A stretch of DNA of 64,000 bases from Candidatus Schekmanbacteria bacterium (lineage in GTDB: Bacteria > CSSED10-310 > JACPHN01): positions 15,690 to 79,689 of the forward strand of contig JACPHN010000010.1 in NCBI GenBank assembly GCA_016188575.1. The letters run 5' to 3'. The notes under the pieces are model-generated. The model saw only the letters and a list, made by a program, of their open reading frames with translations. It had not been told where the DNA came from and ran no database searches. A program made the position numbers and the translations under genes. Positions within the stretch are counted from its first letter, which is position 1. Each line of letters starts with the position of its first letter. This document shows positions 1-64,000 of the stretch, in pieces.

Positions 1-1
1 G

Positions 2-487
2 ATTCGAAACGGGCAAATCCACCCCATAGACTTCGCGAATGGGTGCCCGGACAGCCACTTTACGTCACTCCACGTACATTTCCCGTGGTTGATCGTGAGC
101 CTCCTGAAGTGGCTATCGTTCTGTGCCATTACTGATAAAGATATGCGCATGGACATGGAACATATGCGCTACTTCAAAGTTCTCAACGATCCCAACATAC
201 CACAGATCGAAAAATACGAGTTCTGTGCCAGGGCGAGTGAGGAGTACTTTGAAACAGAGAAGTTCATGGATTTTTGCGCCGAGAACTTCTCTGACCTCGA
301 GGAGAGAATGATCGCGTTCTACGACGAGAAGTTAGACGAGATCATTGGCCATGCGATTGAATGGAGTAGCTTCCCGCTTAACGAACACGACTACTTCTTC
401 CGCCACTACAAGGAGATGATGGATACCATATTCCGCCCGAATGCGCGCGCCTATCTCACCGACGCGATCTTCGACGACGAGGCTTGA
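2..487 (+). CDS. C-terminal part of an ATP-grasp-like protein (truncated by window start)
   Basis: The reading frame is open from base 2, so the gene begins outside the window; 161 residues are visible and it ends in TGA at 485-487. The first visible residues contain an HPIDFANGCPDSHFTSLH segment. In ATP-grasp enzymes a D-x-N stretch late in the domain carries the metal ligands, and this segment resembles the tail of uncharacterised RimK-like/ATP-grasp proteins. That is recalled family similarity, not a computed match. The rest is acidic and aromatic-rich and probably helical, with no membrane segment. Internal TTG and ATG codons (89, 143) would give shorter products, but the open frame upstream argues for a longer protein. 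The stop overlaps the start of the next gene (TGATG), so both belong to one operon. Its substrate cannot be told from this fragment. Confidence 0.5.
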   Translation: MRNGQIHPIDFANGCPDSHFTSLHVHFPWLIVSLLKWLSFCAITDKDMRMDMEHMRYFKVLNDPNIPQIEKYEFCARASEEYFETEKFMDFCAENFSDLEERMIAFYDEKLDEIIGHAIEWSSFPLNEHDYFFRHYKEMMDTIFRPNARAYLTDAIFDDEA

Positions 488-1545
488 TGCGCAAGCGCAA
501 GGCGGCGCTCGTCGGTGGAGGTCGCATCGCCGACCTCCACGTCGGCGGCTATCGCGACAACGCGTGGGCTGAGCTTCATGCCGTTTGCGACATCCGCCCG
601 GAGGTCGCGCGCCGGCGCGCGGCGGAATGGGGGTGCCCGGTCTTCACCAGCTCCTTTTCGGAGATCCTGGAAAGCGACGAGATCGACATCGTCGAAGTCA
701 TCACGCCGCACCACCTTCATTGCGAGATGGTCGTCGCCGCGGCGGCGGCGGGCAAGCACGTGTCGGTTCAAAAACCGATGGCCTTGACGCTTGCGGAATG
801 CGACCGCATGATTGACGCCTGCCGCCAGGCGGGCGTCAAGCTGCGCGTTTTTGAGAATTTCGTGTTTTATCCTCCCTACGTCCGCGCCAAGGAGCTTCTC
901 GCGGAGGGCGCCATCGGCGAGCCGTTGACCCTGCGGCTGAGAATCGGCGCCGGCGCGGGCGGCTGGCCGGTTCCCTTGCGCACGTGGTTGTGGCGGCTCC
1001 GCGAGGGTCGCTGTGGTTTCGGGCCGACACTGTTCGATGACGGTTACCACAAATTCTCGGTGGCATGGGATTTTTTTGGCCCGGTGCAGGAGGTCGCCGC
1101 GCTCATCGACTATTCTCTCGCCTTCGTCGACGCGCCTGCGGCCGTGGTGTGGCGGCACGCGGGCGGCTGCCTCGGCTCGATCGACGCGACGTTCAGCCCC
1201 AACTTGACCATTGCGTCGAAGTACTATTCCGCGGACGAGCGAGTAGAGATTACCGGCACCGAGGGTGTTTTGTACCTGTCGACCTGTTCGGCGCAGCTCC
1301 TGCCAGGCGAGCCGGCGCTGACTTTGGTGAGAAATGGGCAAGCCCACAGTTTCACGGATCTGAGGTCCGACTGGCAGGCGAGCTTTGTCGATTGCACGAG
1401 GCATTTTTCGCGTGCCGTGGCACTCGACGAAGAGCCTCGCCTGACCGGAGCTCGGGGCCGGGAGGTCGTGCGCTTCGCGATAGGCGCGTATGAGGCAGCG
1501 CGGCGCGGCGGTGGCCCGGTCGAGCTGGAGGAGATCTCGTCGTGA
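487..1545 (+). CDS. Gfo/Idh/MocA-family NAD(P)-dependent oxidoreductase
   Basis: A 352-residue protein starting at the ATG that overlaps the preceding stop (TGATG). A TTG three bases upstream is the alternative. The N-terminus has the Rossmann motif ALVGGGRIADLHVGGY (residues 7-22). The usual E-K-P motif appears as VQKP around residue 96, so the catalytic lysine is kept but the preceding Glu is Gln. The C-terminal half has the typical VEITGTEGVLYL segment. Family members oxidise or reduce hydroxyls of sugars, inositols and sugar nucleotides in the cytosol. Here the neighbours suggest a sugar in the surface-glycan pathway. The 3' end overlaps the next gene by GTGA, suggesting translational coupling. 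The substrate is unknown. Confidence 0.85.
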   Translation: MRKRKAALVGGGRIADLHVGGYRDNAWAELHAVCDIRPEVARRRAAEWGCPVFTSSFSEILESDEIDIVEVITPHHLHCEMVVAAAAAGKHVSVQKPMALTLAECDRMIDACRQAGVKLRVFENFVFYPPYVRAKELLAEGAIGEPLTLRLRIGAGAGGWPVPLRTWLWRLREGRCGFGPTLFDDGYHKFSVAWDFFGPVQEVAALIDYSLAFVDAPAAVVWRHAGGCLGSIDATFSPNLTIASKYYSADERVEITGTEGVLYLSTCSAQLLPGEPALTLVRNGQAHSFTDLRSDWQASFVDCTRHFSRAVALDEEPRLTGARGREVVRFAIGAYEAARRGGGPVELEEISS

Positions 1546-1853
1546 CGGAGCTGCGGGAAACGGTGCCTTGGAACGTCCGCGGGGCGCTTGCGCGGGTCGC
1601 CGTGCTCGCGGTCCGACGCCTTGGCCGCCTGCCAGACGCGACGCTGGCGCGCTGGCTCGCGGTGGCAATGAAAGGTGCGACGCTCCTGCCGTCCGGTACG
1701 CCCATTCGGGACGGCCTCGCCGAGCTGAGCGCGATCTTTGCGCACCCGGGGGAGGACGCCGCAACAGTCCGCGAGGTGCTGGCGCGTTCCCGTCCGGAGC
1801 AGCTCGTGGCGCTCGTCTATGGCGCGTGGCGGCAGCGCCCGCCGGTGCGCTGA
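1542..1853 (+). CDS. Small hypothetical protein within an oxidoreductase operon
   Basis: A 103-residue protein starting at GTG inside the preceding gene's stop (GTGA) and ending in a TGATG overlap with the next gene. The tight coupling on both sides is the main reason to accept it. It is rich in Ala, Arg and Leu, appears helical, and has no signal peptide, Cys cluster or membrane segment. I do not recognise a family. Its position between a normal and a degenerate Gfo/Idh/MocA protein suggests an accessory or docking role, but that is only inference. Confidence 0.55.
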   Translation: MTELRETVPWNVRGALARVAVLAVRRLGRLPDATLARWLAVAMKGATLLPSGTPIRDGLAELSAIFAHPGEDAATVREVLARSRPEQLVALVYGAWRQRPPVR

Positions 1854-2782
1854 TGGCAGAGCCGGCGCGATGGATCGTGGGCGATCCGGTGGACGTGCGG
1901 ACGCCGGAGGGCGCCAGACAGGTTTCGGAGCACGCGCTCCTGGAGGCGCCGGGTAGTCCCGCCGTCGTAATCGCCGCGCCGGGGCTGCGAGATCCGGCCG
2001 CGGTGGCGGCGAGCGCTGTGGAACGTGGTGCGCGCACGCTCTTCCTGATGCCGGTGGGGCTGACGCTGGAGGCGCTCGATGGTCTGCGCGCGCGGTTCGG
2101 CAACCTCGGCACCCGGCTTGGGGCCGTCGACCCGCTCGGTGCGCATCCCGTTGCTGCGCTCATGCGGCGCAGTCTCGACAGGTGGGATGTTGGCCAGCTT
2201 CAGCACGTGCGCCTGGCGTCTCATGGCCCCGGAGACGGCTGCGCGCAGGGCCGCGAGGCGCTCTGGGCACATCCCTGTCTGGATGGCGCGGCGCTGCTGG
2301 CGGGCTGGTTCGGCGAGGTTTTGGCGGCGCGGGCACTGGCGCGGCGCACCGGCGCCGGAGGCGCGGCGCTGGTAGAGGCGCTGCGTTTTCGCCGCCCCGG
2401 ATGTGTGGGCGTGCGCGAGATTACGGTGACGTTTTCGGCCGCGACAGCATCCGCCGCTTCCGGGTGGAGGCACGCGCTGGAAGTTACGGGGACCGACGGG
2501 GTAGCGCTCGCGGAGCTGGGCACCTGGCGCCCCCCAAACGCCGCACCGTTACGGCTGCGCGTGGGAGCGGAGTTGCGTATACCTGAGCTCACGGGTGAGG
2601 CAGCGGGGTATGGCCCGCGCGAGCTATATGACCTCGGGCTGCGACGCGGGATCGCAGCGGCGCTCGCCGGGCTGGCGCGCGGTGAAGGCGAGCTTCAGCT
2701 TCGCGCCGCGGCGGCCGAGAATCACAGAAGATCCGAGCTCGCAGCCATGCTGGCAACGCCGCGCGAACACTCTAGCTGCTGA
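1853..2782 (+). CDS. Degenerate Gfo/Idh/MocA-like protein lacking the nucleotide-binding motif
   Basis: A 309-residue protein starting at the ATG in TGATG; an upstream extension of the frame is rejected because it would run through the two genes before it. The order of segments resembles a Gfo/Idh protein. There is an Ala-rich helix and a LTLEALDGLRARFGNLGTRLG stretch, where family members have the post-EKP helix. Later come HALEVTGTDGVALAELG and a final Y-x-x-E-LY-x-L-x-x-G helix. There is no G-x-G-x-x-G Rossmann motif near the N-terminus and no E-K-P lysine, so it probably does not bind NAD(P) normally. It may be a non-catalytic partner of the intact oxidoreductase two genes upstream. The last 11 bases overlap the convergent DUF445 gene. 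Confidence 0.6.
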   Translation: MAEPARWIVGDPVDVRTPEGARQVSEHALLEAPGSPAVVIAAPGLRDPAAVAASAVERGARTLFLMPVGLTLEALDGLRARFGNLGTRLGAVDPLGAHPVAALMRRSLDRWDVGQLQHVRLASHGPGDGCAQGREALWAHPCLDGAALLAGWFGEVLAARALARRTGAGGAALVEALRFRRPGCVGVREITVTFSAATASAASGWRHALEVTGTDGVALAELGTWRPPNAAPLRLRVGAELRIPELTGEAAGYGPRELYDLGLRRGIAAALAGLARGEGELQLRAAAAENHRRSELAAMLATPREHSSC

Positions 2783-3968
2783 AAAACAGCAGGAGCTGCA
2801 CGGCTCCGATTGCCAGTCCGAGAGCACCGCCGACGAGAATCAGCTTCAGCTCATCTTCCTTGAATACCGGCCGCAGAAAATTCTCGAATTCGAAGCTTGG
2901 CAATGCGATCATCCTACGGTACAGCGTGCCCTGGAGATCGAGGACATCGTCCGTGTATTTGTGGAGGATGCGAACCAGACGCGGCAAGTCTGCGATGATG
3001 CGAGCGCTCACCTGGGCGCGCGCCTCGCGGTACTCTTGAGTGCCGACCGCAAGCTGTACGACGGGCTTCACGAGCCCGAGCGAGGCGTCGACGGCGCGCG
3101 CAACGTGGCGCTGAATGATCTTCTCCAGCCGCGGCTTGCCCGGCCCCTGCACAATTTCCTGCAACAGCCGCTCAGAGTTGAGAATCTCCCACGCTACGAG
3201 CTGCGAGTACTCCTTGGATACTTCCTTTTGCCGGCGCAGGAACAACCCCTGCCAGGTAATGGGCCCGAACTTGGTAGGTTCCAGCGGTTCGAAAATCATC
3301 TTGATGGCGAGCCAGTTGGTGACGTAGCCGACCGCGAAGCCGGCCAGAGGAAGGATCCACCACGCCGGGAAAGCCATCCACACCAACATCTGGAGAATGC
3401 CGAACAAGAAGCCGAAGTGAAATCCTGATCGCTCTATGAACTTGAATTCGGCGGCGCCGCACTGCTGAAAGATCTTGTTGAGCAGCGCCTTGTTCTGGAC
3501 GAGGCGTTCGATGAAAATCTTGCGAATATCGAGGAACTCACCGATGTTCCGCTTGATCTCGGCGATGACATCAGCGATGAGTGACGGCATTTCCGCTTGC
3601 AGTCGCGCGACGATTTCGTCCTTGACGCGCTGCGGCATGGCCTCCCACAGTGTGGGCACGGTCTCCTCCATTACCTCGGTGAGGATGTCGGATAGCAGCG
3701 GCTGAAATCGCGGGCGCACTTCCTCGGCCATGGCATGTGGGTCCACTCGGGAAATGACGACATCGATGTCGAGCGCCTTTGCGGTAATGGTGTCCACGGC
3801 CACTCGCGCCATCTTGGGGGCCTTGGCGGGAATGATTCCTTGCCAGCCGAGGTAGGGTTTCAGCCCGACGAACTCCAATGGGAAAAACGTCATCTTGATC
3901 GCAACGACGTTGGTGATCCAGCCGATGAAAGCGCTGAAAAGCGGAATTAGGACGTAATAGACCCACAT
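2772..3968 (-). CDS. DUF445-family membrane protein (YheB-like)
   Basis: A 398-residue protein with a short N-terminal hydrophobic segment (residues 1-15) followed by GWITNVVAIKMTFFPLE. That motif recurs mid-protein as GYVTNWLAIKMIFEPLE, the duplicated G-x-x-TN-x-(L/V)AIKM-F-P signature of DUF445. A central hydrophobic stretch (about residues 185-225) and a C-terminal one (about 375-395) should be membrane segments, with long amphipathic helices between. Function of the family is unknown; it is an envelope protein. It is convergent with the oxidoreductase operon (11-bp overlap) and lies 12 bp downstream of the HspQ-like gene on the same strand. It looks like background chromosome rather than part of the glycan island. 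Confidence 0.85.
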   Translation of the reverse strand: MWVYYVLIPLFSAFIGWITNVVAIKMTFFPLEFVGLKPYLGWQGIIPAKAPKMARVAVDTITAKALDIDVVISRVDPHAMAEEVRPRFQPLLSDILTEVMEETVPTLWEAMPQRVKDEIVARLQAEMPSLIADVIAEIKRNIGEFLDIRKIFIERLVQNKALLNKIFQQCGAAEFKFIERSGFHFGFLFGILQMLVWMAFPAWWILPLAGFAVGYVTNWLAIKMIFEPLEPTKFGPITWQGLFLRRQKEVSKEYSQLVAWEILNSERLLQEIVQGPGKPRLEKIIQRHVARAVDASLGLVKPVVQLAVGTQEYREARAQVSARIIADLPRLVRILHKYTDDVLDLQGTLYRRMIALPSFEFENFLRPVFKEDELKLILVGGALGLAIGAVQLLLFFSS

Positions 3969-3980
3969 GCCCGACTGGCG

Positions 3981-4319
3981 CTAGTTGCGGCTGAAGCGCT
4001 GATACCTTCCGTCAAAGAAGGCCTGAAAATGCAGGAAAAGCTGGCAGTTACGAATCCCTCTTCCCGAAGTATCGGCGACGAGGTCCCGCTGGGAAGCGAG
4101 CGCCCTTCCCGTCGACTCGTCGAGGAGGAGCTCGTACCATGGGGTGTCGTCCGCGGGCTCCTCCCGAGCCTCGGCGACCGGTGACGAAGTCGGCGGCGAG
4201 CATGCGCGGACCACCACGCCTCGATAGTTGGCCCGCACGTGAATGACCACTTCCCCCACATGATAGCGGCATCGCCGCTCAGTTCCGTCATCTCGCATTG
4301 CCTTTGCCACCTCCCGCAT
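3981..4319 (-). CDS. HspQ/YccV-like (hemimethylated-DNA-binding-type) small protein
   Basis: A 112-residue protein. The segment HVGEVVIHVRANYRGVVV followed by WYELLLD and a C-terminal FFDGRYQRF matches the pattern of the YccV/HspQ fold, a small SH3-like barrel. In E. coli, HspQ is a heat-shock protein that modulates Lon protease and binds hemimethylated DNA. Similar domains also occur fused to F-box or ClpS-like proteins. ATG at 4319 is used; an in-frame ATG at 4298 would also keep the whole domain. It is likely cotranscribed with the DUF445 gene 12 bp downstream. Assignment rests on motif recall. Confidence 0.65.
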   Translation of the reverse strand: MREVAKAMRDDGTERRCRYHVGEVVIHVRANYRGVVVRACSPPTSSPVAEAREEPADDTPWYELLLDESTGRALASQRDLVADTSGRGIRNCQLFLHFQAFFDGRYQRFSRN

Positions 4320-4578
4320 GCGCTTGCCGAACTGTGCACGGATGATGAACCGGCAAGCCTACTAGCACCGCACGGCCGCGGTCGCAATCGCTCGATGCGC
4401 CGTCGTGTCAACCCCGACATTGCAGGTCTGGCGGCGCCCGCCTATCGTGAAAGGTAGGGTAATTCAGCCTGCGGGTGGCGCATCCCCACCATCCGCCGCG
4501 GTGTCCGCCGGGTCCCGATCCCGTCGGTCTGCGGCAGCGCGGCTATTGAGGTCTCAGCGAAGCGAGTCACGCGTCCGC
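4320..4578. other. Intergenic region between divergent genes
   Basis: This 259-bp stretch separates the minus-strand HspQ-like gene from the plus-strand membrane protein. It should hold both promoters. I could not assign -10/-35 boxes with confidence. The plus-strand frame is open through most of it (possible start at 4405), but the extra 58 residues are Arg/Ser/Pro-rich and look untranslated. Confidence 0.4.
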
Positions 4579-5139
4579 ATGCACACGACAAGCGCCAAAC
4601 CGATTGGTCCTGCACAGGCGTCGGGCGGCAGCGACCGCAACATTTCCCGCGGCGAAAACGCGCGCGTAACGGGCGCCTCCGAAGCCGCCCCGGAGCGCTA
4701 TCAGGTGGTCCTTTCGGTTCCACCGGAGCGCGCTCTGAAGGCGGCCGCGGCCGTTGCGGAGCTGTGGGGGGCGGAGTGGACGGACCTCGGGAGTGGCAAC
4801 GCCCAGCTCTTGCTCCCGCAAGAGGCCGGCCTGCGGCGCGGCCTCGCGCGGTGTCGATTGCGGGTGGACGCCGCTGCCGAGGGGTGCGAGGTGGAGCTGC
4901 TTGTCGTGGAATATTGCCTGCAGATCCACGCTCCGCTCGCCGGTGCCGCGGCCATGGGTGCGCTCGGCACCGGCGTGATGGTCCTTTGGCCCTTCTTCCC
5001 CGCATTGATCGCGCTCTTGCCCATCGGACTGCTCATGACGCTCGGCGCCTGGTTTCTCGTCGGCCCGGCGCGCGCGCCGCTACAGCGGCCGGCGTCGTTT
5101 CTGGGACGCCTCGTGGAGGAGCTCGAAACCGCGCCATGA
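4579..5139 (+). CDS. Small membrane protein coupled to a Ser/Thr kinase gene
   Basis: A 186-residue protein from the ATG at 4579; a longer frame from 4405 is possible. A soluble N-terminal half of about 110 residues is followed by two closely spaced hydrophobic stretches (GAAAMGALGTGVMVLWPFF and ALIALLPIGLLMTLGAWFLV), which should form a membrane hairpin near the C-terminus. No enzyme motif is visible. Its stop overlaps the kinase start (ATGA at 5136-5139), so the two proteins are probably made together. A membrane anchor or input partner for the kinase is a reasonable guess, not shown. Confidence 0.65.
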   Translation: MHTTSAKPIGPAQASGGSDRNISRGENARVTGASEAAPERYQVVLSVPPERALKAAAAVAELWGAEWTDLGSGNAQLLLPQEAGLRRGLARCRLRVDAAAEGCEVELLVVEYCLQIHAPLAGAAAMGALGTGVMVLWPFFPALIALLPIGLLMTLGAWFLVGPARAPLQRPASFLGRLVEELETAP

Positions 5140-8100
5140 TCGCCGATCCCCTGGCGGGCTGCCCAAGAATCGGGGCGTACGAGCTGCACGGACGCCTCGG
5201 TGCCGGCGGCATGGGCGTGGTCTACCGCGGCACCGACGTCGCCACGGGCGCGGCGGTCGCGATCAAGATGATGCTCGATGCCGACGAGCGGCACCAGCGC
5301 ATACTGCGCCGCGAGATTGCCGCGCTGGCCCGGCTCGATCACCCCGGCATCGTAGCCATCCGCGCGCATGGGGTGCACGAGTCCCGGACCTGGTACGCGA
5401 TGGACCTCGTCCCTGGCCTGTCCATCTCCCGGCACTGTGCGCAGTTGCGCGCCGAGCTCCCGCAGACCGCCGCCGGCGGGCTCGGCTCCGCGTATGTCCG
5501 CCGGGTAGCCGCGATCCTGGTCGACGTCGCCTGGACCCTCGCCTACTTGCACGGTCAGGGCTTCGTGCACCGCGATCTCAAACCGGACAATCTCCTGGTT
5601 ACCCCCGAAGATCGGGCAGTTGTCGTCGATTTCGGCCTGGCGGAGCAGTTCCGCGTATTCATCTCGCGGGAAGCCTTGGCGGTCGCCTTGCGCAGCTCCT
5701 CCGGCACCGTCCATTACATGTCCCCCGAGCAGCTCCGCGGGGAGAATGTCGATGCGCGCTCGGATCTGTACTCCTATGGTTGCGTGATGTTCGAGCTCCT
5801 GGCGGGGAAACCGCCGTATGCCGCCGCGAGCTTCTCACAGGTCGTCGAGGGCCACCTCGCACGCCCGATCCCGGTCCTCGACGAGCTTGCTACTGGCGTT
5901 CCCCAGGAGCTGATGCAGGTGATTGCGGGACTCCTGGAGAAACACCGGCGGCGGCGTACCGCCTTCGCGGTAGACGTGGCCGTGGCGCTGAGCCGCTTCC
6001 TCGGGCTGGAAACGCCAGATCAGCCGATGCGAGCGTGCAGCTACTTGTATCGCCCGGAGCTATGTGGTCGAGAAGGAGAGCTGCGCCGCATCGAGAGCTC
6101 ACTGGCGGCGGCCGCCAGGGGGCACGGTGGGCTGGTGGCCATCGGCGGCGAGAGCGGTGTGGGAAAAACGCGGCTCGCTTCCGAAGCCGTAGCCCGGCTC
6201 AATGTGCGCTTCGCGGCAATCCTCACCGCCACATGTCGCCTCGAGGGCGGCGCTCTGCATGCCTTCTTTCCGCTATTCGAAGCGATCGGGGACCGCCGTC
6301 GAAGCGCCGGGCCCGGCAGCCTCGAGGCGCTCCTTGGCGACCGCGGCGCGGCGCTTTTGCCCTTCCTACCCGAGGACATCGCGTCACGGTGCGCAGGGAC
6401 AACAGCACCGCCTGAAGAGATCGCGCCGGCGGAGGCCAAGCTGCGAATTTTCCGCGCGGTCGCGTGGCTGCTCGCAGAGCATGCCGAGGGGCGACCGTTG
6501 CTGCTCGTCATCGACGACCTCCAGTGGGCGGACGATCTTTCGTGGAGCACGTTGCTCTACTTGGTGCGCAATCCAACGCCGGACGCGGCCGTCGGCTTGC
6601 TGGCGACCTATCGCGCGGACGAGGCGGAGCCGCGCCTCGCGGACCTTCTTTCCGAGAGCGGCGTCCTGTCGATTCAGCTCGAGCGGCTCGCGCCGGCCGA
6701 CGTCGGCGAGGTGGTCGCGGGAATGCTCGCGCTGCCGGCAGCGCCGCGCTCCTTTGCCGCTCATCTCGCGGCGCTGTCCGGAGGCAACCCGTTTTTTGTC
6801 GCGGAGTCCCTGCGCGCCGCGGTGGACGCCGGCGCGCTCTGGCGCGACACGCACGGCCAGTGGTTGGTTGATCTGGAGGGCGAGCCCGGTTCGACCGCGA
6901 CGCCACAGTGGGAGCGGCTCGCGCTTCCGGAGACCGTGCGCGCGCTCGTCTTCCGGCGGCTTGCAGCCTTGTCCCCGGGCGCGGAGGCGCTCGTGCGCGT
7001 GGCGGCGGTGCTGGGCAGGGAGCTCGCGCCGCGGGCGCTGCGCGCCGCCGCGGAGCTCGGCGAGGACGCGTTTCTCCTGGTGCTCGACGAGCTGGTGCGC
7101 CGACACGTTCTCGAGGAATCGCCGTTGACCGGTCGGGTCAGCTTCACCCACGACAAGATCCAGGAGATGGTCTACGAACGACTGGAGGCGGCGACGCGGG
7201 AGCGCCTGCATCGCCGCTGTGCCGAAATGTACGAGCTCCAGGCGAGGGGTGTCCCGGGCGCGGAAGAAGAAGTCGCCGAGGAGCTCGCGCGCCACTGGCA
7301 CCGCGCCGGGGAAAGCCGTCGCGCCCTCCCGCACCTGCACATTGCCGCGCAGCGCGCTGTCGCTCGCTACGACTTCGCAACGGCGGCCTCCTGCTTTCGC
7401 ACCGTAATCGCGCTCGAGGACGCGGAGAGCACGGCCGGCATTCGCGCGCGCATCGATTTCGTGCACAAGGTGCTGATCCCGACGGCGCGCAGCGTCGAGG
7501 GCACCGAACAGATCAACGCGGCCATCGACGCCGCGACCGCTCTTGCCGACGAGCAGCTTCTGGCGGACGCGTACTACACCTCGGCCTTTGTCCTGCTGAT
7601 CCGCAGCCGCTACGCCGACGGGATGACCGCGGCCAACAACGCGCTGGGGCGCTACCGGGCGCTCGAACGCGCGGCCTCCACGGCGGCCACGCTCAACGTC
7701 CTCGGCAACCTGCGCAGTGAAGCCGGAGATTTCGATGGCGCCATGCGCTGCCTCGACGAGAGCCTGGCGATCAAGGAAGCGCTTGGCGATCTGGATGGCG
7801 CCGCCACGACAATCGGCAACATCGGGAACATCCAATACCGGACCGGAAATCTGGAAGCGGCTCTGACGAGTTTCGGCAAGGCCCTCAAGATCCATCGGGA
7901 ACGAAACAATCGCAAGATGACCGCAAGCATGCTGAGCTCGATCGCGGTGATCTACTACGAACGCGGCAACCTGGAAAAGGCGCGCGAGCTCAACGACCTG
8001 GCCTTGCGGATTCACCGCGAGCTCGGAGACCGCCGCCACGAGGGCCTCACGCTCACCAACCTGGCCGGCGTCATGACCCTGCTTGGCGAGCTCGACAGAG

Positions 8101-8678
8101 CAGTCGACCTCTACGAGCAGGCGCTGGCGATCAAGCGCGAGACCCGCCACCGCTTCGGAGAGGGGATCGTGCTGGCAAACCTGGGGTCGGCGCGGGTGGA
8201 GCGCGGAGAGCTCGAAGTTGGCGCCGAGCTCCTCCGACAGGCGCTGCGGATCGCCGAGGAGATCGGTGATGCCGAGGGTATCGGCTTCTATTGCACGCAG
8301 CTCGGGATGGTCCATCGCCTGGCTGACGACACCCTGGAGGAAGCGGAGCGGCTCGCGGCCCGGGCCCGGACCACGCTGAAAGACTGCGGAGCGAGGCTCG
8401 GGTACCTGCAGGCCCTGTGCGAGCAGGGGAACCTGGCGATCGCGGCGGGATCGCTGCCGGCGGCACTGCGGGATGAGGTGGTGGAGCTCGCTGCAGAGAT
8501 GGGTCTGAAAGAGAGCGACCGCAGCGAGGTCGGAGCGGCGCTCAGGCGATTCCTGGCGGCGTATGCCGCGGTCGCGGCAGGCGGTGCGGAGCGCCTTTGG
8601 AGGGGGGAGGCAGTGCGGTTGATGTCTCCGGGGATGCGGCAGTGGGTCGAGCGGCGGGAGCAGGGGCCAGGGCGATGA
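5136..8678 (+). CDS. Ser/Thr protein kinase fused to AAA-type ATPase and TPR repeats
   Basis: A 1180-residue cytoplasmic protein. The kinase domain covers about residues 14-290: Gly loop LGAGGMGVVY (21-30), Lys44 in VAIK, HRDLKPDN with catalytic Asp147, DFG at 165-167 and SPEQL as the activation-segment end. Next comes a linker with GRE-GEL, then an ATPase of the AAA_16/MalT-like type with Walker A GGESGVGKT (337-345) and Walker B LLLVIDDLQW (455-464). The C-terminal ~350 residues are TPR repeats with recurring LGNLR, GNIGNI and AIKEALGDLDGA units. This architecture is typical of multidomain kinases in myxobacteria and relatives, where phosphorylation and nucleotide state feed a protein-interaction scaffold. 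All kinase key residues are present. An upstream extension of the same frame is rejected because it would overlap the coupled membrane gene. No transcription-factor DNA-binding domain is visible. Confidence 0.93.
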   Translation: MIADPLAGCPRIGAYELHGRLGAGGMGVVYRGTDVATGAAVAIKMMLDADERHQRILRREIAALARLDHPGIVAIRAHGVHESRTWYAMDLVPGLSISRHCAQLRAELPQTAAGGLGSAYVRRVAAILVDVAWTLAYLHGQGFVHRDLKPDNLLVTPEDRAVVVDFGLAEQFRVFISREALAVALRSSSGTVHYMSPEQLRGENVDARSDLYSYGCVMFELLAGKPPYAAASFSQVVEGHLARPIPVLDELATGVPQELMQVIAGLLEKHRRRRTAFAVDVAVALSRFLGLETPDQPMRACSYLYRPELCGREGELRRIESSLAAAARGHGGLVAIGGESGVGKTRLASEAVARLNVRFAAILTATCRLEGGALHAFFPLFEAIGDRRRSAGPGSLEALLGDRGAALLPFLPEDIASRCAGTTAPPEEIAPAEAKLRIFRAVAWLLAEHAEGRPLLLVIDDLQWADDLSWSTLLYLVRNPTPDAAVGLLATYRADEAEPRLADLLSESGVLSIQLERLAPADVGEVVAGMLALPAAPRSFAAHLAALSGGNPFFVAESLRAAVDAGALWRDTHGQWLVDLEGEPGSTATPQWERLALPETVRALVFRRLAALSPGAEALVRVAAVLGRELAPRALRAAAELGEDAFLLVLDELVRRHVLEESPLTGRVSFTHDKIQEMVYERLEAATRERLHRRCAEMYELQARGVPGAEEEVAEELARHWHRAGESRRALPHLHIAAQRAVARYDFATAASCFRTVIALEDAESTAGIRARIDFVHKVLIPTARSVEGTEQINAAIDAATALADEQLLADAYYTSAFVLLIRSRYADGMTAANNALGRYRALERAASTAATLNVLGNLRSEAGDFDGAMRCLDESLAIKEALGDLDGAATTIGNIGNIQYRTGNLEAALTSFGKALKIHRERNNRKMTASMLSSIAVIYYERGNLEKARELNDLALRIHRELGDRRHEGLTLTNLAGVMTLLGELDRAVDLYEQALAIKRETRHRFGEGIVLANLGSARVERGELEVGAELLRQALRIAEEIGDAEGIGFYCTQLGMVHRLADDTLEEAERLAARARTTLKDCGARLGYLQALCEQGNLAIAAGSLPAALRDEVVELAAEMGLKESDRSEVGAALRRFLAAYAAVAAGGAERLWRGEAVRLMSPGMRQWVERREQGPGR

Positions 8679-8871
8679 GCGGGTCGAGGGCGGGGCAGTG
8701 TGGCGTTTCTTCACAGAATCGTGTATCTTCGACACGGCTGCGACGGAGCGCCGCGTTGGGGGGCGCCCCGAGTTGTGGCCCGAAAATTGCAAGAAGCTTC
8801 GGAGCGCGCCCGCTGCACCGCGCACCCGCGCCCCGGACGCCAGGCCTCATCCCCGACCCAGTGAGCAGATC

Positions 8872-9813
8872 ATGCAACAGAACGAGAAGCCGACGACCCC
8901 AGTAGATCGTCCACTCGACTCCGATCTCCCGGGTAGCAACGGAACCGCCGCGATCGCGTCGCCGCCAACGCTGCCGTCCCTTGTCAAACGTTACGCCCAA
9001 AATGCCTACTTCCTGGCCAAGGAAACCACCAAGGCCATCGCGCTGCGCCCTGCGTACGCCGCCTACGAGCGCCGCCTCACGGCCAAAGCCGCGACCTGGC
9101 AGCTCCCTCGCCACATCGCCCTGGTGATGGATGGCAATCGCCGTTTCGCGCGCCTGACCGGCCTCGGGGAATTGCGGCTCGGCCACGAGCGCGGCGCCGA
9201 GAAAGTCTTCGAGCTCCTCGGCTGGTGCTACGAGCTGCGCATCCCGGTAGTGACCCTGTGGGGCTTCTCGCTTGACAATTTTCAGCGCGTCGAGACGGAA
9301 GTGTCTTCCCTGATGGAGATCATCGAGCGCAAGACCCGCGAGCTGCACCGGCACCCTTCGGTGCATCGCAACCGCGTGCGCATTCGCTTCATCGGCCGCC
9401 TGGACCTGCTGCCCGCATCCCTGCGCAGCGCCATTCGCGAGGTCGAGGCGGTCACGGCGGGGTATGGCGACTTTCTCGTCAACCTCGCCATCGCCTACAG
9501 CGGCCGCGAGGAAATCGCGGACGCGTGCCGCCGTTACCTCGAGGAGCAGGTGCGGAGCGGCGCATCTCTGGAGGAAGCCGCGGCGAGCTTTACCGATGAC
9601 ACCATCAGTCGCTACCTGTACACCTCGGGCCAGCCGGAACCCGACCTCATCGTGCGCACCAGCGGCGAAGTTCGCCTGTCAGGATTCCTGCTCTGGCAGG
9701 GAGCCCAGTCGGAATACTACTTCTGCGATGCGTACTGGCCCGCTTTCCGGAAGATCGACTTCCTGCGCGCACTGCGCGCCTACCACTTTCGCCAGCGGCG
9801 GTTCGGGCGCTGA
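8872..9813 (+). CDS. uppS: cis-Prenyltransferase (undecaprenyl diphosphate synthase family)
   Basis: A 313-residue protein from ATG 8872. The first ~75 residues are an extra, Pro/Ala-rich and helical N-terminal extension. The catalytic core starts at HIALVMDGNRRFAR (81-94), matching the M-D-G-N-x-R-W-A signature with catalytic Asp87. The C-terminal part has PDLIVRTSGEVRLSGFLLWQ and SEYYF. Family members condense isopentenyl diphosphate units onto farnesyl diphosphate to make the C55 carrier lipid of cell-wall and O-antigen synthesis. The RTSGEVRLSGFLLWQ form and the N-terminal extension resemble the DHDDS/longer-chain branch more than typical short bacterial UppS (RTSGE-R-S-FLLWQ). It may be a second, specialised carrier-lipid synthase. 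The gene symbol is a family assignment. Confidence 0.85.
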   Translation: MQQNEKPTTPVDRPLDSDLPGSNGTAAIASPPTLPSLVKRYAQNAYFLAKETTKAIALRPAYAAYERRLTAKAATWQLPRHIALVMDGNRRFARLTGLGELRLGHERGAEKVFELLGWCYELRIPVVTLWGFSLDNFQRVETEVSSLMEIIERKTRELHRHPSVHRNRVRIRFIGRLDLLPASLRSAIREVEAVTAGYGDFLVNLAIAYSGREEIADACRRYLEEQVRSGASLEEAAASFTDDTISRYLYTSGQPEPDLIVRTSGEVRLSGFLLWQGAQSEYYFCDAYWPAFRKIDFLRALRAYHFRQRRFGR

Positions 9814-9844
9814 GCGCACCCGGCACCCGCGGCGCGCGGCCGGG

Positions 9845-10267
9845 CTATACCAGGCCGAGCATGCGCAGGCCGAGCCCCAGCGCCGTGAAGCCCGGAAGCA
9901 TGCCCGCCACAAACGCCACGTAGATCCAGCGGGAATGGCGGCGCGCCGCGGTGACGTCGCCCGCCGCCACCGCGCGCACCCGCGCGAACACGGGACCGAC
10001 ACAAAGCACGTTGACCAGCACGGCCGCCAGCCCGCAGAGGATCTTGGCCAGATAGACGCCGCCGAAGCGATCCAGATCGAACATCCACAGGCCGCTGACC
10101 ACCACCGCCGTAAACGCGGGGATCTCGACAAAGGCATCGATCCAGCGGTGCAGGCGGGCAACCGTGGGCAGCTCCCCGGCGCCGGCAATCTCGAGCACCG
10201 CCTCGACGGCCACGCAGCCAAGCCAGGTTCCGAGGGCGAGAAAATGGACGAATAGCGCTCCGCTCAT
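9845..10267 (-). CDS. Four-helix integral membrane protein (CopD/DUF2269-like)
   Basis: A 140-residue protein made almost entirely of hydrophobic helices: about residues 5-25, 45-65, 72-95 and 115-138. It has an early His (residue 8), a Trp-rich first helix and HRWIDAF between helices. The size and layout resemble small bacterial membrane proteins of the CopD or DUF2269 type, some of which bind heme or copper. This is a loose resemblance. It is convergent with the prenyltransferase gene and shows no link to the glycan genes. Confidence 0.6.
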   Translation of the reverse strand: MSGALFVHFLALGTWLGCVAVEAVLEIAGAGELPTVARLHRWIDAFVEIPAFTAVVVSGLWMFDLDRFGGVYLAKILCGLAAVLVNVLCVGPVFARVRAVAAGDVTAARRHSRWIYVAFVAGMLPGFTALGLGLRMLGLV

Positions 10268-10427
10268 GGCAGGTGTTCTCCTCTGTCCTGCGGGGATGCC
10301 GGTGCAGCGAACCGCCCTCAGCCATACTGGATCCGCGCGCGCAAAGCAAGGTCCGGGCTCGCCCTTGCGGCACCGGCGAGCGCCTCGCTAGACTCCTACC
10401 CAGTGCTCACGACGGGAGATCCCAAGA

Positions 10428-11030
10428 ATGCCCGCTGTCGATTCGATCAGCATCCCAGCCGGACCGCGACCGCTCACCTACGACGACTATGCCGAGCTGC
10501 CCGACGACGGGAATCGGTACGAGCTCATCGATGGAGAAATCTTCGTGACTCCTGCGCCCGTACCAAGACACCAGATCGTCAGCAGAAACCTCGAATGGAC
10601 GCTCTACGCATACGTCCGCGAACGCGCTCTCGGAGAGGTCCTGTACGCCCCGATCGACGTGGTCCTGGATCCCGCGGCGAAAACTCAGATCGTCCAACCG
10701 GACCTCGTGTACATCAGCAAGGAAAACTTGCGAATCATCGGCGAGAAGTATATCGAAGGCCCGCCGGACTTGATCGTCGAGATCTTCTCGCCGCGCACGC
10801 GACGCCGGGACGTGCGCGTGAAATCCGAGCTCTACGCGCGCTATGGCGTCGCCTCCTACTGGCTCGTGGACCCGGACATCGATCGCATCGAGGTGCTCGA
10901 GCTCGCTGCGGGGCGCTACGAGGAGAAGGCGCGCGCCGATTGCCCGGCCGTGCTGCGGCCGGCGCGGTTTCCCGGCCTGGAAATCTCGCTCGCGGACGTG
11001 TTTGCGCGCGGAGGCAATAGAAACCTTTGA
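10428..11030 (+). CDS. Uma2-family (DUF820) putative PD-(D/E)XK nuclease
   Basis: A 200-residue protein. It has the family layout: PLTYDDYAELPDDGNRYELIDGEI near residues 13-36, then HQIVSRNLEWTL, a QPDLVYIS segment, GPPDLIVEIFSP and the closing YGVASYWLVDPD. The D-(x)n-E-I arrangement is the predicted nuclease core of Uma2/DUF820. These genes occur as large paralogous families in Cyanobacteria, Myxococcota and Actinobacteria. Their role is still unclear, with mobile-element or stress links proposed. The first ATG after an AT-containing leader is used. The sharp fall in GC right after this gene marks the start of the glycan island. Confidence 0.85.
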   Translation: MPAVDSISIPAGPRPLTYDDYAELPDDGNRYELIDGEIFVTPAPVPRHQIVSRNLEWTLYAYVRERALGEVLYAPIDVVLDPAAKTQIVQPDLVYISKENLRIIGEKYIEGPPDLIVEIFSPRTRRRDVRVKSELYARYGVASYWLVDPDIDRIEVLELAAGRYEEKARADCPAVLRPARFPGLEISLADVFARGGNRNL

Positions 11031-11067
11031 CGCCGTTATCTTTGTTTTCGTGGCATTGAGGCCGTGT

Positions 11068-11811
11068 ATGCGTCATTACGAAAAAATCTTGCCAACTCAG
11101 CATCATGGGATGTTTTTGTACGAAGGCGAGCACGAGAAATTTGTAGAAAAGTTATACGAATTCTCAAAAAACCACGGGAGCATAGAAGAACCAGAAAATA
11201 TATTCCGCCTTCACCCTTGCGATGATATCGATCACGTATTCATTTCCAGCAATCCTGTTCAAATCAGATTCCTATGCTTTCTCATGCGCATCGCCAATGC
11301 AAGGAGAGTTCTGGAAGTAGGGACGTGCATAGGAATATCAACAATGTTCTTCGCCAGAGAGCTGCTATCTCGGGGAGATTCTGTATCGTCCTTACACGTC
11401 ACTACAATAGAAAAATACCACCGCTTTTCTGATATTGCCGAAGTGAACTTCCGATCAAACAGACTGGATAATATCATCGAACTTGTGCGCGGCGACGCTG
11501 GTTACTACCTTTCCTCGCTGGACGCAACCGTAAAATTCGACTTCGTATACATAGACGGCGGCAAGGAAAATTACGCCGAATACTTCCGTTCTGTGTATTC
11601 TCACCTCACTATAGGCGGCCTTATCATTGTCGACGATGTATTCTTTCATGGCGATGTTCTAAATAGCACGCCATCATCTCCAAAGTCTTCTGGTGTTCTT
11701 GAATGTCTCTCAATCTCGGATAGTCTTGAAGGCTGCTACAAATGCCTGATTCCAATATGCAACGGCATGCTTCTTGTCCTCAAGCTTCGCGAGACTGATG
11801 CCGCTTCATGA
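11068..11811 (+). CDS. Class I SAM-dependent O-methyltransferase-like protein, low GC
   Basis: A 247-residue protein. Motif I is RRVLEVGTCIGIS (79-91); FDFVYIDGG (158-165) and GGLIIVDDVFFHG (183-195) complete the pattern of catechol/caffeoyl-CoA-type O-methyltransferases (Methyltransf_3/24). It likely transfers methyl from S-adenosylmethionine to a hydroxyl of a sugar or small molecule. ATG 11068 is chosen because upstream in-frame codons fall in the Uma2 gene. Its base composition is clearly more AT-rich than all neighbours (many aaa, tat, att codons), a sign of recent transfer. Its stop overlaps the Maf gene start (ATGA), so it is coupled to flagellin glycosylation. Confidence 0.8.
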   Translation: MRHYEKILPTQHHGMFLYEGEHEKFVEKLYEFSKNHGSIEEPENIFRLHPCDDIDHVFISSNPVQIRFLCFLMRIANARRVLEVGTCIGISTMFFARELLSRGDSVSSLHVTTIEKYHRFSDIAEVNFRSNRLDNIIELVRGDAGYYLSSLDATVKFDFVYIDGGKENYAEYFRSVYSHLTIGGLIIVDDVFFHGDVLNSTPSSPKSSGVLECLSISDSLEGCYKCLIPICNGMLLVLKLRETDAAS

Positions 11812-13580
11812 CCCTGCCGCCCAACACCGACCTGTGGGAGCATGAAGCGGCCGCAAGCGGCGCGCGCCTGGTGGTCCTGCTGGGGATCGGCAGCGCGCAG
11901 CGGCTCGCCGCGGCCCAAACCCGGCTGGCGGCGCCTCCGGCAGGCCCCGTTGTCCTTGTCGTCGAGGCGGACCTCGACCTGCTTGCGGCGCTCCTTTCCA
12001 GCACCGATGCCGAATCACTCGTGCATCGACCCGGGCAGGACCTCTGGGCCGCGGCTCCCGCGCCCGACGGGGCACTTCCGGATGGCGATCGAGCCGATGC
12101 CGAAGCGTTCTTTAGAACCAACCTCGAGGCGGCGGCTGTGCGCAGCGCCCGGGACGCACGCCTGCTACCATGTGAGCTCAGCCTGCGGCAGCACCCTCGC
12201 TTCTATGCCGCGGTGGTCTCGGCGTGGAAGCAGGCGTTGGCGCGGCACCTTCTGGATATGGCAAGCCAGGATGAGTTTGCAGCACTGCTCGTTCGCAACC
12301 GCATCGCCAATCTGCGATTTCTGCCGGAATCCTTGACCGCCCAGCGCCTCTTCGCCGTGGCGCACGGTGGTCAGCCGCGGCCGGCCATCGTTGTCGGGGC
12401 CGGCCCCAGCCTCGACAGAAACGTTCATCTCCTCGCGGCTCTCTCGCGCCATGCGTTCGTGATCGCTACCGACACCGCCATCGCGCCGCTGTTGCGCGCC
12501 GGAGCCGAACCGCATCTGGCGGTTGCGGGTGACCCTCAGGAGGAGATCGCGCGGCGATTCGAGGGCATGGATACGGGCCGTTGCATTCTGGTAACCGAGC
12601 TCTCGGTGCATCCGCGCGTGCATCGCTGCCACCCGCCCTCCAGGACTGCCTTCGCGACCTTTGAAGATCCCTTCACTGCGTTTCTGGAGCGCCATCTCCG
12701 ACCGCTAGGGCGACTGGACGTCTGGGGTTCCGTGGTTACCATGGCAACCGACCTGGCGAGGCGCATGGGGTGCAACCCGGTCGTCTTCGCTGGCGTCGAT
12801 TCCGCGTATACGGGCGGCCGGTGTTATTGCTCGGGCTCGCGGCCCCACGACGACGCCCTCCGGACCAAGGCCGGGAGCGAGTCGTGGACCGAAGTGTGGT
12901 CGCGATATCGGCACGGGCGGCCTGTCATCGAGGAACGCGACATCTTCGGCGGGTATCAGCCGACGCTGCGCTCGCTGATCGCCTATCGGGACTGGCTTCA
13001 GAGCTACGCGCGTAGCCACCCCGAGCTCCTCATGCTCAACGCCACTGGAGGCGGAGCTCTCGGCGGCAGTGAGCTTTTTTCCGGATCCCATTGCGGAGCG
13101 GGAGGCGGCGAGATCCGGCAGGTGGCGCTGGACGACTTCGCGCACCGACTGGGACGGTCGCTGCGGTCGCGCACCGACGCCGGCCCGTGGGAGCGTTTGC
13201 AGGCGGCGACGATGCCGATAGCAGGCGCGAGCGCCAGTGCGGAGCAGATCTCTCACCTTGGACGCGAGGCGCTACGGCGGCTACAGGCGGCGAGAGCGGA
13301 CTTCCGGGCTGCCGGGCATGCAGCGCGCACGAGTGACACGGCGCGCGCGCTCGGGTTGGTGCAGCGACTGGAGGTCGAACAGTACGAGGTTTTCCGCTGG
13401 ATCGCCGCGATCGCCGGCGAGACGCGCCGCGAGCTGACGATCGCTGCGCTGCCGGAGCTGTGCGACGCCTACGAGCGCGCCGCCGACGAGCTAACCGCGG
13501 CGTGGTCCAGCGCTACGCAGAGCTGCGATGGAGCAGCGCAAGCGCCGCCTGCCAACAGCGAGCGCGGCACCGTCGCGTGA
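11808..13580 (+). CDS. Maf-type motility accessory glycosyltransferase (DUF115)
   Basis: A 590-residue protein. The core PAIVVGAGPSLDRNV (around residues 190-205), FVIATDTAIAPLLRAG, PHLAVAGDP and later GSVVTMATDLARRMGCNPVVFAGVDSAY is the DUF115/6-hydroxymethylpterin-pyrophosphokinase-like domain of Maf proteins. It is followed by a helical C-terminal region. Maf proteins transfer nonulosonic acids (pseudaminic or legionaminic acid) from CMP donors onto Ser/Thr of flagellin in the cytoplasm. That fits the nearby LegB/LegC/NeuB/NeuC-like genes. Start ATG overlaps the previous stop by four bases. Convergent with the LegC-like gene 10 bp away. No flagellin gene lies in this window, so the acceptor is inferred. 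Confidence 0.85.
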   Translation: MTLPPNTDLWEHEAAASGARLVVLLGIGSAQRLAAAQTRLAAPPAGPVVLVVEADLDLLAALLSSTDAESLVHRPGQDLWAAAPAPDGALPDGDRADAEAFFRTNLEAAAVRSARDARLLPCELSLRQHPRFYAAVVSAWKQALARHLLDMASQDEFAALLVRNRIANLRFLPESLTAQRLFAVAHGGQPRPAIVVGAGPSLDRNVHLLAALSRHAFVIATDTAIAPLLRAGAEPHLAVAGDPQEEIARRFEGMDTGRCILVTELSVHPRVHRCHPPSRTAFATFEDPFTAFLERHLRPLGRLDVWGSVVTMATDLARRMGCNPVVFAGVDSAYTGGRCYCSGSRPHDDALRTKAGSESWTEVWSRYRHGRPVIEERDIFGGYQPTLRSLIAYRDWLQSYARSHPELLMLNATGGGALGGSELFSGSHCGAGGGEIRQVALDDFAHRLGRSLRSRTDAGPWERLQAATMPIAGASASAEQISHLGREALRRLQAARADFRAAGHAARTSDTARALGLVQRLEVEQYEVFRWIAAIAGETRRELTIAALPELCDAYERAADELTAAWSSATQSCDGAAQAPPANSERGTVA

Positions 13581-13590
13581 GCTTCCCTGG

Positions 13591-14787
13591 CTACTCGGCG
13601 TGGGCCGTGTCCGCGGCGAGCTCCCGCAGGGCCGCGATCACCCGTGCCTGCTGCTGTTCAGTGAGTCCGGCCGAGCTCGGGAGGCTCAGGCCCGTCGCCG
13701 CAAGGCCCAGAGCGACCGCGCCGCCGATGAACGGGCAGCCTCGCAGGTAGGGCAACGTATGAAGCGGTGTCCACGTCGGGCGGACGTCGATCTTTTTCTT
13801 CGCGAGGTGCGCCAGGAGCACATCTCTGCCGGCCCCGAACCTCGTGGCATCCACCAGAACGGTGAACAGCCAGTCATTCGCTAACGCCCAGGGGAACCGC
13901 GGCGGCGGTACGATGCCCGGGAGCCCGCGCAGCGATGCTGCATAGCGCTCGACAATGATGCGCTTTCGCGCTTGGATCTCGGGAAGCAAGCGCAACTGAC
14001 CCAGTCCAAGCGCCGCAGCGATGTTTGTCAGCCGGTAGTTGTAGCCCGCGCGGTCGTGCCAGTACGCGGCTCCGGGAATCCGCGCCTGAGTGGAAAGATG
14101 GCGGGCAAGCCGGGCCAGATCGTCGCTGTCGGTAACGAGCATACCGCCACCGCCGCTGGTAATCAGCTTGTTGCCGTTGAACGAAAAACAGCCGGCGTCA
14201 CCGACGGATCCGACGTGACGGCGCTCGTAGGCGCGGCCAATCCAAAATGCGTTGACCGCCTCGCACGCGTCCTCGATAAGGACGATGCCGAGCTTTCGGC
14301 AGGTTGCCGCGAGGTCCGTGAGTCGCGCCGGATGTCCGTAGATGTGCGCCACCACGATGGCCCGCGGCAGGCCACGCCCGCTCCGTCGCCGCTGACTCAG
14401 CTCCGCCAGCATCAGCTCGGAGTCAACGTTCCAGGTCTCGGGTTCCGAATCGAAGAGCACAATGCGGCAGCGCTCGTACAAGAAGGGATTCACGGTTGCC
14501 GCAAAGGTAAAGGTTGGTGCCCACACCTCATCGTCCTGTCCAAGCCCCAGGGAAACCGCGGCCAGATGCAGCGCGGCCGTCCCGCTGGCGCAGGCCACCG
14601 CGTGGCGAGCCCCGACGAGGCGGGCGAATTCCTCCTCGAAACGGCCGACGAAGGGGCCAACGGAGGAAACGCAGTTGTCGTCGAGACACTGCAGTACCAG
14701 CGCGCGCTCCTCGGCGCCGAGAAACGGTTCGGCGAGCGGCACGGAAGCCAGCGGGGGAGCGGCGGCGACTGGCGCGATTTCAGTCAT
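13591..14787 (-). CDS. legC: LegC-like PLP aminotransferase (DegT/DnrJ/EryC1 family)
   Basis: A 398-residue type I-fold aminotransferase. An early CVSSVGPFVGRFEEEFA (39-55) is typical of the LegC group; substrate-site CASGTAALH follows; D-E-A-type IEDACEA (171-177) contacts the PLP ring. FSFNGNKLITSGGGGM carries the Schiff-base Lys207. LegC aminates the 4-keto-6-deoxy sugar nucleotide made by LegB during legionaminic-acid synthesis. The start ATG overlaps the 3' end of the LegB-like gene by 8 bp, and the pair forms a minus-strand operon. A perosamine/viosamine-type aminotransferase is the alternative, but the neighbours favour LegC. Confidence 0.8.
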   Translation of the reverse strand: MTEIAPVAAAPPLASVPLAEPFLGAEERALVLQCLDDNCVSSVGPFVGRFEEEFARLVGARHAVACASGTAALHLAAVSLGLGQDDEVWAPTFTFAATVNPFLYERCRIVLFDSEPETWNVDSELMLAELSQRRRSGRGLPRAIVVAHIYGHPARLTDLAATCRKLGIVLIEDACEAVNAFWIGRAYERRHVGSVGDAGCFSFNGNKLITSGGGGMLVTDSDDLARLARHLSTQARIPGAAYWHDRAGYNYRLTNIAAALGLGQLRLLPEIQARKRIIVERYAASLRGLPGIVPPPRFPWALANDWLFTVLVDATRFGAGRDVLLAHLAKKKIDVRPTWTPLHTLPYLRGCPFIGGAVALGLAATGLSLPSSAGLTEQQQARVIAALRELAADTAHAE

Positions 14788-15780
14788 GGCGCTGGCCGAC
14801 GTCGTAGCAGGACAGGTGTTCGCGAAGCCACGCGCACGTTATCGCCAAACCCTCTCGCAGTGGGACGAGCGGCTCCCATCCCAGGAGGTCCCGCGCCCGG
14901 GCGCGATCGGACTGCAGGACCCACACCTCGCTGTGCGGAGGCCGCATGCGCTCGCTGACCGCCTTTGGCACCGCGCGCACGCTCGTGACCTCGCAGCACA
15001 GTGCGAGCAGCTCGGCGATGGATACCGTCAAGCCGGTCCCGAGGTGCACCACGGCGCCTTCGATGCCGGGCGTTGCCGCGGCGGCCAAGAACCCGCGCAC
15101 GGTGTCGTCGACATAGGTGAAGTCGCGGCGCGGGTCCAGAGAGCCGAGATCGACCTCCTGCCGGCCCGCCAGAAGCTGCGTCAGGATTGTGGGGATGACG
15201 GCCCGTGTGGACTGGCGCGGGCCGTACGTATTGAAGGGTCGCAAGGTCACCACTGGCAATCCGTAAGTATGCGCATAAGATTCGCACAGCTTGTCAGCGG
15301 CGATTTTCGAGGCGCTGTAGGGCGACTGCGCTGTGAGCGGATGGCTCTCCGTGATGGGGATCGTCTGCGGTGTCCCATAAACCTCGCTCGTCGAAGTGTG
15401 CACGAGGCGCCGGCAGCCGCGCTTGCGGACCGCCTCGAGCACGTTGAAGGTGCCCCGGATGTTGGTGTCGATAACGTCCTGAACGGACCCGAAACTATAC
15501 GGAATGGACACCTGGGCCGCGAGATGAAAGACCGTGTCGATCCGTTCGCAGCAGCCCTCGACGAAGGTCTGATCGCGGATGTCGCCGAACCGTACGGTGA
15601 TCGCCGCACGCGCCTCGCGCGGCAGGCGCGCCAGCCAGCCGGCGGAGCCCTGTGAATTGTAGCGGCAGAACGCCACGGCCTGCGCGCCAAGCCGGCTGAG
15701 GCATTCCGTGAGGTGACTGCCGATGAAGCCCCCCGCCCCGGTAACCAGGACTCTGCGACCCGTCCAGCTCAGCGATGCGC

Positions 15781-15784
<4 letters not shown>
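14780..15784 (-). CDS. legB: LegB-like UDP-/GDP-GlcNAc 4,6-dehydratase (extended SDR)
   Basis: A 334-residue extended short-chain dehydrogenase. It shows NAD-binding TGAGGFIGSHL (15-25), FHLAAQVSIPYSFGSV (86-101), active-site TSTSEVYGT (130-138) and YSASKIAADK with Tyr156/Lys160. The IPYS block and the Ser-Glu after the TST segment are typical of dehydratases acting on GlcNAc nucleotides in the LegB branch. The product would be the 4-keto-6-deoxy sugar for LegC. Its start overlaps the stop of the class III aminotransferase (ATGA at 15781-15784). A UDP-glucose epimerase is less likely given the context. Confidence 0.82.
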
Positions 15785-17031
<1,247 letters not shown>

Positions 17032-17050
17032 GTTCAGTCGTGACCCTTCC

Positions 17051-17818
17051 TCAGGCTTCGAACGCGCTGTGATCGAAACCAGCATGGAGTGTACGAAACC
17101 GCTCGTAGTAGGCCGCAGAAACCGCCTGGCTCAGCGCGGCGACCTCCGGGTTGGCCTGCAGAAACGCAACGATGCTCGCAATCGTGAGCTCTTCGTGAGC
17201 GCTGCCGAGTCGTCCGAGCACGGCTCGAAAGAAGGCGAGGTCTTCCGGGTAGTCGAGAGTCATGCGGTAGCCGGCTCCCTCGCCCGTTGCCGCGATACGC
17301 TCCACCCGATACCTCCCGGAGTCCGCAAAATACTTTCCCCAGCCTTGGGTATCGGTCTCTTTCTTGCGCCGGCAGACGTCCGCCAGCGCCGAGGTCTTCA
17401 CTCCGAGCGGTGCGGCGCCGAATGGCAAGCCGGTGCAACAAATGTAGTCGGCACCGGTCACCGCGAAGCGTTCCAGGATCAGGTCAACGTGCTCCCAACT
17501 GCACAGCAGGTCGTCGCCGTCGACATTGACGAAAAAGTCCAGGCCATGCTCCGTCGCAGCACCGAGGTAGCGTGCAAGCACGTCGTCGACCGGCCCTCGG
17601 TAGGCGATCCAACCGAGGCGCCGGCCGAGCTCCGCCAGAACGTCGTCCTCCGGCTCGACGGTAGTGCAGAGCACGCGGATCTCCGGAAGCCGCGGCAGCG
17701 ACATTCTCTCGAGCACGCACTGGAGCGCCGGCCGACCGGCAACGTCCGCCAGCATCTTTTCTGGTAACCGAGATGATCTGAGGCGCGCGATTACAAACAG
17801 GCCGAGCTTGGCATCCAT
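17051..17818 (-). CDS. spsF: SpsF-like cytidylyltransferase-family protein
   Basis: A 255-residue protein with the PF02348 pattern: FVIARLRSSRLPEKMLADVAG (8-28) with the R-x-x-S-x-R-L-P-x-K nucleotide motif, VNVDGDDLL with metal-binding Asp, and a late YRMTLDYPEDLAFF segment. SpsF, NeuA/LegF and KdsB share this fold and transfer CMP (or another nucleotide) to sugar acids and related sugars. The motif is closer to SpsF/KdsB than to classical CMP-sialate synthetases (A-R-G-G-S-K type). It is the only CMP-transferase candidate in the window for the NeuB product, which makes it important here. It overlaps the upstream GT2 gene by 28 bp. Confidence 0.75.
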   Translation of the reverse strand: MDAKLGLFVIARLRSSRLPEKMLADVAGRPALQCVLERMSLPRLPEIRVLCTTVEPEDDVLAELGRRLGWIAYRGPVDDVLARYLGAATEHGLDFFVNVDGDDLLCSWEHVDLILERFAVTGADYICCTGLPFGAAPLGVKTSALADVCRRKKETDTQGWGKYFADSGRYRVERIAATGEGAGYRMTLDYPEDLAFFRAVLGRLGSAHEELTIASIVAFLQANPEVAALSQAVSAAYYERFRTLHAGFDHSAFEA

Positions 17819-19005
17819 GGCGGCGAGGCAGCTCCTGGGGCGGGTGATGGTGCGAGGCGTGGCTCCCCCAGGTCGTATTCGCTGCGACTGGGGTGAGCTC
17901 GCAGAGGGTGCGTCGTGATATGTGCTGCTGCAGGGTTGCGGAGGTTTCGCGCTGCATCCACGTACCCCGGGAAGCGCCGCAAGGCCTCCGCAAAACAGTC
18001 CTGGGCCGCCGATTCCTCATGGCCAAGGCGGAGGGCCACGCCGAGGTTGTTCAGGCACTCCGGCTTGCTTGCCCGCGCCCGCGCGACAGCCAGCGCACGG
18101 CGCGCTCCGGCAAGGTCGGCGGAGAGCAGCAGGATCGTGCCGCGGACGAATCCCAGGTCAAGATCTTCGAGACCATTGCCGCCGAGCACCGCGTCGAGGA
18201 ACGCCATCGCCTGTTCATACTCGCCGCGAAACAGCGCCATCGAGCACAGCGTCCAGGAAACGCGGTCGCGCGCCATGCCGTGTCCAAGAAGAAACTCGTG
18301 CACGTCCGCATATGCGTGCTTGGCGAGCGCCTGGCGGAGACACGACCGCTGCAGGGTAAGGTCACGCGAAAGGCTGTTCGCAAGTGCGTACTGCCGGTAG
18401 CCGATCGCCGCGGAGACGCCGACTCTCGCCCCGGCCCGCAGGGCGCGCAATGCGAAATCGATGTCGTCTGCAGTGGCCAGGCAGGGGTCATAGCCGACGC
18501 GGCGGGCGAGATCGGTGCGCACCACCGGCCATGCCAGGCCCGGCAGGTAGTTGCGCTCGAACAGTCGCAGCGGGCCGTCCGGTTCCAGCATGAAGGCCGG
18601 CACCGGCAGATTGCGCACCAGGACACCGGTCGCGCCGTCGTGCAGGGCGGCGGCGTCGAACATCAAGTCGCAGCCGCGCTCGCTCAGCTCCGCAACCAGG
18701 CGCTCGATTCGCCCCTCCAGCAGCTCGTCATCCGCATCGAGCCAGGCCAGAAAGGGGCTGGTGACGTGGCGGAGCGCGAAACGCCGCGCGTGCCCCAGTC
18801 CCACGTGCTGCGGCACGACGGCGCACGAGACCGCATCGCCTCCGGCGTCCCGAGCACAGACGGCAGTGCCGTCACTGGACTGATCATCGACGACGAGAAT
18901 GGAGGCAGGGCGCTGCGCCAGCGCGGAACGTACGGCGCGGGCGATCGTGGCAGCGGCGTTGCGAGCGACAATGACGATGGTCGTGTATCGGGAAAGCGCT
19001 ACCAT
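17791..19005 (-). CDS. GT2-family glycosyltransferase with C-terminal TPR-like region
   Basis: A 404-residue protein. The N-terminal GT-A domain has TTIVIVARNAAATI, LVVDDQSSDGT (37-47) and the metal-binding WLDADDE (89-94). A second half from about residue 215 is helical, with paired A-x-x-x-LG-x-(A/Y) patterns resembling TPR repeats. The last ~45 residues are Pro/Ser/Ala-rich and probably disordered, and are encoded in the region overlapping the SpsF-like gene. GT2 enzymes transfer sugars from nucleotide donors; the acceptor here is unknown. The start overlaps the stop of the preceding GT2 gene by 7 bp. Confidence 0.8.
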   Translation of the reverse strand: MVALSRYTTIVIVARNAAATIARAVRSALAQRPASILVVDDQSSDGTAVCARDAGGDAVSCAVVPQHVGLGHARRFALRHVTSPFLAWLDADDELLEGRIERLVAELSERGCDLMFDAAALHDGATGVLVRNLPVPAFMLEPDGPLRLFERNYLPGLAWPVVRTDLARRVGYDPCLATADDIDFALRALRAGARVGVSAAIGYRQYALANSLSRDLTLQRSCLRQALAKHAYADVHEFLLGHGMARDRVSWTLCSMALFRGEYEQAMAFLDAVLGGNGLEDLDLGFVRGTILLLSADLAGARRALAVARARASKPECLNNLGVALRLGHEESAAQDCFAEALRRFPGYVDAARNLRNPAAAHITTHPLRAHPSRSEYDLGEPRLAPSPAPGAASPPWMPSSACL

Positions 19006-20222
19006 CGTGACCAGATCGACAAGAAGGGAGTGTTCGGTCGAGCTTGCCGCATGACTCTTGCCATGGCCGGTTCATACGATCGCGAGGAGAGAACCACGAG
19101 GCCGAGGTGGCGGAGATCGGGGTCGTCGATTGCAAAGACGCGGAGCCCGAACCGCGCGCGGTAGACCGCGGGAGGGGAGACCACGAGCAGATCGGGCCGG
19201 GGGAGGCGCAGCTCCTCCCAAATCTCGAGCAACATCTCGGTGTGGCCGCCGGCGCCGTACACGGCCACGGGGCCCGGTGCCGAAAGCAGGATCGGCGCAT
19301 GGCGAACGAGCGCCTGCCGAATCACGGCGCGCGCTCCCGTGTGCTTGCGCGCGGCGACAACGTCCGCGGCCGGCGGCGCCAGCAAGCGGATGATCGATTC
19401 CCGCTGCAGACTGGGGATTCTCGCGACGAGCTCGCGCAGCACGGGGCCGAAGAAGTCAAACACCGCGGCGCGGACAAAGGCGCCGTGGAGGTCAGGGCAC
19501 TCGCGGTCCACCGTTTCGAGCAGCGCCGTGAGCACCGCGTCCTGCCACACCGAGTTCGCGGAGCCCGCCGATCCGTACGAGCCCGCGTCGAGGCGCAGGG
19601 CCACAAACGGCGTGGGCACGTAGCAAAACCCCGACCGGAACGCCATGGTCATGTACAGAAACCAGTCCGCGTGCCAGCGCAGCTCGGGCCTCAGACCGCC
19701 AGCCGCGCGCACCTGGCTCGCCCGCGCCACCGCCGCTCCGCCAGCGATCAGGCCACCGCCAAAACGCTCGACGAACGTCTCCGGGGACACGAATACCGGA
19801 GCTGTCGAGCGACCCGCGGGCTCGACCACGCCGGTTTCCGGATCGCTGCTGAAATGGCACGTATCGCCGCAGCAGAAGGCCGCGCCGGAGTGCCGCTCGA
19901 GCTGCTCCACACCGAGCGCGCAGGTGTGGTTGAGCAGCCGGTCGTCGGCGGATCCGAGCACGAGATAGTCGCCTTGGGCAACCTCGATACCGCGGTTGAG
20001 AGTACCCTCGCATCCCACGTTCTGATCGTTCCGCAGCAGCCTTACGACGCCAGGGTGAGCTGTCCGGTAGGCTTCAGCGACGGCCGCGCTGTCATCCGTG
20101 GAGGCGTCGTCAATGACGATGATCTCCAGCGGTGGGCGCGACTGAGCCAGCGCACCTTCGATCGCCGCGCCGAGAAACGACGCGTGGTTGCGGTTGGGGA
20201 TGATGATGGAGGTAGCGGACAC
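18999..20222 (-). CDS. GT2-family glycosyltransferase with extra Rossmann-like C-terminal domain
   Basis: The GT-A domain begins at SATSIIIPNRNHASFL, so GTG 20222 is taken as start (407 residues). The frame is open to a GTG at 20474, which would overlap the divergent radical SAM gene by 46 bp, and a TTG near 20335 is also possible. Motifs are IIVIDDASTDDS (34-45), NVGCEGTLNRGI and LVLGSADDRLL, where the metal-site D-x-D is SADD. After a helical middle region, the last ~90 residues (PVAVYGAGGHTEMLLEIWEE onward) form a second Rossmann-like fold with a Y-G-A-G-G-H loop, like the NAD-type N-domain of PglD proteins or C-terminal domains of some methyltransferases. The donor and acceptor are unknown. 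Confidence 0.75.
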   Translation of the reverse strand: MSATSIIIPNRNHASFLGAAIEGALAQSRPPLEIIVIDDASTDDSAAVAEAYRTAHPGVVRLLRNDQNVGCEGTLNRGIEVAQGDYLVLGSADDRLLNHTCALGVEQLERHSGAAFCCGDTCHFSSDPETGVVEPAGRSTAPVFVSPETFVERFGGGLIAGGAAVARASQVRAAGGLRPELRWHADWFLYMTMAFRSGFCYVPTPFVALRLDAGSYGSAGSANSVWQDAVLTALLETVDRECPDLHGAFVRAAVFDFFGPVLRELVARIPSLQRESIIRLLAPPAADVVAARKHTGARAVIRQALVRHAPILLSAPGPVAVYGAGGHTEMLLEIWEELRLPRPDLLVVSPPAVYRARFGLRVFAIDDPDLRHLGLVVLSSRSYEPAMARVMRQARPNTPFLSIWSRW

Positions 20223-20428
20223 CGCCTGCTCGCACGCGCGTGGTGATTCATTCCACTCGGCCGGCGATGCGATCGACTTGCGATCGTCGGCTCCTGATCC
20301 CTTATCGGCAGGCCCTCTGAGGTGCTTGAGCAAGAACGTCGGCTTCGCTGCCGCAGCACCTGGCCCGCAGCTAAAGAATTTCAGCAGCGCACCGATAATA
20401 GACGTATGAGTGTCTTCATACCCTGGCC
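20223..20428. promoter_or_regulatory. Divergent intergenic region, likely promoters of both glycan operons
   Basis: About 206 bp separate the minus-strand glycosyltransferase operon from the long plus-strand radical SAM operon. The stretch 20375-20410 is locally AT-richer (a TAAAGAATTT run and GATAATAGACGTATGAG) and could contain a -10 region for the plus-strand operon. I cannot define a matching -35 box. It is the only wide gap between the two transcription units, so the main promoters are expected here. Confidence 0.35.
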
Positions 20429-21445
20429 ATGCAGGTGCGTATGGACCGGCTTCCGGCGATTTCCCTTTCGGCACATCACAACTACGTTGCGTTCTTCCTC
20501 ACGCTCGCCTGCAATCTCAGGTGTGCGTACTGCATAAATCTCCACGACGGCGGCACGCGCTACGCCGTCGCCAAACGCAAGCACCTGGACACCGAAGAGT
20601 GGCTCCTGGCGATAGATCGCCTGCGGCTTCGCGCCGATCTTCCCTTGACTCTGCAGGGCGGGGAGCCCACGCTGAGCCGGAGCTTCTTTGCGCTCGCGCA
20701 GCGCGCCGACCCCGCGCTCAAGATGGATCTTCTGACCAACATGGGCTTCGACGTCGAAGAGCTCATCCGCAACGTGCCGGTCTCCCGCTTCGTAAGGGAA
20801 GCGCCCTATGCCGCGATTCGCGTCACCTACCACCCCGGCCAGAACGACATCGACGCGATTATCGAGAAGACCGTCAGACTTGAGGCCGCCGGCTTCCGCG
20901 TCGGCATCTACGGCATCCGCCATCCAGATCCGCACCTGCGATCCGAGCTGGAGCGCGCGGGCGACAAGTGTCTGGCGAGAGGTCTCGATTTTCGCTGGAA
21001 GGAGTTTCTCGGCTTGTGGCAAAACGCGCTTCACGGCACATACAAGTACGAAGGCGCAGTCAGCGGCCAGCCCTATCGCGGGTGCGAGTGCCGGACCACC
21101 GAGCTCATCGTCGACCCCGCGGGATACGTTTTCCGCTGCCACTCGGACCTCTACCGCGGTCGCGGTCCCATTGGCCACATCTTGGATCCGGGTTTCGACG
21201 CAGGTGCATTGGACGCGTTTCGGTACTGCGCATTTCTCGGCGACTGCAACCCGTGCGACGTCAAGGTCAAGACCAACCGGCTGCAAATCTTCGGTCACAC
21301 CAGTGTGGAGATCAGAAACGTTGATGCTGCCTACCTCACCTCCGCCACCGAGCGGGCGGAGGCGCACATCCGTCACCCCGGCACAGGCCGGTCCCCACTC
21401 TCACCCCGCGAGCGGGGGGAGACGGCTGACGGCGTCCACTCATGA
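20429..21445 (+). CDS. Radical SAM protein with C-terminal Cys cluster
   Basis: A 338-residue protein (ATG 20429; ATG 20441 is an alternative). The radical SAM cluster is CNLRCAYC with Cys28, Cys32 and Cys35, followed by LTLQGGEPTLS for SAM binding. A later C-x-C segment (GCECRTTELIVDPAGYVFRCHSD) and CNPCDVK resemble a SPASM-like auxiliary Fe-S site. The last ~22 residues (PGTGRSPLSPRERGE...) do not look like folded protein and coincide with a GC-rich palindromic repeat at 21390-21422. Reaction unknown; radical SAM enzymes in sugar clusters do dehydration, epimerisation or C-C chemistry. First gene of the plus-strand operon; the stop overlaps the next gene (ATGA). Confidence 0.85.
   Translation: MQVRMDRLPAISLSAHHNYVAFFLTLACNLRCAYCINLHDGGTRYAVAKRKHLDTEEWLLAIDRLRLRADLPLTLQGGEPTLSRSFFALAQRADPALKMDLLTNMGFDVEELIRNVPVSRFVREAPYAAIRVTYHPGQNDIDAIIEKTVRLEAAGFRVGIYGIRHPDPHLRSELERAGDKCLARGLDFRWKEFLGLWQNALHGTYKYEGAVSGQPYRGCECRTTELIVDPAGYVFRCHSDLYRGRGPIGHILDPGFDAGALDAFRYCAFLGDCNPCDVKVKTNRLQIFGHTSVEIRNVDAAYLTSATERAEAHIRHPGTGRSPLSPRERGETADGVHS
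21388..21424. repeat. GC-rich REP-like palindrome, copy A (reverse orientation)
   Basis: The core reads CACCCCGCGAGCGGGGGGAG, an inverted repeat with a 2-nt loop, with a TCCCCACTCTC arm on its left. Read on the minus strand it matches the other copies (CCCCCGC-NN-GCGGGG followed by a G-rich GTGGGG box). It lies inside the 3' end of the first radical SAM gene and is translated as its tail. Confidence 0.6.
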
Positions 21446-22515
21446 CGGATTATCGGATCGACGGCCACAAGCTTCTCTGGCATCTCGATCGCGTCGCCGA
21501 GTGGCAGCGTCGGCGCACGATTACCCCCATCTACGTCGAAGTCTCCCCTGTCGCCTACTGTAACCACAAGTGCCTCTTCTGCGGCATCGACTTCGCGCAA
21601 GCCAGAGCCGTCCTGCTGCCCGTTGCCGGCTTCGCGAGGGCGCTCGGGGCCATGGGCAAAGCGGGCGTGCGCAGCATCATGTACGCTGGCGAGGGGGAGC
21701 CGCTGCTGCACAGAAATTTTGCTGAGCTCGTCGCCAGAACCCGGGAATGCGGAATCGACGTGGCGCTGACGACCAATGGGATGCTCGGATCCGAAGCTGT
21801 CTGGCGGGAGCTCTTGCCGGCCATGACGTGGGTAAAGTTCAGCGTCGACGCGGGTTCAGCAGACGTCTACGCCCAGGTCCATGGCGTTGCCAGAAGCGCG
21901 TTTGACAAGACTCTCGCCAGCATCGCCGCGGCCGTTGCCGAGCGGCAGCGGACGGCCCTGAAGACGACGATCGGCGTTCAGTTCGTCGCGCTCGACGCCA
22001 ACTTCGGCGATCTCGAGAACGCCATCGAGCGGTTCGCACCCATGGGCGTCGACTACTTCGTCATCAAACCGTTCTCGCGCCACCCGCAGATGTTGGCGCC
22101 AATCGACGTCGCGTATCCGCCGGAACGTATCGACTGGCTGCGGGAGGTGACCAGGAAGCATCAGAAGCGAACCGCCATGCGCGTCCTCTTGCGCGAGGAG
22201 GCGATGGAGCGTTACCAACAGCGGAGCTTCCAGTTCCAACACTGCCGCGCCTTGCCATTCTGGGGCTACATTACCGCGCGCGGCGACTTCTACACCTGCA
22301 GCGTCTTTCTCGGAGACCCCAGGTTTCGCGCCGGCAACGTGCTCTCCGATGACGTGGAGGAGATTCTCTTCGGCAAGGCGCGCAGCGATTCCATACACTT
22401 CGGGGAGCATGGCCTTCAGCTCGGCAGGGAGTGCCGGCTGAACTGCCGTATGGCGCGGGCAAACGAATTTCTGGAGGTCGTTGCCAACGAACCAGACCAC
22501 GTAAATTTCATATGA
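21442..22515 (+). CDS. Radical SAM protein
   Basis: A 357-residue protein starting four bases inside the previous stop. The 4Fe-4S motif is CNHKCLFC (Cys40, Cys44, Cys47), preceded by YVEVSPVAY. The SAM-binding glycine/glutamate block is MYAGEGEPLLH. A conserved Cys in ITARGDFYTCSVFLGDPRF and a final CRLNC pair look like a SPASM/twitch-type auxiliary cluster. It is clearly similar in layout to the minus-strand radical SAM protein at 57077-58120 (same A-G-x-GEPLL and FSV-(D/N)-x-G segments). Substrate unknown. Coupled by ATGA to the GT9 gene. Confidence 0.85.
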   Translation: MTDYRIDGHKLLWHLDRVAEWQRRRTITPIYVEVSPVAYCNHKCLFCGIDFAQARAVLLPVAGFARALGAMGKAGVRSIMYAGEGEPLLHRNFAELVARTRECGIDVALTTNGMLGSEAVWRELLPAMTWVKFSVDAGSADVYAQVHGVARSAFDKTLASIAAAVAERQRTALKTTIGVQFVALDANFGDLENAIERFAPMGVDYFVIKPFSRHPQMLAPIDVAYPPERIDWLREVTRKHQKRTAMRVLLREEAMERYQQRSFQFQHCRALPFWGYITARGDFYTCSVFLGDPRFRAGNVLSDDVEEILFGKARSDSIHFGEHGLQLGRECRLNCRMARANEFLEVVANEPDHVNFI

Positions 22516-23462
22516 ACAGCAGACCCAAGATCCTCATTCTCAAGCTCGGCTATTCGGAGACGCTCGACCCGGAGATCGGACGGGTCGCTAGCCTCGGGGA
22601 TGTCGTGCGCACGACCCCCATTCTGGAAGCCCTCAGGGAACGACATCCCGGGGCGCATATCAGTTGGGTCGTGTCGGCGTCCGCAGAACCTCTCTTGCAC
22701 GGTCACCGGCGGATCGATCGCATCCTGGTTTGGGACGAGTTCGTGCCGTTTCAGCTCATGCGCGAGAAGTTCGACGTCCTGGTGAACCTCGAGAAAATCC
22801 CGGGCGTGTGCGCGGTGGCGGACATGATCGACGCCTGGACCAAATATGGCTTCCGCTTCGACAGTTTGACTGGCAATTACCACGCCTATGAGCGCGGCCT
22901 GAACTTTATCGACTACATCGCGCAGAAACGAGCCAATGGCAAGGCCAAGGCGTGCTGGCAGAAGGTCCTCATCGAGATGATGGGCGTGTCGTGGCGGGAA
23001 CAACCGTATGAGATTGGCTATCGTCCGGCGACGGACGCGTCAGTCGACATCGGGCTGAATCACATGATCGGGCCAAAGTGGCCGTCCAAGGCCATGCCGC
23101 GGCCGCGGTGGGAGCAGCTCGAGCATCGGCTGCGTGGCGCCGGCTTCACGACAAGCTGGCAACAGGGGCTGGAAGACCTCTATCAGTACATGGACTGGAT
23201 CAATTCCTGCCGGATCCTGGTGTCTCAGGACAGTCTCGGAGTCCACATCGCGCTGGCCCTGGGCAAGGCGGTGGTAGCGATGTTCGGCCCGACCGATGCC
23301 GAGGAGATTTTCTTTTACGGCCGAGGTCGAGCAATTCTCGCGGGGCGGGAGTGCGATCTGGCGCCGTGCTATGCCCCGCGCTGCCCGAGCGGCCGGCAGT
23401 GCATGCGCGACGTCGACATCGACGAAGTGGTGACATCGGTACATGAGCTCGCACGACAGTAG
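22512..23462 (+). CDS. GT9-family (heptosyltransferase-like) glycosyltransferase
   Basis: A 316-residue GT-B protein. KILILKLGYSETL near the N-terminus, GDVVRTTPILEALRERHPGAHISWVVSA and the C-terminal half with SQDSLGVHIALALGKAVVAMFGPTDAEE are the classic GT9 segments (S-x-D-(S/T)-G-x-x-H-x-A-x-A-x-x-x-P-x-(V/I)-x-(L/I)-F-G-P-T). The final CDLAPCYAPRCPSGRQCM is the Cys-containing tail common in this family. GT9 enzymes add heptoses or other sugars from ADP- or nucleotide donors to lipopolysaccharide cores. Start ATG at 22512 overlaps the previous stop. The 3' end overlaps the transketolase-like gene by 20 bp. Confidence 0.87.
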   Translation: MNSRPKILILKLGYSETLDPEIGRVASLGDVVRTTPILEALRERHPGAHISWVVSASAEPLLHGHRRIDRILVWDEFVPFQLMREKFDVLVNLEKIPGVCAVADMIDAWTKYGFRFDSLTGNYHAYERGLNFIDYIAQKRANGKAKACWQKVLIEMMGVSWREQPYEIGYRPATDASVDIGLNHMIGPKWPSKAMPRPRWEQLEHRLRGAGFTTSWQQGLEDLYQYMDWINSCRILVSQDSLGVHIALALGKAVVAMFGPTDAEEIFFYGRGRAILAGRECDLAPCYAPRCPSGRQCMRDVDIDEVVTSVHELARQ

Positions 23463-24246
23463 CGGCGAAACGCGGCGGCGGGCGCTGGAGATCCGGCGGC
23501 GGATCATCGACATGGCGCACCGCTCGGGGAGCGCGCACGTCGGCTCGGCGCTTTCCTGTGCTGACATCCTGGCGGTGCTCTACTTCGAGGTGCTGCGCCT
23601 GCGCCCGTGGGAAAACCGTGATTACTTTGTCCTCAGCAAGGGCCACGCGGCGATGTGCCTGTACGCGGCACTCGATCTGTCCGGTATTCTCGAGCCCGGG
23701 CAGGCCGACTCCTACTTCCTCAACGACGGCGCACTGCCGGCACATCTGGACCGCTTTACCGGGCGTGGCATCGAGGTCTCGGCGGGTTCGCTGGGGCACG
23801 GGTTCAACGTCGCCCTCGGGCTCGCCTACGGCCTCAAGCTGCGGCGGAGCCCGCAGGCCGTCTACGCCTTGATCGGCGACGGAGAGTCGCAGGAAGGCTC
23901 TATCTGGGAAGGTGCCATGTTCGCCCCGAAGCTCGGCCTGGACAACGTCACTGTGTTTCTCGACTTCAATAACCTCCAGGGGTACGGTCGGGCGACGGAG
24001 CTTTGCAGCTTCGAGCCGGTCGCCGACAAGTGGCGCGCCTTCGGCTGGCATGCTGTCGACGTAGACGGCCACGATCACGAGGCCCTGTGCGACGCCATCG
24101 CCCAGCGCTCCGGCGGCCGGCCCAAGATGATCGTGGCGCGCACCGTCAAGGGCAAGGGTGTGTCGTTCATGGAGGACCAGCTCGTGTGGCACTACTACGT
24201 CGTCACCGCGGAGCTGAGGGCACGGGCCATGGAGGAGTTGCAGTGA
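23443..24246 (+). CDS. Transketolase-like N-terminal subunit (TPP-binding)
   Basis: A 267-residue protein. SGSAHVGSALSCADILAVLYF, SKGHAAMCLYAAL, GSLGHGFNVALGLAYGLKL and GDGESQEGSIWEGAMFAP followed by FLDFNNLQG match the PP domain of split transketolases, including the G-D-G-x(~25)-N motif that binds Mg-TPP. With the next gene it should form a heteromeric enzyme. Split TK pairs also occur in secondary-metabolite and polysaccharide clusters where they transfer two-carbon ketol units or make branched sugars. Being in the middle of a sugar operon, a tailoring role is favoured over the pentose phosphate pathway. Confidence 0.88.
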   Translation: MSSHDSSGETRRRALEIRRRIIDMAHRSGSAHVGSALSCADILAVLYFEVLRLRPWENRDYFVLSKGHAAMCLYAALDLSGILEPGQADSYFLNDGALPAHLDRFTGRGIEVSAGSLGHGFNVALGLAYGLKLRRSPQAVYALIGDGESQEGSIWEGAMFAPKLGLDNVTVFLDFNNLQGYGRATELCSFEPVADKWRAFGWHAVDVDGHDHEALCDAIAQRSGGRPKMIVARTVKGKGVSFMEDQLVWHYYVVTAELRARAMEELQ

Positions 24247-25187
24247 GGAGCTCCTTCATCGATGCGGTTATCGCCCTGAGCAAGGAGCGGCCCGAGGTCT
24301 TCATCTTGAGCGGGGACGCGGGCCTCGGCGTCTTCGACCAGTTCCAGCGCACGGACCCGCACCGGTTTCTGAACATGGGCGTGGCCGAGCAGAACATGGC
24401 GGGCTTTGCCGCCGGTCTCGCGATGGCGGGGTTTCGCGTGGTTCTCTACAATATCATCCCGTTCGTTCTCTACCGCTGCTACGAGCAGGTCCGCAACGAT
24501 ATCTGCTATCAGCGCCTGCCGGTCGTGCTGACGGGAATCGGCAGTGGTGTAACCTATGCCCCGGCGGGCATGACGCACTATTCGGTCGAGGACCTGGGGA
24601 TTTGCCGAACCCTCCCCAATCTGACGGTGCTCTCACCGATCGATCCCGTGGAAGCGCGCGCCGCAGCCGCGTTCGCGCTGCAAGCCACCGCACCGGTTTA
24701 CGTACGGCTGCCCAAACGCGGGGAACCCACATTTCACACGCATGGCGACATCGACATTACCCTGCCGCAGGTGCTGCAAGTGGGAGCGGAGGTGGCGCTA
24801 CTGTTTCACGGGTCGGTCGCCGAAGAGGTCATCGCCGCGGTGGAGGCGCTCGGCGCCGAGGGAGCCTGCCCGCTGGTAATCGCCCTGCCCCTGCTCCAGC
24901 CGCTCGCCGAAGACGCCCTTGTTCCCCTCCTCGCCGAGATGCGGCACGTGGTCACGGTCGAAGAGCATTTCGTGGGGTGCGGTCTCGGCTCGCTCATCGC
25001 CAGGCTCGCCACCCGCCATCACGTGGGCTGGCGCCTGCACACGCTCGGAATCGCTGACGGCTTCATTCACGAGATCCAGGACTGCAGACACCTGCGCCAG
25101 CGGCACGGGATTTCCGCGGCGGGCATCGCCGCCACCGTCAGACGACTACTCGGAACCCGCGCGGCGGCGCGGCGAAAGGCAGTGTAA
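24243..25187 (+). CDS. Transketolase-like C-terminal subunit (Pyr and C domains)
   Basis: A 314-residue partner of the preceding gene, starting at GTG within its stop (GTGA). The Pyr domain has RFLNMGVAEQNMAGFAAGLAM, where the E of GVAEQN is the catalytic Glu that activates TPP, and TGIGSGVTYAPAGMTHYSVEDLGICR. The C-terminal domain starts near residue 180. The two subunits together are ~580 residues, shorter than standard transketolase (~660), as is usual for split forms. Coupled translation supports a 1:1 complex. Confidence 0.87.
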   Translation: MRSSFIDAVIALSKERPEVFILSGDAGLGVFDQFQRTDPHRFLNMGVAEQNMAGFAAGLAMAGFRVVLYNIIPFVLYRCYEQVRNDICYQRLPVVLTGIGSGVTYAPAGMTHYSVEDLGICRTLPNLTVLSPIDPVEARAAAAFALQATAPVYVRLPKRGEPTFHTHGDIDITLPQVLQVGAEVALLFHGSVAEEVIAAVEALGAEGACPLVIALPLLQPLAEDALVPLLAEMRHVVTVEEHFVGCGLGSLIARLATRHHVGWRLHTLGIADGFIHEIQDCRHLRQRHGISAAGIAATVRRLLGTRAAARRKAV

Positions 25188-25189
25188 CC

Positions 25190-25852
25190 GTGGGCAGACT
25201 GCTAGACATCATCAATCCGCTGCATCGCTCGACCTCCCGCGACTACCTTGCGCGCATGATGGATCGGAAGGCCGAGTGCATGCGCGTCGCACGCCAATAC
25301 GGTCGGGACTTTTGGGATGGCGAGCGCCGGTACGGGTACGGCGGTTACGCCTACGACGGCCGCTGGCTCGCGGTCGCCGAACAACTCGCGGCGCAATTCG
25401 AGCTGCGTGACGATGCCGCCGTTCTCGATGTCGGTTGCGGCAAGGGCTTTCTCCTCTACGAGCTCTCGCGGGTTCTTCCTCGCGCCCGCCTGTGTGGGTT
25501 CGACGTCTCCCCCTACGCCCTCGCCGCGGCAAAGACCGAAATCCGCCGGAGCCTTTTCGCCCATCGCGCCCAGGACCCTTTTCCGTTCGCGAATCAACAG
25601 TTCGATCTCGTCATTTCCATCACGACACTTCACAACTTGCAGGTGTTCGACCTCGCGCAGGCTTTTTCCGAGATCGACCGCGTCGGGAAAAACGGCTTCA
25701 TCACGGTGGAGAGCTTCCGCACTGAGCAGGAGCTATTCAACCTGCAGTGTTGGGCGCTCACCTGCGAATCTTTCTACACACCGGAAGCCTGGGTGTGGCT
25801 CATGAATCATTTCGGATATCGCGGGGATTACGAGTTTATCTACTTCGAGTGA
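25190..25852 (+). CDS. Class I SAM-dependent methyltransferase
   Basis: A 220-residue protein starting at GTG two bases after the previous stop. Motif I is VLDVGCGKGFLLYELS (78-93), then an acidic GFDVSPYALAAAK for the SAM ribose, and FDLVISITTLHNL as motif IV. The N-terminal ~65 residues (DRKAECMRVARQYGRDFWDGERRYGYGGY) include a Y-G-Y-G-G-Y block seen in sugar-cluster methyltransferases. No membrane segment. Probably methylates a sugar intermediate or a small carboxylate in the same pathway; substrate unknown. Confidence 0.83.
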   Translation: MGRLLDIINPLHRSTSRDYLARMMDRKAECMRVARQYGRDFWDGERRYGYGGYAYDGRWLAVAEQLAAQFELRDDAAVLDVGCGKGFLLYELSRVLPRARLCGFDVSPYALAAAKTEIRRSLFAHRAQDPFPFANQQFDLVISITTLHNLQVFDLAQAFSEIDRVGKNGFITVESFRTEQELFNLQCWALTCESFYTPEAWVWLMNHFGYRGDYEFIYFE

Positions 25853-25908
25853 CACCGGTCGCGAGGTCACTGAACCAACCCGGAGGCAGGGGAGGACGAG
25901 AAGGGTCA

Positions 25909-26979
25909 ATGAGCTCCAGATATTCAACCATGAAGATCTTCCACTTCGCGGAGAAGCTGGATTCTCTGTTGCCGGAGGTCGCGGAGATTCAGCCACCGAT
26001 TCATATCCGCATCAAGCCGACCAATGTATGCAATCACCACTGTTGGTACTGCGCATATCGCACTCCAGAGCTGCAACTCGGGAAGGACATGGTGATTCGC
26101 GACCAGATTCCGCGGGAAAAAATGGCGGAGATCGTCGCGGACGTGGCCGCGCTGGGCGTGAAGGCGGTGACGTTCAGCGGCGGCGGCGACCCTTTCGTCT
26201 ACCCCTATCTGTTGGAGACCGCCCGCCGGCTCGCCGATAGCCCGGTGCGCTTCGCCTCGCTCACAAATGGCGCCCGCCTGTGTGGCGAGGTGGCCGAGGT
26301 GTTCGCGCATAATGCGACCTGGGTGCGGGTTTCGATCGACGGCTGGGATGACGAAAGCTACGCAAAGTACCGCAACACCAAGATCGGCGAATTCTCCAAA
26401 GTCGTGCAGAACATCGAGGCCTTCGCCAGGCTCGGCGGTGGTTGCCACCTCGGTGTCTCCGTCATCGTCGATCGCGGCAACGCCGGCCACGTTCTTGAGC
26501 TTGTCCGCCGCCTCAAGGATGCCGGCGTGGCGAGCGCCAAGGTCTCACCGTGCATCGTCAGCAACGATAGAAGCGAGACGAACGCCTACCACGCAAACAT
26601 TTCCTCGATCGTTGAAGAACAGATCAGGCGCGCCAAGGAGGAGCTGGCGGGGGACGGATTCGACATCCACAATGCCTATCACGCGCAGCTCACGACGTTC
26701 GCCAAAGAATACTCGTGGTGCCCATACCTGCAAATTCTGCCCGTCATCGGCGCGGACCTGAACGTTTATTCATGCCAGGACAAGGCGTACAATCTCGACA
26801 GCGGGTTGATCGGATCCATCAAGGATCGGCGGTTCGCAGACTTTTGGATGGCTGACAAGAGCAAGTTCTTCAGGATCGACCCTTCCAGGGACTGTAATCA
26901 CCACTGTGTGGCTCACGCCAAGAATCAGTCCGTTTTCGGCTATCTGGAGGCCGACCCGGACCACTTGGGGTTCGTATGA
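25909..26979 (+). CDS. Radical SAM/SPASM-type protein
   Basis: A 356-residue protein. ATG 25909 is preceded by a GGAGG-type ribosome site; ATG 25930 is an alternative. The cluster is CNHHCWYC (Cys41, Cys45, Cys48), then VTFSGGGDPFVYPYL for SAM and WVRVSIDGWDDESY. C-terminal WCPYLQILPVIGADLNVYSCQDKAYN and CNHHCVAHAKN are SPASM-like Cys/His ligands. It carries the pattern of sugar-modifying radical SAM proteins with a C-terminal auxiliary cluster. Coupled to the PtmE-like gene by ATGA. Substrate unknown. Confidence 0.86.
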   Translation: MSSRYSTMKIFHFAEKLDSLLPEVAEIQPPIHIRIKPTNVCNHHCWYCAYRTPELQLGKDMVIRDQIPREKMAEIVADVAALGVKAVTFSGGGDPFVYPYLLETARRLADSPVRFASLTNGARLCGEVAEVFAHNATWVRVSIDGWDDESYAKYRNTKIGEFSKVVQNIEAFARLGGGCHLGVSVIVDRGNAGHVLELVRRLKDAGVASAKVSPCIVSNDRSETNAYHANISSIVEEQIRRAKEELAGDGFDIHNAYHAQLTTFAKEYSWCPYLQILPVIGADLNVYSCQDKAYNLDSGLIGSIKDRRFADFWMADKSKFFRIDPSRDCNHHCVAHAKNQSVFGYLEADPDHLGFV

Positions 26980-28040
26980 TACTCGATTCCGCTGCCGGTG
27001 ACATCGCGGAGCTGCTGAGCAAGATTTGCATCGCGCCCGAGGCGACGATTCGCGACGCCATGGAGGCGATTGCGCGCGGCGGTTTGCAGATCAGCCTGGT
27101 CGTCGACGGCGGGCGGCGGCTCGTTGGCACGGTCACCGACGGCGACATCCGCGTGGCGCTCCTCGCGGACGCCCGGATGAACGATCCTATCGGCCCGCGC
27201 TGCAACCGCGCCTACACCTGGGTGCACCGCGGCACCAGCCGCGCCGAGATCATCGACCTGATGAAGGCGCGATCGATCAATCAGGTTCCGATCCTGGACG
27301 ACGACCATCGGCTCGTCGGACTGCAGCATCTGCAGCAACTCATCGGCATCCGCAAGAAGCCCAACTGGGCGGTGATCATGGCCGGGGGGCGCGGCCAACG
27401 CCTGCAGCCGCTTACTGACACCACTCCGAAACCCATGCTCAGGGTGGCCGGCCGGCCGATCCTGGAGCGGCTCATCCTGCACTTGGTGGGCTATGGAGTC
27501 ACGCGAATCTTTCTTGCCGTGAGCTACAAGGCGGATGTGATCGAGAGCTACTTCGGCGCCGGCGAGCGGTTTGGGTGCCACCTTCGCTACCTGAAGGAGC
27601 AGCGGCCGCTGGGCACGGGCGGCGGGCTCGCGCTCCTGCCGGAAGCGCCCGAGCACCCGTTGCTGGTGCTGAACGGAGATCTCATCACCCAGTTCGACGT
27701 GGAAGCGCTGCTCGAGTTTCACCGTGCCCAGGGCGCCGCGGCAACGGTTGGGGTCGGCGAATACCAGCACCTGGTGCCGTACGGTGTCCTCACACTGGAA
27801 GACGGGCGCGTCAGCGGCATCGCGGAGAAACCGCTGCTGGTCCTTGCGGTCAACGCGGGAATCTACGTCCTGGAACCGCATCTGCTGGCGCGAATCCCCG
27901 CAGATCGCGCCATGGGACTTCCGGACGTGCTTGCGGACTGCCTCGACCGGCGCGAGCGCGTGGCCGGCTATCGCATCTCGGGTGATTGGATGGATCTCGG
28001 AACCAAGGCACAGCTCGAGCTGGCGCGGGGGGCGGTGTGA
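26976..28040 (+). CDS. ptmE: PtmE-like CBS-domain sugar-1-phosphate nucleotidyltransferase
   Basis: A 354-residue protein. Residues ~15-125 form a CBS pair (ISLVVDGGRRLVGTVTDGDIRVALL and QVPILDDDHRLVGLQ). Residues 131-354 are a nucleotidyltransferase with MAGGRGQRLQPLTDTTPKPML (signature G-G-x-G-x-R-L-x-P-L-T), VLNGDLIT and a final DWMDLGTK. In Campylobacter jejuni PtmE uses this CBS + NTP-transferase layout to make GDP-linked glucosamine for legionaminic acid. The CBS part may sense nucleotides. Its presence next to NeuB- and LegB-like genes argues for a GDP-type route here. Start overlaps the previous stop; its own stop overlaps the next start (GTGA). Confidence 0.82.
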   Translation: MILDSAAGDIAELLSKICIAPEATIRDAMEAIARGGLQISLVVDGGRRLVGTVTDGDIRVALLADARMNDPIGPRCNRAYTWVHRGTSRAEIIDLMKARSINQVPILDDDHRLVGLQHLQQLIGIRKKPNWAVIMAGGRGQRLQPLTDTTPKPMLRVAGRPILERLILHLVGYGVTRIFLAVSYKADVIESYFGAGERFGCHLRYLKEQRPLGTGGGLALLPEAPEHPLLVLNGDLITQFDVEALLEFHRAQGAAATVGVGEYQHLVPYGVLTLEDGRVSGIAEKPLLVLAVNAGIYVLEPHLLARIPADRAMGLPDVLADCLDRRERVAGYRISGDWMDLGTKAQLELARGAV

Positions 28041-30148
28041 GCGCGCCTGGGACTGCGACGCCACGCCTGCCGAGGACGGCAGTCATCGGCGCCACCGGCT
28101 ACCTGGGTCGCGCGCTCTACCAGGCGCACCTGGCCGCGGATGCGCGCACGGTGGGCACGAGCCGGGCGCCGCGGCGCGGCGGCGAGCTGCTCCCCCTCGA
28201 CCTTGCCGACAAGCGCACGCTGCGACCTCGGCTGCGGGAGCTGGGGATCGAAGAGGCAATCATTGCCGCCGGGATCGCCACTGTCGCGCGCTGCGAGGCG
28301 GAGCAGGCGCGTTCGGCAGAAATCAACGTCACCGGCACCCAGCAGCTTCTGGAAGCGTTGCGCGAGCAAGAGATCCGGCCGGTGTTTATCTCGACGGATC
28401 TCGTGTTCGACGGTGAGCGCGGCGCATACACCGAAATCGATGAACCCCACCCCATAGTCGCGTACGGGGAGCAGAAGCGCGCCGTGGAGCAGCTTTTGGC
28501 GGAGATGTTTGACGGCCGAGCGCTGATTCTCCGGGTCAGCAAGGTTTTCTCCACCACCAGGGGTGATGGCACGCTGCTCGATGAGCTGGCAGCCACGTGG
28601 GCGGCGGGTGGCGTGGTGCGGGCAGCGGTCGATCAACGCTTCAACCCGATCTTGCGGGAGGACTTCGTGCGTGTCGTGCTGCATCTCCAGCGCCTGTGCA
28701 CCTGCGGGCTGGTGCATCTGTGTGGGGACAATGCGTGGACCCGCCATGAGCTTGCGGAGCGGCTGGCGGCACGGCTTTCAGTGGCTCCTTCGAGGCTGGA
28801 GAGAATCGCCATTCGCGATCTCGGTATCGGCCCGGTGCGGCCGCGCGATACGACGATGAGCAACCGCCGACTGCGGCAACTCTACCGCGAACCGTTCGCC
28901 GACATGGAGGCATGTCTTGACGAGGTGGCCCGGCAATATGGCGCGCCGGTTTTCCTCCCACCCCGGCCCTCCTCTCCCCCCGCGGGCGGGGGGTGGCAGG
29001 GGTGGGGGCTGCCGGCTCCGGGCGGCGCTGAAGCGGCCCGTTCCCCGTTCCGCGTGCCCTTTCTCGACCTGAGAGTGGTGGATCCCGTCGAGCGCCGGGG
29101 CTTGCTGGATGCAGTCGATCGGATCCTGGCGCACGGGCGGGTCGTCGGGGGGCCGGAGGTGGCGGACCTGGAGGCGGAGCTCGCAGCGCGCTGTGAGCGG
29201 CGCTTCGCGTGTGGGGTCGGTTCAGGGACCGCCGCGTTGACCCTGGCGCTCGGCGGCCTCGGCGTCGGGCCCGGAGACGAGGTCGTCGTGCCCGCATTGA
29301 GCTTTGTGGCCACGGCAAACGCGGTGGCGCTGCTGGGCGCTCGTCCGGTCTTCGCCGACATCCGCGCCGACCTCAATATCGACCCGGAGTCCGCGGCGGC
29401 GTGTATCGGGCCGCGGACGCGAGCGGTCGTCGTCGTTCACTACGCAGGGAGGTGCGGCGACATGGCCGCGCTGACTACTCTTTGCGAAGATCGCCGCGTC
29501 GCTCTGGTCGAGGACGCGGCGCAGGCGTGGGGCGCGCGCTACTGCGGCCGGCCCGCCGGGTCGTTTGGGCTCAGCGCCGCCTTGAGCATGAACGCCATGA
29601 AAATCCTCGCCGCGTGCGGTGAGTGCGGCGCCGTGCTGACAGATTGCGAGGAGATCCGCGCCCGAATCGGAGCGCTCACGTACAACGGCATCGTGAACAA
29701 GGAAATCTGCCAGCAGCCGAGCTCGAACTACCGTATGGATACGCTGCAGGCCGCAATGCTCCTTTATCGCCTGCAGGGCGTCGAAAAGGTGATTGCGCGG
29801 CGGCGCCAGATCGCTCAATACTACGACGACGCCCTCGGCGATATCCTCCAGACGCCGCCCAGATCCGCCGAGTCGTTCGATGTCTACTATTCCTACATCG
29901 TGCGTACGGAGCATCGAGATGATCTCCTCGCGCATCTCGCGGCGCACGGCGTCGAAGCGAAAGTCCAGCATCCCTTGCTGATGTGCCAACAACCAGCCTA
30001 CCGGGACCGCGGTGCCCCGGCCGTGTCGAACGCCGATCATCTTGTGAGCAGAATCCTGTCGCTGCCCGTTAACGAAAAACTCTCCGACGAACAGACGGAA
30101 ATCGTCGTCGCGGGGGTTCGCGGCTTCCTGGGAAAGGGTGGCGCATGA
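28037..30148 (+). CDS. Fusion of RmlD-like SDR and DegT/DnrJ aminotransferase joined by a repeat-derived linker
   Basis: A 703-residue protein (GTG start in GTGA overlap). Residues ~10-300 are an RmlD-like short-chain reductase: AVIGATGYLGRAL, FISTDLVFDG and catalytic YGEQKRAVE (Y-x-x-x-K). Residues ~340-703 are a DegT-family aminotransferase: GVGSGTAALTLAL, VEDAAQAWGARY and SMNAMKIL with Schiff-base Lys522. The ~35-residue linker (PPRPSSPPAGGG... ) is encoded by a GC-rich REP-like palindrome at 28969-29008, so the fusion seems to have formed by read-through of a repeat between two genes. Each domain looks complete. Reduction plus amination of a keto-sugar nucleotide would be a sensible combined activity. 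An undetected frameshift is possible but the frame is open throughout. Confidence 0.82.
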   Translation: MSAPGTATPRLPRTAVIGATGYLGRALYQAHLAADARTVGTSRAPRRGGELLPLDLADKRTLRPRLRELGIEEAIIAAGIATVARCEAEQARSAEINVTGTQQLLEALREQEIRPVFISTDLVFDGERGAYTEIDEPHPIVAYGEQKRAVEQLLAEMFDGRALILRVSKVFSTTRGDGTLLDELAATWAAGGVVRAAVDQRFNPILREDFVRVVLHLQRLCTCGLVHLCGDNAWTRHELAERLAARLSVAPSRLERIAIRDLGIGPVRPRDTTMSNRRLRQLYREPFADMEACLDEVARQYGAPVFLPPRPSSPPAGGGWQGWGLPAPGGAEAARSPFRVPFLDLRVVDPVERRGLLDAVDRILAHGRVVGGPEVADLEAELAARCERRFACGVGSGTAALTLALGGLGVGPGDEVVVPALSFVATANAVALLGARPVFADIRADLNIDPESAAACIGPRTRAVVVVHYAGRCGDMAALTTLCEDRRVALVEDAAQAWGARYCGRPAGSFGLSAALSMNAMKILAACGECGAVLTDCEEIRARIGALTYNGIVNKEICQQPSSNYRMDTLQAAMLLYRLQGVEKVIARRRQIAQYYDDALGDILQTPPRSAESFDVYYSYIVRTEHRDDLLAHLAAHGVEAKVQHPLLMCQQPAYRDRGAPAVSNADHLVSRILSLPVNEKLSDEQTEIVVAGVRGFLGKGGA
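28965..29010 (+). repeat. GC-rich REP-like palindrome, copy B, inside the fused gene
   Basis: CTCCCCCCGCGGGCGGGGGG forms a hairpin, followed by TGGCAGGGGTGGGGG. It shares with copies C, D and E the stem plus the downstream AGGG-TGGGGG box. It lies exactly between the SDR and aminotransferase domains and is translated as the Pro/Gly linker. Confidence 0.75.
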
Positions 30149-30714
30149 GCGCGATATTCCTCGGCCACGCTGACCTGGTTTCGGTGCGCCAGGACCACAT
30201 CTCACCATTGCTCGAGCTCGCCCGGCGCAGCCCGTTGCGGCGCGCTCGCTACTGCTTCCACGCCGACCACGCCAGCCGCGTCCACGAGATGCTCATCGCG
30301 TTCTGCGGCGATTCCTTCGTTTCGCCGCACCGGCACGAAGACAAGGTCGAGTCGTTCCACCTCGTCCAAGGCGAGCTCGCGGTGGTGTTCTTTGCGGACG
30401 ATGGCACTCCGACCGGTCGCCTGGACATGGGGCCAGCCGCCTCCGGAAAGCCGTTCTACTATCGCCTCAACAGGATGTTGTGGCACACCGTCGTGCCGCT
30501 TGCGGAAATCGTCGTGCTCCACGAAACCACCAGTGGCCCATTCTCGCCCGGGGGCACGGAATACGCCCCATGGGGTCCGGCGGAAAGCGACGAGACCGGC
30601 TGCCGCATCTTCACGAAGCGCGCGCTCGCGGCCCCCCCCATCTTTCCTTTCCCCGCCCCCGAGCTGCTCGCGGAGACCGCGGCAGCGGCGCCTGCGGAGC
30701 CGCGCCGGCGATGA
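30145..30714 (+). CDS. wbuC: WbuC-family cupin protein
   Basis: A 189-residue protein. RARYCFHADHASRVHEMLIAF, then PHRHEDKVESFHLVQGELAVVFF (cupin metal ligands His62, His64, Glu69) and RMLWHTVVPLAEIVVLHETTSGPF with APWGP follow the WbuC pattern. WbuC proteins occur in O-antigen clusters; they are cupin metalloproteins whose reaction is not established. This member has a C-terminal Ala/Pro-rich tail of about 30 residues. Both ends overlap neighbours by ATGA, so it is an integral part of the operon. A sugar isomerase or epimerase activity is only a guess. Confidence 0.8.
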   Translation: MSAIFLGHADLVSVRQDHISPLLELARRSPLRRARYCFHADHASRVHEMLIAFCGDSFVSPHRHEDKVESFHLVQGELAVVFFADDGTPTGRLDMGPAASGKPFYYRLNRMLWHTVVPLAEIVVLHETTSGPFSPGGTEYAPWGPAESDETGCRIFTKRALAAPPIFPFPAPELLAETAAAAPAEPRRR

Positions 30715-31826
30715 CGCTATACACCGACAACCTGAGCGGCACGGCGCTGCAGGCAGAGCTCGACGACATTCGCCGCCGCCTGGGGCTCGCGGCGCTCGAT
30801 GAGGCTCTGCGTTTTCCCCAGTACTTCCAGATCGAGACGGTCCGCGTATGCAACGCTCGTTGCCCGTTTTGCGCCGTTGCGCAGTGGGACAAGACCGTAC
30901 CCGTCATGCCCGACCCGCTCTTCGAGAGGATCGCCGCGGAGCTCGCAGAGCACGCCGATTGGGTTCGCGTCGTCATGGTGCAGCGCGCGGGGGAGCCGCT
31001 CATGGACAAGAAGATCGTGGCGCGGGTAAAGCGCCTCAAGGACGCGGGAATCAGGCGCGTGACCATGTCCACCAACGCGGCGCTGCTGACCGAAGCCAAA
31101 GCGGTCGCGCTGCTCGAGGCGGGGCTGGACGAGATCATGTTTTCGATCGACTCGATTGAGCGGGAAGAATACGAAAAGCTGCGCGTGCGCCTCAGCTTCG
31201 ACACGGTCATGGCAAACATCCGGCGCTTCTTCGCGCTGCGGAACCGACTCCGCCCAGATTTTCTGATTCGCGTCCGCGGAGTATGTTTCCTTGATCCGGC
31301 AAGCTCCCACGATCGCCCGCGCATCTCGCGGTGGCTGCACGCGTGGGACGATCAGCGCCTCCCCCACGACCGGATCTACTTCAAACGGCCGCACAACTGG
31401 GGCAATCAGCATGCCTTCGACGGCGTCCCGCCGTATGAGGAGGTTTTTCACCCGTGCGTGCTGCCATGGTCGACGCTACACGTCACGACCATGGGCCTCG
31501 TTCCGCTCTGCCCCCAGGACTTCGACGCCAGGATGAGCTTGGGCGACGTCAATCGCGACAGCATCGCTGCGGTGTGGCGCGGCGAGGGATTCGCCCGGGT
31601 CAGACGCCTACACCGGGAGGGAAAGCGCGGGGAGATCTCGTTTTGTCGCGGCTGCCGCCTCTTCGACGAGGACGCGCACCTCGAGAAGAAGCTTGATGCG
31701 CTCGCCGACGAGAGCGGAAGCGACGCCCCGCTCCCCGCAGGCGCGCGAGTGGGAAGCGACCTCTCTCTCCCTCCCCCCGCAAGCGGGGGAGGGCCAGGGT
31801 GGGGGGACCGCAATGAAGCTACCTGA
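30711..31826 (+). CDS. Radical SAM/SPASM protein with repeat-derived C-terminal tail
   Basis: A 371-residue protein. CNARCPFC gives Cys47, Cys51 and Cys54; VVMVQRAGEPLMDKK is the SAM block; VTMSTNAALL and EIMFSIDSI follow. CVLPWSTLHVTTMGLVPLCPQDF and ISFCRGCRLF are typical SPASM ligands. It closely follows the architecture of sugar/peptide-modifying radical SAM enzymes. The last ~25 residues (SLPPPASGGGPGWGDRNEAT) are translated from a REP-like palindrome (copy C) that directly precedes the NeuB start, so this tail is probably not functional. It overlaps the NeuB gene by 14 bp. Confidence 0.86.
   Translation: MTLYTDNLSGTALQAELDDIRRRLGLAALDEALRFPQYFQIETVRVCNARCPFCAVAQWDKTVPVMPDPLFERIAAELAEHADWVRVVMVQRAGEPLMDKKIVARVKRLKDAGIRRVTMSTNAALLTEAKAVALLEAGLDEIMFSIDSIEREEYEKLRVRLSFDTVMANIRRFFALRNRLRPDFLIRVRGVCFLDPASSHDRPRISRWLHAWDDQRLPHDRIYFKRPHNWGNQHAFDGVPPYEEVFHPCVLPWSTLHVTTMGLVPLCPQDFDARMSLGDVNRDSIAAVWRGEGFARVRRLHREGKRGEISFCRGCRLFDEDAHLEKKLDALADESGSDAPLPAGARVGSDLSLPPPASGGGPGWGDRNEAT
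31761..31808 (+). repeat. GC-rich REP-like palindrome, copy C, at radical SAM / NeuB junction
   Basis: CCTCCCCCCGCAAGCGGGGG with a following AGGGCCAGGGTGGGGGG. It is the best-formed copy in the window. It sits just before the NeuB start codon at 31813, so the hairpin could also affect NeuB translation. Confidence 0.75.
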
Positions 31827-32898
31827 AGCTCGTGTCTTTGTCATCGCGGAGGGCGGCGTCAACCACAACGGCTCGACCGAGATCGGGCTGGCGCTCATCG
31901 ACGCCGCCAGAGCCGCCGGCGCCGATGCCATCAAGTTTCAGACCTTCCGCGCCGACCGCCTGGTTACCGGCCGGGCACCTCTCGCCGCCTACCAGCGTGC
32001 CGGCGCTAGCCTGGCTCGGGACCAGCGCGATATGCTCACCCGCCTCGAGCTGTCAGAAGAGCAGCACGAACGGTTCCGCGAGCACTGCGAGGAGGTAGGA
32101 ATCGAGCTCCTGTCGACACCGTTTGACGAGATCAGCCTGCGCTACCTCGTGGGTCTCGGCGTGCCGCGGATCAAGGTCGCCTCCGGCGAGATCACCAACG
32201 GGCCGCTGCTGCTGCAGGCGGGCCGAACGGGAAAGCCCGTGATTCTCTCTACCGGCATGGCCACGCTCGGAGAAGTAGAGGAGGCGCTGGCAGTGATCGC
32301 GTTTGGGCGCCTGGAGGCGCGGTCGTGGCCGACCCCGGAACGACTGCGCGCGGTCCAGGCGAGCGCCGCAGCCCGGGCGGCGCTGGCCGACGGCGTCACG
32401 CTGCTCCACTGCACCACGGCCTACCCGGCCCCCTGGCGCAGCGTCAACCTGCGGGCAATGGATACGCTGCGGTCTGCCTTCGGCCTGCCCGTGGGGTACT
32501 CCGACCACACCACCGGAATCGCCGTGGCCGTCGCCGCTGTCGCGCGCGGCGCCGTCATCGTCGAGAAACACGTCACGCTCGACAAGCAGATGCCGGGTCC
32601 TGACCATGCGGCGTCGATCTCGCCCGCGGAGCTGGCCGAGCTGGTGAACGCGGTCCGGGCGGTAGAAGAGGCACTGGGATCCGAAAATAAGACCCCGCAG
32701 GCCGCGGAGCTGGAAAACACCGCGGTGGTCCGGAAGTGCCTGGTGGCGGCGCGATCGATCACCGCCGGCGAGCTGCTTTCCGAGGAAAACGTCGTGGCCA
32801 AGCGGCCGGCGCGGGGCCTGTCGCCCATGGCGATGTGGCGCTTGATCGGCCGGCCGGCGCGGCGCAGCTATCAGCTCGACGAGCCACTGGAGGAATGA
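31813..32898 (+). CDS. neuB: NeuB/LegI-family nonulosonic acid synthase
   Basis: A 361-residue protein from ATG 31813; upstream extension of the frame enters repeat copy C and is rejected. FVIAEGGVNHNGSTEIGLALIDAARAAGADAIKFQTF (9-45), STPFDEISLRYL, KVASGEITNGPLL, STGMATLGEVEEAL, GYSDHTTGIAVAVAAVARGAVIVEKHVTLDK are the NeuB signatures. A C-terminal antifreeze-like SAF domain starts around residue 300 (RKCLVAARSITAGELLSEENV). The enzyme condenses a six-carbon N-acyl sugar with phosphoenolpyruvate to a nine-carbon ketosugar acid in the cytosol. Neighbouring LegB/LegC/PtmE-like genes favour legionaminic-type over sialic acid. Confidence 0.92.
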   Translation: MKLPEARVFVIAEGGVNHNGSTEIGLALIDAARAAGADAIKFQTFRADRLVTGRAPLAAYQRAGASLARDQRDMLTRLELSEEQHERFREHCEEVGIELLSTPFDEISLRYLVGLGVPRIKVASGEITNGPLLLQAGRTGKPVILSTGMATLGEVEEALAVIAFGRLEARSWPTPERLRAVQASAAARAALADGVTLLHCTTAYPAPWRSVNLRAMDTLRSAFGLPVGYSDHTTGIAVAVAAVARGAVIVEKHVTLDKQMPGPDHAASISPAELAELVNAVRAVEEALGSENKTPQAAELENTAVVRKCLVAARSITAGELLSEENVVAKRPARGLSPMAMWRLIGRPARRSYQLDEPLEE

Positions 32899-34439
32899 TG
32901 GACCGCGAGCAGCGTTTCCTGATCGTCCGCTCCGCGGGGCAGCCGTGCCTGCGCGCGCTGCTCGACCTCATCGCCCGGCCCGGCCGCAGCATCCACGTTC
33001 TCAGTCCCAATCCGGTAGAGGATCCCCGCATCGATGCGGTCTTCCCCATCCTGCGCATCACCCGGCGAAGCGTCAGCCTCGGCGGTACGCTCCCGGATTC
33101 GCGGCGGTACGACAAGGTGTTCCTCTTGCTTGACTTGCGCCTGTACACGCTGCTCAGCTACCGCAAGTTCTCGCGCTTCGTCGAACAAAGTCGCCTCGGC
33201 GATTGCGTGCACGTCTTCGGTCACTGGAACGGAAAGCTGCTCGGCAGGCAGAGCTCGCAACTGACCGCCGCCTTCCGCACTGCCCGGCGGCGGGCCGTAG
33301 CAGCGCTCGGCTACGGCCTTCGCCTGCTGCTGGCGGTGGTCCGACCCATCACTCACGTGCGGCTGTGCGACATCCGCGTCGAGCGTATCGGGCACCTCGC
33401 GGCCAACAACGAGAGCTTCCTGCGCAAGGCATACCTGGAAAAGGACCGGGGTCCCTTCGTGCTCGTCTCCCGGCGCAGCGACAGGATCGCCAATCGCCAG
33501 CTTTTCACCATGCTCGCGCGGCGCGTTCCCGTCGTCCGCAGCTCCTTGCTTGCTGACATCATCACCTCCCCGACGTTCCGCCGCTCGCCCTCCATGGTCG
33601 ACCTGTGGAGCTCCTTTCGCAGCACCGTTGAGTGCCGCGAGCTCGACGCGGCGCCGCCACAGCTCCGCTGGCTGCCGCAAGAGGAGTCGCAGGGTGCCGC
33701 GATCTTGGCAGAAATGGGGGTGGACTCATGGTTCGCGTGCTTTCACACACGCGACGACGCGTACCTCAATGCCACATTCCCGGACGTCGACTGGTGCTAT
33801 CACGACTTCCGCGATGCGGACATTCACGACTACCTGCCGGCGATGCGCCGTGTCGCCGCGCTCGGCGGCTACGCGATTCGCGTCGGCAGCATCGTCAAGG
33901 AGCCGCTGCGCCACGACAATCATCCGCGTATCATCGACTATTCCACGAGCCGGTTTCAGTCCGACTTCATGGACGTGTATCTGGCGGCGAAATGCGCCTA
34001 CTTCGTCGGCTCAACCGCGGGCCTATACTTGATCGCCACCATTTTCAACGTCCCGCTGGTGGTGTGTAACGGCGTTTTCGGGCATACCGGCCTGAGCTCG
34101 CGCGAGCTGATGGTGCCGAAAAACATTTGGAGCGTGGCCGAAAATCGACTCCTGACCTTTGGTGAGGTATATCGCAGCGGCGCAAGCCATATCCTCAGTT
34201 GGCAGGAATTCAGGCGGCATGAGCTGCGCCCGGTCGCCAACACCCCTGACGACATCGCCGCGGCCACGGAAGAGCTGCACGAGAGGGCGTTTGGCACCGC
34301 GCGCTACAGCGAAGACGATGAACTGCGGCAGCAGCGGTTTCGGGACATCTATCGGCGGAGCTCGAATCAGTACTACGAGTATCCGTCGCGAATTGGGCGA
34401 GGCTTCCTGTCCACATATGAGCACTTGCTGGTAGATTGA
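32895..34439 (+). CDS. TIGR04372-type glycosyltransferase
   Basis: A 514-residue protein starting at ATG in ATGATG at 32895 (32898 also possible). The family core is RIGHLAANNESFLR (around residues 165-178), then WFACFHTRDDAYLN, DWCYHDFRDADIHDYLPAMRRVAALGGYAIRVGS, IIDYSTSRFQSDFMDVYLAAKCAYFVGSTAGLYLIATIFNVPLV. These blocks match the TIGR04372 putative glycosyltransferases of O-antigen clusters, which have a GT-B-like fold. The N-terminal ~115 residues (FLIVRSAGQPCLR, HVLSPNPVEDPRIDAVF) resemble a GT-B N-domain. A second, differently extended member lies at 48659-50308. Donor and acceptor unknown. Confidence 0.82.
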   Translation: MMDREQRFLIVRSAGQPCLRALLDLIARPGRSIHVLSPNPVEDPRIDAVFPILRITRRSVSLGGTLPDSRRYDKVFLLLDLRLYTLLSYRKFSRFVEQSRLGDCVHVFGHWNGKLLGRQSSQLTAAFRTARRRAVAALGYGLRLLLAVVRPITHVRLCDIRVERIGHLAANNESFLRKAYLEKDRGPFVLVSRRSDRIANRQLFTMLARRVPVVRSSLLADIITSPTFRRSPSMVDLWSSFRSTVECRELDAAPPQLRWLPQEESQGAAILAEMGVDSWFACFHTRDDAYLNATFPDVDWCYHDFRDADIHDYLPAMRRVAALGGYAIRVGSIVKEPLRHDNHPRIIDYSTSRFQSDFMDVYLAAKCAYFVGSTAGLYLIATIFNVPLVVCNGVFGHTGLSSRELMVPKNIWSVAENRLLTFGEVYRSGASHILSWQEFRRHELRPVANTPDDIAAATEELHERAFGTARYSEDDELRQQRFRDIYRRSSNQYYEYPSRIGRGFLSTYEHLLVD

Positions 34440-34449
34440 TGGAGGAACA

Positions 34450-35490
34450 ATGAGATTCTTGGTAGTCGGCCTTGGTTCAATGGGTGCTCGCCGTATCCGC
34501 AATCTCCAGTTCCTGCAAGCGGGAACGATTGTGGGGATGGACCCGCGCGAGGACCGGCGGCAGCGAGCAGCCGAGAAGTATGACGTCGTGTCCTGGGCGA
34601 CTCTGGAAGAGGCGATGGCCGTGCGGCCGGACGCCATCATCATTTCGACGCCCCCAGACTTTCACGATCACTATATGTGGCGAGCCGCGGAGCTTGGCGT
34701 CAGCTTCTTTTGCGAGGCGAGCGTCGAGGCGCGCGGTCGCGGCGAGCTTGCGCGGCTTTGTGAAGAGCGCGGCATTCTGGCGGCACCGTCCTTTACGTTT
34801 CGCTGCCACCCCCAGATCAAGCGCCTCAAGCACCTCGTCGACAGCGGCGCTATCGGGCGCGTCGTTGCGTTCACGTACCAGTCCGGCCAGTACCTCCCGG
34901 ACTGGCACCCCTGGGAACACATCCGGGACTACTACGTCAGCAAGCGAGAAACCGGGGCGTGCCGTGAGATGGTGCCCTTCGAGCTGTTGTGGCTGTGCTG
35001 GATCATGGGCGAGGTCACGGCGGTAAGCTGTTTCAAGGACAAGCTGGCCGGTCTCGAGGCCGATATCGACGACGTCTATCAGCTCTTGCTTCGATTCGAG
35101 TCCGGCGCGCTCGGCCACCTGTTGGTGGACGTCGTGGCCCGGACCCCGGTGCGCGTCTGCCGATTCACCGGAGACCGGGGCGTGCTCGAGTGGGACGCCG
35201 GGCGCAAGCAGGTGCGGCTGTTTCGCGCCGGCGCCGGCGCCTGGGAAGAGTATTCCGACGAAGAGCAGGTCGTCGAGCCGGGCTACGTCAACGCGGAGAA
35301 CATGTACATCGAGGAAATGCGGCACTTTCTCGCGGCCTTGCAAGGCAAGAGCACCTATCCGTTCTCGCTCCGGGAGGAAGAGCGCATCCTGAGCCTCCTG
35401 CAAGCGGCAGAGGCGAGCGCCCAGCAGGGCAGGCACGTGCGCTCGCATGGCGCCCGTCGTGCGGAAGACAGGGGCACGAGCCATGTCTGA
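34450..35490 (+). CDS. Gfo/Idh/MocA-family protein lacking the EKP lysine
   Basis: A 346-residue protein with a strong ribosome site (GGAGG six bases before ATG). MRFLVVGLGSMGARRIRNL is the Rossmann motif; PDAIIISTPPDFHDHY follows; but where most members have C-E-K-P this one reads FFCEASVEARG, so the conserved lysine is absent. The remaining domain (HPQIKRLKHLVDSGAIGRVVAFTYQSGQYLPDWHPWE and FTGDRGVLEW) is intact. Loss of the lysine suggests altered chemistry or a binding-only role. It sits between the glycosyltransferase and a methyltransferase and overlaps the latter by 8 bp. Confidence 0.83.
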   Translation: MRFLVVGLGSMGARRIRNLQFLQAGTIVGMDPREDRRQRAAEKYDVVSWATLEEAMAVRPDAIIISTPPDFHDHYMWRAAELGVSFFCEASVEARGRGELARLCEERGILAAPSFTFRCHPQIKRLKHLVDSGAIGRVVAFTYQSGQYLPDWHPWEHIRDYYVSKRETGACREMVPFELLWLCWIMGEVTAVSCFKDKLAGLEADIDDVYQLLLRFESGALGHLLVDVVARTPVRVCRFTGDRGVLEWDAGRKQVRLFRAGAGAWEEYSDEEQVVEPGYVNAENMYIEEMRHFLAALQGKSTYPFSLREEERILSLLQAAEASAQQGRHVRSHGARRAEDRGTSHV

Positions 35491-36253
35491 CTACATGTCT
35501 TCGGCGGAGTACCTCGACTATCTCGTCGCCAACTGTGGGGTCCGCGGAATTGACGACAAGCGCCCTGTCGAGGTTTGCAAGCGCCCCGACGTCGATATCG
35601 TCCTGCAGTACTGCGCGTGGCTCGAGCTGCAACCGGAAGACAAGGTGCTCGAGGTCGGATGTGGCATCGGTCGCATCCTCAAGGAGCTGCACGAGAGCTT
35701 CCGGGTGCGCCCCTATGGTACCGACAAGTTCCCCGCGGCCGTTGCGGCCGCCCGGGAGCGCGTAGGGGAGATTTGCGCGGAGATCGCGTGCGCTCCGGTG
35801 GAAGCACTGCCTTTTTCAGATCGCTCGTTTGACAAGATCCTGTGCTGGGGAGTTTTCGACTTGACCGATCAGGCGCGCGCCTTGCAAGAGATGGCGCGAG
35901 TGCTGATGCCCGGTGGCAAGCTCTTGCTCACTGGGAAGAACGATACGTTCGCCCTCGATGACCAGGAAGCCCGCATCGCCGAGGAGGCATCGGTGCGCAA
36001 GGGCATTCCCAACCACTACACCGACTTCGCCGCGCTGCTTGCCTGGAGCACCACGCTCGGGCTGCGGTGCGAGCGCGCGCGCTACTTCCACAGGCGGGGC
36101 GACTTCATGCAGGGAATCGGCGCGGAGGAGCGGCCGGCACGCTTCTACGAGTACGCAGTGCTGCTGCAGCGCCTACCGGCCGCCAGTCCGACGGTGACGG
36201 CGCTGCCGGTGATCGGGCGACTGCGCAGTCGGGGAGATGACGATCTTCGTTGA
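35483..36253 (+). CDS. Class I SAM-dependent methyltransferase
   Basis: A 256-residue protein (ATG 35483). KVLEVGCGIGRILKEL (54-69) is motif I; YGTDKFPAAVAAAR follows; FDKILCWGVFDLTDQARALQEMARVLMPGGKLLLTGKND covers motifs IV-VI. The layout is that of Methyltransf_11 enzymes. The N-terminal 40 residues (SSAEYLDYLVANCGVRGIDDKRPVEVCKRPD) precede the fold and may form a substrate lid. Substrate likely a sugar of the island. It is the last GC-rich gene before the low-GC start of the next one, 18 bp away. Confidence 0.82.
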   Translation: MSDYMSSAEYLDYLVANCGVRGIDDKRPVEVCKRPDVDIVLQYCAWLELQPEDKVLEVGCGIGRILKELHESFRVRPYGTDKFPAAVAAARERVGEICAEIACAPVEALPFSDRSFDKILCWGVFDLTDQARALQEMARVLMPGGKLLLTGKNDTFALDDQEARIAEEASVRKGIPNHYTDFAALLAWSTTLGLRCERARYFHRRGDFMQGIGAEERPARFYEYAVLLQRLPAASPTVTALPVIGRLRSRGDDDLR

Positions 36254-36271
36254 GCGGCGCGAAGGGTCCTC

Positions 36272-37801
36272 GTGAATAGAACGGTGCTCGGGAAGCGAGT
36301 GTCGAAAGACACGCAATCGGTTATCTTGTACACAATGATGTACGATAACTATCCCTACTATTACAAACGCTTTCTATTTTACAAATTGGCATGTAATACT
36401 GAAATAAACAACGCGATTATTATTTACGATTCAAAGCTGGATTGGATTCCGGAAAAGAAGACGCTGGCAGGATGGGCAGATCGCGTTGAGATCCTGGACT
36501 ACCACGAGCTTGTGCGAGCGCGGATAGATTTCTCGAAAGATCATTTTCTCGACGATTCTATATATTTTCTCCGCAACAGGCTGAAGGAGTGTTTGCCCAG
36601 AATCGACTTCATATATGCTGTATGGTTTCACCTGAGTCCATTCGATAAGATGATTCTGGAATGTTTGTATGATATAAATCCAGATTCCGTTGTCATTCAG
36701 CTAGAAGACGGATTGCATGATTACATGTACTATCTTCACGGCGACCTTTTCCCCGAGCCGGACATATACAAAGAGTCACATTTTGTCAACACCGAATATC
36801 GCAAGTACTTCTCAAAGTCACTCCCGCCATTTGACAAACGTCGTTTCTATTACGCGCTCACGTTGCCGTCGCTCATCACACGCGAGGAGTCCCAGCAAAT
36901 ACCGATCTTGGAAGTATGCGACGTGGAGCGCGCACGTGACGGCGAACCGCTTCGAGACGCCGTGATCATCGTCCCGCAGACGCGGCAGGAGCTGCTCTGG
37001 CTCGCCGAGCTCGCGGCGGGTCCCGAGCTAGACCGCTATCCACGACGGATGGTGTCACTCAACTGCTTGGGCTTTCGGTACCGCGAAATCCAGGTGCTGC
37101 CAATCGCCCACCTCATGAGGTCGGCGCGCCACATCGGAGTGGCGCCAGCCAATGACCGCGCTCACCGGCTGCTCGACCTTGTGCGCGAGGTCGACGCGTC
37201 TCTGTTGTCGCGGATAGCAGTGTATGATCGGGACCCCACCAAGGCGTTCGTGCAGAAGCTGCACCCGTATGAGGAAGTGCAGGCGGCGCAGCACGAGCTG
37301 TTCCTGGTCAGCTCACCGCTGTTCGGGGCCGAGATCGCCGCCGACCTCCGCGCGAGAGGCGTGGGCGATGACATCCTCTATCACGTTGAAGATGAGGATT
37401 TGACCTATCTTGGCGCGCTGGCGCGACTCCCCCGGACGGTATCCGGCAGCGCCCGCGCGGCACGAACGGCGTTGGCGTTCGTGGGAGAGCACGTTGCCCA
37501 CGAGTTTTTCAACGACCCATTGCTGGTCGATCAGGGCTACACGTTCTTCAACTCGCTCGTGCCCATGGAGTTTCTCCCGCTGGAGTCCTGCTGTTTGCTG
37601 TCGGGCCATTCGAGTGTGCTGTTCCGCAAGCGCTGGTCGCGGCACGGCGTTGAGGCCATCGCGGTCGTCCCGACGGACGGCTGCGATGTCGCCCACTGGA
37701 AAACTCCGTATCGTTACAGTCAGGCGCAGGTCGATGCCATCGCGGATGTCATGGGCCGCACCGGCGTGCGTCTGGTCAGGCGCCCCTATCGGACGGGCTG
37801 A
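36272..37801 (+). CDS. Putative transferase, mosaic composition, with APANDR Rossmann-like domain
   Basis: A 509-residue protein from GTG 36272. Residues 1-210 are encoded by markedly AT-rich DNA, the rest by GC-rich DNA, so the gene looks recombinant. The N-part contains VIQLEDGLHDYMYYL (141-155), recalling the E-D-G-x-x-x-Y motif of GT52/polysialyltransferase-like enzymes. A second start of fold is at VIIVPQTRQELL (231-242). Residues 288-373 (HIGVAPANDRAHRLLDLV ... ARGVGDDILYHV) match the N-terminal domain of the glycosyltransferase at 48659. The C-part has LVPMEFLPLESCCLLSGHSSVLF, similar to the Ser-rich nucleotide-binding end of sialyltransferase-like folds. A sialyltransferase-like activity on nonulosonic acids is possible but unproven. 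Followed by a 42-bp gap. Confidence 0.6.
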   Translation: MNRTVLGKRVSKDTQSVILYTMMYDNYPYYYKRFLFYKLACNTEINNAIIIYDSKLDWIPEKKTLAGWADRVEILDYHELVRARIDFSKDHFLDDSIYFLRNRLKECLPRIDFIYAVWFHLSPFDKMILECLYDINPDSVVIQLEDGLHDYMYYLHGDLFPEPDIYKESHFVNTEYRKYFSKSLPPFDKRRFYYALTLPSLITREESQQIPILEVCDVERARDGEPLRDAVIIVPQTRQELLWLAELAAGPELDRYPRRMVSLNCLGFRYREIQVLPIAHLMRSARHIGVAPANDRAHRLLDLVREVDASLLSRIAVYDRDPTKAFVQKLHPYEEVQAAQHELFLVSSPLFGAEIAADLRARGVGDDILYHVEDEDLTYLGALARLPRTVSGSARAARTALAFVGEHVAHEFFNDPLLVDQGYTFFNSLVPMEFLPLESCCLLSGHSSVLFRKRWSRHGVEAIAVVPTDGCDVAHWKTPYRYSQAQVDAIADVMGRTGVRLVRRPYRTG

Positions 37802-37843
37802 TGCCGGCCGGCGCGGCGACGCCACCATCGAAACGAGGTTAGC

Positions 37844-39058
37844 ATGACAGGCCGTGTTTTCGTCTGCCCCGTAATCAACGCTCTCGGTCCCGCGCGCGAT
37901 CCCCGTCACCCTGACCTGCTCGCCACCTGGCCGGACGTCGACCGCGGTCTCGCCCGCTATTTCGAGCGCTCCTTTCGCGATGAGCTCCGGGATTCTGTCG
38001 GGCGGCCGGTGCAGCTTTCGTGGTTTCCGGTGAGCTGGTCAGGCTTCTCGTCAAATCCCGTGAATCGCGATTTCGGGTGGTTTACCGTGTATGACCACCT
38101 GGTCGAGACCTGGGGGGAGGCCATGGCCAGGGCGGGCGACGGCATCTACTGGATGTACAACCACCCCGATCGATCGGGCGTCGGCAATGTCTGGGGGCTC
38201 GACTGGTTTCACAACTGCCACTACCTCAACGTCCTGAACCGGCTGCTTCTGGAGCGCGCCTATTTCCCTGGAGCGGTGCAGATCCCCACCGCAAACTCGG
38301 ATTCCACGAATTTCACCGAGGCGTTCTTCCCCTTCGAGCTCAGCAACCGCAACGCGAAGCACATCAACTGGAATCGCATCGAGGCGGATGGGCGGCGCCT
38401 GTCGGAGGTGCTCCAGTGGGCGTCGGCGCCCGACGACTGGCAGCCGTACAGGCCGAGTCACGAGGACCACCAGCGGCCGGGTCGCATGAACCACTGGATG
38501 TTTCGGATCGTTGACCTCAGAACGGACGATATTGCGATACCGGGGCGCGAGTGGGAGCGCGCTTTCGCCCAGGCCGCAGCGGGCGCCGACGTGGTCGTGG
38601 CCGCGTACGAGCACGACTTTCGCGACCGCGCGCACGTCGTCCAGGAGGTCATGCTGAAACCCATCGCACAGGCGGCGCAGCGTTTCCCCGAGGTGCGGAT
38701 CGTCAACGCGACTTTTCAGGAGGCGGCCCTCGCGATCACGGGGGGAGATGCGCGCCGGCCTGGATTCTCGCTTGAGCGGCGCCAGGGTTACGATCTGATC
38801 CGCGCGGACACGCCGCTGTTCGGCGTCAGCCCCTACGTGGCGATCCGCGACGACGCCACTGGCGTCATCCGGCAGGACTTCCCCGTCCCCTGTGGAAAGC
38901 AGGCCTGGGCGCTGCCTGCGGACGCGCTACCGGAGCGAGGTCTCGCCGGCATTGCGGGGTTCGCGGCTGGCGGACGGCAGGGGGTGGCCCGCTTTCTGAT
39001 CGAGAGCGGGAGCGAACCGGTCACCGCACCGTGCCCGGCGCAGGTGATTCCGCTCTGA
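37844..39058 (+). CDS. Hypothetical protein with aromatic-rich, possible sugar-binding fold
   Basis: A 404-residue protein with a good ribosome site (ACGAGGTTAGC before ATG). It begins FVCPVINALGPARDPRHPDLLATW and contains many Trp, Tyr, His, Asp pairs: LSWFPVSWSG, WTVYDHLVETWG-like YDHLVETW, GDGIYWMYNHPDRSG, GLDWFHNCHYLN, ADVVVAAYEHDF. The D-x-x-H and H-x-H type clusters and an (H/Y)EHDF late motif recall polysaccharide deacetylase or TIM-barrel glycoside hydrolase folds. I do not recognise a family. No signal peptide is visible, so it acts in the cytoplasm or needs another exporter. Last gene of the plus-strand operon, followed by an IS relic. Confidence 0.6.
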   Translation: MTGRVFVCPVINALGPARDPRHPDLLATWPDVDRGLARYFERSFRDELRDSVGRPVQLSWFPVSWSGFSSNPVNRDFGWFTVYDHLVETWGEAMARAGDGIYWMYNHPDRSGVGNVWGLDWFHNCHYLNVLNRLLLERAYFPGAVQIPTANSDSTNFTEAFFPFELSNRNAKHINWNRIEADGRRLSEVLQWASAPDDWQPYRPSHEDHQRPGRMNHWMFRIVDLRTDDIAIPGREWERAFAQAAAGADVVVAAYEHDFRDRAHVVQEVMLKPIAQAAQRFPEVRIVNATFQEAALAITGGDARRPGFSLERRQGYDLIRADTPLFGVSPYVAIRDDATGVIRQDFPVPCGKQAWALPADALPERGLAGIAGFAAGGRQGVARFLIESGSEPVTAPCPAQVIPL

Positions 39059-39068
39059 GGCAATGGTG

Positions 39069-39396
39069 ACAGCCGAGCGGGTGGGGTTTTCGTGGAGGAA
39101 GAAGGTGTAGGATTCTCTGAGCTCATCCGAAATGCGCCAGCCATCATTTTGTGTGACCATGCCCATGAAGAACCTCCCGAGCCACGGTGTGCCGCCAGCC
39201 ACGGCAGGTGCAACATCCCTCGCATGTCTTTCGCCCTCCCCGAGGCGGATAGGTAGCCGGGTGCCCACTTCATCTGTGAGCTGCCGACGGCGGCGAGTTT
39301 GCCGTGGACATCGCCGTAGCCATAGCCCTCGCCCTGAGCGTACCGCGCAACCAGCGGCGGCCGGGAACATCGCTCAACGCCCACTGGGATAGGCTC
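39069..39396 (-). pseudogene. IS5-like element relic: left end and transposase N-terminal fragment
   Basis: The outer end GCCCACTGGGATAGGCTC at 39379-39396 is an imperfect copy (17/18) of the terminal repeat of the element at 43785-44182, and the next 14 bases inward are identical. Reading leftward on the minus strand, MVTQNDGWRISDELRE (from 39160) resembles the start of IS5-family transposases (GWRI-x-D-x-L-W-E). The frame breaks soon after and no right end is seen, so only a truncated 5' part remains. It fills the gap between the hypothetical gene ending at 39058 and the hybrid kinase gene. Confidence 0.6.
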
Positions 39397-39469
39397 TTGG
39401 ACAGCAGGAGAGCCCGAATGAGCCCGGGGGCGATCCGTGAGAGACCGCTTCGTCTCTCTGTCCTGACGT

Positions 39470-42400
39470 TCAACCACCTGGGCCAGCGTCCCTGGCATCG
39501 ACCCCGGCAATCAACGAGGTCAGCCTGTCGATATCGGGCGGTTTGAGCAGGTGCTCGTCAAATCCCGCCTCCTGCAATTGGTCCGCGTCTTTCTGGTACC
39601 CCGTCATGGCGATGATGCGCATCTGCGTGCCATGCTCTTCTCGAAGCTTTCGGGCCACCGCGTAACCGTCCATTCCAGGAAGCCCCAGGTCGAGAAGCAC
39701 GACATCCGGGTGGAATCCCCGTGCCGCCTCCAGTGCTGAAGGCCCATCGTGCGCCGCTCGGACGTCGTGCCCCCGCATCGTCAGGAGATCCACGAGAGTC
39801 GTAGCAGCGTCCTCCTCATCATCCACGATCAGGACTTCGTGAGGTACAACCGGTTGCTGACCGGCCTGCCTGCCGCGGAGAAGCGCGAGACGTCCAGTGC
39901 GCAGTCGTGGCAGGGTCACCACAAACTCGCTGCCGGACCCTAATCCGGCGCTGAAGGCCACGACGTGCCCCCGGTGCATCTCCACCAGGCTGCGCACGAG
40001 TGCCAATCCGAGCCCCAGCCCACCCTTGGCGCGATCGGGGAACCGGGGGGCCTGCGTGAACAGCTCGAACGCGTGCGCGAGGACCTCAGGCTCCATCCCG
40101 ATGCCATTGTCTCGGATCGAGAGCTTGACTGTGTCCTCCGTGGCCTTGACCGTTAGCCAGATCCGGCCGCCGTTGTCGGTATACTTCACCGCATTGGCCA
40201 GCAAGTTCTCCACGACCTGCGCCAGTCGCCCCGCGTCTCCCAGGACGAGCACCGTCCCCTCCGGTGGCAGAGATGTCGTGAGCTCGTGCCGGGCGATATC
40301 GATCATTGGTGTGACCGTCTCGATCCCCGACCTGACTGCCTCCACCAAGTCGACCGATTCCCGCACGATCTCGAGCTTGCCCGAGATGACGCGCCCCACA
40401 TCCAGGATCTGGTCGAGCAGCGTGGTCATGCGCTGGATCTGCCGCTCCATCATGGCGCTCACCTGCTCGACGCGCGGTGGGATTCCGTCGGTCCCGCTGA
40501 TAATAGCGATGCCGTTTGCCACCGCGCTCAACGGATTGCGTAGCTCGTGGCCAAGCATGGCGAGGAACTCGTCTTTCCGGCGGTGGTCCCGCTCGAGCTC
40601 ATCGGAGCGCTTCTCGGCTGCCATCTCTGCCAGCCGAAGATCCGTGATGTCCTCGATCGCCACCAAGATGAGGTCGGCCTGACCAACTCGCTTCATCATG
40701 TGCCCGTTGATTCTCATGGCGCGCCAGCCAATGCTCTCGAACGCATGTTCCACGTCATAGCCGCGAAGGTCTCGCTCCCTCGGAAGAATCTCCTCCAGCA
40801 GCCTCCGGAGTCTGGGAATGTCCCACTGGCCGTTCCCCAGCTCAAAGACCAATCGTCCCTCTGTCTCCTCCGCGCTCGTCTGAAAGGTCTCATGGTACGC
40901 TTTGCTCGCCGAGACCACCTTGAGCGTGGTATCGAGGACGAGAAGGGGCATCCGGGAAGCGTGGATGATGGACTCGGCATAAAGCCGCGCCTCCTCGCTC
41001 TCGATCGCCGCCCGCTTCTGTGCGCTGACCTCGTGGTAGGTGACGCAAACGCCGTCGATCCGCTCATTTTCGGTGCGATAGGGAAGCACTCTTCTGAAAA
41101 ACCACCGGCCGCCGTCGGCCGTCACCTCGGCCTCGACCGGCACGAGCTTCTCTAGCACGCGTCCAATATCGGCGAGCAGGTGTTCATCCTGCACCTGTAG
41201 CTTGACGTGATCCAGCGACCGCCCAACGTCCGACGGAACGACGCGCATGATCTCGCTGCACGCGGGGGTGTAGCGCCTGATCCGGAGCTCACGGTCCAGG
41301 AAGAAGGTCGGGACGGCCGCGCTCACCAGGAGGTTTTTCAGATCCGAGGCCAGGGAATGAAGCTCTGCATTCCTGTCCTCGAGCTGACGATTGGTCGTCA
41401 TCAGCTCCTCGTTGAGCGACTGCATCTCCTCTTTGGAGGTCTCGAGCTCTTCGTTGCTTGACTGGATCTCCTCATTGAGGGAGAGAAGCTCCTCGTGGCT
41501 GGCCTGATGCTCCTCGTTCACCGTCTGGAGCTGCTCCATCAGTCTTCGCAGCTCGAGACGGGTGTTCTTGAGCTCCACCTCGAGCTGACGCGTCAGTGGC
41601 ACGTCGGCCACTCCGCCCTCAACAAGACTGGCGGCAGCCTCCGGCGGTCGCGGGAGGTCGCGAAAGGCCACGATGAACAGTCCCTCTGCTTCTGCCACGG
41701 AGGTCAGGGGCTCGATCGTCACCTCAACGTCGACCGTCCCCGATTCACGTTCCATGCTCATGCCAGTGATCGTCACCATCCGCTTCTGCTCGATGGCCTC
41801 GATGAGCCCGCCTCTCAGCTGCGCGTAGAGCCCGGGTCGCGCCCAGGAGAACAGGTCCATCCGGACTTGACCCGGAGGCTGAACCAGGTACTCCCCTGTC
41901 GGCCCGAAGAAGTAAAGAATGTCGAAGCTCCGATCGATGGCGACGCAGGCCGAAGTGTGGCGCTGAAGCACGAACTGCTCGAGGATTCGTGTGGCCTTCT
42001 GTCTTTTCAGTGGTCCAGCCGGCCCAAAAGGAACCCCATATGCCGGCGCCCTGGCTGTCTGCCAGGGCTGAACCCGGTTGCGGTCCATTCGGACAGGCCC
42101 CAGCGGCCGGTACATGCGGTGCTTGCTCGAGCTCACATCGAAAAGCTCTGGGCGCCCGCCGATCGTCTCGGTGCTGCCGAGCCACAAAGTGCCTTTGGCG
42201 CGAAGCGAGTAATGGAACATCTCGAGCAGCTTTTCCTGCGCATGAGGCTGCAGATAGATGAGCACGTTCCGGCAGCTCACCAGATCGAGGCTGGAGAAAG
42301 GCGGATCGGACAGCAGATTGTGGGCAGCAAAGGTGACAACGTCGCGTACAGCCTGGTCCATCTGGAATGTATCGCCCACCCGACGAAAGAACCGGCGAAG

Positions 42401-43519
42401 CCGCTCTTCGGAGAAGGAGCCTTGAATGTCAGCGGGAAAGAGCCCCTGCCTTGCAAACGCCAAAGCCTCGTGGCTCAAGTCGGAGGCAAACACTTGCAGC
42501 CGGAGATGGCTTCCCTTGCGCGCGATCTGCTCGAGGAAGACCATGGCCAGGCTGTAGGCTTCCTCGCCCGTCGCGCAGCCCGCCGACCAGACCCGAACTG
42601 ACGTATCTTGTTCATGGCTCTCGAGCAGCTCCGGCACGACCTGTTCTTGCAGGTGTCGCCAGGCCCCGGGATCGCGAAAGAACGACGTCACACCGATGAG
42701 GACGTCGCGATAGAGCGCCTCGATCTCCTGCGGCTGCGTGCGCAGGAGCTCGAGGTAGTCATGCCAGCCGGAGATCCGGTGGATGCCCATCCGCCGCTCC
42801 GTTCGGCGCTGCAGCGTGCCCATCTTATAGTTGCGAAAGTTGATGCCATACTGTCTGCCGAGCAGCGCCAGCACGGCGTCGAGCCCGTCACCCGGTTCTC
42901 CGAGCACCTGCCTCCCGGCCTCGTAGGAAGCTGGGCGACTGCGCGGGACTGTCGCGTACTCGAGGAGAATCAGGCCCATCTCTTCGGGAGGCACAACCGC
43001 GTCCGCAACGCCTGTGTCGATGGCGCGGCGTGGCATCGCGTCGAACTCGGCGGTCTCGGGCTCCTGGACGAGGCACAGTCCGCCCGCCGCCCGGATCTCC
43101 CTCAGGCCGGCGGACCCGTCATCACCGGTTCCAGAGAGAATGATACCGACGGCGCGCTCCGCATAACTCGCCGCTACGGACGACAGAAACGCGTCAATGG
43201 GCCTGGCCCGGAAATGTGGCTGGTCAGGCGTGCCGACCTCAAGTGATCCGTCACGTACGCGGAGTGAAGTGGCAGGCGCAATGACGTATACGTGGTTGGG
43301 CTCGAGGCGCTCGTTGCCTTCGACTTGCGTGATCTCCAGGTTCGTTGCCGACTGCAGGATACTTGCGACATGGCTTTCATGCGCAGGAGCGAGGTGCTGG
43401 ACGATGACATACGCAATCCCGGCGTCAGCAGGCGCGTGCTCGAGGAGCATCCTACAGGCAGTGATGCCGCCGGCAGAAGCCCCGATGCTGACCACCAGGG
43501 AAGGCAAATGTTGCACCAA
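39470..43519 (-). CDS. CheB-CheR-PAS-histidine kinase-receiver hybrid
   Basis: A 1349-residue protein. CheB methylesterase: SIGASAGG with Ser15, QHLAPAHESH with His42, SGTGDDG with Asp133. CheR methyltransferase about 215-480 (GVTSFFRDPGAWRHL, VWSAGCATGEEAYSLAM). A long coiled coil about 635-735 (NEE-x-Q-S-x-NEELE-type heptads) is followed by PAS domains, HisKA with LGHELRNPLSAV near 990, an HATPase_c (DNGIGM, GLGLGLALVRSL) and a C-terminal receiver (1225-1345) with VVLLDLGLPGMDG. It should sense a cytoplasmic signal and phosphorylate its own receiver while retaining methylation/demethylation modules. Start is TTG 43519 or GTG 43516, with AAGGGGGG upstream. Flanked on both sides by IS5-like relics. 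No separate response regulator with DNA-binding is adjacent. Confidence 0.92.
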   Translation of the reverse strand: MVQHLPSLVVSIGASAGGITACRMLLEHAPADAGIAYVIVQHLAPAHESHVASILQSATNLEITQVEGNERLEPNHVYVIAPATSLRVRDGSLEVGTPDQPHFRARPIDAFLSSVAASYAERAVGIILSGTGDDGSAGLREIRAAGGLCLVQEPETAEFDAMPRRAIDTGVADAVVPPEEMGLILLEYATVPRSRPASYEAGRQVLGEPGDGLDAVLALLGRQYGINFRNYKMGTLQRRTERRMGIHRISGWHDYLELLRTQPQEIEALYRDVLIGVTSFFRDPGAWRHLQEQVVPELLESHEQDTSVRVWSAGCATGEEAYSLAMVFLEQIARKGSHLRLQVFASDLSHEALAFARQGLFPADIQGSFSEERLRRFFRRVGDTFQMDQAVRDVVTFAAHNLLSDPPFSSLDLVSCRNVLIYLQPHAQEKLLEMFHYSLRAKGTLWLGSTETIGGRPELFDVSSSKHRMYRPLGPVRMDRNRVQPWQTARAPAYGVPFGPAGPLKRQKATRILEQFVLQRHTSACVAIDRSFDILYFFGPTGEYLVQPPGQVRMDLFSWARPGLYAQLRGGLIEAIEQKRMVTITGMSMERESGTVDVEVTIEPLTSVAEAEGLFIVAFRDLPRPPEAAASLVEGGVADVPLTRQLEVELKNTRLELRRLMEQLQTVNEEHQASHEELLSLNEEIQSSNEELETSKEEMQSLNEELMTTNRQLEDRNAELHSLASDLKNLLVSAAVPTFFLDRELRIRRYTPACSEIMRVVPSDVGRSLDHVKLQVQDEHLLADIGRVLEKLVPVEAEVTADGGRWFFRRVLPYRTENERIDGVCVTYHEVSAQKRAAIESEEARLYAESIIHASRMPLLVLDTTLKVVSASKAYHETFQTSAEETEGRLVFELGNGQWDIPRLRRLLEEILPRERDLRGYDVEHAFESIGWRAMRINGHMMKRVGQADLILVAIEDITDLRLAEMAAEKRSDELERDHRRKDEFLAMLGHELRNPLSAVANGIAIISGTDGIPPRVEQVSAMMERQIQRMTTLLDQILDVGRVISGKLEIVRESVDLVEAVRSGIETVTPMIDIARHELTTSLPPEGTVLVLGDAGRLAQVVENLLANAVKYTDNGGRIWLTVKATEDTVKLSIRDNGIGMEPEVLAHAFELFTQAPRFPDRAKGGLGLGLALVRSLVEMHRGHVVAFSAGLGSGSEFVVTLPRLRTGRLALLRGRQAGQQPVVPHEVLIVDDEEDAATTLVDLLTMRGHDVRAAHDGPSALEAARGFHPDVVLLDLGLPGMDGYAVARKLREEHGTQMRIIAMTGYQKDADQLQEAGFDEHLLKPPDIDRLTSLIAGVDARDAGPGG

Positions 43520-43784
43520 GCCTGGGCCCCCTTCTGACCTACCGGTCTGTCTGACATGGGAGCATCTTATCCCAACTGCATCGATTCACGGGATCTGCCG
43601 AAGTTGCCTCCAGACTCATCACCTACGTGTTGCGCACCATGTTCCCTGGGGCAAATGGGGCACACCTGCGCGGAGGACACGGCGAACGGTGAGCAGCGAA
43701 GGATCGTACATGCTCTGGCAGATCATGTCAATTGCCAGGTCGGAGCTTCCTCTGATATCCCGAGACCTGGTCGATAACGAGTAA
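43520..43784. other. Upstream region of the hybrid kinase gene
   Basis: 265 bp between the kinase start and the IS5-like remnant. It is less GC-rich than the coding DNA and must contain the kinase promoter on the minus strand. No clear promoter boxes or repeats were identified. Confidence 0.35.
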
Positions 43785-44182
43785 GAGCCTATCCCAGTAG
43801 GCCCGTAGCTCGCCAGGGAATAAGGCCAGCGTGAAATGCAGTTGGGCTAGATAGTTCCGAGGTTTTTGTCCCAACGTACCAAGCTCGCCCGAAAGCGGTT
43901 CATCCCACTGTGCAACCGCTCCGCGACCCACCGCCGTGCCTTGCACCCCCTCAGTCTTGATGGCCGGCCAGGAACCTCGGAGCTCTTGATGAGGAAAGGT
44001 ACACCGAAGGCAAGCCGATGCTGTACAGACTCGTTTGCTGGTGAAGATGAGCGCACCATGAGGTCGAGCCAGCGGACCCCCACACGGCCACGCCGAGGGC
44101 CAGGGCGAAGGCGACGGCCAGGGCTACGAGGGGAGCTCCGGAGCGGACAGGAACATCGCTCAACGCCTACTGGGATAGGCTC
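43785..44182 (-). mobile_element. Internally deleted IS5-like element with perfect terminal inverted repeats
   Basis: GAGCCTATCCCAGTAGGC at 43785-43802 is exactly inverted at 44165-44182 (18 of 18). Between them 398 bp remain. On the minus strand the region encodes the C-terminal end of an IS5-family transposase (RRWVAERLHSGMNRFRASLVRWDKN), followed in another frame by NYLAQLHFTLALF, so the ending is frameshifted and most of the transposase is deleted. With intact ends but no full transposase it is a MITE-like derivative, movable only in trans. The expected short target duplication is not clear. Confidence 0.75.
43803..43960 (-). pseudogene. Frameshifted C-terminal fragment of IS5-family transposase
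   Basis: The W-V-x-E-R-x-H-S-x-M-N-R-F-R block near 43930-43870 is the conserved third catalytic region of IS5 transposases (with the Glu of DDE). A shift of frame around 43855 separates it from the following Y-L-A-x-L-H-x-x-x-A-L motif. The upstream two catalytic Asp regions are missing. Confidence 0.6.
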
Positions 44183-44623
44183 GTAGCCGCGGGCGCCGCC
44201 AGCACCGCTGGCCAGCCCCAATACTAGCGACCTGCGAACGCGGTGGGTATCCAGAATACGCGGAGTCGCGGTAATTCCATCTCACACCTCCTGTGCGGCC
44301 ACCGGACCGGAGCATCTCGCGGGCTCGGCGCCGGCGGCGACCACGTCAAGCCCGCGCGGCTGAATGCGCGGGCCGCCGCTCCCTTTGACGCGACGCCAAG
44401 GGAAGTTGGACTCGTCAGACAATGCTGTGTCTTCATTGCAATCTCTGTGCCTGGGTGCCATGACGGTGGGGTGCCTCCGTGGCCATTCCCCGCAGCACGC
44501 GCAGGCGTGGCGCCAGGGAATTCAGGTTCCACCGGTGGAAGGAGAATTCGCTACCGTTGCAACGGGACCGCCATTCAGGGGCTTCGCCCGTGCTCTCATG
44601 CCTGGCCCGCCGCGAAGCCGGAG
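44183..44623. other. Gene-free stretch downstream of the NHL gene
   Basis: 441 bp without a convincing gene. It lies just outside the deleted IS5-like element. Several short frames are open on both strands but none has a start context or a recognisable product. The only structure noted is the palindrome at 44518-44549. Confidence 0.4.
44518..44549. repeat. 32-bp near-perfect palindrome
   Basis: A central perfect TTCCACCGGTGGAA (44527-44540) is flanked on each side by a 3-nt spacer and a GAATTC hexamer. It could be an operator for a dimeric regulator or the stem of a terminator for the NHL gene, though no T-run follows. Its position 75 bp beyond the NHL gene stop allows either reading. Confidence 0.5.
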
Positions 44624-47440
44624 CTACGGCCAGGGACAAAGCTGGGTCATGGTCCAGTCGCGCACAGCCGCGCAGTCTGCCGGGAGATTCGGCGCGACCT
44701 CAGCTACGACGGCCTCAGCCACGACTGCCTCGGCCTCAGCGAGGCCGCGGAGTGCGATTGCAAAGCTCGCGTCACTCTTGCACACCGCTCGGCCCTGCCA
44801 AAACACCGCCGCGTAGCCCGGCGCGGTCTGCCAGACGTGAGCGCCGCGAACCGGGTCCCCCGCGCGAAAGTGGGTGATTGCCTCCAGAAGCGCGTTCAGC
44901 CAGTGCGGACACAGCTCCTCCTCCCCTGCGAGCGCGTCCAGAGCAGCCGAAAAATCGCCGGCGAGCCGGAGTGCCAGCGCCCGCGCGCGTCCGGCTCCGG
45001 GATGAAAAGGCATCAGATTCAGGCTCTGCAGGGCTTCCGCACGGCGGCCGCACAGGGCCAACAGCGAGGCGGTGAGCACACCAAGGGTGCCACCACCTGG
45101 CAAGGCCCGCGCCTGGATCACCCGCAGCGCCTTCGGCCACTGCAGGTCGCACGCCAGCGCGCTGGCCACAAAGACCGTCCGCGGCCATCCGGTTTCCTCG
45201 CCGGGCAGGCGCTCGAACGCCGCAAGCGCGCGATCACAGCACCGGGAGCGGTGGTGGATGACGCCCGAGCACCACTGTCGCAGGTCCCCGCCGACCGGCT
45301 CGATGCACGCCAGCGCCTCGGCCACCCGCCCGCACGCCGCCAGCGCCTCCGCGACGATTCCCGCCACCTGGACATGTGCCGGCCCACCGGCGTCGCGTAG
45401 GCGCCGCTCAAGCGCAATCGCCGCGTCCAGGTTACCGGTGTGAACCCAGGATCGGCACAGCCCCACCGCCACGCTCGGGTGGCTATCGAGAGACAGTGCC
45501 TGCAGCCGGCTACAGAGCTCGGCGCCGACGGCGGTCAGCCCCGCGCGCGCGAGCGCGATCGGCAGGTCCATCCCGAAGCTCTGCAGAACCGCGACCTGGC
45601 CACCCGCGGTTGCGAAGAGTCCACCGAGCTTGCGCGCCGCTCCGGCCCGCGCGACGCGGCGTCGCGCTATGGCGTCGTCCAGGGGAAGGGCTTGCTGCTC
45701 GAGCGGCACGCACCAGGCTTCGATCGCGGCACTTGCTGTGGCTGCGAGGGCGTCGCGGGCGCTGCGATGAGCGGCCACGGCGGCGCGGGCAACTGGCGGC
45801 AGCAAACCGGCGTTGTGCAGCTCGCCCAGCACGCGCGCCAGCAACCAGCGGTGAGTGAGCCATGGCCTCCGCTGCTGAGGCGTTTCGGCGGGTACGATTT
45901 CAGGCTTTTCGCGCGCCACGGCGGCGGCCAAGCCGTCGAGCACATTCGCGATCAGCCGCTCCCAGGCCGCGATCACCGCATCGCACGCATACGCGCAAAC
46001 GTCCGCGTCGTCGATCGCCGAAGTCAGGGGGGCCTCGCTGCGCGCCGCCTCGAGCTGCGCAAGTAGCGCCGTCACGAGCGATCGCAGCTCGTCATGCGCC
46101 AACTCGGTCACGGCGTCAGCGCGAGCCCCCGCCCCACGCTCGCGCCCGGAGGGCTGGGGTCGGGGGTCATGATCGAGAGGGCCGTGCTCCTCCAACCGGC
46201 TCATGACCAGACCGGCCTCAGCCAAAGTCCCAACCAAGCTCGCGGTGACCCTCGCCGCCGTCGCGCTCAGCGGCAAGCCCGCGAAAAGAAGCCCCGGTGG
46301 CCTCCCATCGAGCAGACAAGAGCCGGGCGGCTGCTTCAGAATCCCACTCGCTTGGTTCACGAGCCGCGCGACGAGCTCGTTGGTCCGCCGCAGCAATTGC
46401 CTAACCGCCGTGCTGAAGGCGTCGAGCAGAGCTGCCGGGGGCACTCCAGACCCGGCCCAGATCCTCCCGTCGCACTCGCTCTGGTCCCCGCCTCCACGCA
46501 CTCCCGAGGATTGCTCAGGATTCCAGGCGCTGGCCGGTCGAGTAATGAACTGGTTGGTGCTTCCAGCCTCGCAGGTCGGCGGCTCCACTGCGGGGCACAT
46601 CAGCGGCACCAGCCCCCCGTCGCCATACGCCCAGATCCGGCCACCGGCGACCAGCACGCTGTGGCCTTCATGCACTGGCAAGCTGATCGGCTCCAGGGCG
46701 TCACCGGGTCCGATGTCACGTGCGAGCGCACGATCCTCGCGGTCGAACAGCACGAGGCCGCGGCCGTTCGCACCGACGATAGTGCAGTGAGGGCTGCGAG
46801 GCAGAGTGCTGACACGCCGTATCGCCGTATCCGTCACCGCGAGCGCCCCCTGCCGATCGAGCACAAACGCGCCGTGCGGTGCGGCGAACAGGTCATGCGG
46901 GAAATCGAGCTCGGGAATGGCGATGTCGTCCGGCTCGCGCATGAGAATCCGCTGCAGGGCAGCGCGACAGGCGCGCCGCGTGCTTCCCCAGTCTACCGCC
47001 GCAGTGAACCGCAGATCCGCCGCATACCGGCAGATGCGGTGATTTCCGCGGTCCAGGATGAGGATTTCCCCATGCGGAGACTGGACCACCACGGTCGGCT
47101 CGCAGAAGTTGCTGTCGCCCCGCCCATACCCACCGACTCCGCCGAGATCCGTACCATCGAGCCGAAAAACGCGAATCCGGTGGTTCCAGGAGTCGCAGAT
47201 CAGCAGGCGGTCGCCCGCGACGAGCAGACCTTTTGGATAGCGGAAGCCCGGACGCCCGTGCGGACTCCGGCCGATCTCGGCGATGATTTCCCCGTCGCGG
47301 TCGACCTTCAGCACGCAGTGCCCGAAGGTATCGGCCACGAAAACAGCGCCATCTCCGGCCGCGCACACCCCGCCGATGCGCGCGCGCTCTTCCTCAGGAA
47401 AACGGTCGCGAAACCGCATCACCAGGCCTCCCGTCGTCAT
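44624..47440 (-). CDS. NHL-repeat protein with long helical C-terminal region
   Basis: A 938-residue protein. Residues ~1-280 contain NHL/beta-propeller repeats: GVCAAGDGAVFVADTFGHCVLKVDRDG, YPKGLLVAGDRLLICDSWNHRIRVFRLDG, SPHGEILILDRGNHRICRY. The remaining ~600 residues are Ala/Leu-rich and helical, with TPR-like pairing near the C-terminus (GRRAEALQSLNLMPFHPGAGRA). No signal peptide or enzyme motif. Likely a scaffold or substrate-recognition protein in the glycan machinery. ATG 47440 overlaps the stop of the acetyltransferase gene (ATGA), so they are coupled; an ATG seven codons later is also possible. Confidence 0.75.
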   Translation of the reverse strand: MTTGGLVMRFRDRFPEEERARIGGVCAAGDGAVFVADTFGHCVLKVDRDGEIIAEIGRSPHGRPGFRYPKGLLVAGDRLLICDSWNHRIRVFRLDGTDLGGVGGYGRGDSNFCEPTVVVQSPHGEILILDRGNHRICRYAADLRFTAAVDWGSTRRACRAALQRILMREPDDIAIPELDFPHDLFAAPHGAFVLDRQGALAVTDTAIRRVSTLPRSPHCTIVGANGRGLVLFDREDRALARDIGPGDALEPISLPVHEGHSVLVAGGRIWAYGDGGLVPLMCPAVEPPTCEAGSTNQFITRPASAWNPEQSSGVRGGGDQSECDGRIWAGSGVPPAALLDAFSTAVRQLLRRTNELVARLVNQASGILKQPPGSCLLDGRPPGLLFAGLPLSATAARVTASLVGTLAEAGLVMSRLEEHGPLDHDPRPQPSGRERGAGARADAVTELAHDELRSLVTALLAQLEAARSEAPLTSAIDDADVCAYACDAVIAAWERLIANVLDGLAAAVAREKPEIVPAETPQQRRPWLTHRWLLARVLGELHNAGLLPPVARAAVAAHRSARDALAATASAAIEAWCVPLEQQALPLDDAIARRRVARAGAARKLGGLFATAGGQVAVLQSFGMDLPIALARAGLTAVGAELCSRLQALSLDSHPSVAVGLCRSWVHTGNLDAAIALERRLRDAGGPAHVQVAGIVAEALAACGRVAEALACIEPVGGDLRQWCSGVIHHRSRCCDRALAAFERLPGEETGWPRTVFVASALACDLQWPKALRVIQARALPGGGTLGVLTASLLALCGRRAEALQSLNLMPFHPGAGRARALALRLAGDFSAALDALAGEEELCPHWLNALLEAITHFRAGDPVRGAHVWQTAPGYAAVFWQGRAVCKSDASFAIALRGLAEAEAVVAEAVVAEVAPNLPADCAAVRDWTMTQLCPWP

Positions 47441-48198
47441 CGCCCCGCGCGCGGGCGGGGCTGGGAGGGGGGTATTCCCGCGCCGACCGGCCGGATTGCT
47501 TTCGCGGGGCAGCCGTAGGCGACCGTGTCCGGCGGAATGTCGGTGAGGACAATGGCCCCGGCGCCTACCAGCGCCCCGGCGCCTACCGAGGTCCCCTCGC
47601 GCACAACCGCGCCCGCTCCCACGAACGCACCGGCGCCGACGTGGGCCGCGCCGAGGACCACCGCCGCTGGTGCGAGGTGAGCGAACGGCTCCACGACCGC
47701 ATCGTGCTCGACAATTGCGCCCGTATTCACGATCACGTGGGCGCTCACGACGGCGCGCGGATTGATAATTGCGTTTGCGCCCACGGTAGTGCCCTCTCCC
47801 AGCCGAGCGGTCGCAGCCACGACGGCACGCGGGTGCACGGCTTGCACGACGATGTAGCCCGCGAGCGCGGCCCGCTCGACGAGGAGCCGTCGTCCCTCCT
47901 GAGAGCCGATGCCGCCGACGCCCACGAAGGCGTGCGCCACGCCGTGCTCTCGAAGGGCCGCGAGCCGATCGTCGCCACCCAGGATGGTGACTCCCTCCAG
48001 CGCCTCTCCCCAGCGCCGGGGATCGCGGTCGAGCAGCGCCACGACCTCAAATCGACCGTCTTGCCTCAAGATGTCGATGACCACGCATGCGTGGCCGCCG
48101 GCGCCGAGGCCGATGATCGGGATTCGCTCGCCGCAAGTAAGTGGAGGGCTCCCAGGTCGTTCGCCTGGCAACGTGGATGCGATCACGGCTCTATCCAC
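47437..48198 (-). CDS. NeuD/PglD-family sugar O/N-acyltransferase
   Basis: A 253-residue protein (GTG start). IPIIGLGAGGHACVVIDIL (26-44) is the N-terminal Rossmann-like loop of NeuD/PglD proteins, followed by FEVVALLDRDPRRWG. The C-terminal half is a left-handed beta-helix with hexapeptide repeats (LGEGTTVGANAIINPRAVVSAHVIVNTGAIVEHDAVV) and the His of the catalytic VEHDA region. A LegH-type N-acetylation of the 4-amino sugar is a plausible role. The last ~15 residues (GAGIPPSQPRPRAGR) come from a REP-like palindrome (copy D). A second member lies at 53793-54491. Confidence 0.85.
   Translation of the reverse strand: MDRAVIASTLPGERPGSPPLTCGERIPIIGLGAGGHACVVIDILRQDGRFEVVALLDRDPRRWGEALEGVTILGGDDRLAALREHGVAHAFVGVGGIGSQEGRRLLVERAALAGYIVVQAVHPRAVVAATARLGEGTTVGANAIINPRAVVSAHVIVNTGAIVEHDAVVEPFAHLAPAAVVLGAAHVGAGAFVGAGAVVREGTSVGAGALVGAGAIVLTDIPPDTVAYGCPAKAIRPVGAGIPPSQPRPRAGR
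47441..47478 (+). repeat. GC-rich REP-like palindrome, copy D
   Basis: CGCCCCGCGCGCGGGCGGGG followed by CTGGGAGGGGGG, matching the stem plus G-rich box of the other copies, though on the strand opposite the genes. It encodes the C-terminal tail of the acyltransferase and directly abuts the NHL start codon. Confidence 0.65.
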
Positions 48199-48658
48199 AC
48201 CGCAGCCTGCTTGCGGCGGGAGGTGAGGGGGTCTTCGCGAGGCGCGTCGGCAAGAAGTCGCGGCCGCCTATGGGGGCGATTCGAGGGGCTGAGTGGTAGC
48301 TCAGTGTAGCCCGGCCGGACCCGAAACGGGGAAAAGTTGGTGCGCACTCGAACCTTCCAACGTCGTACCCCACTCCAGGAGGTAGTCTCCGAATCTGTGA
48401 TTGATATCGCGCAGCAAGTGGTTCGGTCATGTACACTTTAGTGTAGAAATCGAAGTAGCGCGTTTCAATACTTCACGCGGCAGCGGCCTGCCTTTTCAGA
48501 TCTGATCGAATACTTGATACTAGCGCCCTTTCGCGGGCGCCGCGAGCGCGAATGTCCAGGAATCGCTGGTATGAGCGCCGCATTCGTGCAACACTGAGCT
48601 CAGGACTCAGGAGCTGCCCCCAACTCGGAGAGGGGGCGAACAGATACGAGTACTGCGC
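48199..48658. promoter_or_regulatory. Divergent gene-free region with repeat and inverted repeat
   Basis: 460 bp between the acyltransferase gene (-) and the glycosyltransferase gene (+). The first 45 bp include a decayed repeat copy (GCTTGCGGCGGGAGGTGAGGGGGTC, about 48209-48234). A small inverted repeat TACACT-TT-AGTGTA occurs at 48432-48445 in an AT-richer patch, a possible regulator site. Promoters for both directions are expected here; exact boxes were not resolved. Confidence 0.45.
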
Positions 48659-50308
48659 GTGACCCCGACGCTCGCGTTCAGATGGTGTCGCGAGCTGATG
48701 CAATTGTTCGATGAGCTGGACAATTGCGCAGCCCACGAGTATATCCGCGCTTGCGCGGCAGTGACTCCGCCTGGGTCGCCCCTGGGAATAGCGCCCGCGA
48801 ATGACCTTACCGCGGCCTTTCTTGCGGCGTGTCATGCTGCCGATGGCAATCTCGCGAAGCGCTTCGTCATCATGGACCGCAATCCGCGGCCCGGCTCGCC
48901 GATTTGCTCTCGCTCGTACGAGGAAGCACAGCATCTGTCGCTATCGCGTGTGTTCATTCTCTCGCCGCGCCATGGCCCAGAGATCCGCGACGAGCTCCTG
49001 TCGCGCGGCATAGGGTCTGATCTTGTACACCTCGTTCCCATGGTACTGGCGACAACCGTGCGCGCCGACCTCGACTCCGTCATCAAGGTCGCGCGTTTTT
49101 TCGCAAAGGCGCACGCTTCCGACGTCGTTCAAGGGGGCGTGCCGGTACTTCGCCGCAAGCTGAAGGTGCTCCGGACTCTGGCTCCTGCCGTTTCGCTTGC
49201 GGTGCTGGCGTGGCTCGCCCGCCCGCTGCTGGTCATTCGCCTGGTGTCGTTCTATAGCTCGCGTATCGGCCACTTCGCGGACAACACGGACATCCACTTC
49301 TGCGAGCGCATGGCGGGCCTCGTACCGAGAAACGTAATCGAGCGTTACGTGTACGACGAAACCGTGGCGAACGAGCAGCTCGCCCGCATGTGGAACCGCT
49401 CCCTGTGCGTTCCGCGCGACTCGGCGACGTACCGGCGCGTCTTTCAACTCATTCCGGAGCCGCACCGGCACTTTTCCCGGATGGAGAAGGCGCTCGACAC
49501 CAAGGGCGTTCGCCAGTGCTTCGGCCCGTTCCTCTCGTTCACGCGCAGTGAGCGGGAGACGGCGGCGCGGAGTCTGAAGGATCTTGGACTCGAGGCGGAC
49601 GTTCCGTTTGTCACGTTCCACTCGCGCGATCCGGCGTATCTGCGCAGCGCGTTTCCAGGCGGTGACTGGGAGTATCATAGCTATCGCGATGCGTCTATCG
49701 AGAGCTACCTCCCCGCGGCGCAGCGGCTGGTGGCACTGGGATATACATGCGTCCGCGTCGGCAGTTGCGTCGAACGGCCCCTGCCGACGAGGGCCCCAAG
49801 GATAATCGACTACGCGCTACACGAGTTGCGCAGTGACCTCCTCGATGTGTTTCTGCTCGCGCACTGCGCCTTCCACCTCGGCTGCGGAGCGGGTATCGAC
49901 TGCGTCGCGCGCCTCTTCCGTCGGCCGGTCGCCTTCGCCAACGTGCTGCCACTCGGTGGGTTTCCCTTCGGGTTCGAGACGGAGCTGTTCATCCCGAAGC
50001 GCCTTTGGAGCCGAGATCAACGCCGTTTCTTGCGTTTTCACGAGATGCTGGATCCCGGGTTGGCGCACGCCATGTTCGCGCACGATTATGCCGCCGCCGG
50101 GGTCGAACCCGTGGAAAACACCGCTGACGAGATCGAGGCGCTCGCGATGGAAATGCACGAACGCGTCGACGGCACCTGGGTGCCGGCGCCCGGGGACGAG
50201 CCGCTCCTAGACTCCTTTTACCGAATCGTCAAGGAGTGCTGCGGCGTGCCCAGGAATCCGAGCCGAATTTGTGCCGCGTTTCTGAGGAGGCACGCGGACC
50301 TCCTCTGA
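48659..50308 (+). CDS. TIGR04372-type glycosyltransferase with N-terminal APAND domain
   Basis: A 549-residue protein from GTG 48659. Residues 42-128 (LGIAPANDLTAAFLAACH ... SRGIGSDLVHLVP) are a Rossmann-like domain shared with residues 288-373 of the protein at 36272. After a hydrophobic stretch (~165-190) comes the TIGR04372 core: SSRIGHFADNTDIHF, FVTFHSRDPAYLRSAFPGGDWEYHSYRDASIESYLPAAQRLVALGYTCVRVGS, IIDYALHELRSDLLDVFLLAHCAFHLGCGAGIDCVARLFRRPVAF. The core is homologous to the protein at 32895 but their N-termini differ. Donor and acceptor unknown. Confidence 0.83.
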   Translation: MTPTLAFRWCRELMQLFDELDNCAAHEYIRACAAVTPPGSPLGIAPANDLTAAFLAACHAADGNLAKRFVIMDRNPRPGSPICSRSYEEAQHLSLSRVFILSPRHGPEIRDELLSRGIGSDLVHLVPMVLATTVRADLDSVIKVARFFAKAHASDVVQGGVPVLRRKLKVLRTLAPAVSLAVLAWLARPLLVIRLVSFYSSRIGHFADNTDIHFCERMAGLVPRNVIERYVYDETVANEQLARMWNRSLCVPRDSATYRRVFQLIPEPHRHFSRMEKALDTKGVRQCFGPFLSFTRSERETAARSLKDLGLEADVPFVTFHSRDPAYLRSAFPGGDWEYHSYRDASIESYLPAAQRLVALGYTCVRVGSCVERPLPTRAPRIIDYALHELRSDLLDVFLLAHCAFHLGCGAGIDCVARLFRRPVAFANVLPLGGFPFGFETELFIPKRLWSRDQRRFLRFHEMLDPGLAHAMFAHDYAAAGVEPVENTADEIEALAMEMHERVDGTWVPAPGDEPLLDSFYRIVKECCGVPRNPSRICAAFLRRHADLL

Positions 50309-50584
50309 ATTCGCGCTACCCATACTTCGCCTTCAACAGGTCCCGGGCAGACACGGATAGTGCGGGTCGGATGCCCGAATGGGCAGTGGACCAGGCCGTG
50401 CTCATCCTCTCCGTAGAGCGCAGGTTGCTCGAGTTGGTGACTGGCGGCGAGATCGCGGGAACGATCCATACCTGTATTGGCCAGGTGTGGACTGGGATCG
50501 CGGTCGCCTCTGCGAATTGCAATCGACCGCCGATTCCCGCCGACCTGGAGGCTTCTTTCGGGGTTGCCCTTGGGGATGGGGATC
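50309..50584. other. Short convergent gap
   Basis: 276 bp between the stops of the glycosyltransferase (+) and the NeuC-like gene (-). Nothing recognisable beyond a GC-rich, weakly palindromic sequence; a bidirectional terminator may be here but was not resolved. Confidence 0.35.
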
Positions 50585-51805
50585 TCATGCCAGATCGAAA
50601 AACCCCTTGAGCAAGATTCCATCGAGATCCGCCTCACACAGGATCCGGGCGATCCGTGCGCTGGCCGTGCCGTCACCATAGAGGCTCGGGCACCTGCGGG
50701 CGAGCGCGGAAAATTCGGGTGTCAGCGCTTGCTGAATGGCCGCGACGATGGCCTCTTCCGCGTCGGCCGCGTGCACGACGCTATCGGCGGCCACCCGCCC
50801 CTGCTGCCGCGTCCCGACGTCCACCGTTGGCGTGCCCAAAAACGGCGCCTCGATTATGCCGCTGGACGAGTTACCGACCACCACGTCGGCATGCCTGATC
50901 GCCGACAGGTAGCGCAACGCTCCCAGCGACGCGTGCACGCGCACGCGCTCGGGTCGCGCCTCGGCGTAGGCTTGCAAACAGCGGGCGATGGCGCGGCCAG
51001 CAGTGTCGCAGTTCGGCATCGTCATCACGACCGTGGCCTGCGGGAAGGCATCGAGTGCGGCGAGCAGGCGAGTGACGGCGGGCTCCGGACTTTCACGTTC
51101 CAGGGTAACCGGGTGGTAGGTGACCAGCAATGTCGGATGCTCGAGGCGAAGCCCGATCTCTTCCTCGAGGCGTTCTCTGCTCAGCAGCTCGAGCGCACGA
51201 ATGGTGTCCAGTCCCGGAGCGCCGACGGTATAGACGCGATCAGGCCGCTCGCCGAGCTGTACCACGCGGCGCCGATACACCTCGTTGGCGGTGAAGTGCA
51301 GGTGGGCCATCTTGGTGATGGCGTGGCGAATCGCATCGTCGATGACGCCGTGCGTCGCCTCCCCACCGTGGATGTGCGCGATCGGAATTCGCAGCAGCAT
51401 CGCCACCTGCGCAGCCGCGAGCATTTCGAAGCGATCACCCAGGACAACCAGAACGTCCGGCCGCAGCTCGCCGAGCGCGTCCGCGAATCCCAGCACCCCG
51501 AGGCCGAGCGACTTCGCGGCACCCACGTCGGAATCGGACGACAGCAACATTTCGATCCGGCGGTCGAGCGCGAATCGGTCTTCTTCGATCGCCCGCACCG
51601 TGGCGCCAAACTCGGGAGAGAGGTGCATGCCGGTGGCGATGAGCTGCAGCGTCACCCCGTCGGTGCTCCGCAAGCACCGGAGCAACTCGCGTAGCAGGCC
51701 GTAGTCCGCCCTGCCGCCAGTAACGACGCAGATCCTGCGCCGCGCCCGCGGACTACCTCCCGCCCTTCCCCGCGGCGAGCCCTGCTGGGCCGACTCAGCC
51801 GCCAT
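50585..51805 (-). CDS. neuC: NeuC/LegG-like hydrolysing UDP-sugar 2-epimerase
   Basis: A 406-residue protein from ATG 51805 (GTG 51820 possible). RRICVVTGGRADYGLLRELLRCL, LVVLGDRFEMLAAAQVAMLLRIPIAHIHGGEATHGVIDDAIRHAITKMAHLHFTANE, TYHPVTLE and VVGNSSSGIIEAPFLGTPTVDVGTRQQGR are the NeuC signatures. The enzyme inverts C2 and removes the nucleotide, delivering the six-carbon precursor to NeuB. In the legionaminic route this is LegG, acting on the 2,4-diamino-trideoxy nucleotide. Overlaps the pyruvate-kinase-like gene by 11 bp. The first ~25 residues are Ala/Gly/Arg-rich and may be untranslated extension. Confidence 0.87.
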   Translation of the reverse strand: MAAESAQQGSPRGRAGGSPRARRRICVVTGGRADYGLLRELLRCLRSTDGVTLQLIATGMHLSPEFGATVRAIEEDRFALDRRIEMLLSSDSDVGAAKSLGLGVLGFADALGELRPDVLVVLGDRFEMLAAAQVAMLLRIPIAHIHGGEATHGVIDDAIRHAITKMAHLHFTANEVYRRRVVQLGERPDRVYTVGAPGLDTIRALELLSRERLEEEIGLRLEHPTLLVTYHPVTLERESPEPAVTRLLAALDAFPQATVVMTMPNCDTAGRAIARCLQAYAEARPERVRVHASLGALRYLSAIRHADVVVGNSSSGIIEAPFLGTPTVDVGTRQQGRVAADSVVHAADAEEAIVAAIQQALTPEFSALARRCPSLYGDGTASARIARILCEADLDGILLKGFFDLA

Positions 51806-52841
51806 CTCGAGCCTCGTCACAAAACGCCGCCACGAGCTCGTCGACTTCGCCGCCGTCGCGCCACCGCTCGTGGAGGCGAATCAGGCGGCGCGCGACACTC
51901 ACCACCAGAGCCGGGTCGACGCCGATCGCCGTTTCGGCCGCGAAAAAGACGCCGCTGGCCCCCATGACCAGAGTGGCCACGAAGTCGTTGAGCTCCGCTA
52001 CCGACGGATAGCGCCGTGCGGCCATCGTCCCGAGCACATCCGTGGAAACGAAGGCCGGCACCCCCATGCGCACGGCGTGCCTGATGACGTGACGCTGCAG
52101 AAACGGTAGCGCAAGCGCTCCGTGCTCCTTGGACAGGTCGCCGCGATCGATCAACACCGCGTCCGCCGCCGCGAGGATCTCCGGCAGCGCGGCCAGCGCC
52201 GGGCGATTCTCGATCTTCGCAATCACGGTGGCGCCCGCCGGCAGCAGCTCCCGGGCGACGGCGACATCGGCCGCCGATCTCACAAAGGAAAGCGCGAACC
52301 AGCGCACCCCGAGGTCGCGCGCCAGCGCCACGGCATTGCGGTCCTTCTCGGTCAAGATGGGCAACGACAGCTCGCGAGCAAGTGTGACCCCTTTGTTGCT
52401 ACCGATCCGGCCGGGCTGAACGACTGCGGCGCGCGCCCAATCGGCGTGCGTCTCTGTGATCTCGAGCGTCGCGAGATCGAAGTCCACCTTCAGCAGGTCG
52501 CCGACCACCAGCCGCGCGGTGACCCCGTGCGGAATCAGGGCCAGTCGGGATTCATCACCGGCGCCATGCCCGTCGCGGAGAGTCACGCTCTGCTTACCGC
52601 GCAGCACCACCCCCCCGTTGGCCACGGCCCCACACCGGATCTGCGGCCCCTCTGTGTCGAGAATCACCGGCAGCTCGGTTCGCGAGGCCAGCACGCCTAT
52701 CGCGTGCTCACACTGTTCCAGCGTGAGGTGTGAGAGGTTCAGGCGAAAGCCCGACACGCCCGCGGCGACCAGACTGTCGATTCCCGTATCAGAAAGCGAT
52801 GCGGGTCCGATCGTCGCGTAGATTTGGGCCGGCGATGTCAT
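51795..52841 (-). CDS. Pyruvate-kinase-like protein without the C-terminal domain
   Basis: A 348-residue protein. YATIGPASLSDTGIDSLVAAGVSGFRLNLSH (8-38), LDTEGPQIR, SNKGVTLARELSLPILTEKD, FALSFVRSAADVAVARELL, VIAKIENRPALAALPEIL, DRGDLSKE and STDVLGTMAARRYPSVAELND are recognisable pyruvate-kinase segments including the K+ site, the catalytic Lys in AKIEN and the Mg-binding E/D. The ~110-residue C-terminal regulatory domain of normal pyruvate kinases is missing. Coupled to NeuC and to the next gene (ATGA at 52838-52841). It binds phosphoenolpyruvate by family; since NeuB also uses phosphoenolpyruvate, a role in the glycan pathway is plausible but unproven. Confidence 0.82.
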   Translation of the reverse strand: MTSPAQIYATIGPASLSDTGIDSLVAAGVSGFRLNLSHLTLEQCEHAIGVLASRTELPVILDTEGPQIRCGAVANGGVVLRGKQSVTLRDGHGAGDESRLALIPHGVTARLVVGDLLKVDFDLATLEITETHADWARAAVVQPGRIGSNKGVTLARELSLPILTEKDRNAVALARDLGVRWFALSFVRSAADVAVARELLPAGATVIAKIENRPALAALPEILAAADAVLIDRGDLSKEHGALALPFLQRHVIRHAVRMGVPAFVSTDVLGTMAARRYPSVAELNDFVATLVMGASGVFFAAETAIGVDPALVVSVARRLIRLHERWRDGGEVDELVAAFCDEARDGG

Positions 52842-53788
52842 GCCCCTGTGCTCCCGCGCGCCGCGCGAAAGCTCGCGAGCCGCGCGTCCAGCGGCGCGCG
52901 GAAGTGACATCTGTCCGCGAGAAGCCGCCGCGGCGGAACGCTGCGAGCGAGGCGACCAGCGGGAGTCGCCGCCACATCTTTCTCTGCCATGAACCTATCT
53001 AGCAAGGGGCTTCTACGAAAAGACTGCATAATTGTGTCTATTTCGATGTCTCTCGTATAAATGAAGAATCCCTCTACAGACGTGTCGTCTCTCTCCCGTC
53101 CGAACAAATAATAAAGATTCCCGCATAGATTGTTGACAAGTTCCGGGATTCCGAAAAACGTTTGCGCTTTGCCAACGTCGTTTACGATATCAAATGACAC
53201 TGTTCTTGACAACAGCAGATTTGCGTATCCGATTCGAGACATGTTTAAGAATCTGGCGAGCTCTGATGACTCCGATGTCATGTACGATGACACTGCCCGG
53301 TCGTATAGAACATCAATACCACCGGCGTCTTCTACGTCATTCACGTATTTTATGCTTGAACCCTTGTGTATATACTTGCCCACGCTCCTTAGAAATCCCG
53401 ATCTCTCAATGCCATAGAATGATATGTCTGGTGTCGGATCTCTATTATTCTCGAGAGACGCCATCATCCGTATTCCATCTATGATCTCGAATACTGTCGA
53501 ACCGAGCTCCAAGTACCGCAGGCGAAAATCAAATATGCGAAAAATCTCGTACAAGAAGAGGATTTTCTCTTTCCTCTGTATGTCTTCGAGCCTCACGTCG
53601 GAGCGACCCGTCAACTCGCAAAAGCTGATGAGCTGCTTCAAGTACAGGGCCAGAGCGAAATGGTCATACGCGTCCTGTCCTGTGAGGCGCTGATGAATGA
53701 GCTCCTCCCCATTAGTCCGGTTTTTCGCTCCGAGCACGCAATACGTTTCCCAATCGGCGGCCTCGGACCCCTGATAGGCGTCTGACAT
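52838..53788 (-). CDS. Hypothetical low-GC protein in the NeuC operon
   Basis: A 316-residue protein. The 5' three quarters are strongly AT-rich, while the last ~45 codons are GC-rich and encode an Arg/Ala-rich tail (AATPAGRLARSVPPRRLLADR...), so its 3' end looks like read-through into older DNA. FRLRYLELGSTVFEIIDGIRMM and DISFYGIERSGFLRSVGKYI hint at a methyltransferase-like Rossmann fold (E-L-G-S), with DVLYDRAVSSYM and SRTVSFDIVND later. I do not recognise a family with confidence. It is coupled to the pyruvate-kinase-like gene and 4 bp from the acyltransferase. Confidence 0.55.
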   Translation of the reverse strand: MSDAYQGSEAADWETYCVLGAKNRTNGEELIHQRLTGQDAYDHFALALYLKQLISFCELTGRSDVRLEDIQRKEKILFLYEIFRIFDFRLRYLELGSTVFEIIDGIRMMASLENNRDPTPDISFYGIERSGFLRSVGKYIHKGSSIKYVNDVEDAGGIDVLYDRAVSSYMTSESSELARFLNMSRIGYANLLLSRTVSFDIVNDVGKAQTFFGIPELVNNLCGNLYYLFGRERDDTSVEGFFIYTRDIEIDTIMQSFRRSPLLDRFMAEKDVAATPAGRLARSVPPRRLLADRCHFRAPLDARLASFRAARGSTGA

Positions 53789-53792
53789 CGCC

Positions 53793-54491
53793 CTACCTCT
53801 CGCGGATGACGCGAGCCGGCACCCCGACGACCGTGGCCCCGGCGGGCACGTCGCGGATCACCACGGCTCCGGCACCTACCACGGCGCCTTCTCCGACTCT
53901 GACCTTGTTGATGATGGTGGCACGCGTGTGAACGCGGGCGAAGTCGCCGATGGTCACGTTGCCAGCGGTGACGACGCCGGGATCGATGGTGGCGCAGCGG
54001 CCGACGACGTTGTGATGGTCGATCTGCGCCCCGGTGTTGAGCACCGCGCCGTCGGCCAGCACCGCGCGATAGCCGACGTGAGCGCCGGCGTGAAGGATCA
54101 GGTTTTCGCCGAGGCGAGCGCCCGCCATGATGCGCGCCGACGGGTGCACCGCGCTGGCAAGGCGAAGCGCCGCTTGCCTGGCCATGTCGATGTGCAGCGC
54201 GCGCTGCCGCGGCTCATCGGTGGTCACCACGACCGCCGTGACGCCAAGCTCGGCGAGCCGGCGCGGCCACTGGGCGGACGAAAGAAGCGGAAGGCCCTTG
54301 AAGGTGCTCTCCGTCGGGTATTCGAAAAGCGGCGACGCGTGAGGGGGCGCGGCCGCGTCGCGGCGCGGCGGCTCGTCGGCGGGGTTGACGAAGCAACACA
54401 CTTCCAGACCGGCGGCCACTTCGATCCACTCGTGTATCTGGCCCGCTCCTCCTTCGAACCATCCGACGATCGCCAGGCGCCTGTCGTGCAC
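53793..54491 (-). CDS. NeuD/PglD-like hexapeptide acyltransferase
   Basis: A 232-residue protein (GTG start). The N-terminal ~110 residues form a Rossmann-like part (RLAIVGWFEGGAGQIHEWIEVA) with a short insertion; the rest is a left-handed beta-helix with hexapeptides (ARLGENLILHAGAHVGYRAVLADGAVLNTGAQIDHHNVVGRCATIDPGVVTAGNVTIGDFARV). HHNV supplies the likely catalytic His. It is 9 bp from the DegT aminotransferase upstream, suggesting amination followed by N-acylation of the same sugar. Either this or the protein at 47437 could be the LegH-type enzyme. Confidence 0.8.
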   Translation of the reverse strand: MHDRRLAIVGWFEGGAGQIHEWIEVAAGLEVCCFVNPADEPPRRDAAAPPHASPLFEYPTESTFKGLPLLSSAQWPRRLAELGVTAVVVTTDEPRQRALHIDMARQAALRLASAVHPSARIMAGARLGENLILHAGAHVGYRAVLADGAVLNTGAQIDHHNVVGRCATIDPGVVTAGNVTIGDFARVHTRATIINKVRVGEGAVVGAGAVVIRDVPAGATVVGVPARVIRER

Positions 54492-54500
54492 GGGCGCGGC

Positions 54501-55685
54501 CTACGGCTCGCGGCCGGGCCACGGCGGTAGCGCCGACCCGACTTCGCTGGCGGCGCAAATCGCCGCGGATACGTTTTCCGCCGGCTGGTCGGGGCCGGAC
54601 GGAAGTATCAGCAGATGGCCGTCGTACACCGCCGCGCGGGGAAAGCTGCCGCGAGCATCGAGATGAGCCGAATGGTGCAGGCTCGGCGTTTGCGGGACGA
54701 CCTGTATGCCGCGCTGCTGCATTTCGCGAATGAACTGGTCGCGATCCGAACAAAGAAATTCGGCCCGCAGTGGGAGCTCACCCGCCGCGCAGCGCACGCC
54801 CACCTCGCGCAGGCAGGCGCACGAGCGCAAGCCCACAACGTACGCTTCGTAGAGCACCCGCATCCGTGCCTGGCGCGCGGGCAACAGCGAGAGCTGCGCC
54901 AGCCCCATGGCCGCCTGCACATCCGTGAGCTTGAAATTTCCGGCGACGGTGTCGAACCTTTGCTCTCGGTGTGGGTCGAAAACCCCCTGATTCTTGATGC
55001 GCCTCAACGAATCAGCGTCTTTACGAGAGTGGCAGGTCACGAAACCCCCTTGTCCGGTGCTGAGTAGCTTGGCCATTCCGAGCGAAAAGCAGCCAAAACG
55101 AGAGCACGTTCCGAGGAGCTCGCCACCCGCAGTCTGCGAGCAAAACGCCTGGCAAGCGTCCTCGATGACGGCAATACCATTCTTTTCGGCAATTTCGCCG
55201 ATTCTCTTTACGGCTGCCGCGCGGCCGTTCAGGTGCACGGGGATGATGGCGCGGGTACGCGCATTGATCAGCTTGGCCAGCTCTTCGACCGCGAGCAGTG
55301 GTCGGTCGGCCTCCACGTCCGCCAGACGAATCGTCGCGCCGAGCAGCCGCGCAGCGTTGGCCGTGGCCACGTAGGTGCGGTCGGGCACGATGACCTCGTC
55401 ACCAGGGCCGATGCCGGCAGCAAGCAATGCGATCAGCAGCGCCGTGGTGCCGCTCGTCGTACAGACGGCGAACGGCACACCGAGGAGCTCCGCCAGACGC
55501 GCCTCGAGCTCTTCCGTAAGCTGGCCCTGACTGACGCGGCGGTCGCGGAGCGCCGCAACCACAGCCGCAGTGACGTCGTCACCGAGCTCGATGTTCCACC
55601 AGGGAATCTGCAAGCGCCCACCTGGCAGCACCGCTCCGCCCATCTGGGTCTTCGTGCGCTCGACCAGGTGATTTTGGGGGATCAT
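54501..55685 (-). CDS. DegT/DnrJ/EryC1-family PLP aminotransferase
   Basis: A 394-residue protein. RVSQGQLTEELEARLAELLGV, CTTSGTTALLIALLAAGIGPGDEVIVP (76-101), VIEDACQAF (173-181) and FSLGMAKLLSTGQGGF with Schiff-base Lys206 are the family blocks. It aminates a keto-sugar nucleotide. The start is ambiguous: ATG 55685 is 9 bases from a GGGGAGG site, whereas ATG 55694 would have no spacing. Both lie at or inside the right end of the TnpB element, so the element may have replaced the native start. Followed by the acyltransferase. Confidence 0.8.
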   Translation of the reverse strand: MIPQNHLVERTKTQMGGAVLPGGRLQIPWWNIELGDDVTAAVVAALRDRRVSQGQLTEELEARLAELLGVPFAVCTTSGTTALLIALLAAGIGPGDEVIVPDRTYVATANAARLLGATIRLADVEADRPLLAVEELAKLINARTRAIIPVHLNGRAAAVKRIGEIAEKNGIAVIEDACQAFCSQTAGGELLGTCSRFGCFSLGMAKLLSTGQGGFVTCHSRKDADSLRRIKNQGVFDPHREQRFDTVAGNFKLTDVQAAMGLAQLSLLPARQARMRVLYEAYVVGLRSCACLREVGVRCAAGELPLRAEFLCSDRDQFIREMQQRGIQVVPQTPSLHHSAHLDARGSFPRAAVYDGHLLILPSGPDQPAENVSAAICAASEVGSALPPWPGREP

Positions 55686-55699
55686 TTTTGACATCCTCC

Positions 55700-55715
55700 C
55701 CGGCCTGAAGGCCGA
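55700..55715. repeat. Right-end hairpin of the TnpB element
   Basis: An imperfect palindrome with GGCCT/AGGCC arms, identical to the left-end copy. In this family such hairpins are bound by TnpA during single-strand transposition. The minus-strand transcript across it and the end of tnpB is where a guide RNA (omega RNA) would be expected. Confidence 0.75.
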
Positions 55716-55730
55716 GAGATTCCTGGGGAG

Positions 55731-56930
55731 CTACGCCGCAACCGGCCTGATAGCTCCACAGGCGGAAAGGGCTTGCCCAGCCCCCAAGACATTCTTCGCG
55801 GCGTTGAGATCGGCGTTCTCGCTGTGCCCGCATTGGACGCAGCGGAACACGGCCTGGCTGGGCCGGTTCTCCGCCGCTGTGTGACCGCAGGCGCTGCAGC
55901 GACGCGACGTATTCTGTGCCGGAACCAAAAACAGCGTGCCACCAAGCCACCGCAGCTTGTACGCGAGCTGGCGCCGAAACTCGTACCAGCCTTGATCCAG
56001 GATCGCCTTGTTAAGGCCGCTTTTGGCCTTGACGTTGTGGCCAGGGTCTTCGATCGTTCCCTTGGCAGAAGCGCTCATGTTCGCGACTTTGAGGTCTTCC
56101 AGATAAACCGTTGCGTGGTTCTTGCCGGTTTTGGTTGAGACCTTATGCAGAAAATCGTTGCGGGCATCGGCGATGCGGATGTGCAGGCGGCCGATCTTTG
56201 CCTTCTGCTCCTTCCAGCTCGCCGAGCCTTTTTGCTTACGGGCAAGGCGTTGTTGCTCCCTTGCCAGTTTTTCTTCGAGGTTACGAAAACTGTCGAGCGG
56301 TTCGATGACTTCGCCGTCGGACAGCGTGAGGAAGCGGGCGATGCCCATGTCGCCACCGATTTCGGTGGTCGAAGGATGGATGGGCTCGGCAATCTCGTGT
56401 TCGGTTTGGATCGCAACGTACCAATGCTCGCCGCGCCGCGATACGGTGATGACCGCGGCGGTGCCCACCACGGGTCGGCTGTCGCGGTAGCGGACCCAGC
56501 CGATCTTGGGAAGGAACACCCGCCATTTCTCTACCTTGAACTGTTTCGGATCGGGGTAGCGGAAGGAATCGAGATCGCGGCCTTTCTTCTTGAACCGCGG
56601 CATCCGCTTCGCGCTGGATTTTGAAAGGCCATCGTGCAAAGCACGACCGAGGTCGCGGAGCGTTTGCTGCTGGGTGTGCACCGGGCACTCAGCGAGAAAG
56701 GCGGTAGTCGGATCGTTGCGCCAGATCGTGAGCAGCGCGCACAGTTCCGCGTAACCGAGAAGTTTCTCGCCGGCGCCGAGGCGCTCGAGCTCGATGGCGA
56801 GGGCGAGGGCGAGGGCGCGGTTCCAGACGAAGCGCGCGCAGCCCGCAACGCGGCGCAGTAGTTGCGTGATTGCCTGGTTGGTCCTCAGTCTGTACTTGAA
56901 CGCCTTGCGAATAACCATGATTAGCATCAT
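55731..56930 (-). CDS. tnpB: TnpB RNA-guided endonuclease
   Basis: A 399-residue protein. The N-terminus MVIRKAFKYRLRTNQAITQLLRRVAGCARFVWN is the TnpB helix-turn-helix start. RuvC residues: Asp194 in GGDMGIARF, Glu278 in VYLEDLKV, and Asp374 in ENADLNAAKN. The zinc ribbon CSACGH ... CVQCGH provides Cys345, 348, 364 and 367. All active-site residues are present, so it should be functional as an RNA-guided nuclease that helps the element persist. ATG 56930 or the ATG five codons later (MVIRK) could be the start. No frameshift. Confidence 0.92.
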   Translation of the reverse strand: MMLIMVIRKAFKYRLRTNQAITQLLRRVAGCARFVWNRALALALAIELERLGAGEKLLGYAELCALLTIWRNDPTTAFLAECPVHTQQQTLRDLGRALHDGLSKSSAKRMPRFKKKGRDLDSFRYPDPKQFKVEKWRVFLPKIGWVRYRDSRPVVGTAAVITVSRRGEHWYVAIQTEHEIAEPIHPSTTEIGGDMGIARFLTLSDGEVIEPLDSFRNLEEKLAREQQRLARKQKGSASWKEQKAKIGRLHIRIADARNDFLHKVSTKTGKNHATVYLEDLKVANMSASAKGTIEDPGHNVKAKSGLNKAILDQGWYEFRRQLAYKLRWLGGTLFLVPAQNTSRRCSACGHTAAENRPSQAVFRCVQCGHSENADLNAAKNVLGAGQALSACGAIRPVAA

Positions 56931-57014
56931 AGCGTTTTCTTATGAACGATGCAAGTGGCACGCGCGAATACATCGCACAGGAAAAACTGCAGGAAAGAGA
57001 AAGAGCGCCTGACT

Positions 57015-57030
57015 CCGGCCTGAAGGCCGA
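57015..57030. repeat. Left-end hairpin of the TnpB element
   Basis: Same 16-nt sequence as at 55700-55715, 85 bp before the tnpB start, marking the left end. The element boundary lies just beyond it, 45-60 bp from the stop of the radical SAM gene. Confidence 0.7.
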
Positions 57031-57076
57031 AGCTTGCGGCGCGAGACCGGGTCACGGCTCCTGTCCGCGGCCTCCC

Positions 57077-58120
57077 TCAAGCGACGCCAGGCGCCGGCGT
57101 CGCGGGCAGCAGAGCGTCGAGCAAGGCGTTGTCGTATGCCACCTGGCACCACTTTCCGCAGTGCTCAATGTCCTGGCCCGTGCATACCTCGCTGAAAAGC
57201 TTCTGCTTTTCGACCGAGCCGAGCCAGATTTCGCGGAAAGGCCGCGCGTGGATGTTGCCGTAAATGCTGTTCTTGAGGAGATTGCGGTTGCAGGTGATCA
57301 GGTTGCCCTGATCGTCCATGTTCGTCTTGAGGTTGATGGCCCGGCAGGTGGACCATGAAGCAGGGCCGGCCGGATCGAATGTCTCCCAGCGAACCCGGAC
57401 TCCCGGTGCGGCCTGGGCCTCCTGCAGCGCCTGCCGCACCGCCGGGGGCAGCGTCGGCGCAGCGCCTGCGCGCGAGATGACGCCCCGGAACACGAGCTCA
57501 TCGGTGCCGCAGCGGCCATGAAAGGCCACGATGCCGGCGATTGTTCCCCAGTTGAGCTCATAGACAATGAACTGGAGCGCCAGGCGGACAGCGAGATCGC
57601 TTGCGTTGCGGAACCGCACCGCGGCGCTGATGTTGCGTTCGAGTCTGGAAAAGTCGGCCGGCCGGCAACGGTGCACGTCCGCGTACACGTCTGCGGTCCC
57701 GCCGTTGACGCTGAACCGAATCCAGCTCATGAACGGAAGAATCTGACAGCCACGGGCCGCCGTCAGGGGAATGCCGTTGGAGCTCAGCGCCATCTCCAAG
57801 CCCAGTTCCGCTCCGTGGCGAACCCACTCGGGTAGCGCAGGATTGAGCAGAGGCTCACCGTTGCCGGCAAAGTAAACCTCCTGCCCGCCGAGTGCTCGGA
57901 AGTCGTCGAGGAATCGCAGAAACGCCTCGCAATCGAGAAGACTCAGACGCTGGCCGTAGGGATCATACTGCTGAAATCCGCAGTGGACACAGTTGTGGTT
58001 ACAACCGCGAGTTGGCCCGACCTCGATCGTCAGCGGTCCTGTGGGCTCGCCCGCCAGCCATCGCCGGGCGTGTTGCACGTTGTCGGCCAATCTGCCGCCG
58101 CCGGTCTCACGCCGCTGCAC
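57077..58120 (-). CDS. Radical SAM protein
   Basis: A 347-residue protein (GTG start). IEVGPTRGCNHNCVHCGFQ gives Cys40, Cys44 and Cys47; YFAGNGEPLLNPALPEW is the SAM block; FMSWIRFSVNGGTADVY matches the plus-strand protein at 21442 closely. A C-terminal ITCNRNLLKN with CTGQDIEHCGKWC forms a likely auxiliary cluster. It is the fifth radical SAM protein in the island. It is separated from the aminotransferase downstream by the TnpB element; before that insertion the two were probably in one operon. Confidence 0.85.
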   Translation of the reverse strand: MQRRETGGGRLADNVQHARRWLAGEPTGPLTIEVGPTRGCNHNCVHCGFQQYDPYGQRLSLLDCEAFLRFLDDFRALGGQEVYFAGNGEPLLNPALPEWVRHGAELGLEMALSSNGIPLTAARGCQILPFMSWIRFSVNGGTADVYADVHRCRPADFSRLERNISAAVRFRNASDLAVRLALQFIVYELNWGTIAGIVAFHGRCGTDELVFRGVISRAGAAPTLPPAVRQALQEAQAAPGVRVRWETFDPAGPASWSTCRAINLKTNMDDQGNLITCNRNLLKNSIYGNIHARPFREIWLGSVEKQKLFSEVCTGQDIEHCGKWCQVAYDNALLDALLPATPAPGVA

Positions 58121-58385
58121 GATCAGAAGTCCACGCTGAAGCGGCGGCTAACGCTGGAATGGTGAATGTCTGTGGCACAGCGGCAAGCATTCCGGTGGTT
58201 GTCGCGGGGAATATCCGTGCCCCGGCAGCGGCCACATCGCGCCGGAAGGCGCGCTGACAGGCAGCCTGCACGTCCGCTGCAAACCCTATCCTACGGCCGG
58301 GGGAGAGCCGCTGCAAGAACCGGCGCTCCCCGGAATCACCGCCTGTTCGCCGCCGGCGTGACCGCTCCCCTGCACAAACGACCGA
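58121..58385. other. Gap upstream of the radical SAM gene
   Basis: 265 bp between the start of the radical SAM gene and the end of the kinase-like gene, both on the minus strand. It likely contains the promoter of the radical SAM operon. No repeat or clear site was seen. Confidence 0.35.
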
Positions 58386-59798
58386 TCAATCCACTAGCAG
58401 GCGGCCGACACCCATGCCGCGGGTGGGCTCGATCGCCACCAGACGGCCGACGGCCGGGTTGATCTCGATCGCCCCGTCGATCGGATGCGCCGCCGCCACA
58501 TCGGCGACCCGGTCCGCGAAAGTCTGGCCGTCCGCCGGGCGCGACTCGGGGTCAAACGCCAGGCAGTCCAGAAGCAGACCCTGCCAGGCTCGCTGCCAGG
58601 AGCGCGAGCGACCGGTACCGGTCACGTCAATGAACACACCAGCGGTCTTGACCACGGGAACCTGGCTCAGGCTGCCGCCTCCCGTCGGCACGACGTAGGT
58701 TGCGAGCTCGCCGAACGGTACCGCTCCGAGCAGCCGCGCGAGCATCCGCCCCAGAGCAAACACATCGGTTTGGGGACTGACCGGTCGGCTGATGATCTGC
58801 TCGGGAGCTGCCCACTCGAACGTCGCGGCCGTCGCAATGTCGCCCGTTGCGAGCGCGAGCGAATCGAAGGGAACGATGCCGCTGGCTTCCAGCAGGCAGT
58901 TCGCGGGGGTGAGGTCACCGTGGACGATCCCCTGGCGGTGGAGGGCGCCCGCGGCCTGGCCGAGCCCGCTGAGCAGCCCGAGCACGGCAGCGCGAGTCAC
59001 CGCGGCGGCGACCTTCTTGTCGTAGAGGCCGCCGCCGCGCAGCAGCGCCCAACCGTAGCCTTCCCCGTCGTCGACGCCGACCCGGGTAGTCTGTCCGTCG
59101 CCGCTGGTAACTTGCAGGGTGCAACCCGGAAGCGCACGCAGCGTCTCAAACAGGGCGGCCCGCACCGGCTCCTGAGGGCGCCGCAGGACGGCATCCTCCG
59201 CGAGCACGGTCGCGGTCGAGCACGACTGCTCGGCGAGATGCAACACCAGATGCCGGCTCGCGCGACGGGCCTGGATCGCCCGCTCGAGGCGGTCGGCGAC
59301 CTCATCCGCGCCGGCGGCGGCGACGGCAGCGGCGACGGCGGTGATCGGTAGCGCGCTGCCTGTCGGGCGCGTGGCCGCCTCCGACGTGCTGAAGAGGGCC
59401 TCGGTGAGCACGGTTGCGCCGAGGAGCTCCCGCACCGGCCTGCGGCTTACGTACACCCGCTTGCGAGGGGCGCCCGCGGGCTGGGCCGACAGCTCATGAA
59501 TCCCAAGCAGGCCCGCCGCCACCTGAGTATCCACCGCTTGCCGCACCCCTTCAGGCAGGCGCTCCCACCGATCCAGCTCGAACGCGGCCACCACAGCGTG
59601 GCGAAGCTGTGCCATGCGGTCGGAGCGGTTCACTTCCAGGAGCCACGGAAGTCCATCGGGCGCGCGGCCAAACGGCACCACCGTGCGCTCGGCTAGCGCC
59701 AAGTCCGCGAAGGAGTCGGCGACGCGAAGAGGTGCGAGGCCGGAAACCGCCGGCGGTGGGCTCGGCAAACCGTAGGGTGGTGGGGGGTACTGCGGCAT
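58386..59798 (-). CDS. Degenerate protein-kinase-like protein
   Basis: A 470-residue protein. The first ~20 residues are Pro-rich. Around residues 285-345 there is a kinase-like region: GIVHGDLTPANCLLE replaces HRDLKPEN (Arg absent), no clear DFG, then FEWAAPEQIISRPVSPQTDVFALGRMLARLL for the APE region and the following helix. The N-terminal half has no Gly loop that I can identify. It may be a pseudokinase or an atypical kinase. No membrane segment. Its neighbours do not indicate a substrate. Confidence 0.65.
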   Translation of the reverse strand: MPQYPPPPYGLPSPPPAVSGLAPLRVADSFADLALAERTVVPFGRAPDGLPWLLEVNRSDRMAQLRHAVVAAFELDRWERLPEGVRQAVDTQVAAGLLGIHELSAQPAGAPRKRVYVSRRPVRELLGATVLTEALFSTSEAATRPTGSALPITAVAAAVAAAGADEVADRLERAIQARRASRHLVLHLAEQSCSTATVLAEDAVLRRPQEPVRAALFETLRALPGCTLQVTSGDGQTTRVGVDDGEGYGWALLRGGGLYDKKVAAAVTRAAVLGLLSGLGQAAGALHRQGIVHGDLTPANCLLEASGIVPFDSLALATGDIATAATFEWAAPEQIISRPVSPQTDVFALGRMLARLLGAVPFGELATYVVPTGGGSLSQVPVVKTAGVFIDVTGTGRSRSWQRAWQGLLLDCLAFDPESRPADGQTFADRVADVAAAHPIDGAIEINPAVGRLVAIEPTRGMGVGRLLVD

Positions 59799-60370
59799 CG
59801 CTCATGCTCCTTGTGTTGGCCGTCGCAATGACCTGAATCCACCGCGGACTCCATGTCGTCGCGACACTGCTCCCCTCCGTCTCCTCATCCCTCCCCGCTT
59901 GCGGGGCGAGGTGAGTCCATCCCCCCTCCCCCCGCCAGCGGGGGGAGGTAAGGTGGGGGGTCTTCGTGATAAGCTTTCGGCGCAGCTTGCAGTCGCAGCG
60001 GCGGTGGATTCGGAATGAGCGCTACGCTACCATCGCGGAGTCGATCCAGCAACGCTTCAGCGGTGCCCATGTCCACGCGACCCAACCGGCGCCCGTATCT
60101 ACCAGGTGGCCTCATCCATTCGTCAGCCGGTCCGAAACCCCGCCCTTCAACGTGCGAGTGACATTACTCGTGTCCGGCAGGTCCGCGGTTGGGTCGCCGA
60201 TGGCTCTAAACCAAGCGCAAGGTAGAGTGCCGTGTCCGGCTGCCGTCCCTTGCGGCGCCGATGGGGCAGGGACTTTCCCGTCTGGCGGTTTCCGGGACAC
60301 GCTCGCTTGCGGAGGGCACAGAGAGGTAGCAAGTGGCAGCATGAGAACCACTAATAAGGGAGAGTTGCTC
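59799..60370. other. Gene-free stretch containing a doubled REP-like repeat
   Basis: About 570 bp upstream of the kinase-like gene and before the transposase relic. Repeat copy E lies at 59882-59970. From 59970 to 60370 I see no gene; the sequence before the relic's ATG may be the decayed left end of that IS. Confidence 0.4.
59882..59970. repeat. GC-rich REP-like palindromes, copies E1 and E2 (tandem)
   Basis: E1: CCCTCCCCGCTTGCGGGGCG followed by AGGTGAG. E2: CCTCCCCCCGCCAGCGGGGG followed by GAGGTAAGGTGGGGGG. Two units in the same orientation, intergenic, upstream of the kinase-like gene. The E2 right arm resembles the decayed copy near 48209-48234. Confidence 0.75.
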
Positions 60371-60640
60371 ATGCAGCACGACCTTGCCACCTTTCTCGTC
60401 GTCTTGTACTGCTAGGTCGATGACATCTACAAGGAACGGTTTGCCCCGCTCAAACCGAGCCGTCCCGGGGTTCGGCCGGCGATGAGCGATCGCGGAGTCC
60501 TGACGCTGGCGTTGCTGTGCCAATGGTGTGCCAGGCGCTCGGACCGTTGGATGCTCGATTATGCCAACAAGCACTGGTCCGGGTATTTTCGGCGTCGGCC
60601 TGATGTCGCCGACCAACCTTTACACACTCTTCTCGGCAGG
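60371..60640 (+). pseudogene. Relic of an IS982/IS4-like transposase with in-frame stop
   Basis: From ATG 60371: MQHDLATFLVVLYC, then TAG at 60413-60415, then in the same frame VDDIYKERFAPLKPSRPGVRP and LTLALLCQWCARRSDRWMLDYANKHWSGYF. This matches the N-terminal region of IS982-like transposases (VD-x-x-Y-x-x, R-P-G-x-x-P-x-x-S-D-x-x-x-LTLALL-x-QW, HW-x-x-YFPRL). The similarity stops after about 90 codons, so it is an N-terminal fragment with a nonsense mutation. Confidence 0.65.
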
Positions 60641-60851
60641 GACAGTCCGACTCGCTCCGCAAGCAGGTCGCGGGCCCATCGGCTGGGACCAGGTGTAAAG
60701 GAGGAATCCCGACACTTGGCCGACGCCGATCATTCCGCGGCTTGACTGGATGTGGTCGCAATGATACATCGCCGTGTGGCACCCACGGTCATGACCGGGA
60801 CATTCTGGTTCGCCGGAACTTGGCAGTCGCCAACTGCATCATGAGGCTTCG

Positions 60852-61727
60852 ATGACCAGTCCCGAGCAGGAAAACTATCGCTCACGTCAGTTTGAAGCAT
60901 CCGCGCATCGGAGATTCTGGTGGCATCAGCGCGGTCACGCGCACTATGTACCGCCTGTGTATGGAACTCTGACGAACGACGAGTGGGCTGTTCTGGAGGA
61001 GTGGTTCAAGGAGACAGAGCGCCTTGAGTTGGTTGGTGAGATGCAGATCCCGTTTGTAAGTGTCCTTCAGGCACTTGTACTGGGTTCGGGCATGACACGA
61101 ATCGTCCAGCTTGGTCACTATTCCGGCTACTCAAGTCTGCTGCTCGGCTTCTATCTTCGTCGAATTGGCCACCCAGCAAGGCTTGTTTCCATTGACATCG
61201 CGGGCGACATGACTGAGTTCTCGCGCACATGGATAGCACGAGCAGGTCTCGATGATTACGTCCAGCTTGTGACTGGGGACTCTGCGTCGAGCGATTCCAG
61301 GGACACGGCGCTCCGCTTGCTCGGTGATCGACAACCCCAGTTGGTGATTGTCGATTCCTCGCACCAGTACGCACAGTCATTGCTCGAGCTCGACCTCTGG
61401 TATCCGGTAATTGAGCCTTATGGATTGCTTGTTGCTCATGACATTTCCGCTTTCGCTTCACAGTACGACATTACCGGATTGGGTGGGGGAAAGCGAGCCT
61501 TTGACGAGTGGTGCTCAAGGAACGGAGCTCCACACCTCGCAATCAATGGTGACTATTCGGGCAAGGCGTCAGGTGCACCGATCTATTTCGACGGCTGCGG
61601 TCTGGGTTTGGTCTATAAGCCCGCGGAATCCACCGCCAGGCGAACCTGTCCCTCACGGATCACCGGCGTGGTCAGACATTTTTGGCTCAGGGCCACAAAT
61701 CGTTGGGCGCCGCGGGCAACTGGCTGA
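60852..61727 (+). CDS. Class I SAM-dependent methyltransferase-like protein
   Basis: A 291-residue protein. ALVLGSGMTRIVQLGHYSGYSSLLLGFYLRRIGHPARLVSIDIAGDM (74-120) contains a SAM-type Q-L-G-x-x-x-G loop; LVIVDSSHQYAQSLLELDLWYPVIEPYGLLVAHDIS is the typical post-motif of cephalosporin-hydroxylase/TylF-like methyltransferases. A late GGGKRAFDEWCSRNG is also seen in that group. The C-terminal ~30 residues are Arg-rich. It lies alone between an IS relic and a sulfotransferase and may be a sugar or lipid methyltransferase. Confidence 0.78.
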   Translation: MTSPEQENYRSRQFEASAHRRFWWHQRGHAHYVPPVYGTLTNDEWAVLEEWFKETERLELVGEMQIPFVSVLQALVLGSGMTRIVQLGHYSGYSSLLLGFYLRRIGHPARLVSIDIAGDMTEFSRTWIARAGLDDYVQLVTGDSASSDSRDTALRLLGDRQPQLVIVDSSHQYAQSLLELDLWYPVIEPYGLLVAHDISAFASQYDITGLGGGKRAFDEWCSRNGAPHLAINGDYSGKASGAPIYFDGCGLGLVYKPAESTARRTCPSRITGVVRHFWLRATNRWAPRATG

Positions 61728-61827
61728 CCGCCAGATGCCGTCCTTCCAGCGACCATCGAACCCAGTGGTTCAGACGCTCTCACCCGCCGGTCGGGACCCC
61801 GCGCGCACGCTCGCCGAAGGGACACGC

Positions 61828-62742
61828 CTACGTCAAGCTCATCTGATAGTCGAACGCATTTGCAACCTGCTTCATCTCGTACCGCTCGAACTGACGCCAG
61901 AGCTCTCCGCGATAGGAGTCCGGCCAGCCGGCCCAGGCGTTCTGCCATGAAACGGGGCGTTTTCGGTGCACGCCAATGCGACCTATGCCGTAGATGTCTC
62001 GCAGATACTCGTCCGTCAGCTCGAGCGAGTTGGTAATCCGGGGCCAAACCGAGGCCCGAAAGTAGGCGGGGCTGTTCACGAGCTCTTCCGTCTTTATCCC
62101 AAGCTCGGCTCCGCACGCCAGGAATAACTCTCTGTCATAGTAGAAAAAAGAGTCACACCCCTCGGAGAAGATCGTCCACAGATCACGTCTCTCTTGCTCG
62201 GAGCGGGGATTGGCCAGCCGCTCGGGCACCGCCTCGTTGGGAATCGGCTCTCCCTGGTCCCGTAGGTAGAGGTCGGCCATCATGACGATGTAGCTGTCCA
62301 TGCGAGTGACCGGATGGCGGGTCATGTAGGAAAAGAGCCCGCCGCGCTGCTCGCACGGCTTTTTTCCTGCAGCGCCATGATAGCCGTGCATCGAGCCGAA
62401 AATTTTCTCACCGCGCGTAGCGTCATGGCAGGTGATGAGGCCATCAAAGAAGGCGTCGATCGGCATGTCCGGCACGGCCGCAGGGGGGTACGGAGGCAGT
62501 GACCGGGTCGAGTGAAAAGCCACTATCCGCGGGTGCTTGGACAAGGCTTTCGAGAGCCAGGTTGAGGCGCTTGATCCGCGAGAAGACACGTAGAAGATTC
62601 TGTTTCCTTCTTCCGCTGCCGACGTATTAAACCTACCGGAACTCTGAGACGGAGGCCTGGACAATCGTGAAAGGACTGTCCAGGGTGTCAACAGTATGAA
62701 CGTGAAATCGTCGTCGACACCCTTTCGTGAGGACAGTCCCAT
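61828..62742 (-). CDS. Sulfotransferase-like protein
   Basis: A 304-residue protein from ATG 62742; the open frame continues upstream into the ISKra4 region and is rejected there. RIFYVSSRGSSASTWLSKALSKHP (48-71) is a PAPS 5'-phosphosulfate loop (S-R-x-x-S-S-x-x-x), and FSYMTRHPVTRMDSYIVM carries the 3'-phosphate R ... S motif. Later YYDRELFLACGAELGI and a YRGELWRQFERYEMKQVANAFDY tail fit the fold. It would transfer sulfate from PAPS to a glycan or lipid. Cytoplasmic; no signal peptide. Confidence 0.72.
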   Translation of the reverse strand: MGLSSRKGVDDDFTFILLTPWTVLSRLSRPPSQSSGRFNTSAAEEGNRIFYVSSRGSSASTWLSKALSKHPRIVAFHSTRSLPPYPPAAVPDMPIDAFFDGLITCHDATRGEKIFGSMHGYHGAAGKKPCEQRGGLFSYMTRHPVTRMDSYIVMMADLYLRDQGEPIPNEAVPERLANPRSEQERRDLWTIFSEGCDSFFYYDRELFLACGAELGIKTEELVNSPAYFRASVWPRITNSLELTDEYLRDIYGIGRIGVHRKRPVSWQNAWAGWPDSYRGELWRQFERYEMKQVANAFDYQMSLT

Positions 62743-62845
62743 GACATCGTTGCCGAATTGCTGCCTCGATTCTGTCGCTACTGCCCATTTCGCGCTCGAT
62801 TCGAGCAAAGCTGTTGGAGCATTATCGGCCTTTCCCGCGGAGAAA

Positions 62846-64000
62846 ATGAATCGCTCGCCAGAGGATATCGCCGCGGATCTCAGCGGGATCGAGCTCGAGC
62901 TGAAAAACCTCCTGAATCGGCTGGGTACGGAGATGACCGCCGCGCTGCTCGCCAGGCTCGACCTCCGGGCGAACGGCGTCATCGTCGGCGAGAAGGCGTA
63001 CCGGCGCCGGCGCGAAGATGGCGCGACCGAAATCATGTCGACGTTCGGCCCGACGGCGATCACCTACGCGCTTTACGAAGAACGTGGCGGCCATGGAGGA
63101 AAGACGATAGCGCCGCTGTTGATGCGACTCGGCTTGGTCGACGACTTCTGGACGCCGCGCGCGGCGGAAGTCGGGGCGCTATTCGTCCAGGCTACGACCC
63201 CCGCCGAATCGCACCGACTACTGGCGGCGGCTTCCGGAATGACCGCCTCGCCGAGCAGCCTCGACCGACTGCCAAAGAGCATCGGTGAGGTCGTGGAGAA
63301 GGATCACGAAGACCTCGAGGGCAGCATCAGGGCAGCGGAAACCTTGCCCACCCCGTCGTGTGTCGCCATCATTGCAGTCTCCTTGGATGGCGTCATGGTG
63401 CCGTTAAAGGACGCGAAGCCGCAGTCTGTTTCAGGTGGTGGGAGCGAGCACGCTCAGGGGTACAGGGAGGCCGGCTGCGGGACGATTTCCCTGTACGACA
63501 AGAAAGGCGACCGTCTGCACACCATCCGCTTGGCCCGCATGCCCGAGGCTCGCAAGGTGACGTTGCATGCCCAGCTCCAAGCCGAGCTCGCGGCAATCCG
63601 GCAGCGCTACCCCCAGGCACTGGTGGTCGCCCTGGCCGACGGCGCCGAAGAAAACTGGCGAATTCTGCGCGAAATGTCCGCCAAGTTGGGAATCGAGCTC
63701 GTCGAGGAAATCATCGATTTCTTTCACGCCATGGAACACGTCAGCGAAGCGCTGCGGGCTTATGCGCCCAGCGAACGGATCGCCAAAGCCAACATCGATT
63801 GGTGGCACGACGCGCTACTGGAGGACCCGGAGGGGGTGAACAAAGTGATTCGGGCGCTGCGCTATCGCCTCGAGCATAGCCACGGAGAGACTCGGCGGAT
63901 CATCAAAGAGCACCTGACCTACGTCGAAAACCACCGACATCAGATGCGCTATGCCACCTATCGTGCCCGCCACCTTCCGATCGGCAGCGGGGTGCAGGAA
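62846..64000 (+). CDS. ISKra4-family transposase, truncated by window end
   Basis: A continuous frame from ATG 62846 to the last base (385 codons visible) without stops. AIIAVSLDGVMVPLKD with a catalytic Asp, then GYREAGCGTISLYDKKGDRLHTIRLARMPEARKVTLHAQLQAEL, ALVVALADGAEENWRIL with the second Asp, IDFFHAMEHVSEALRAYAP, VNKVIRALRYRLEHSHGETRRIIKEHLTYVENHRHQMRYATYRARHLPIGSGVQE match ISKra4-group transposases (F-x-H-A-x-E-H, ALRY, H-R-x-RM-x-Y, LPIGSG-x-x-E). The C-terminal end and right terminal repeat are outside the window. Confidence 0.85.
   Translation, partial: MNRSPEDIAADLSGIELELKNLLNRLGTEMTAALLARLDLRANGVIVGEKAYRRRREDGATEIMSTFGPTAITYALYEERGGHGGKTIAPLLMRLGLVDDFWTPRAAEVGALFVQATTPAESHRLLAAASGMTASPSSLDRLPKSIGEVVEKDHEDLEGSIRAAETLPTPSCVAIIAVSLDGVMVPLKDAKPQSVSGGGSEHAQGYREAGCGTISLYDKKGDRLHTIRLARMPEARKVTLHAQLQAELAAIRQRYPQALVVALADGAEENWRILREMSAKLGIELVEEIIDFFHAMEHVSEALRAYAPSERIAKANIDWWHDALLEDPEGVNKVIRALRYRLEHSHGETRRIIKEHLTYVENHRHQMRYATYRARHLPIGSGVQE

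Follow-up and report, generated by a model that had tools for sequence, protein, structure and literature searches.

A palindromic repeat that has spread through the genome of one uncultured bacterium is carried in frame by many of that genome's proteins, and one of its copies encodes the linker between two complete enzyme domains. The fusion is found at 28037-30148 of the window, which is the whole stretch of DNA that was analyzed (64,000 nucleotides); the frame runs without a stop and its translated product has 703 residues. We consider it somewhat probable that neighboring SDR and DegT genes, in a tight surface-sugar cluster, were fused when the spreading palindrome took over the junction between them. 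The wider in-frame spread of the one palindrome through this genome's proteins is a stronger and more interesting result than the single fusion, and spreading DNA appears to be reshaping the proteins of this organism.

Both domains of the 703-residue protein had been described as complete, and Pfam searches bear this out. The SDR half (28037..28954, plus strand, residues 1-306) starts with a GTG that overlaps the upstream stop by 4 nt. It belongs to the RmlD-type extended SDR family of NAD-dependent sugar-nucleotide reductases/epimerases: PF04321 (RmlD_sub_bind) matches residues 16-299 (E = 2.8e-37) across nearly the entire model, and the motifs GATGYLG and YxxxK can be read from the translation. 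The second half (29054..30148, plus strand), from V340 (GTG) to the stop, is a DegT/DnrJ/EryC1-type PLP aminotransferase. PF01041 matches residues 357-694 (E = 5.7e-90), covering model positions 8-359 of 360, and the sequence MNAMKIL aligns to the lysine region of 2oga and WbpE, which places the PLP-site lysine. In NCBIfam, the SDR half scores 119.7 bits to the dTDP-4-dehydrorhamnose reductase equivalog TIGR01214 (cutoff 224). The best score of the aminotransferase half to equivalogs with defined substrates (PseC, ArnB and others) is 193 bits, for PseC, with a cutoff of 423.5. Because the scores fall under every equivalog cutoff, the substrates of both halves are left unassigned; by these scores, the SDR half is placed by family fold only. 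Neighboring genes encode a split transketolase, a CBS-nucleotidyltransferase, a WbuC-type cupin, radical-SAM proteins and a NeuB synthase, a set that suggests a surface-sugar (nonulosonate-type) gene cluster. Genes overlap by 4 nt at several junctions in this cluster.

The linker occupies about residues 303-339. Residues ~303-328 (about ..APVFLPPRPSSPPAGGGWQGWGLPA..) come from an imperfect palindrome at 28945..29016. The next 11-12 codons, from 29017..29053 or so (37 nt, plus strand), encode PGGAEAARSPF, which is not clearly repeat-derived and is missing from stand-alone homologs. The core sequence of the repeat family, CTCCCCCCGCNNGCGGGGG, is matched at 28974-28992 with 0 mismatches. With up to 2 mismatches allowed, the core is matched 9 times in the window, at about 5 places, compared to 0.15 expected from shuffles. 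The 9.2 Mb genome (G000, 275 contigs) has 398 forward and 392 reverse matches, where a reversed control has 3 and 5; forward and reverse matches represent mostly the same palindromic places, or roughly 400 copies. BLAST with 60 nt of linker DNA finds other genomic copies, the best at 89% over 36 nt (E = 2e-5). The core match, the genomic counts and the BLAST copies uphold the claim of the preliminary description that a palindromic repeat encodes the linker. Its further claim, that the repeat lacks stops in the linker frame, holds more broadly: TAA, TAG and TGA are missing from all six frames of the palindrome.

The window has a GC content of 65%, and the hairpin predicted for 28945-29016 (-56 kcal/mol) is no stronger than base composition gives (z = -0.92 against shuffles), as might be expected if the linker were ordinary GC-rich coding sequence whose resemblance to the repeat is accidental. 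Such a resemblance is extremely improbable given the exact core match, and the shuffle, genome and BLAST counts rule it out. The same z-score leaves the hairpin unsupported as a specially selected RNA structure. The codon-usage score of the fused frame is the best or near-best throughout; it drops from 0.12 to -0.08 (background) over the palindrome and then recovers to 0.2, as expected for foreign DNA within a coding frame. The tryptic peptide of the fusion that spans the seam is QYGAPVFLPPRPSSPPAGGGWQGWGLPAPGGAEAAR.

Judged by core counts, expansion of the palindrome is specific to the lineage of the source genome and near background in relatives. Seven same-phylum genomes have 0-12 core matches each, and genomes that carry homologs of the fusion have counts close to the control, the highest being 24 (G036). 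Positions relative to genes were taken from 97 copies in about 0.69 Mb of sequence picked around repeats and the window, with genes called by a simple custom codon model; the resulting counts describe a sample and not a census. In this sample 75 of 97 copies are intergenic and 22 lie inside called genes, 16 of these more than 30 residues away from both gene ends. Peptides that recur where the repeat is translated include PPLAGGG, LPPRAGGG, SPPPADEG and PPASGGG. The longer arm TCACGAAG, the feature that bears on a comparison with MITEs and their terminal inverted repeats and target-site duplications, occurs in 18 of the 97 copies (control 0.3%). About a fifth of copies in the genome have longer arms, TCACGAAG/CTTCGTGA, and others occur in CTGTTCACC..GGTGAACAG surroundings; from these differences, the repeat may comprise several sub-families. 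Another type of repeat in the window, a 40-nt direct repeat with 93% identity, GCGGCCGGGAACATCGCTCAACGCCCACTGGGATAGGCTC, is found at 39357-39396 and 44143-44182.

Other copies in the window had been described as lying between genes. This appears correct for two adjacent copies at 59885..59965 (core pair 59892-59947), and is incorrect for two more that encode C-termini and belong to the same cluster as the fusion. For the radical-SAM gene 30711-31826, the copy at 31766..31808 (core at about 31771) supplies the C-terminal tail (..LSLPPPASGGGPGWG..), the last ~20 residues of the protein (..LSLPPPASGGGPGWGDRNEAT and stop). The copy stops just short of the NeuB start at 31813, which the radical-SAM gene overlaps, and the NeuB frame is also stop-free through it. 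The other (21398..21423, core at about 21400) supplies the C-terminus of gene 20429-21445, beside a junction with a 4-nt overlap. Read from their frames, both look like fusions that failed only through mismatched frames. Since other cluster junctions overlap by 4 nt and these two copies extend C-termini there, such junctions are among the places where the repeat lands.

Tails of this kind also fit a different reading of 28037-30148, in which a sequencing or assembly error, a 1-base indel in the runs of C or G, hides an SDR with a repeat-encoded tail and a separate aminotransferase that begins at GTG 29054. The palindrome is homopolymer-rich and the assembly is a draft in 275 contigs; frames shifted at this point stop just downstream, at 29029 or 29070. 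Against such an error, the two arms of the palindrome mirror each other (6 C and 6 G), the repeat, itself short, is far from the ends of its 79.7 kb contig, and twelve or more further copies in mid-gene positions stay in frame. A search before GTG 29054, the start for an aminotransferase alone, found no Shine-Dalgarno-like sequence. We regard the error as improbable.

The closest homologs of each half, 39-48% identical, are single genes that end or start at the seam, and Pfam confirms their single-domain architecture. For the SDR half these are L141 from genome G292 (41%, 305 aa), with the end ...CISEVAAAWRGGPA (final residues ...EVAAAWRGGPA), and L142 from genome G183 (39%), with the end ...VAENWKEGPPIQKR (final residues ...KEGPPIQKR). 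Their alignments with the fusion extend as far as ...CLDEVARQYG, where the palindrome starts. For the aminotransferase half they are L182 from G368 (48%), which begins MTWKIPFLDLR, and L183 from G318 (47%), which begins MDVSFLDLR; stand-alone aminotransferases begin at fusion residue ~340. As the nearest homologs end or start at the seam, sequence comparison indicates that the halves began as separate genes and that the repeat sits where they meet. The preliminary description, which took two operon neighbors to have been fused by the repeat and looked to repeat-free pairs of genes in relatives for confirmation, is borne out as to the separate genes and not as to their adjacency or the repeat as cause.

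Side-by-side separate orthologs of the two genes were found in none of the genomes searched, and in G183 the two lie ~22 kb apart. Relatives of the methyltransferase at 25190 of the window are present in both G292 and G183, and a split transketolase also occurs in G183. Among 386 genomes searched, no related fusion of these two subfamilies turned up. A same-phylum search (7 species) gave no strong SDR match, a scan of genome contigs with the fusion as query gave only two distant aminotransferases, and the phyla of G183 and G292 (3 and 2 genomes) gave nothing new. No plasmid record covered 80% of the fusion query.

The explanation we prefer builds on the open frame, the two complete domains, the identity of the linker as repeat and the separate genes of the nearest homologs. 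We infer that the SDR and aminotransferase genes were adjacent, and the repeat is the likely cause of their fusion. A copy of the GC-rich palindrome would have landed at their junction, removing or bypassing the SDR stop. Because the repeat has no stop triplet in any frame, ribosomes would translate ~24 codons of repeat and another 12 before reaching the aminotransferase. More generally, a copy inserted into a reading frame or over a stop would, if its net length is in phase, add a flexible Pro/Gly-rich peptide without truncation. The product would be one two-domain protein of ~75 kDa with a flexible Pro/Gly-rich linker, acting on a nucleotide sugar probably by keto-reduction or epimerization and by transamination. 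Copies carried in frame within genes that have domains on both sides count in favor of this explanation. Counting against it, besides the missing neighboring orthologs, is the usual location of repeats in wide gaps: same-strand junctions in the sampled stretches have a median length of 430 nt with a repeat and 42.5 nt without, so repeats in junctions as tight as those of this cluster are uncommon. The case for the fusion draws on the sequence of a single genome.

Elsewhere in the genome, the repeat interrupts conserved proteins in frame, as shown by alignment to homologs that lack the insert. A GT2 glycosyltransferase (L048:446-1873, G000:C128) has a repeat-holding insertion of ~49 residues in its catalytic domain, after the position aligned to 6yv7 residue 102. 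A Ser/Thr kinase-TPR protein (L213:4249-6909, G000:C225), aligned with a solved protein, has ~70 extra residues, holding the repeat, within its kinase domain; another copy lies close to the C-terminus of the protein. By these alignments, there are at least two in-frame interruptions of catalytic domains. Pfam context places further copies between or within the domains of a receiver-kinase, an AAA-kinase-TPR protein and three PKS proteins, and between the N-terminal segment and main domain of an amino-acid ABC permease. The PKS proteins are encoded by three consecutive genes (L228:3210-18978, G000:C60), each with in-frame copies between or within domains. In the AAA-kinase-TPR protein (L210:2702-7378, G000:C207), one repeat flanks the kinase domain on each side. 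A pyruvate-kinase-like barrel (L088:874-1887, G000:C92) has a repeat-encoded stretch adjoining ..IESCAGL..VAACDDLGVQLG that by eye resembles a loop-like insertion, and a 1523-aa protein with 13 HAMP domains (L197:4733-9304, G000:C154) has a copy near its N-terminus.

SDR-DegT fusions free of the repeat occur as well, at L118:115-2430 (G157:C34) and at L091:3355-5712 (G002:C12), the latter from the phylum to which the window belongs. Like the fusion described here, they have an N-terminal SDR and a C-terminal DegT aminotransferase in one frame; they differ in their subfamilies, with 27-33% identity to the aminotransferase half, and in their linkers, and represent independent events. On present sequences, this kind of fusion is not unique, and the linker of 28037-30148 is. 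In a more distant SDR/DegT pair, L120 (G283:C4), no base separates the SDR stop TAA from the aminotransferase ATG, a state one step from fusion. A candidate fusion at L092 was rejected; its 778-aa frame has an aminotransferase match only, the SDR at that locus having an ORF of its own.

The repeat-free fusions show that SDR and DegT domains can be joined in another way. In the alternative they suggest, an ordinary short linker joined the two genes first; the palindrome was inserted there later and tolerated. Insertions into genes that are continuous in homologs, such as those in the GT2 and kinase domains, and the inter-domain stretches of the PKS, receiver-kinase and kinase-TPR proteins fit this order of events. 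The unfused state of the closest homologs of both halves, and the solitary occurrence of the fusion among the genomes searched, argue against it, and we think it rather unlikely.

Gene fusion is usually explained through loss of a stop or a spacer. A repeat open in all frames would be a route to fusion that also provides, in one step, a Pro/Gly linker ready for use. We offer, as a tentative view, that the palindrome, high in copy number and GC-rich in a bacterial phylum that has been little sampled, is a mobile linker-maker: open in all frames, it would insert within genes and between them, extend C-termini and enlarge loops of catalytic domains, and here have welded two neighboring genes into a bifunctional enzyme. 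The many further natural insertions in the same genome, in enzymes of known fold, could provide tests of the tolerance of proteins to such peptides. They could also test whether selfish palindromes are a source of new domain architectures in organisms other than Rickettsia.

Several families of palindromic elements invite comparison. REP/BIME elements carry GTAG and CGTC tags (PMC3733652) and are linked to RAYT genes (PMC2817692). The repeat described here is likewise a short, high-copy palindrome, found mostly between genes. It differs in that the tags are not enriched beside its copies (GTAG 10/97, CGTC 24/97, neither above control) and that only one of the eight Y1_Tnp (RAYT) genes has a copy within ~250 nt, about the chance number; it is therefore not classed as REP in the strict sense. 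The enterobacterial elements ERIC and RU-1, RU-2 and RU-3 can extend a C-terminus in frame with loss of the normal stop, as in amidase ECA3499 (Delihas 2007, PMC2759123), which resembles the copies at 21400 and 31771. They differ in sequence, and PMC2759123 describes no insertions within conserved domains and no joining of two complete enzymes.

The closest likeness in behavior is to the Rickettsia palindromic elements (RPEs), in-frame palindromes inside proteins (Ogata et al. 2000, with reviews in PMC2229807 and PMC10969869). Both are palindromic repeats of one genome, found between genes and also translated in frame in unrelated conserved proteins, where the extra peptide is tolerated. RPEs are elements of ~105-150 bp in Rickettsia, whereas the present repeat is GC-rich, has a core of ~20 nt and arms of ~70 nt, and belongs to another lineage with a genome of 9.2 Mb. 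The resemblance is one of behavior, and the host genomes differ in size and composition. Repeat-made linkers had been called seldom described. That is fair for a linker of two complete enzymes, of which we found no palindromic example in the open-access literature searched and none made by an RPE in the cited RPE papers; it is too broad for in-frame palindromes and C-terminal extensions, which are known (PMC2229807, PMC2759123, PMC10969869). The kind of phenomenon, RPE-like in-frame palindromes, is thus already known, and what differs here is the linking of two complete enzymes and the occurrence in another lineage.
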